This document shows, in pieces, positions 1 through 20,773 of a stretch of 20,773 bases of DNA. The stretch comes from a virus. The notes below the pieces were generated by a model. It saw nothing but the letters and a program-made list of their open reading frames with translations. It did not search any database and was not told the origin of the DNA. Both the position numbers and the translations under genes were made by a program. The stretch's first letter is position 1, and every line of letters begins with the position of its first letter. The stretch is from IMG/VR virus record IMGVR_UViG_3300025806_000280, positions 1-20,773 of that record. One strand, written 5' to 3'.

Positions 1-2022
1 GTTTTTAAAAAATATAGGTCTACCTATTTGACCTTTAAGAATATCAGGATTACCTTGTTTTAAAGCTGCAGCTATTCTATTACTATCTGCTAACAACTCA
101 GTATAAAACTTATCTCTTGAAATAGTCTCTGCAAGCTCGGATGCTACATTGTAAATACCTTTTTGTGCATTTCTATATTCTCCAAATAATTTTTTAAATG
201 CTAGAAGATCTGATTCTTTTTGTATTAAACCTCCTACTCCATCTGGTTTAAATTTACCTGTGGTAATATATTTACCTATGTTTACTCTTTGCACAGGTGC
301 ATCGGCTAAAGCACTCATTTCACCTATATCAAATACTAAAGCATTAGTTGATTTATCTTTAAATGCGTTTTTAGTTAAATCATTTACTAACTTGTTAGCT
401 GTTGCATCGTCTAAACTTTTACCATTTGCTTTTGCGTATCTTTGCAAAATTTGTGAAACTTCTTTTATATTCTCAGCTATAGGTCTATACCCATTAAATA
501 TACCTCTGTTATCATCTAGCATTTTATAGTCTACAGATAATTGATTCCTAATTCTTTCATTTAATATTTTATTTAATTTTTCTGTGCCTACTACAACATT
601 TTTACTTGCACTAATTAATGATTTTAATCCTGCTGTTGTGTTTCTAAAAGCTGTAGCGTCTTCAACTATCTTATTTAAAGATTTTTTAGGTACACCTAAC
701 TTATCCATAGATTGTCTAAATGTATTTAAAGCTTTAGTTGAAAAACCAGGAAAAGTTATTGACTTACCTTTTACAACATCATCAGTAGATTTAAACATAA
801 ACTCAGATATAACTTTAGAAAAGGCATCTGGATCTTTTACTGCTAAAGCTGCGCCGCTTGTTTCTTTTGAAATCTCTCTTATTCTATCATCAAAATTTCT
901 AGCAGCATCTTTTGCTAATAATTTTACTGCAGATTTTTTTCCTTCTAATCTTTGAATACCATCAAATAATTCTTGTGGTTTATTACTTCTAGATCTAAAT
1001 GGTCGACCTACAAATCTGTCTACCCATCGCTCTAACATACTATCACTGTATGTAAGTTCTTTACCTTTTTGCAAAAGAAGTTTACCAACTTTACCTGTAC
1101 CAACTACAAAAGGTATAATAGGAAAACCAAGTTCGGCACCAAATTTAAATCTATTTAATAATTGTCTTTGTGCATCATCACCACCTTTTAGTCTTTCATT
1201 CCTATCCATGCCTGTAGGTAAAAAATCTAAAAAATCCCAATCACCAAACGTACCAATATCTTCTACGTTAGATACAATGAAACCGCCACCTACACCGCCG
1301 CCTACAGCAATACCTATAAATTTATCTGTGCCTGTTATTTTATTTAATTTAGCAGCTTCTTTAACAGCTTTTGCTGCGTTTACGTTATTTGTAGTCTTAA
1401 CATATCTACCACCTTTAATAGAATTAACTAACTGTCTAACTTTTTGAGATGTTTTTGTTATAATAGGTATAGCTGTTTTTTGTGCTATTTTACCTGCACC
1501 ATATAGTTGACCAATGGCCTCTGTAATTTTACCTGCAGCTGTTTCTCTAGCTACATCTTCAGAAGCATTTTCTATTTTACCTAAAGTTGTTTGTTCAAAA
1601 GCTTCATTAAATTTACCTGTTAGTGTTTCATCAATTGGTATACCTTCTTCTTGAAACACATCGTAAAGCAAAGTTCCAAATGTAACTAAACCTTTTGGTA
1701 TTTTTATACCGGCACTAATACCTGCACCTACTAACGATTCTACAAGAGATACATCTTCTTCTACTTCTTTACCTCGTACCTTATCAACAATTTTACTTGC
1801 AGTTCTTACTGCTTCTTCTGTAATGGTGCCAGTAATATTGTCTTTTGATATTATACCTTTTTCTTGTAATATGTTTAAATTAACAGGATCTTCTTCTGAT
1901 GTTTCTTCTAATTGAACGTCTTTATCTTTTGGAACTTCTTCTACTATCTCTTCTTCTAAAAGTTCTTCTTCAGTGTCTTCTATTAAAGTGTAACCTTCTG
2001 GAAGATTAAGTTTATCAACCAT
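1..2022 (-). CDS. Large virion/ejection-type protein, 3' part missing at window edge
   Basis: An uninterrupted reading frame of 674 codons begins at the ATG at 2020-2022 and is still open at base 1, so the C-terminus lies outside the window. A strong ribosome site (AAAGGAG) sits 4-5 bases before the ATG, which supports the start. Residues 12-45 are very acidic (many Glu). Hydrophobic glycine-rich segments lie near residues 93-120, 234-252 (a GGGVGGG core) and 296-310, and the remainder is lysine-rich and probably helical. Size, position last in the tail operon and membrane-like segments resemble internal virion proteins that are ejected into the host. I recognise the style of segment 255-310 from marine phage proteins but know no tested function. 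No lysozyme or transglycosylase motif is visible in the part present. Confidence 0.8.
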   Translation of the reverse strand, partial: MVDKLNLPEGYTLIEDTEEELLEEEIVEEVPKDKDVQLEETSEEDPVNLNILQEKGIISKDNITGTITEEAVRTASKIVDKVRGKEVEEDVSLVESLVGAGISAGIKIPKGLVTFGTLLYDVFQEEGIPIDETLTGKFNEAFEQTTLGKIENASEDVARETAAGKITEAIGQLYGAGKIAQKTAIPIITKTSQKVRQLVNSIKGGRYVKTTNNVNAAKAVKEAAKLNKITGTDKFIGIAVGGGVGGGFIVSNVEDIGTFGDWDFLDFLPTGMDRNERLKGGDDAQRQLLNRFKFGAELGFPIIPFVVGTGKVGKLLLQKGKELTYSDSMLERWVDRFVGRPFRSRSNKPQELFDGIQRLEGKKSAVKLLAKDAARNFDDRIREISKETSGAALAVKDPDAFSKVISEFMFKSTDDVVKGKSITFPGFSTKALNTFRQSMDKLGVPKKSLNKIVEDATAFRNTTAGLKSLISASKNVVVGTEKLNKILNERIRNQLSVDYKMLDDNRGIFNGYRPIAENIKEVSQILQRYAKANGKSLDDATANKLVNDLTKNAFKDKSTNALVFDIGEMSALADAPVQRVNIGKYITTGKFKPDGVGGLIQKESDLLAFKKLFGEYRNAQKGIYNVASELAETISRDKFYTELLADSNRIAAALKQGNPDILKGQIGRPIFFKN

Positions 2023-2033
2023 TAAACTCCTTT

Positions 2034-2939
2034 CTAAATTCCAGGTACTTCAATTAACCTGTTATTTGCTGAATCATATGTAACAAATATACCTTCATCA
2101 ATTAAAAAATATCGTTTATTAGGTCTAAAATCATCTTTGTCGTCTGGTACAAAAACTCTAATTTTTACTTCTTTACCTTCAGAGTCTTTTGCTGCAGCTG
2201 ATGTAGCTTCTTCATAATCGTCGTTTGCAATATAAGGATTACTTGTATCCATACTTTTGTATAATGCATCGTTATCTAATATTTTCTTTTCTGCTTGTTC
2301 AATACCGGATATTTGTAAAGTATTATATTCTTGCTGTTGTAACATATTCTTTTTCTTAGCAAGAACATCTTTTCTAGCCTCTTTTTCTTTTTCTGCTCTT
2401 TCGGCAGGATTCATTGGTTTTCTATATCGACTCTCTTCAAATAAAACGGCAGATAATTTATCTACAGCTTCTGGACCTGTACCATATTTTTCTCTATATT
2501 GTGCGTTAGATTGTAAAAGACCTCTTGCCGTCTCTCTAAATTTTGCAAGTCCACCTGTGCCTATTTTACTAATTAAAGATGTAGCTAATTTTCTTTTACT
2601 TAAATCTTTTAATTGTTGAGATTTAATTGCTTGAGCTAGTGGTTGTTTAGTTGCACCTGCAAGTTCTTGTAATTTAGTACCACCTGCTGATTCACCACCA
2701 ATTAAATTTTGACCGGTTGATAATAAAAATTGTGTTAAAGGATCTCCTAATGGACTAGATCCTGAACCTGAAATAGTATCAATCAAACTCATTTTACGTC
2801 TTACATTATCTATTACACCTTGATCTGCTGTATTAAGTGATCCTTCGTCATACATTTTTCTAGGTGTGATACCCGTCATGACACCTTCCATAACTTCTCC
2901 ACCTTTTCTAAACATAGGTCTTTTTAAAATTCTACTCAT
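2034..2939 (-). CDS. Conserved marine-phage virion-associated protein, possible ejection protein
   Basis: 301 residues, function not recognised. The N-terminus (about residues 1-35) carries the short basic pattern FRKGGEVMEGVMTGI followed by MYDEGS, a glycine-rich signature style that recurs in neighbouring genes. Residues 60-200 are rich in Lys, Gln and Leu with predicted helices and a charged stretch near 180-200. The C-terminal 45 residues look like a small beta unit (DDFRPNKRYFLIDEG, IFVTYDS). Its ATG overlaps the stop of the upstream gene as TAATG, so translation is probably coupled; no Shine-Dalgarno site is visible. Position between two ejection-type genes suggests an internal virion component. 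That assignment is inference from context, not from a domain. Confidence 0.75.
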   Translation of the reverse strand: MSRILKRPMFRKGGEVMEGVMTGITPRKMYDEGSLNTADQGVIDNVRRKMSLIDTISGSGSSPLGDPLTQFLLSTGQNLIGGESAGGTKLQELAGATKQPLAQAIKSQQLKDLSKRKLATSLISKIGTGGLAKFRETARGLLQSNAQYREKYGTGPEAVDKLSAVLFEESRYRKPMNPAERAEKEKEARKDVLAKKKNMLQQQEYNTLQISGIEQAEKKILDNDALYKSMDTSNPYIANDDYEEATSAAAKDSEGKEVKIRVFVPDDKDDFRPNKRYFLIDEGIFVTYDSANNRLIEVPGI

Positions 2940-3811
2940 TATTGTACCATTTGAAATTTTTGTGTTGGTGGATTAATTAATCTGTATATACCTGCCAACG
3001 TTGATGCAGTTCCTAAACCTGTTGCTAATGGTGAAGGTGTTGCTGCAGGTGGTAAAATATTTTCTCTGCCTGGATATCCTGCAATTAATTGTGTAACACC
3101 AGAACCAAATTGTTGTGCTGCTTCTAAAGGTTGTAAAGCTTGTCTTGATAATAATTGTTGTTGAGCTGTTAAGCCTTGTTGAGCTCTCGCTGCTTGCTGC
3201 GCGCCTAAACCTGTTAGTGCTGAAATCTGTTGACCTAATAATGCAGGTGATTGTTGTGCTAATCCTAATTGACCAGCAGCTAATGATTGTTGCTGATTAA
3301 AAGCTTGCCCTGCTAAATTTTGAGCTGTGCCAAAACCTTGTTGTCTTAATTGAGCCAATAGTGATGCTCTGTTTCTATCACTTGCTGATTGATATTCTGC
3401 TCTTTGTACACCTTCTCTACCACCACCAAATGCTCCAGCTTGAATTGCTTGATTAGATAACATAGGTAAACCTTTTGCAGCTTGTTGATCAAAGTCTGCC
3501 ATTGTAGTATCAATAACATCTTGTTGATACGGAGACATGTAAGCTTGATAAGCAGTAGGGCTTGATAAGCCTGCAGCTGTTGTCTGTGCTGCCGCTGATT
3601 GATTTAAGAAAGGTTGAAAGCTACCAAGACCAGAAGCTAAACCTTCTGCTTGTGTAGTTAATGCACTTGGCCCAGCAACAAACTGTGGACCCATAATGCC
3701 AGAAAGATCTGTGGTTTTAAAACCACCAATTGCTTTTGTAAGATCGTCTAAATATGTTTTTGCACCAGCTTCAATAAATTCTGCAGGTGCTGTTCTTACT
3801 ACTTCAGCCAT
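2939..3811 (-). CDS. Gln/Ala-rich internal virion (ejection) protein candidate
   Basis: 290 residues. The centre (about residues 90-240) is dominated by Ala, Gln and Leu in long amphipathic helices. It includes a conserved-looking part, AGAFGGGREGVQRAEY (about 125-140), preceded by SPYQQDVIDTTMADFDQQA (about 93-111). This SPYQ...AGAFGG...GVQ.AE pattern is familiar from many short-tailed phages, where the proteins are virion-associated and thought to be ejected with DNA. The end is Pro/Gly-rich. Its ATG overlaps the preceding stop as TAATG, and a strong AGGAGG lies 9 bases upstream. Composition fits a helical tube-forming or membrane-associated protein such as P22 gp7-like ejection proteins; the exact relationship is not shown by sequence here. 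Confidence 0.8.
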   Translation of the reverse strand: MAEVVRTAPAEFIEAGAKTYLDDLTKAIGGFKTTDLSGIMGPQFVAGPSALTTQAEGLASGLGSFQPFLNQSAAAQTTAAGLSSPTAYQAYMSPYQQDVIDTTMADFDQQAAKGLPMLSNQAIQAGAFGGGREGVQRAEYQSASDRNRASLLAQLRQQGFGTAQNLAGQAFNQQQSLAAGQLGLAQQSPALLGQQISALTGLGAQQAARAQQGLTAQQQLLSRQALQPLEAAQQFGSGVTQLIAGYPGRENILPPAATPSPLATGLGTASTLAGIYRLINPPTQKFQMVQ

Positions 3812-5079
3812 TATACACTTCCTCCTGCTTCTAATTTTTTCATCATGTCATACATCCTTTGAGCGCCTACATTAACATTACCTTCGCCCATACCTCTAAC
3901 AGCGTCTGCTGTAAATACGAATTCGTTATTAGATAACATTGCTGGAATGTCATCTTCTTTTTCTTTTATCCCAACTGGTGGTATAAATCCACCATTATCT
4001 CTTAAATCTAGTTCTTGTACACCTTTAGGGTTTTGTCTTACAGGTAGACCCTCGACGCTCGCTGCTTGCATAGCATTCTGGCTTGCAGAGTCGCCTAACG
4101 CGTAATTCATTCTACCACCCATAGATGCTAAACCTCGTCCTTCTGTTTGTTTTTTCATAGCTAGTCCTCTCCAATAGTCTTCAAAATAAAATTTATACTC
4201 ATCAGAATTTCGGTTTTTGTTTTTAAACTCCGGATTAGCTTTTTCAAATAATTCAAAATATTCACCTATATCAAATTCTGCCATTTCTTTGTTTGGTAAT
4301 ACTGGTCCTGTTGGTTTTGGTCCAAAAGGATTTACAGGCGCTGTTGGATCACCTAAAGGAAACTCATCATCACTACCTGCTGCATAACCTATTCTACCAC
4401 CTTCTGCATATTCAGATGTGTTAGATGAAACAAATTCTCTAACCTGTGTTTCATACTCTTCTGAGTTAGTATCTGCAGTTGGAGGATTTAAATTTCTATA
4501 ATATAGTTCTAAATATTTTGATGGATCTCTAGCTAATTCTTCTTCAGCTTGTTCTTCTGACATACCAAGTGTACCTGTTAAGAAAGTAGATACTCCTGCT
4601 AATCCAGCAAATTTAGCTATTTTTCCAAATGAGCTTTTATTTTTACTTAAACCTTCGGTTACAGAATTTAACATAGAATCAGAAAGTGATAATTTAGGAA
4701 AAAATTTAGACTTACCTGCAGCTAAAGCATTTCCAATACCACCAAATCCAAATATACCTGGTGCACTTCCTCCTGCTGGCAACATAAAAGATGATCTACC
4801 AAATATACCACCCATACTTGTTCCTGGTATTCCAAATGCAGCTGCTCCTATTAATGCAGCTTTACCAACATCAGATGATGCAATTTTTTTAACTGTTTTA
4901 GTTGCACCTTTAACTAATTTTTTAGCTCCTCCAGTAATTTTTTTAAGTATGCCAAAACCTGTTCGGCTACCCATGTCTATACCTTTATAGTCGCCACCAC
5001 CAATACCTTCTTTTGAAAGGCTCATAATTCCGCCACTTTCATATAATTGTCTATTCATCTGTCCTCTAGATATTGTCAT
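3811..5079 (-). CDS. Structural protein with GGR motifs and a DDIPAML...GAQRMYD C-terminus
   Basis: 422 residues. The N-terminal region has a cationic amphipathic stretch (about residues 45-66, many Lys) followed by a hydrophobic Ala/Gly segment (about 72-90), suggesting membrane contact. Two glycine-arginine motifs, EGGRIGYAAGS (about 227-237) and MGGRMNYALG (about 320-329), recur in this protein. The last 50 residues contain DDIPAMLSNNEFVFTADAVR and GAQRMYDMMKKLE, a C-terminal module found in many marine phage virion proteins. The start is uncertain. The first ATG (5077-5079) has no Shine-Dalgarno site, whereas an in-frame ATG at 5056-5058 is preceded by AGAGGA and gives MNRQLYESGGIM. Context suggests an internal virion or ejection component. 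Confidence 0.78.
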   Translation of the reverse strand: MTISRGQMNRQLYESGGIMSLSKEGIGGGDYKGIDMGSRTGFGILKKITGGAKKLVKGATKTVKKIASSDVGKAALIGAAAFGIPGTSMGGIFGRSSFMLPAGGSAPGIFGFGGIGNALAAGKSKFFPKLSLSDSMLNSVTEGLSKNKSSFGKIAKFAGLAGVSTFLTGTLGMSEEQAEEELARDPSKYLELYYRNLNPPTADTNSEEYETQVREFVSSNTSEYAEGGRIGYAAGSDDEFPLGDPTAPVNPFGPKPTGPVLPNKEMAEFDIGEYFELFEKANPEFKNKNRNSDEYKFYFEDYWRGLAMKKQTEGRGLASMGGRMNYALGDSASQNAMQAASVEGLPVRQNPKGVQELDLRDNGGFIPPVGIKEKEDDIPAMLSNNEFVFTADAVRGMGEGNVNVGAQRMYDMMKKLEAGGSV

Positions 5080-5093
5080 AATTTAGCTAAATT
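5080..5093. promoter_or_regulatory. Perfect 14-base palindrome before the 5079 start
   Basis: AATTTAGCTAAATT reads the same on both strands and abuts the first ATG of the 422-residue gene. It lies in one of the few non-overlapping gaps (5080-5127, 48 bases) of this part of the operon. It could be a protein-binding site or a weak RNA hairpin over the first ATG. In such AT-rich DNA it could also be chance. Confidence 0.25.
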
Positions 5094-5127
5094 GTTAAGG
5101 CAGGCTTTATATCCTGAAAACTTTACC

Positions 5128-5301
5128 TTACTTGGTTTTTCCAAATAAATCAAGGCTTGGCATTATGACTGTTACGTCTCTTTGTATGTCTTCTGGAGCC
5201 ACGTTAGCTGCCTTTAAAGCGTCTTCGTTTTCGTATATTTCACCGGTCTTTTTGTTACTTATCTTTTCTATTATGTTCTCAGGTTTTATTACTAGTGTCA
5301 T
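5128..5301 (-). CDS. Small conserved phage protein (57 aa)
   Basis: A 57-residue frame runs from ATG at 5299-5301 to TAA at 5128-5130. It starts MTLVIKPENIIEKISNKKTG and ends SLDLFGKTK. The segment GEIYENEDALKAANVAPEDI (about 20-39) looks like a small helix-containing motif, followed by RDVTVIMPSLD. It is real on three counts: the ATG overlaps the upstream stop as TAATG, an AGAGAGG site lies about 9 bases upstream, and it fills an otherwise empty gap in a tightly packed operon. I recall similar short proteins next to the same tail genes in marine phages, with no function assigned. A longer frame on the opposite strand (5132-5338) is a shadow. Confidence 0.75.
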   Translation of the reverse strand: MTLVIKPENIIEKISNKKTGEIYENEDALKAANVAPEDIQRDVTVIMPSLDLFGKTK

Positions 5302-5642
5302 TATGATGTTACCTCTCTTGGCTGTATTTGTAATATAGAAGCTATAACGTGCAGCTCGTTCGCGTCACTAGCTTGTACTTTCAATATCTCACTCTCTTCT
5401 ACTACAAGAGGATGAGTTAAAAGTTCGGTTGTTGTATTTGTATCTATTGCTTTTGTCTTAAATAAGCTAAACACATTACCAGAAGCATCTGTTAATGTAA
5501 TAGTTATATTACAGGCAGACCCAGAATCATTTGATATTAGTAAAGATTTAACCATAGAAACATTAGCTGAAGGCGTTGTGTATAACGTTGTATTGTCTGT
5601 TGTTGTTAAATCTAGCTTTGCGTTTACGAAACTATTTGACAT
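5301..5642 (-). CDS. Small beta-rich virion protein (113 aa)
   Basis: 113 residues with alternating hydrophobic and Ser/Thr/Asn positions typical of a beta sandwich, for example VKSLLISNDS, CNITITLTDASG and ELHVIASILQI. It has no signal peptide or membrane segment. The overall pattern (a strand that meets a bound surface, then a DASG turn, then ILKVQASDA) resembles the two small beta proteins at the head end of the operon (19924-20507) and may have the same fold, though identity is too low to be sure by eye. It overlaps both neighbours by TAATG stop-start junctions. A decoration, tail accessory or fibre-adaptor role is possible. Confidence 0.75.
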   Translation of the reverse strand: MSNSFVNAKLDLTTTDNTTLYTTPSANVSMVKSLLISNDSGSACNITITLTDASGNVFSLFKTKAIDTNTTTELLTHPLVVEESEILKVQASDANELHVIASILQIQPREVTS

Positions 5643-5806
5643 TAATTTATAAAGAAGTTTTGAGCGTCCACTTCATCCTTTAGTTCTTGTTGATACGTTG
5701 TGTTTAATTTTTGTATTATACTATCAAGATCTCTTACTTGTGCGTCAGCAACATCTTGTTTGTATTCTTTACTAGGTCTTGTTAATATCTGTACTATCTT
5801 TGCCAT
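5642..5806 (-). CDS. Small conserved phage protein (54 aa)
   Basis: 54-residue frame from ATG at 5804-5806 to TAA at 5642-5644. It begins MAKIVQILTRPSKEY and ends in NTTYQQELKDEVDAQNFFIN. It is strongly charged and almost certainly one long helix (about residues 12-52), so a coiled coil or a partner-binding helix is likely. Both ends overlap neighbours by TAATG. A GGAAGAAG stretch just upstream could serve as a weak ribosome site. Coupled between the tail hub candidate and the beta protein, it could be a small tail assembly factor; this is inference. I recognise it as recurrent in marine phages but not as a named family. Confidence 0.75.
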   Translation of the reverse strand: MAKIVQILTRPSKEYKQDVADAQVRDLDSIIQKLNTTYQQELKDEVDAQNFFIN

Positions 5807-7941
5807 TATCTTCTTCCGTCTGGTTGTATATCTAACCTAAATCCACCAAGTTTCCAATTTTGAGATGCAGCTGTATTTGCTATTTTTAAAGATACAGCTC
5901 TAGCTCTGGCTCTAGTATCTACCTTTGTTGTTGAAGAACTTATTGTAAAAGGTCCAAGAGCAGAACTTGCTTGTGAGTCATTAGAGTAGTTTCTTAATTG
6001 TAATGTAATTTGTGTATTACCGGTTTGGGATACAAAGTCTGGTATAAATCTTCTAATCTTTGCAAAGAACTCACCATCTCCACCTTGACTAATATCAAAA
6101 TCTCCAGATTCAATGTTAGAAGTTATTGCTGTTGTAGCTGTAGTTGTAACTTGATCTGTGCCGGTTTCGTGCTCGTAGTATATTGTACAGCCATCGGTAT
6201 TACCAACAACATCATAGGAATTGTTAGAACCAGCATCATAATCTGTAGCATGAGGTTTACCAAATACAGCAGAGTCTTGCCAAGTTGTTCTATCCAATGT
6301 GCTTGTAGTCCAAACAGGTCTTTCACCTGAAGATTCAACATAATTAAAAGTTACACATCTATCAACTACTGTTGCACCAGAAGAACAATAGAACCAATTA
6401 ATTTCACCAAACAAATTATTTAATCCAGCATTAATAAGTTGGTTTGCTGTTGTGTTTAAATCATTAAATACAAAGTCTTCCACTAAACAAGGTAAAGATT
6501 GTAGAGCACCTGAGTATCTAAAAAAACCATTTTCTGAAAACCAATACGCAGCACCATCTACTTCTACTGCAGCGTTTTGACCAATCAAACCACAGTTAGT
6601 TCCTACTTGCGCAAAACCAAATGTAAAAGGTGGTCCAATAAATCTTTGCGTAAATAAAGCAGTGTCTGTCCAAACATAAATTGCATCACGACCTCTAACA
6701 GCTCCCATAATTCTAGATCCATCTGCAAGTCTCTGTGTACCAGCCGTGTTGGTTGCTGTAGGTGTGTATGAATTAATATTTTCTTGATCAGAAAATCTAA
6801 TAAACATTTCGTCTTGTGTAGAAGGTGAGCCAATCGTTGTTTCTGTACCAAAAAATACTAAGTGTCTATCCGGTGTAGATACAATCATATCTCTTGATGC
6901 TGTTGGTGCACCAGAAATAATTGTAGCTCTTGTTGCTGTTGCATTTGATGCATTTGAATTCCATTCAAAAACTGGGCCGTTGTGTATTAATGAAATAATT
7001 TTATCACCAAAGTTATCAATAGACCAAAGGCCTGGATCAATTACTAAGTCACCCGATGCAGCTTCACCCCATGCTACGAAGTCAGACGTATTTGTAATTG
7101 TTGCACCATTAGAATGCGATGCTGCTGTTGTGCCTCTCGCTGCTCGCGTCACGCCTGTTAATGTGTTGCCTGAGATTCCAGTGTAAGAAATATCTTCATT
7201 GTCTATTGAAATATGATTTGTACCTGTTGATGGAAAGTTAACTACGCTTGTTAAAACTATGGTTGTTGTAGACGCATCAATACCTCCGTTCAAAGTTGTT
7301 GTAAGTGCATTGGCCACTGTGCCACCAAAAGAAGCTAAACCCCAACCAAAACCCGGTAACTGTTCTGCTGGTCCAACTGCATAATATGTTTGAACTCTTA
7401 TACCACCAGATGCTGTAGCACCTGATCCTGTTTCTGCAGAAGGCATAGTAACTGTAATCGTTAAATTAGTTGGTGCTGAAGTTACCATAAATTTTTTATC
7501 ATCAAAATCTGACGCTGAGTAATTAGAATTTGTAATAGCTGTAAAAGTATCTAATAAAATTATGTCTCCAGGCGCAAGACTGTGACCAGATCCAAAAGTT
7601 ATAGTTACAGACGTAGATCCGTTTGTTGTGGTAAAAGCATTTGTAAGTGATGTTGTAGATTCAATAGGATGTATGTCATAAAACACACCTCCTGAGTAAG
7701 CATATAAAATTCTATTTGTACCTATAATTGAAAACTTTTGACCACCTCTATTTACAATATGGTGCATAGCTCTAGCAGAACCTGTTAATTTATTATTACC
7801 TAGTTGCTGCCAACCACCTATTTTTTCAGGTGTACCATATCTAAATCTTACATTATCACCATTAACCCATTGGCCTTCGGCTTGAGTATCTGTAATCTGT
7901 TTATTAAACCCTGGTAAGAACTGTACTTTTTGTAATGCCAT
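5806..7941 (-). CDS. Tail hub/nozzle candidate (711 aa), stabilisation-protein-like
   Basis: 711 residues, the largest complete gene here. The N-terminus (QFLPGFNKQITDTQAEGQW, then NVRFRYGTPEKIGGW) is a signature I associate with short-tail phage proteins comparable to the P22 gp10 stabilisation protein or the T7 nozzle. Repeated beta blades with Trp/Gly and Asp turns (about 60-90, 320-420, 440-640) fit a beta-propeller-like hub. Two beta inserts interrupt the N-terminal part, at about residues 96-190 and 213-286. The second (FPSTG, ISYTG, LTGVTRAARGTTAASH) is also present in the 18396-19193 product. The C-terminal 80 residues form a beta domain. No Shine-Dalgarno site is evident. The assignment to a tail hub is fairly likely; equating it to gp10 is tentative. 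Confidence 0.75.
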   Translation of the reverse strand: MALQKVQFLPGFNKQITDTQAEGQWVNGDNVRFRYGTPEKIGGWQQLGNNKLTGSARAMHHIVNRGGQKFSIIGTNRILYAYSGGVFYDIHPIESTTSLTNAFTTTNGSTSVTITFGSGHSLAPGDIILLDTFTAITNSNYSASDFDDKKFMVTSAPTNLTITVTMPSAETGSGATASGGIRVQTYYAVGPAEQLPGFGWGLASFGGTVANALTTTLNGGIDASTTTIVLTSVVNFPSTGTNHISIDNEDISYTGISGNTLTGVTRAARGTTAASHSNGATITNTSDFVAWGEAASGDLVIDPGLWSIDNFGDKIISLIHNGPVFEWNSNASNATATRATIISGAPTASRDMIVSTPDRHLVFFGTETTIGSPSTQDEMFIRFSDQENINSYTPTATNTAGTQRLADGSRIMGAVRGRDAIYVWTDTALFTQRFIGPPFTFGFAQVGTNCGLIGQNAAVEVDGAAYWFSENGFFRYSGALQSLPCLVEDFVFNDLNTTANQLINAGLNNLFGEINWFYCSSGATVVDRCVTFNYVESSGERPVWTTSTLDRTTWQDSAVFGKPHATDYDAGSNNSYDVVGNTDGCTIYYEHETGTDQVTTTATTAITSNIESGDFDISQGGDGEFFAKIRRFIPDFVSQTGNTQITLQLRNYSNDSQASSALGPFTISSSTTKVDTRARARAVSLKIANTAASQNWKLGGFRLDIQPDGRR

Positions 7942-7955
7942 AATATATGATTATA

Positions 7956-8291
7956 TCAGTTTTTGGCAATAAATATAGTCCATTCTAGATCGGAGATCAA
8001 ATCATTTACGTAGACTTTTGTATTTTTCTTTTTCTTAATATACTTGTGAAGTTCTTCCAAGTCCAAAATTAACCAATCTTTTTCGCGTTCAATAACCATT
8101 TTTTCAGCTCTAGTATCTATTCTACCTTTTTGAGCAGTTGTTCCATCAGATAATTTAAACATATTTCTTACGTCAAACCTATAAAAAGCATTTGTGCCTT
8201 TTATTATTCCTGCAATATTCCAAGATGTTTTTTCTTTTGGGTATCCAATAGATGTTAGATGTTTAGAAAATCTTTCTAATATATTACTCAT
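7956..8291 (-). CDS. Hypothetical marine-phage protein (111 aa)
   Basis: 111 residues, function unknown. Visible parts are an N-terminal helix (MSNILERFSKHLTSIGY), a middle WNIAGIIKGTNAFYRFDV, a charged GRIDTRAEKMVIEREKDW, then WLILDLEELHKYIKKKKNTK and a C-terminal DLISDLEW. No metal-binding histidine pair is visible, so it is not part of the oxygenase set although its base composition is similar. Its ATG overlaps the stop of the first oxygenase gene by four bases (ATGA), so it is the terminal member of the coupled run that begins near 13922. It may be a tail accessory protein bridging the oxygenase island and the hub gene. Confidence 0.7.
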   Translation of the reverse strand: MSNILERFSKHLTSIGYPKEKTSWNIAGIIKGTNAFYRFDVRNMFKLSDGTTAQKGRIDTRAEKMVIEREKDWLILDLEELHKYIKKKKNTKVYVNDLISDLEWTIFIAKN

Positions 8292-8875
8292 ACTATATCA
8301 AAGTTATAAGCCAAAGATATTCTTGTATTTTTTTCTTCACTTCTTTCAACACAATGAGGTAAGTCAGATTTAAATATTAAAAGTCTTCCAGGTACTGGAT
8401 CGTAATAAACTGTATTAGCTGTATCTCTAGTAAATGTTTCAGATGTTGGCTCATTTACAAAAGGATCAGGAGATACTTTAAATATAATCTTAGAGGATTT
8501 TTTAACATTACTTTTTAAGAAATAAACTGCCGAAAGAGAATGTGTGTTATGTGTATGATATTCTTGAAAATCATTTTTATGATATAAACTAATCCAACCA
8601 TTAACACATTTAAAATTGTTTTTATAATTTAGGTTATTTGAATATTCTTTTACTTGATTTAAGATCCAGTTATTTAAAGGTTTAAAATTATCGTCTAAAG
8701 AAATATCATAAGTATTTAAAGTATTATATGTTTTTTTAGATATCCAAGCTTTGCCACCAGATCTAATCTTCTTACTAACTTTAATGCATTCTTTAATTAA
8801 CTTATTTTGAATTTCTTTGTGTTCTGGATTATCAACATAACCTACAATTTTTGGCGACCACTTTTCAAATATCAT
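8288..8875 (-). CDS. 2OG-Fe(II) oxygenase, HxH type (195 aa)
   Basis: Predicted non-haem iron dioxygenase using 2-oxoglutarate and O2, probably hydroxylating an unknown substrate. The triad is seen as H107-T-H109 in YHTHNTHSLSAVYFLK, H174 in FKSDLPHCV, and R185 in RISLAYNF as the likely 2-oxoglutarate anchor. The PGRLLIFKS-x-LPH pattern is that of the TIGR02466/PF13759 group (usual length near 200), where the first motif is HxH rather than HxD. The N-terminal 90 residues are helical. It has no Shine-Dalgarno site, and its ATG overlaps the preceding stop by four bases. Substrate unknown; the family identification is strong. Confidence 0.88.
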   Translation of the reverse strand: MIFEKWSPKIVGYVDNPEHKEIQNKLIKECIKVSKKIRSGGKAWISKKTYNTLNTYDISLDDNFKPLNNWILNQVKEYSNNLNYKNNFKCVNGWISLYHKNDFQEYHTHNTHSLSAVYFLKSNVKKSSKIIFKVSPDPFVNEPTSETFTRDTANTVYYDPVPGRLLIFKSDLPHCVERSEEKNTRISLAYNFDIV

Positions 8876-9330
8876 AATTTATTATACCAAGCAACTATTA
8901 CATATCTTTTTCCTTTTAATAACTCAGTTACCATATGTTTTTTTTCTGAATAAAATTTTACTATTTTTCCTATTTCTGGTTCTATAGTTTTATTTTCAAC
9001 AATAGTTCTACCACCTTCGTAATTTTTATTTAGATATGTTATTGTAGTAATATCATAATTGAACTGATCATCTTTATATCCATTATCTATATGCCAATCA
9101 TGTAATTCACCTATTGGCCAAAAAACAATTTCAATATTTTTTATATAATAATCTTTAAAAAGTAATTGATATTTTTTTAATAATTTTTTAATCTTTAAAT
9201 CATTTATATTTTTTAATTTTAAAATATGTCTTTTAGAATGTATTTCAGTTTTATTAAAATTATTATTAATAGTATCAATACAATATTTACAAATGTCTTT
9301 ACTTAAAAAGTTTTTATTTTCTTCTATCAT
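8872..9330 (-). CDS. 2OG-Fe(II) oxygenase, HxD prolyl-4-hydroxylase-like (152 aa)
   Basis: Compact member, 152 residues, close to a bare catalytic core. The triad is H80-I-D82 (in HDWHIDNG), H132 (KKHMV) and R142 (KRYVIVAWY). The glycine pair after YLNKNYEGG (about 105-107), followed by TIEPEIGKIVKFYSEKKH, is the classical prolyl-hydroxylase/PKHD core: strand, GG, turn, G-x-hydrophobic, H. No signal peptide. Gene is extremely AT-rich, with Ile/Asn/Lys codons dominating. It is coupled by ATGA to both neighbours, and the nearest GGAG upstream is about 15 bases from the ATG, too far to be a normal ribosome site. Substrate unknown. Confidence 0.88.
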   Translation of the reverse strand: MIEENKNFLSKDICKYCIDTINNNFNKTEIHSKRHILKLKNINDLKIKKLLKKYQLLFKDYYIKNIEIVFWPIGELHDWHIDNGYKDDQFNYDITTITYLNKNYEGGRTIVENKTIEPEIGKIVKFYSEKKHMVTELLKGKRYVIVAWYNKL

Positions 9331-9971
9331 TTTAAATGTAAATACGCTCCACTATCTTTCTGATAGATATCTCCTATAGGATATAAATTAAACGCAATAG
9401 ATTTTCTCATTATATGAGATTCATTTTTTAAAACTTTATGATGCATTTCACTAGGAAAAATTATAAGTAACCCATCGACAGGTTTAAATCTCCAAGAACG
9501 AGAATTATAAATATTGAATTCTTTTTTATCTAAAAGGTATCTAATATCCGTATAATCTTGAAATGCTATATCACCTGAATTTTCGTCTACATGTAAATAT
9601 AAAATACCACTGAACATAGAATTTGCATGAGCGTGAAAATTTGTTTCTGCTCCTGGTTCAGAAACTACTGACCAAGATGTGGAGAAATCAAACTTCTGTT
9701 CATATTTCAAAACTTCTTTTGTAAATATATAAAATTCTTCTAATATTTTATTTTTTAAAAATTTAAGTTTAGGTTTTTTTAGTAGCTGTTTTTCTTTTGA
9801 AGTTAAGGAAGGTTTTTTTATATCGTAAGCATAATCTTTTTTGTGCCCAGAGTTAATCCAATTTGTATCACAGATTTTATCTACGGCCGAAATGCTTTTC
9901 TTTAAATCAAGTTCTATTACTTTTGTATAAAATACTTTTGAAAAAAGAGGATAAATGTTTCCTTGGTTCAT
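9327..9971 (-). CDS. 2OG-Fe(II) oxygenase, HxH type (214 aa)
   Basis: Resembles the TIGR02466/PF13759 group. The triad is H113-A-H115 within FHAHANSMFSGILYLH, H177 or H178 in FPSEMHHKV, and R189 before SIAFNLYP. The HAHxNSxxSG-x-LYL signature is textbook for this group. The N-terminal 90 residues hold a conserved-looking start IYPLFSKVFYTKVIE, where phage and bacterial relatives also begin with a short FP-type strand. It differs clearly from the 8288 and 11093 products, so these three are diverged relatives rather than fresh copies. ATGA overlap at each end; no ribosome site. Substrate unknown. Confidence 0.88.
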   Translation of the reverse strand: MNQGNIYPLFSKVFYTKVIELDLKKSISAVDKICDTNWINSGHKKDYAYDIKKPSLTSKEKQLLKKPKLKFLKNKILEEFYIFTKEVLKYEQKFDFSTSWSVVSEPGAETNFHAHANSMFSGILYLHVDENSGDIAFQDYTDIRYLLDKKEFNIYNSRSWRFKPVDGLLIIFPSEMHHKVLKNESHIMRKSIAFNLYPIGDIYQKDSGAYLHLK

Positions 9972-10618
9972 TTTTTAAATACATTATTTTGACCTAACAT
10001 ATGTTTTTTCAAATCTGGTCTAGTGTAACCTTCTGGTAATCCTGGGAAACCTCTTTCATCAAATTCTAAATGTTTATTATTAGGGTTTGTATAATGTAAA
10101 AAAACTTGCACACAAAAGTCTTGCTGTAATTCATCTCTCCAATGTTCTAATTCACAGCCTTTATAAATAGCAAGATCACCTTCATTTAAAATAACCTTTT
10201 TTATTTTTTGTTCTTTATCTTTAAAATATATAGGCCATTTGGAGCCATATAAATTTAATGTAGCAGAAACTTCACAAGACTCTCTATCTTTATGTTTCTT
10301 TAAAACATCTCCTTTTTTGTAAATTCTTACATAAGAATAAGTTGGTAGTAATTTTTTATTTGTTTTTTTTTCAATAAGAGGATGTAAATTTAATAATAAA
10401 GTTTCAGCAAAAATATCTGAATAACAAGAATAAGACAAAGGAGCTTGAGGATCAGTCCAAACACCCCAAGTTTTTTCATATGAAGGAATAAATCCATCTT
10501 GAAAAAGTTTAGCAGCTACATGTTGTTTTAAAAAAATATAATCGGTGAACATAGAAGCTATATTTTTATCTACAGCTTTTTTAACAACTTTATATTTCAT
10601 ATCATCAAATTTTTTCAT
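9968..10618 (-). CDS. 2OG-Fe(II) oxygenase, T4-like cyanophage type (216 aa)
   Basis: The pattern PTYSYVRIYKKGDVLKKH followed by KDRESCEVSATLNL is a hallmark of an oxygenase group common in marine T4-like phages. Metal ligands are H109-K-D111 and H159 (in GCELEHWRD). The 2-oxoglutarate contact is less obvious: R161 directly follows, or a polar residue in QVFLHY (171-176) may serve. Residues 36-70 (FIPSYEKTWGVWTDPQ) form the typical substrate-side lid region of these proteins. The C-terminal 40 residues (FDERGFPGLPEGY) extend beyond the core and are Pro/Gly-rich. Its start overlaps the upstream stop by one base (TAATG). Substrate unknown. Confidence 0.87.
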   Translation of the reverse strand: MKKFDDMKYKVVKKAVDKNIASMFTDYIFLKQHVAAKLFQDGFIPSYEKTWGVWTDPQAPLSYSCYSDIFAETLLLNLHPLIEKKTNKKLLPTYSYVRIYKKGDVLKKHKDRESCEVSATLNLYGSKWPIYFKDKEQKIKKVILNEGDLAIYKGCELEHWRDELQQDFCVQVFLHYTNPNNKHLEFDERGFPGLPEGYTRPDLKKHMLGQNNVFKK

Positions 10619-11100
10619 TAGAAATAATTAAAATTAATGTTTACTCTTATTTTTTCATCAGAGCAATAAGTAGATGCGTGTTCTAATTTAGAATTAAAAA
10701 TTAATAATCTATTGGCCTTGCTCTCTACTGTTTTACCATTTTTAAAAACGGTAGGCCCATTATTATCATTTAAATAAAACAATGCATTCTTATGTTCGTA
10801 TTCAAAATCTTTATGAAAATTGTTTTGCACTTTCTTTCCTAAGTTTGGATATAAATTTCCTTTCACTCGTACTATAGCATTTGGTTTTAAAATATCAAGT
10901 ATAGGATGTATTAAATTAAAATATTGACTATTTGAAGTATGGTTTTCATAAAATAAATGAGTAAAGTAAAATAACTTATCTTTTTGAGTTTCCGCAGTAA
11001 CTGTTGATGAATAGAACCAAGGAAAATGTTTACTCATCATTAATAATTGTAAATCTTTAAAAGATTCTTTTTCTATTGCGTTGTCTATTATTTTAAACAT
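10618..11100 (-). CDS. 2OG-Fe(II) oxygenase, HxD type (160 aa)
   Basis: 160 residues of a type I recognise from cyanophages: FPWFYSSTVT (26-35), YFTHLFY (45-51), RVKGNLYPN (78-86), then the core. Ligands are H96-K-D98 (NNFHKDFEYE), H141 (KLEHAS) and R152 (EKIRVNINFNYF). The pattern LFYLNDNNGPTVFKNGKTV and NRLLIFNSKLEH fits the double-stranded beta-helix with a short metal loop. The close match of the whole length to the phage type argues it is functional. It overlaps the upstream gene by eight bases with only a weak GGAA before the ATG. Substrate unknown. Confidence 0.88.
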   Translation of the reverse strand: MFKIIDNAIEKESFKDLQLLMMSKHFPWFYSSTVTAETQKDKLFYFTHLFYENHTSNSQYFNLIHPILDILKPNAIVRVKGNLYPNLGKKVQNNFHKDFEYEHKNALFYLNDNNGPTVFKNGKTVESKANRLLIFNSKLEHASTYCSDEKIRVNINFNYF

Positions 11101-11731
11101 ATTGTATATTCCAATGTATAAATCTAAATGGTTCTAAACCTGGGTCTACTGTAAATTCGTGATTAAAATATCCAGGAAAAATAATCATATCTCCTGGTTT
11201 TATTTTATAGTGTACAGATTCTGATCCTGATGAAATTTTATTTTTATCCAGTAAAGGTAGTTTAGTCATTACGGCTCCAGGTCTTGGATCGTAAAAACGA
11301 GGAAAAGAAGTAAGCTCTGAACATTTTAAAAAATAAAAACCAGATACATGTTGATTCCAATGAGAATGTGCTGAATGATGTCCTCCTCCTAATTTTGAAA
11401 ACTCTTGTACCCATAACTCATTTAAACTTATCTTTTTGTGTTGTATATCAAAACCGCAATCATTAATAAAATGATTACTATGATCAACAATTTTATCAAT
11501 AAAAAATTTAAAATTATTATCCAAAATTAAAGAAGTCGAATGGTAACTTGAACCAAAAGAGTTTTTTAATTTTTTAGGAATCGTCTTATCTAATTTTATT
11601 CTTTCTTTATCTCTTTTAATAGAATCTTTAATATAAGGATCTGTTAATTGATTTAACTGATTAACATGTTGAAGAATATTTACTTTAAACACTGGAGTAC
11701 TAAATAATTCATCTTTAAATATTTTTTGCAT
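11093..11731 (-). CDS. 2OG-Fe(II) oxygenase, HxH type (212 aa)
   Basis: TIGR02466/PF13759-like. Ligands are H122-S-H124 (in AHSHWNQHVSGFYFLK), H191 (PGYFNHEFTV) and R203 (PFRFIHWN). The run GGGHHSAHSH (115-124) is unusually histidine-rich. A DPRPGAV motif (148-154) and KPGDMIIFPGYFNH (178-191) complete the core. The start is well supported, being the only island gene with a clear ribosome site (GGAGATAAA directly before ATG). It may therefore be an internal ribosome entry point restarting translation for the downstream six genes. Substrate unknown. Confidence 0.88.
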   Translation of the reverse strand: MQKIFKDELFSTPVFKVNILQHVNQLNQLTDPYIKDSIKRDKERIKLDKTIPKKLKNSFGSSYHSTSLILDNNFKFFIDKIVDHSNHFINDCGFDIQHKKISLNELWVQEFSKLGGGHHSAHSHWNQHVSGFYFLKCSELTSFPRFYDPRPGAVMTKLPLLDKNKISSGSESVHYKIKPGDMIIFPGYFNHEFTVDPGLEPFRFIHWNIQYV

Positions 11732-11732
11732 T

Positions 11733-12305
11733 TTATCTCCAATTAGGTCCTGTTAACCACACAACTAAACTGTAACGTATTCCTTTTTTTACAGGAGCTA
11801 CTTTATGACATTGAAAAGACGGAAAAACTAAACAAGAACCTTTTTCACTAATTTCTTTCATTTCATATATTCTATCTTTTTTTGGTTTATCATGGAATTT
11901 AAATAAAAATTCACCTCCAGTGTAATCAGAAGGATTAGACAAATTTAAAGAAAAAGATAATTTTCTATTTCTATTTGATTTAAAACTATCGCGGTGAAAG
12001 TCATAAAATTGTTTTTTTGTATACATAGTAAATTGAGCTTTTAAATCTAAATTTAAATCTAACTCAAAGTTCCAGTTTGCTTTTTGATTAGCATTATGCA
12101 TTAACTCTTTTATAGGTTCTAGTATGTTTTTATCCTGTAACCAAACTATTGTTGATTCTCTAACTTTTTTATCGTAAACAGGTCGACCGTCTTGACCTAT
12201 CATTCCTTGTATTTTTTGTTGTGATAAACCTTTTTCAATAACATAATCACAGAACTGCTCTGTAAATAATTTTCTATAATAATAATAATCGTTATTCGTA
12301 AACAT
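11733..12305 (-). CDS. PKHD-type 2OG-Fe(II) hydroxylase (190 aa)
   Basis: The most classical member. Ligands are H104-R-D106 (YDFHRDSF), H167 (FPSFQCHKVAPV) and R177 (KKGIRYSLVVWLTGP). The GG at 130-131 (YTGGEFLFKF) and the strand SFSLNLSNP match PKHD-type hydroxylases closely. In bacteria such enzymes act on protein side chains or small molecules; the phage substrate is unknown. Residues 30-60 (GQDGRPVYDKKVREST, VWLQDK) correspond to the usual N-terminal RxS...W element. It is separated from the next gene by one base and starts at a TAATG overlap. Prolyl or similar hydroxylation of a protein is the best guess. Confidence 0.9.
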   Translation of the reverse strand: MFTNNDYYYYRKLFTEQFCDYVIEKGLSQQKIQGMIGQDGRPVYDKKVRESTIVWLQDKNILEPIKELMHNANQKANWNFELDLNLDLKAQFTMYTKKQFYDFHRDSFKSNRNRKLSFSLNLSNPSDYTGGEFLFKFHDKPKKDRIYEMKEISEKGSCLVFPSFQCHKVAPVKKGIRYSLVVWLTGPNWR

Positions 12306-12844
12306 TATATTTCAAAATAGTTATTAACTAAATAAAATCCATTTAATTTAGAAATATTTTTAGTTATCTCAAAATTTAAATGAGAAGGAAACATTACAAA
12401 GCAATTATTTTTTAAAGGATATCTTGCATGTAAGTTAACTCTTTTTTTATTGTTGTGGTAAATAATTACTTCTGAACTTTTGTTTTCTAATTCAACACCA
12501 TAGATCATAGTATAAACTGGAGATCCTTCAATATCATAAGGATTAAAATAATTATTTTTTTGAATATTGTCATCTTGTTTTAAGATAAAACTAAAACTTT
12601 CTTTTAACACTAAAGATGATTTACCTTTTTGCTGAAGTTTGAAAAAATCACTAATATAAGAATTTAAAAAAGATAAATGAATTGTATGATTTAATGGCTG
12701 TACTGGTGTTTTTTTATTTTTACTTTTTTCTAAATAGCCATACATCATGGCATATTTTATTTGTTCTCTATGTATTTCATATCCTTTAGGACAGTTTACA
12801 CCACCGTAATAAACAGCTTCTTCATTGAGTATTTCTTTATACAT
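12305..12844 (-). CDS. Degenerate 2OG oxygenase-like protein lacking the metal triad (179 aa)
   Basis: Same size and position as its neighbours, and the C-terminal part follows the beta-helix pattern (PVYTMIYGVELENKSS, NNCFVMFPSHLNFEI, NGFYLVNNYFEI). The catalytic residues are absent. Where HxH is expected the sequence reads N-P-Y (101-103), the distal His of FPSxLxH is Phe158, and no Arg lies in the last strand. The frame is intact with no stop, so it is kept as a protein. It may be a non-catalytic partner, a binding jelly-roll, or a decaying paralogue. Alternatively it may be a different protein that only resembles the fold. Start and stop are coupled to both neighbours. Confidence 0.72.
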   Translation of the reverse strand: MYKEILNEEAVYYGGVNCPKGYEIHREQIKYAMMYGYLEKSKNKKTPVQPLNHTIHLSFLNSYISDFFKLQQKGKSSLVLKESFSFILKQDDNIQKNNYFNPYDIEGSPVYTMIYGVELENKSSEVIIYHNNKKRVNLHARYPLKNNCFVMFPSHLNFEITKNISKLNGFYLVNNYFEI

Positions 12845-12845
12845 T

Positions 12846-13514
12846 TCAATATCTTATACACTCAGACGCGTGAAATTTCAATGGTTGATTATCCACTCTT
12901 TTAACAAATTCAAAAAAAGTAACCAAAGTTAGACGTTCTTTATTATCGTTTCCATAATTATCAACTCCATGATATTGAGAACCATCAAATAATATCATCC
13001 TGTTTTTTTTAGCTTTTAACTCTAATACTTTTTCATAGCTATTATGATTTTCTTTAATTGCTTTCTTAAATTCTTTTGTTCTTTTTTTATTAGGATTTAA
13101 ATAATTTTCTTTTTGTGTTTCTTTATAAAAATTATTTTTCACAGGATCTTTTAATTGATATATGCAAGTTCCATTATTATCTTCATCACTTAAATAAACA
13201 ACAGAAGTAAACTCATGACTTAAGTCTTGATGAATAAATCCTTTTTCAGGATACTCAGATGGTTTTATTTTTTGAAAATACTGTGTAGCTTGCCATTCTA
13301 AACAAGAATCTTTATTAACATCATTAGGGTATAAAGCAGCTATAATTTTTTCAGTAGTTTTTTGAAAAAAATTTGGATCAAATTGATGTGTGCTTATAGT
13401 TCTGGTTCCAGGCCAAGTTCCTTTACCAGGTAAAAATTTTAAAGATTTAGAATACTCTATAACTGAGTTTGGGTTAACAAAAAATTTATCAATGGTTAGC
13501 GTTGGCCAAATCAA
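12846..13514 (-). CDS. DUF6445-like 2OG-Fe(II) oxygenase-fold protein (222 aa)
   Basis: The start of the protein (TIDKFFVNPNSVIEYSKSL, then TWPGTRT at 33-39) is the signature of the DUF6445 group: a D-x-F/Y-x-N-P element followed by a PG-R motif. Ligands are H95-Q-D97 (GFIHQDLSH), H182 (GSQYHGV) and R194 (ERLTLVTFFEF). A lysine-rich insert at about 125-165 stretches the metal-side loop compared with neighbours. First gene of the island; a GGAG lies about 18 bases from the ATG, so the real initiation signal is unclear. Three bases separate it from the upstream stop. Function unknown; an oxygenase is likely. Confidence 0.85.
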   Translation of the reverse strand: MIWPTLTIDKFFVNPNSVIEYSKSLKFLPGKGTWPGTRTISTHQFDPNFFQKTTEKIIAALYPNDVNKDSCLEWQATQYFQKIKPSEYPEKGFIHQDLSHEFTSVVYLSDEDNNGTCIYQLKDPVKNNFYKETQKENYLNPNKKRTKEFKKAIKENHNSYEKVLELKAKKNRMILFDGSQYHGVDNYGNDNKERLTLVTFFEFVKRVDNQPLKFHASECIRY

Positions 13515-13517
13515 AAA

Positions 13518-13922
13518 TTATATTGCGCTCCACCCTTGTGTATTGTCAACTTGATATGCTGATTCATCCCATCTGTATGCTGTATAAGTTTCATCATCTG
13601 ATGGATATGGTACTGGGGACTCATATTTTCCAGTAGTATTATTCATAGTCCAGCTTGGAAAAGGTTGTACACTATCTTTAAAAATATCTAGTTCAGGGTC
13701 GTACTTTAATCCTGGTCCTGCGAAATTAGCTCTGTAAGGTGTACCACCTAATAAATGAACTCCTTTAGAAGTATTAAAAGAAGTTTTTTTCCATAAAGGC
13801 CAATTGTGATGTTTAGTTAGATAAGCAACACCTGTTGCTTCATCATCATTAGAAATATCGTCTTGTAATGGAGTTACCCATAAAACATTATTATCTGAAT
13901 CTAATTTTGCAAAATGTGCCAT
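13518..13922 (-). CDS. Conserved marine-phage tail-associated protein (MAHFAKL family, 134 aa)
   Basis: 134 residues. The pattern MAHFAKLDSDNNVLWV, HHNWPLWKKTSFNT, GGTPYRANFAGPGLKYD, QPFPSWTMN and YRWDESAYQV is one I recognise from many T4-like cyanophage and pelagiphage genomes, usually near fibre genes and without a proven role. Tryptophan and proline are frequent, and the fold is probably mixed beta. It overlaps the upstream stop by TAATG and has no Shine-Dalgarno site, so its level should follow the poly-glycine gene. It could be a fibre tip cap, a chaperone or an oxygenase target; none of these is shown. Confidence 0.82.
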   Translation of the reverse strand: MAHFAKLDSDNNVLWVTPLQDDISNDDEATGVAYLTKHHNWPLWKKTSFNTSKGVHLLGGTPYRANFAGPGLKYDPELDIFKDSVQPFPSWTMNNTTGKYESPVPYPSDDETYTAYRWDESAYQVDNTQGWSAI

Positions 13923-14863
13923 TATGCTATGTACGTCCCTGGTGAATTAAATACGTGAATAGTGTCATCTCCAGAAGTTGAAGTGCATCCACCTGATCCA
14001 TTTGAATCTGCTGTTACTCTTCTGATTACAACTTTTCCAGAACCACCTGCTCCAGCATTTGGAGCACCACTTCCGCCAGCAGCTCCGCCGCCACCGCCTT
14101 GGTTTGTTCCTCCAGCTTGTCCTACAGCTCTTTGTCCTGCAGCTCCGCCGCCAGAACCTCCTGGACTTCCTATTGGATTTCCTTGAACAGAATCTCCGCC
14201 TCCTGCACCGCCTCCTGAAAAAGCTAAAGGTGAACCTGTTATAGTACTTGTTGTTCCTGATCCTCCTGGTCCACCTGATCCTGGGGGTGAGTTTGCATTA
14301 GTTCCAACACTGCCAGCTCCGCCGCCACCGCCTCCAGTTTGGTTGTTAAAAGTTGAGTGAGGATTAGTTCCTCCGTTATTTCCTTGTGAAGGTGATGTTG
14401 GAGGTGAGTTACCTGCACCACCATCTAAAACATCTGCTGGTTGTGATCCTCCTGCTGGACTTGGATTTTGATATCGTCCAACTCCTCCTCCTGATCCACC
14501 ATCCTGTGCTTTAAATGGTGAAGCACAAGCTGGTCCGGCACTGCCAGGACCTCCATTGCCTCCTGATCCGCCTCCTGCTGATGTAATAGTATCAAAAGTT
14601 GAGGGATTACCGTTATTGTTTGCTGAGTTAATTGTACAAGCAGGGCCTGCCATTGGTGTTGCGCCTGCACCTACTGTAATTGCGTATGATGTACCGCCAA
14701 CAACTTCATAAGTTTTACAAGCTATTGTACGAAAGCCTCCGCCCCCACCTCCGCCGCCTTGGGAGTGTCCACCGGATCCTCCGCCAGCTACGACTAAATA
14801 TCTTACGTTATAAGGTGATCCTCCACCTCCAGCTCCGAAACCTAATACTTGATATCCAAACAT
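13922..14863 (-). CDS. Poly-glycine tail tip/adhesin-like protein (Gly_rich_2 type, 313 aa)
   Basis: 313 residues. Starts with a short beta hairpin (YNVRYLVVAGGGSGG) followed by long runs of Gly, Ser and Asn with up to eight Gly in succession (about 36-43). Pro is interspersed as GPG, SPP and PSP. The final part returns to beta (KVVIRRVTA) and a DTIHVFNSPGTYI ending. The YLVVAGGGSGG plus YxITVGAG pattern belongs to the glycine-rich (Gly_rich_2/PF21722-type) group of phage tail proteins, which may pack as poly-glycine helices at tail tips. AGGAG lies 8 bases before the ATG. It is GC-rich for this genome because of its Gly codons. It is a plausible receptor-binding protein and a plausible oxygenase substrate (many Pro), but neither is proven. 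Confidence 0.85.
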   Translation of the reverse strand: MFGYQVLGFGAGGGGSPYNVRYLVVAGGGSGGHSQGGGGGGGGFRTIACKTYEVVGGTSYAITVGAGATPMAGPACTINSANNNGNPSTFDTITSAGGGSGGNGGPGSAGPACASPFKAQDGGSGGGVGRYQNPSPAGGSQPADVLDGGAGNSPPTSPSQGNNGGTNPHSTFNNQTGGGGGGAGSVGTNANSPPGSGGPGGSGTTSTITGSPLAFSGGGAGGGDSVQGNPIGSPGGSGGGAAGQRAVGQAGGTNQGGGGGAAGGSGAPNAGAGGSGKVVIRRVTADSNGSGGCTSTSGDDTIHVFNSPGTYIA

Positions 14864-14875
14864 ATTTTATTCTCC

Positions 14876-16093
14876 TTACGCGTCGTTAGCCGCATCTGTA
14901 GTGAAGAATAATTTAATACCTAATACTCTTGCATCAGCACTAAAAGTATCTCCGCCTGCATTTGCATCTCTAAATAATTGAAAGTAAGTTAATTGATCTA
15001 CTGCAGGTGATCCTGCAATTGTAACTGCTGAACTTTCAGCAGAAACTTGTTGATCTTCTACTGTTCCTATACCAGCATCTGTAACATTAATTGCTGTTCC
15101 ATAAGCAATATCAATAGTATCACTATCACCACAAGAAACTCCTTGTAATCCAAAAATACAGTCTCCTGTATTAGTAGAACCCGGTGTCCAGTAAACTTGA
15201 TAAGTTACTGTGCCTTCATTCCATGATTTAGGAAAAGCCACTGAAAATTGTGCAAACTCATCTGTACTTGCATCAAAATCTAATACTTTCATATCAGGTC
15301 TTGTTGCTGTTGTTTCAACTTGTTCTGCTGCTGCTGGGTTAGTTGTAGCTCCATACATAGCTGCTGCTGGAACCCACATAGTTTCTTTACCTGCAATGTT
15401 TACTGCAGCTGTACCTGATTTAAGAACGCCTGTTCCTTTAGGATTTAAATTTAAATCAACGTTTGTTTCACCTGTTGAAGAAATAATTGGACCGTTTCCA
15501 GTTGCAGCATTTGCTAATGTAATTTCATTAACAGCTGAACTTGTTGCCGTTAATAAAGCTAATTCATTTCCGTTAGTATCTAAAATTGAAGTTCCAATTT
15601 TAGGTGCTGTTAAAGTTTTATTTGTTAAAGTCTGTGTTCCAGCAGTAGTAACATTACCATTTGGTAAAGTGTAAATGTCTGGATTAGTTCCATCGTTTGC
15701 AGTTGCAAATACAACAGCATCACCTTTGTCAGTTGCTGAGAAAGTAAATGAATCTCCTGATCCAGATGTATATTTAAATTGTACTGTGTATGCACCTGAT
15801 GTTGAATTTCTTAAATAATAAAAAGTTTGAACATCTAATGGAATAGTTACGATTTGGTTTCCTGTAATTGAACCTGTGAATTCAATCATTCTATGAGATA
15901 GAACTGCTCCAGTTGATCCATCAGATACAGATAAAGCTGTAGTCTGTGCACCGCCTGCTATTGATTGAGCAGAAAATCCACCAACGATTTGTTCAAAAAT
16001 TTGTAAATTTGTATTAGTTTTCGTTCCCCATGTTCCAGCGTTTTCGCCAGTTGCTTGAAGTTCTACCCCTAAAGGTGTGTATGTTGAAGCCAT
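14876..16093 (-). CDS. Tail fibre protein (MASTYTPLGVEL type, 405 aa)
   Basis: 405 residues. The first 40 residues (STYTPLGVELQATGENAGTW, TNTNLQIFEQIVGG) are the attachment region of a fibre type common in pelagiphages and cyanophages. Next comes a beta part (about 60-140). The central TLTNKTLTAPKIG element (about 155-167) and the VNEITLANAATGNGPIISST, NPKGTGVLK repeat unit (about 188-227) follow, and are typical of trimeric fibre shafts. The C-terminal 170 residues (WVPAAAMYG, SWNEGTVTYQVYWTPG, VDQLTYFQLFRDA) form a distal domain, perhaps a carbohydrate-binding or trimerisation domain. AGGAG plus ATAAAAA directly before ATG is a strong ribosome site. The role is host attachment by family resemblance. 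Confidence 0.88.
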   Translation of the reverse strand: MASTYTPLGVELQATGENAGTWGTKTNTNLQIFEQIVGGFSAQSIAGGAQTTALSVSDGSTGAVLSHRMIEFTGSITGNQIVTIPLDVQTFYYLRNSTSGAYTVQFKYTSGSGDSFTFSATDKGDAVVFATANDGTNPDIYTLPNGNVTTAGTQTLTNKTLTAPKIGTSILDTNGNELALLTATSSAVNEITLANAATGNGPIISSTGETNVDLNLNPKGTGVLKSGTAAVNIAGKETMWVPAAAMYGATTNPAAAEQVETTATRPDMKVLDFDASTDEFAQFSVAFPKSWNEGTVTYQVYWTPGSTNTGDCIFGLQGVSCGDSDTIDIAYGTAINVTDAGIGTVEDQQVSAESSAVTIAGSPAVDQLTYFQLFRDANAGGDTFSADARVLGIKLFFTTDAANDA

Positions 16094-16119
16094 TTTTTAT
16101 CTCCTAATTTTGCTTATAC

Positions 16120-17226
16120 TTAAGCAACATCTGTATAGCTCGTATTAGAACCTGTGTCAACACTTTGATATGCTTGAATTCCAAAGCCTGAAGCGGTTCC
16201 AAAAGCTGCTACATTTGACGTTGCTAATTGTCCTGTTAACGTTAAATCTAAACTTGTAACAATAGTTGTTGACCCTACATTAAACGTTGCAGACAATCCA
16301 GTCAAGCCCATAACGTCAGCAGGTGCTAAAGAACCTGCATTAGAAGTCATTGATATTCCAGTTGGTGTTACTATAGGATTTGAATTTTCATCCGTTCCAC
16401 CTAAAGAAACAGTCGCAGAAAGACCAGTTAAACCTACTACATCTGCAGGACTTAATGATCCAACAGAAGAAGTTGCAGATTGACCTGTAGGTAACATTAC
16501 ATCAGCTGCATCCGGAGATCCAAGTGAAATAGTTGCAGAAATTCCTGTTAGTCCTATTACATCTGCAGGAGCTATTGATCCAACAGAAGAAGTTGTAGAA
16601 ATTCCTGTTAAGCCCATTACATCCGCAGGAGCTATTGATCCAACAGAAGAAGTAGCTGATATACCTGTTAATTCTGCTGATACATCATTTGCTTGTCCCC
16701 AAGCTTCTTCACCCCAACCATCATGACCCCAACCAATTTCATTGTAAGCTTCTAATGTTCCGAGAGATGTAGTTAATTCAAATCCTGAAAGATCTACTCT
16801 GGTATCACCAACTTGTCCCCATTCACCTTCATCCCAAAATCTACCACCCCAACCTTTTTCGTTAAAAGATTCTACGCTTCCAACAGAAGACGTCATTGAT
16901 AAACCTGTTAAAGTAAATACCGGGTTGTTACTGTCTCCCCAAGCTTCTGAGTTCCAAGTATTTCTACCCCAACCATTTGTTGTATAAGATAATAATCCAT
17001 CTGCGTTTACTGAAACAGTTGCAGATACACCAGTTAATTCTACAGTGTTGTCATTTACTGCGCCCCACTCACCAACACTCCAACCTGTTCCACCCCAACC
17101 TGTTAAGTTGAACGCAGTTAAGTCTCCTGTAGTTGAAGTAGCTGAAACACCACCAACTTCTATTGTTACAGTTGTTGATTGCCAGGAGTTATCTCCCCAA
17201 GAATTTGTTCCCCAGGTAGAAGCCAT
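16120..17226 (-). CDS. Trp-rich nested-repeat structural protein (368 aa)
   Basis: 368 residues made of repeats. Five 40-42-residue modules (1-204) each have a GWG-xx-W-xxx-WG head followed by an LTGxSATSSVGS tail. Six to seven 20-residue units (205-347) then keep only the second half, LTGxSATSSVGS-x-APADV. So the short repeat is half of the long module, and the protein probably grew by internal duplication. The ending (YQSVDTGSNTSYTDV) is unlike the repeats. A stack of beta units with exposed Trp suits a fibre or spike protein binding sugars or another virion protein. AAGGAGG lies 8 bases before ATG. I recognise such proteins from marine phages without a proven role. Confidence 0.8.
   Translation of the reverse strand: MASTWGTNSWGDNSWQSTTVTIEVGGVSATSTTGDLTAFNLTGWGGTGWSVGEWGAVNDNTVELTGVSATVSVNADGLLSYTTNGWGRNTWNSEAWGDSNNPVFTLTGLSMTSSVGSVESFNEKGWGGRFWDEGEWGQVGDTRVDLSGFELTTSLGTLEAYNEIGWGHDGWGEEAWGQANDVSAELTGISATSSVGSIAPADVMGLTGISTTSSVGSIAPADVIGLTGISATISLGSPDAADVMLPTGQSATSSVGSLSPADVVGLTGLSATVSLGGTDENSNPIVTPTGISMTSNAGSLAPADVMGLTGLSATFNVGSTTIVTSLDLTLTGQLATSNVAAFGTASGFGIQAYQSVDTGSNTSYTDVA
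16246..16677 (-). repeat. Tandem 60-base coding repeats
   Basis: Seven units of about 60-66 bases encode the 20-residue repeats. Two neighbouring units share 29 identical bases exactly 60 apart (16565-16593 and 16625-16653, core GCAGGAGCTATTGATCC). Such near-identical tandem copies allow slippage or recombination that changes repeat number. Confidence 0.75.
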
Positions 17227-17239
17227 AGGTTAGGCCTCC

Positions 17240-17674
17240 TTACGCTATTCTGATGATCGCGTTTGATGCGTCTGCTGCTGGAAATTGAATTGTAAAAGTT
17301 CCACTAGTTACAGTTTTATCTGCACCAAAATCAATTGCACAAACTGATGGATCACCACTTGCCGTGTCATTGAAAATTAAACATCCTCTTGCTGTGAAAG
17401 AAGCAGATGTAAAACTTGTATCTGCGAAATCACAAACTGCTGTGTCTGTAGATAAAACAGGAGTAACACTTGTAAGCGCGTTTCCTTTAGTAGTGTAACC
17501 ATTTCCGTTTGCTACTTCATTAGACGAAGTATATGCAGTCGTAGATTTATTTAACGTTGCAGAACTTGTGTACAATGCTAAGTTAAATGTGTTCCCACTT
17601 GATGCAGTGAAATTGTGAACGCCTGTTAAAATTTCAGTTTTGAAAGTATTACATATTGCCGATGTTATTGCCAT
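17240..17674 (-). CDS. Conserved small phage structural protein (144 aa)
   Basis: 144 residues, starting MAITSAICNTFKTEILTGVH and containing TFNLALYTSSATLNKSTTAY, GYTTKGNAL, FTARGCLIFND and FTIQFPAADASNAIIRI. This set of blocks is conserved in many tailed phages of marine and freshwater origin, normally in the tail region and without a named function. All-beta composition with a hydrophobic strand after each turn suggests a jelly-roll-like virion protein. A clear ribosome site (AGGAGATAAATT before ATG) decides the start. It lies between the Trp-repeat protein and the second adaptor gene, consistent with a tail or neck accessory. Confidence 0.83.
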   Translation of the reverse strand: MAITSAICNTFKTEILTGVHNFTASSGNTFNLALYTSSATLNKSTTAYTSSNEVANGNGYTTKGNALTSVTPVLSTDTAVCDFADTSFTSASFTARGCLIFNDTASGDPSVCAIDFGADKTVTSGTFTIQFPAADASNAIIRIA

Positions 17675-17691
17675 AATTTATCTCCTAATTT

Positions 17692-18393
17692 TTACGGTGA
17701 CGTAGAAGGTATAGTTATTCTAACAGTCCCATCCGTGTAATCATCACGTTTACGTCTGCCAAGTTGTTCCATACCAAACTTGTCTAGTTCTTCTTTATAC
17801 TTTTTCTCGTATAGTGTCAACATATCTAATGGGCCTTTTAAAAAACTAAAAGCTTCTACTAGACACGCATATAATAGACCATTACCAAAATATTGACTTA
17901 TATAGGTAGTAGTATTTGACCCCGATAAACCGTCAGGGATGGCCTGATAATGTATTTTAAAGGTAAACGTAGTACTAGGTGCCGGAGCTATCATTAAACG
18001 GCCTGAAGTCGTGTCTGAGACGCCTGTAGCACCACCAAACATAGCATAATATTTAGGTGTTCCTGTTGCTGTTTCAGCAGGAATATATTCTTGTAGATAA
18101 GTTTCATCTTTTTTTTCTAACCAACTATTTGCTCCAGTAGCAACTGATGTTGAAGTATAAACTTGTACACCTTTAACAAAAGTAGTTTTTGCTGGAACGT
18201 TAATTGTTGTTTGTCCTGTAACTAAATTACCAATAGATTGTTTTTTATATGCATCAATAGGTATATCTCTAAAAATTTTCATTTCAGCATTTTCAATAAA
18301 CTGATTTGTAATTGTAGCTGTTAAAACATTAGTATCTACTTCTGTGTAGTTTTGAATTGCTGTTGTTAATGTTGCGTATGTAAATCCTGCCAT
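17692..18393 (-). CDS. Adaptor/head-tail connector protein (SU10-adaptor-like, 233 aa)
   Basis: 233 residues. The N-terminal helices (YATLTTAIQNYTEVD, TNQFIENAEMKIFRDIPIDA), the beta middle (SGRLMIAPAPSTTFTFKIHYQ) and the C-terminal helix (LVEAFSFLKGPLDMLTLYEKKYKEELDKF) match the adaptor type of Escherichia phage SU10 and relatives. These sit between portal and tail in short-tailed phages. The C-terminus is basic (LGRRKRDD). Two bases separate it from the upstream stop. Together with the 19186 product, two adaptor-style proteins are present, so one may form an upper and one a lower ring. The exact ring position cannot be read from sequence. Confidence 0.78.
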   Translation of the reverse strand: MAGFTYATLTTAIQNYTEVDTNVLTATITNQFIENAEMKIFRDIPIDAYKKQSIGNLVTGQTTINVPAKTTFVKGVQVYTSTSVATGANSWLEKKDETYLQEYIPAETATGTPKYYAMFGGATGVSDTTSGRLMIAPAPSTTFTFKIHYQAIPDGLSGSNTTTYISQYFGNGLLYACLVEAFSFLKGPLDMLTLYEKKYKEELDKFGMEQLGRRKRDDYTDGTVRITIPSTSP

Positions 18394-18395
18394 AA

Positions 18396-19193
18396 TTAAG
18401 CTCTATCATTTATTGGTCCAATTGTACACTGGAAACCACCTCCTGTTTCAGTGCTAGTAGAAGCGTTTACTAATGTAACGTTTATACCATCAAACTGAGT
18501 AAGAGTAGCTGGTTGTCCTGTATATGGAACAGATGTAGTATTTAAAGATACTACTTTATAAGAACCAAAAACTTTTGCATCATCAGCGTGAGAAGTAGCT
18601 GTTGTTTTAGCTGGAGATGAACCTCTAAAAGGTGCGCTAGTTCCTCTTGTACATCCAGTTAATTGATTTGTAGATTTACCTGTATATTCAATAACTTCAT
18701 TTACAAATAAACCCGAAGTTGAGTCTACTTTTTCAATCATTATAAAACCGGTTGTTGGAAACTCTGATGCATCAGTTAAATCAATAGAAGTTGCAGAATT
18801 AGTTATTGCTCCGTTTAAAGTTGTAGACATTTGTAGAGTAGTTATAGCAACTCCACCAACTGGGTTTTTTACGTCTTGAAATCTAACATGATCATTTACA
18901 ACTAAACCTCCATTAGGAAACAAAATTTTTAATGTTGTATTTGAAGCTGTTACAAATGGATTATTAGATAAAAATTCTTGCGTTGGAAATTCTTTTCTAG
19001 CTGGTTTTGCATTTTGCAAACCTTGAGGATCAGCTCCATACGCTCTTGGTTGTAATTGTGGTTGTTTTGGTTCAAACTCTGAAACATGCACTCTAGAACC
19101 ATTCCATTCTCTAACCATTTCTGAGTATGGAAACTCCAAACCGGATCTATCAGAAATAAATTTAGCGTGTTTACCTTTTGCAAAATTAGACAT
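18396..19193 (-). CDS. Conserved virion protein with inserted beta module (265 aa)
   Basis: 265 residues. The N-terminus (MSNFAKGKHAKFISDRSGLE, then YSEMVREWNG and VHVSEFEPKQPQLQPR) is a strongly conserved phage element that I recognise but cannot name. It is often found near neck and tail genes, and HxxEFEPKxPQL looks like a binding arm. Residues 122-210 hold a beta module (SIDLTDASEFPTTG, VIEYTGKSTNQLTGCTRGT, TSHADDAKV) that also occurs in the 711-residue hub candidate. The C-terminal part is beta-rich. It overlaps the upstream adaptor gene by eight bases. Between two adaptor-like genes, a neck or tail-knob role is likely. Confidence 0.78.
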   Translation of the reverse strand: MSNFAKGKHAKFISDRSGLEFPYSEMVREWNGSRVHVSEFEPKQPQLQPRAYGADPQGLQNAKPARKEFPTQEFLSNNPFVTASNTTLKILFPNGGLVVNDHVRFQDVKNPVGGVAITTLQMSTTLNGAITNSATSIDLTDASEFPTTGFIMIEKVDSTSGLFVNEVIEYTGKSTNQLTGCTRGTSAPFRGSSPAKTTATSHADDAKVFGSYKVVSLNTTSVPYTGQPATLTQFDGINVTLVNASTSTETGGGFQCTIGPINDRA

Positions 19194-19914
19194 TTGGATA
19201 ATAAGTTTTTGGAGTTATGTATGAACTTGAAGAAGAACCATCTTCAGCTAACGCTCTTTGTAATTCATCTTCATATAATAATTTCATTTGTTGTGTTAAC
19301 TCAGGTTTAAATTTTTGTGATAAATAATAAGCTAAACCTGATGCCATACATGGTACAAATCTATAAGGTATATCTGTTGCGTTCGTGTAATCACCAACAT
19401 CTTGAATTCTTTTTACATAATAATAATTAATTGTATTACCTGCTTCTGAACTTCCAGGAGTTAGATATAAAGTGACTGTAACTTTATCAATAAATCTTTG
19501 AACAAAATATTGTGTAGGTGTTCCTTCAGAAGTTTTATTTGCAAGACCTTGATATGTAGATCTATTTATTTTTGAAAGAGGTGTGTCAACACTTGAAGAA
19601 TTTCTGTAAGAAGCTTCTAATACATCATCAACACCATATACAGCTGTAGCACTAGAAGTGCCATCATCTGTTGATCTAAACATTGTATAAACAGCTTGAC
19701 CATCAACTAAAGTAAATGAATTGTTAGCTACTTCCCAATAGTGAAGGCCTCTATTACCCCACTCTTGAAACATAATATTTAGTGAACGTCTGGCCATACG
19801 TAACTGGTTACCAGATACATTTTGAAGACCAATTCTTTCGTAAGCTTCTTCTAGTATTTCGTCAATAGCAAATGTTTTGTCGAACGTTGTCGTTCCTGAA
19901 GTAGTATTAGCCAT
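19186..19914 (-). CDS. Head-tail adaptor (gp4/SU10-adaptor-like, 242 aa)
   Basis: 242 residues. It starts with helices EILEEAYERIGLQNVSGNQL and RMARRSLNIMFQEWGNRGLH followed by WEV, the fingerprint of tail accessory/adaptor proteins such as P22 gp4 and SU10 adaptor. The middle is beta (FTLVDGQAVYTM, YFVQRFIDKVTVTLYLTPG) and then NTINYYYVKRIQDVGDYT. The C-terminus has a long helix (LAYYLSQKFKPELTQQMKLLYEDELQRA). The last 15 residues are Ser/Tyr-rich and flexible. AGGAG lies 5 bases before the ATG. Function: ring joining portal and tail, by family. Confidence 0.8.
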   Translation of the reverse strand: MANTTSGTTTFDKTFAIDEILEEAYERIGLQNVSGNQLRMARRSLNIMFQEWGNRGLHYWEVANNSFTLVDGQAVYTMFRSTDDGTSSATAVYGVDDVLEASYRNSSSVDTPLSKINRSTYQGLANKTSEGTPTQYFVQRFIDKVTVTLYLTPGSSEAGNTINYYYVKRIQDVGDYTNATDIPYRFVPCMASGLAYYLSQKFKPELTQQMKLLYEDELQRALAEDGSSSSSYITPKTYYPNV

Positions 19915-19923
19915 TTAGTCTCC

Positions 19924-20193
19924 TTACTTGTCCAATATAATTGTTGCAGTAGCGTTTGAAATCGCTGATATAGTCATACCACCTTCAAACAAAATACCAT
20001 CTTCTGCTAAATTATATGAAAATACGTCTCCAGCTGGAACATCTACTTGAAACTGTGTAACAGAATTACCGTCTTGTAAAGTTACTGAACCTGCTGATCC
20101 ACTTGAAGCAAGAATAATTCCTCTTAATCTTGTTCTACCTGCGAAGACTGATGTTGCATCTGTTTTTCTAACTGCTTTTACGTCTGATTTCAT
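19924..20193 (-). CDS. Small beta-sandwich virion protein A (89 aa)
   Basis: 89 residues: RTRLRGIILASSGSAGSVTL, QDGNSVTQFQVDVPAGDVF, EDGILFEGGMTISAISNATATIIL. The order of blocks (R-x-R, alternating strand, DG turn, PAGDVF, GILFEGG, strand) parallels the next upstream gene and suggests a duplicated fold. The start overlaps the upstream stop by TAATG. A capsid or tail decoration or an adaptor-associated protein would fit its place directly before the adaptor gene; inference only. No signal peptide or membrane segment. Confidence 0.75.
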   Translation of the reverse strand: MKSDVKAVRKTDATSVFAGRTRLRGIILASSGSAGSVTLQDGNSVTQFQVDVPAGDVFSYNLAEDGILFEGGMTISAISNATATIILDK

Positions 20194-20507
20194 TATCCTG
20201 TGTATCCTATTGTTACGGAAGTTGTATTAGTTAAATCTAAATACACTCCATTTTTAAATCTTATACCTGAGCCAGGAACAAAAATATCACAACCTTCTGT
20301 TCCAAAACTTGTTTGAAGTTCTAGAGAACCACCTGTTCCAGTTCCATCATGTAGTTTAACTATAGAACTAGCTACTCCAGCGGCTTGAATATAAGTTACT
20401 CTACATGGTCCTAAATTTGTAGAACCACCTGTTATAGTTTTGAAACTACCATCTGCTGTAAGAGTGGTAAATTTCTGATCGCTTGAAAATGATCCGCCGC
20501 CTGCCAT
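20193..20507 (-). CDS. Small beta-sandwich virion protein B (104 aa)
   Basis: 104 residues, beginning MAGGGSFSSDQKFTTLTADG. The core (CRVTYIQAAGVASSIVKLHD, GTGTGGSLELQTSFGT, IFVPGSGIRFKNGVYLDLTN) follows the same strand/turn order as the 89-residue neighbour, with DG turn, PGSGIRFKNG and a last strand. The glycine-rich N-terminal arm (GGGSFSS) could extend over neighbours. AGGAG with ATAAATT before ATG is a clear ribosome site, downstream of the strong UUCG hairpin, so this may start a separately controlled transcript part. Role: probable virion decoration or tail-base protein, uncertain. Confidence 0.75.
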   Translation of the reverse strand: MAGGGSFSSDQKFTTLTADGSFKTITGGSTNLGPCRVTYIQAAGVASSIVKLHDGTGTGGSLELQTSFGTEGCDIFVPGSGIRFKNGVYLDLTNTTSVTIGYTG

Positions 20508-20514
20508 AATTTAT

Positions 20515-20519
20515 CTCCT
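20515..20519 (-). promoter_or_regulatory. Strong recurrent ribosome site (AGGAGATAAA type)
   Basis: AGGAG followed by ATAAATT precedes the ATG at 20505-20507. Matching sites precede the starts at 17674 (AGGAG at 17682-17686), 16093 (16101-16105), 14863 (14872-14876), 17226, 19914 and 2022. This set contrasts with the oxygenase island, where only the gene starting at 11731 has one. Confidence 0.7.
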
Positions 20520-20531
20520 GACTTATTTTAA

Positions 20532-20553
20532 GTATGGGGCCGAAGCCCCACAC
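20532..20553 (-). terminator. GC-rich UUCG-loop hairpin between gene blocks
   Basis: On the transcribed strand the RNA reads GUGUGGGGC-UUCG-GCCCCAUAC: nine base pairs with one G-U pair around a C(UUCG)G loop, among the most stable tetraloops. The tract after it (TTAAAATAAG) is not a run of U, so full intrinsic termination is doubtful. It may attenuate, end the upstream high-level transcript or protect an RNA 3' end. It lies between the stop at 20564 and the ribosome site of the 20507 gene. Confidence 0.7.
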
Positions 20554-20563
20554 TAATTATTTA

Positions 20564-20773
20564 TTACGCTGCCCAAGCAAATGCGCCTTTAACTGCTAAA
20601 GGATCTTTAGACGAGTCAAGAGCTACATGCCAAAAGCCATCTTCTGTACAAGAAAAATATAAAATACATCCAATTGTAAAGAAGTTTGTCGTTGCATTAG
20701 CTGCAGTGAAAACTAACGACCCTTCAGTAGCTACTGAAGTATCATAAGAAACATTATCAGCTGCTCTAGTTTC
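20564..20773 (-). CDS. C-terminal fragment of an unidentified gene (69 aa seen)
   Basis: Open from the right edge (5' end missing) to TAA at 20564-20566, last residues KGAFAWAA. The visible part, beta-rich with Thr/Ala/Asn runs (SVATEGSLVFTAANATTNFF), contains CILYFSCTEDGFWHVALDSS. No known family is recognised from this end. Its position upstream of the tail genes and followed by a strong hairpin suggests a highly expressed head gene such as a decoration or capsid protein, but this is a guess and the start is outside the window. Confidence 0.65.
   Translation of the reverse strand, partial: ETRAADNVSYDTSVATEGSLVFTAANATTNFFTIGCILYFSCTEDGFWHVALDSSKDPLAVKGAFAWAA

Follow-up and report, generated by a model that had tools for sequence, protein, structure and literature searches.

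Why does a marine phage carry a run of oxygenase-like genes within its tail operon, and on what would their products act? We addressed this question for a 20,773-nucleotide stretch of viral DNA (positions 1 to 20,773 of IMG/VR record IMGVR_UViG_3300025806_000280; hereafter, the window), which by sequence is from an HTVC023P-type pelagiphage. Its hub protein matched those of HTVC023P, HTVC027P, and 023Pt_psg01 at 44-49%, and the tail genes are syntenic. Cultured relatives infect HTCC1062, a member of SAR11, the commonest bacterial group of the ocean, and contigs of about 60 kb of the HTVC023P type were found in two Pelagibacteraceae single-cell assemblies. For HTVC023P-type pelagiphages, a 2022 study (mSystems, PMC9599517) described eight 2OG-Fe(II) genes that are not orthologues of one another, together with a neighbouring 'ferrochelatase'. 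In that set, the oxygenases were called nearby, not adjacent, and the ferrochelatase real, whereas the array of the window is contiguous, its 'ferrochelatase' has an oxygenase fold, a pseudo-oxygenase is included, and the slot, gene order, and linkage to the fibre tip are defined.

The island occupies positions 8288-13514 on the minus strand and consists of nine consecutive oxygenase-like open reading frames, ox1 to ox9, coupled by overlaps of 1-8 nt or gaps of a few nucleotides; promoter and terminator scans gave results near chance level. The initial annotation had described five HxD genes, three HxH genes, and one degenerate member, and all reading frames and triads agreed with it (HxD in ox1, ox3, ox5, ox6, and ox8; HxH in ox4, ox7, and ox9). 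Its phrase 'eight consecutive' triad genes applies to the nine-gene run but not to strict succession, since ox2, which has no triad, sits second. The triads were retained in 681 of 689 aligned homologues, pooled over the eight triad-bearing members, and the basic residue predicted to bind 2OG, 10-12 positions past the distal histidine, is an arginine in ox1, ox3, ox4, ox5, ox7, ox8, and ox9. An assembly artefact was ruled out by two related loci, of which one, L258, comes from a separate metagenome and matched at 99.6% over 7.0 kb, its nine genes all intact, and the other, L178, showed the identical nine-gene layout at 71% nucleotide identity. The dN/dS ratios indicated purifying selection on every orthologue, including ox2.

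In the Pfam scan, six of the nine products scored above the curated cut-offs, namely ox1 (DUF6445), ox3 and ox8 (2OG-FeII_Oxy_3), and ox4, ox7, and ox9 (2OG-FeII_Oxy_5). Matches were weak for ox5 (E about 0.001) and ox6 (E = 0.014, AlkB-like Oxy_2) and absent for ox2, and no oxygenase family was matched by the other scanned proteins of the window. The fold assignment of the eight triad-bearing members draws on Pfam for these six, on a structural model for ox6, and on profile alignment (hhalign) for ox5. AlphaFold models searched with Foldseek gave the double-stranded beta-helix (DSBH) for ox6 and ox2, the two hardest members, bearing out the family reading of the initial annotation, and we assigned all nine products to the 2OG-Fe(II) oxygenase fold group. 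Profile searches of the PDB from the ox1, ox2, ox5, and ox6 alignments returned nothing useful.

The DUF6445-type gene ox1 (12846-13514, minus strand, as are all genes below; H95-D97-H182, R194; phrog_1644) matched PF20043 (E = 8e-14) and 2OG-FeII_Oxy_3 (E = 3e-4), kept its triad in 7/7 homologues, and had a dN/dS of 0.22-0.24; the PHROG name of its family is 'minor coat protein'. The PKHD/P4H-like hydroxylase ox3 (11733-12305; H104-D106-H167, R177; Pfam E = 5e-15) matched PKHD and prolyl 4-hydroxylases in the PDB profile search and scored 52 bits against the NCBIfam PKHD equivalog (cut-off 143), which makes it a relative rather than an equivalog. The small P4H/PHD-like oxygenase ox8 (8872-9330; H80-D82-H132, R142; Pfam E = 6e-12) matched prolyl 4-hydroxylases in the PDB (E = 8e-11); its PHROG name is 'DNA endonuclease'. 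The HxH genes are all of the TIGR02466/PF13759 type: ox7 (9327-9971; H113-H115-H178, R189; Pfam E = 3e-18) and ox9 (8288-8875; H107-H109-H174, R185; Pfam E = 2e-15) exceeded the NCBIfam cut-off of 62.5 bits with 63.2 and 65.7 bits, respectively, and ox4 (11093-11731; H122-H124-H191, R203; triad in 131/131), with PDB matches to 3bvc and 2rg4, fell just under it. The function of this family is unproven, and HxH stands here in place of the usual HxD/E. These three members may use iron differently.

Two further genes of the island belong to families that carry other names. The ox6 gene (9968-10618; H109-D111-H159) falls in phrog_2954, named 'ferrochelatase', which matched 156 phage records, was treated as a ferrochelatase in two studies (PMC9599517; PMC11561400), and serves in the latter as an ecological marker. 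No match to a ferrochelatase Pfam family was obtained up to E = 1, and the HxD...H triad was present in 151 of 152 sequences. The 50 best Foldseek matches of the ox6 model (AF2 pLDDT 84.5) were all DSBH or 2OG-oxygenase-type structures, headed by the prolyl hydroxylase PPHD (4iw3, E = 1.4e-9); a true ferrochelatase was therefore rejected. In the alignments, ox6 has no arginine 10-12 positions past the distal histidine but does have invariant R98 and R161. Similarly, ox5 (10618-11100; H96-D98-H141, R152) belongs to phrog_274 (E = 5e-48), the cyanophage 'DNA endonuclease V' family, which matched 264 records; the family is listed as denV in one study (PMC3037559), although denV is absent from cyanophages according to another (PMC2984593). 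Neither ox5 nor the cyanophage 'DenV' copies matched the endonuclease V family (Pyr_excise), and the P-SSM4 DenV had no PDB match. Instead, cyanophage copies such as that of S-MbCM7 matched Pfam 2OG families, and ox5 aligned with ox8 across the metal motif (hhalign, 97.5%, E = 7e-12); a true T4-type endonuclease V was rejected. That both the 'ferrochelatase' partner and the 'endonuclease V' of cyanophages have the oxygenase fold appears to be a new finding, and with it two widely used names fall.

The ox2 gene (12305-12844) encodes a pseudo-oxygenase. Its model (AF2 pLDDT 84.8) had its best Foldseek matches in 3bvc, 2rg4, TlxI, and PHD2, and the protein aligned with a PF13759-type profile (hhalign, 85.7%), with the HxH and distal histidine positions replaced. 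Although a DSBH fold is predicted, ox2 lacks the metal triad of an active oxygenase. It is not a decaying pseudogene, as relatives are encoded in at least 568 matching IMG/VR stretches and dN/dS was 0.32-0.35. It immediately followed phrog_7759 in 80/89 cases and preceded ox3 in 73/89, and such a conserved pseudo-oxygenase heading the array looks new. The product is probably a partner or scaffold for its usual neighbour ox3; TlxI (7vbr) and the TlxIJ heterodimer (7vbq) were among the best fold matches, but TlxI and TlxJ are natural-product enzymes and offer only an analogy for an ox2-ox3 pair.

The slot that holds the island lies between the fibre tip and the tail hub. On the fibre side are a Trp/Pro-rich phrog_7759 protein of the fibre locus (13518-13922; E = 3e-28), a glycine-rich fibre-tip protein (13922-14863; PF21722 Gly_rich_2, E = 1e-10; phrog_2295), and, upstream, two fibre/shaft-like proteins (14876-17226) of 405 aa (phrog_31104) and 368 aa, the latter repetitive and without a family match. 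The slot is closed by a tail-hub/stabilisation protein (5806-7941; phrog_3287, E = 4e-109), whose homologue in DSL-LC04 is annotated as 'stabilization protein'; the small gene g111 (7956-8291), without a family match, recurs in islands L003, L005, L020, L046, L178, and L259. The glycine-rich protein is a candidate substrate and the phrog_7759 protein a candidate partner or substrate of the oxygenases. The latter gene adjoins fibre genes in many phages, also where no oxygenase is annotated within 4-5 kb; it thus does not require oxygenases nearby, which weakens the case for an obligate substrate.

About 60 related islands occupy this same slot, with 3-10 oxygenase genes each (median, 5), and the order ox2-ox3-ox4-ox6 was kept in 39 of the 41 islands that hold all four; content is variable and order largely conserved. 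The slot also accepts genes for tryptophan halogenase (7/61 islands), methyltransferase (3/61), and O-carbamoyltransferase (2/61), none of which occurred elsewhere on the contigs of the 61 islands; this too looks new. The run had been called unusual, and it is indeed large; the arrangement recurs so widely, however, that it is not unique. Comparable modules of glycine-rich tip, phrog_7759, and oxygenases were found in the T4-like cyanophages S-RSM4 and P-RSM4 and the pelagimyophage HTVC008M. S-RSM4 resembles the window in having, close to a fibre (about 90.6-95.6 kb), a glycine-rich tip-like protein, phrog_7759, and a run of seven genes of oxygenase type, of which two bear the name endonuclease, but is a T4-like myovirus with another member order, in which ox2 and ox6 were not detected. 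In HTVC008M, four 2OG oxygenases and a 'ferrochelatase' adjoin phrog_7759 and a glycine-rich protein, and there is a separate halogenase-oxygenase pair; unlike in the window, the phage is a myovirus, the cassette lies opposite to the structural operon strand, and the pseudo-oxygenase was not detected. In some cyanophages, such as P-SSM4, the copy is a lone gene separated from the fibre genes by a few kb.

Sequence identity falls sharply from the flanks (hub, 73-97%) to the tip and island (about 24-50%), and the island co-varies with phrog_7759 more than with the hub or shaft. The pooled Mantel test gave r = 0.76-0.86 with phrog_7759, a value partly inflated by the way the loci were collected; for ox6, partial r in the subsets was 0.18 (p = 0.16), 0.32 (p = 0.014), and 0.67 (p = 0.001), and in the least biased subset, from the hub search, co-variation was weak (r = 0.17, p = 0.16). 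The recurrence of this module across phage groups, and its co-variation with the tip and not with the hub, looks new.

The explanation we favour, at a little under an even chance, is that the island is a swappable tailoring cassette whose enzymes alter the fibre-tip proteins of the phage chemically. During virion assembly, the enzymes would hydroxylate side chains of the glycine-rich adhesin and/or the phrog_7759 protein, and in some phages carbamoylation, methylation, or halogenation would follow; a tip with altered chemistry would differ in how it fits the receptor or in resistance. Cassette and tip would be exchanged together. The nearest solved relatives of ox3, ox6, and ox8 include protein prolyl hydroxylases. 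The reading of the initial annotation is partly borne out: its suggestion that the system acts on virion parts is supported indirectly by the fixed slot by the tip, the recurrence in other virion lineages, the tip co-variation, and the halogenase and carbamoyltransferase co-members. Counting against tip tailoring, the joint travel of island and tip is expected from physical linkage alone, co-variation is weak in the least biased subset, phrog_7759 also stands by fibres that have no annotated oxygenase nearby, and some cyanophage copies are lone genes at a distance from the fibres. Our literature search found no relevant paper on fibre hydroxylation in phages.

Modification of the host envelope, its glycans or lipids, leading to receptor change, exclusion of other phages, or release, is an unlikely alternative, under which the island would neighbour the tip for no other reason than that the two are host-specific and exchanged as a pair; this reading, too, predicts the co-variation of tip and island. 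NodU/TobZ-kind carbamoyltransferases act on sugar hydroxyls, and carbamoyltransferases are present in two islands; HTVC023P and HTVC027P encode glycosyltransferases downstream of the hub, at a distance of a few genes. However, tryptophan halogenases, the commonest non-oxygenase members, act on aromatic rings, several members have protein hydroxylases as their nearest structures, and the genes are placed within or next to operons for virion structure rather than in an early region. We give a similarly small share to a tolerant insertion hot-spot that gathers single oxygenases with unrelated targets (translation factors, iron/2OG balance, DNA repair), consistent with the variable number and content of genes, the inversion of some islands, the bacterial prolyl hydroxylase solved with EF-Tu (4iw3), and the DNA repair or 2OG/nitrogen roles proposed by others (PMC2984593; PMC3037559). 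Against it stand the nearly constant core order, the repeated filling of the slot by one fold, the restriction of co-members to tailoring enzymes, and the adjacency to the tip in three phage groups.

Modification of DNA or nucleotides, shielding phage DNA from host nucleases, is improbable. Phage TET/JBP-like 2OG enzymes do modify DNA, ox6 has the weak AlkB-family match, and separate DNA hypermodification genes exist in the HTVC023P-type group (PMC9599517); no TET/JBP match and no strong AlkB match was obtained, however, prolyl hydroxylases rank first among the structural neighbours of ox6, and the tail-operon location, the halogenase, and the carbamoyltransferase suit nucleic acid poorly. A heme/iron pairing of oxygenases with a true ferrochelatase, as published (PMC9599517; PMC11561400) and as the PHROG and GenBank names imply, is very improbable indeed, being contradicted by the fold, family matches, and triad of ox6.

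More broadly, and on the doubtful side, we suggest that an exchangeable marine-phage cassette of hydroxylases, pseudo-oxygenase scaffold, halogenase, O-carbamoyltransferase, and methyltransferase, a natural-product-style line common to podo- and myoviruses, may modify receptor-binding tips post-translationally. Few 'auxiliary metabolic genes' are as common in marine phages as those for 2OG oxygenases, which have no known substrate; a cassette tied to the fibre tip offers them a concrete, testable target. Should the tip prove to be the substrate, its chemistry as well as its sequence would bear on host range.

The gene order of the window places it among the pelagiphages. All genes of substance in this 20.8-kb virus record lie on the minus strand, and its tail-hub protein (5806-7941, minus strand) has matches at 44-49% in HTVC023P and HTVC027P, both Pelagibacter phages, and in phage 023Pt_psg01. 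Common to the window and those phages is the order head-tail/adaptor genes, fibre genes, glycine-rich tip (13922-14863, minus strand), phrog_7759 protein (13518-13922, minus strand), oxygenase island (ox1 to ox9, 13514 down to 8288, minus strand) and hub. The G+C content of the island is 0.24-0.27 versus 0.29-0.48 for nearly all other parts of the window. Two Pelagibacteraceae single-cell assemblies hold related contigs of ~60 kb (L265 and L268, HTVC023P-type), which are direct hints of the host. Six further loci (L264, L266, L269, L271, L272, and L273) are filed under Flavobacteriaceae and Maricaulis MAGs; since they carry the island of this phage type, they look like phage contigs within those bins.

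The nine ORFs of the island overlap or abut by a few bases. Curated Pfam cut-offs were passed by ox1, ox3, ox4, ox7, ox8, and ox9; the matches of ox5 and ox6 were weak, and ox2 had no Pfam match. The TIGR02466 cut-off accepted ox7 and ox9, with ox4 just short of it. The initial annotation had counted five HxD and three HxH triads, which proved correct, and all three metal ligands are kept in 681 of 689 homologues. The family phrog_1644 is labeled 'minor coat protein'; its member in the window (12846-13514) is of the DUF6445/2OG type and retains a complete HxD...H triad. A 111-aa ORF, g111 (7956-8291), accompanies a subset of islands, mostly adjoining the hub gene and sometimes within the array; a search for family matches to it found none, and it is 71-72% identical where present in close relatives.

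Three members required closer assignment. The ox2 product is a pseudo-oxygenase: its model has the double-stranded beta-helix (DSBH) fold (pLDDT 84.8), its best PDB matches (3bvc and 2rg4) are structures also found by the ox4 and ox7 profiles, and its ligand positions are replaced. The ox2 gene is under purifying selection, and its relatives occur in at least 568 IMG/VR stretches; among 89 cases, it stands directly behind phrog_7759 in 80 and directly ahead of ox3 in 73. The ox5 gene falls in phrog_274, a family that in cyanophages carries the name DNA endonuclease V. Profile alignment pairs it with the prolyl-hydroxylase-like ox8 at 97.5% probability, across both the HxD and the distal His. 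Copies of this family from cyanophage S-MbCM7 match 2OG-Fe(II) Pfam models, with the endonuclease family not among their Pfam matches. Profiles and motif thus suggest reassignment of ox5 to the 2OG-oxygenase type, and cyanophage denV (T4-GC_100) looks like a protein of this type rather than T4 DenV. This denV/DNA endonuclease V family (T4-GC_100) matched 264 records; ox5 homologues include L167:12001-12510 and L169:11517-12513. The ox6 gene belongs to phrog_2954, named ferrochelatase, a family without a ferrochelatase family match. Its AlphaFold model (pLDDT 84.5) is a DSBH, and the best 50 PDB matches are all of DSBH/2OG-oxygenase type, headed by a Pseudomonas prolyl hydroxylase solved with EF-Tu. 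By this fold evidence, phrog_2954 is predicted to be a DSBH oxygenase and not a ferrochelatase. Among 156 marine phage records that matched, many bear the ferrochelatase name, which has served as an ecological marker; phrog_61 and phrog_2954 were enriched among seasonal viruses (PMC11561400).

The array recurs in related phages. In a locus from another metagenome (L258), all nine genes are present and the match extends along 7.0 kb at 99.6%. At 71% nucleotide identity, L178 carries phrog_7759, ox1 to ox7, a second ox7-type gene (not orthologous to ox8) where ox8 stands, ox9, g111, and the hub, and L259 has an extra ox7-type gene followed by ox1 to ox7 in unchanged order. The dN/dS among true orthologues is 0.13-0.43. 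The order ox2-ox3-ox4-ox6 is kept in 39 of the 41 islands holding all four genes. Across 59 islands, each holds 3-10 oxygenase genes (median 5), so the window is close to the upper end of a continuous range. In L273, about eleven oxygenase-type genes come after phrog_7759, and this may be the largest of the arrays observed.

The non-oxygenase ORFs of the slot encode tryptophan halogenases, NodU/TobZ-type carbamoyltransferases, and methyltransferases (in 7, 2, and 3 of 61 islands, respectively), and none of these occurs elsewhere on the contigs of those islands. All retrieved loci together contain 24 copies, 20 of which are no more than 100 bp away from an oxygenase gene. Cyanophage S-RSM4 has, after a tail fibre, a glycine-rich protein, phrog_7759, and a run of seven genes of oxygenase type (two annotated as endonucleases); P-RSM4 has a carbamoyltransferase, an oxygenase, a 'ferrochelatase', phrog_7759, and another run of oxygenases, and in HTVC008M the neighbours of phrog_7759 and a glycine-rich protein are four oxygenases and a 'ferrochelatase'. 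In Bellamy, Melnitz, Greip, HTVC025P, CRP-207, and phiPsal1, phrog_7759 lies at fibre/tail loci where annotated oxygenases are absent from the nearest 4-5 kb.

Compared with its relatives, the window shows 73-97% identity in the hub and 53-84% in the shaft; for the tip, phrog_7759, and the orthologues in the island, most values are 24-50%. Besides the tip and island, the most variable upstream gene (33-52% identity) encodes a 368-aa fibre-region protein of repeated LTGxSxTSSVGS-like units (16120-17226). Distances of ox3 and ox6 track phrog_7759, not the hub or shaft. Collection bias inflates the pooled co-variation of island and phrog_7759; the subset with the least bias gave a trend of the same sign that was not significant. 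The subset collected by ox4 showed strong co-variation (partial r 0.67 for ox6), though ox6 was usually closer to the hub. Physical linkage may explain this co-variation in part.

The main rival reading is that the island enzymes modify the host surface, followed by a tolerant hot-spot collecting unrelated enzymes. Fold, triads, order, selection, co-membership, and linkage to the tip were observed, and they are most economically read as a cassette that tailors fibre-tip proteins, for which we infer substrate, timing, and benefit. Hydroxylation would create acceptor hydroxyls usable by carbamoyltransferases, and phrog_7759, whose conserved sequence is rich in Trp and Pro, would provide the aromatic rings required by halogenases.

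Earlier work described eight non-orthologous 2OG-Fe(II) genes in the HTVC023P phage type, often adjoining ferrochelatase (PMC9599517), and listed cyanophages with as many as five of these genes each (PMC3037559). New relative to these papers are the contiguity and order of the array, the corrected identities, the pseudo-oxygenase, the halogenase, carbamoyltransferase, and methyltransferase members, and a tip module common to other lineages.
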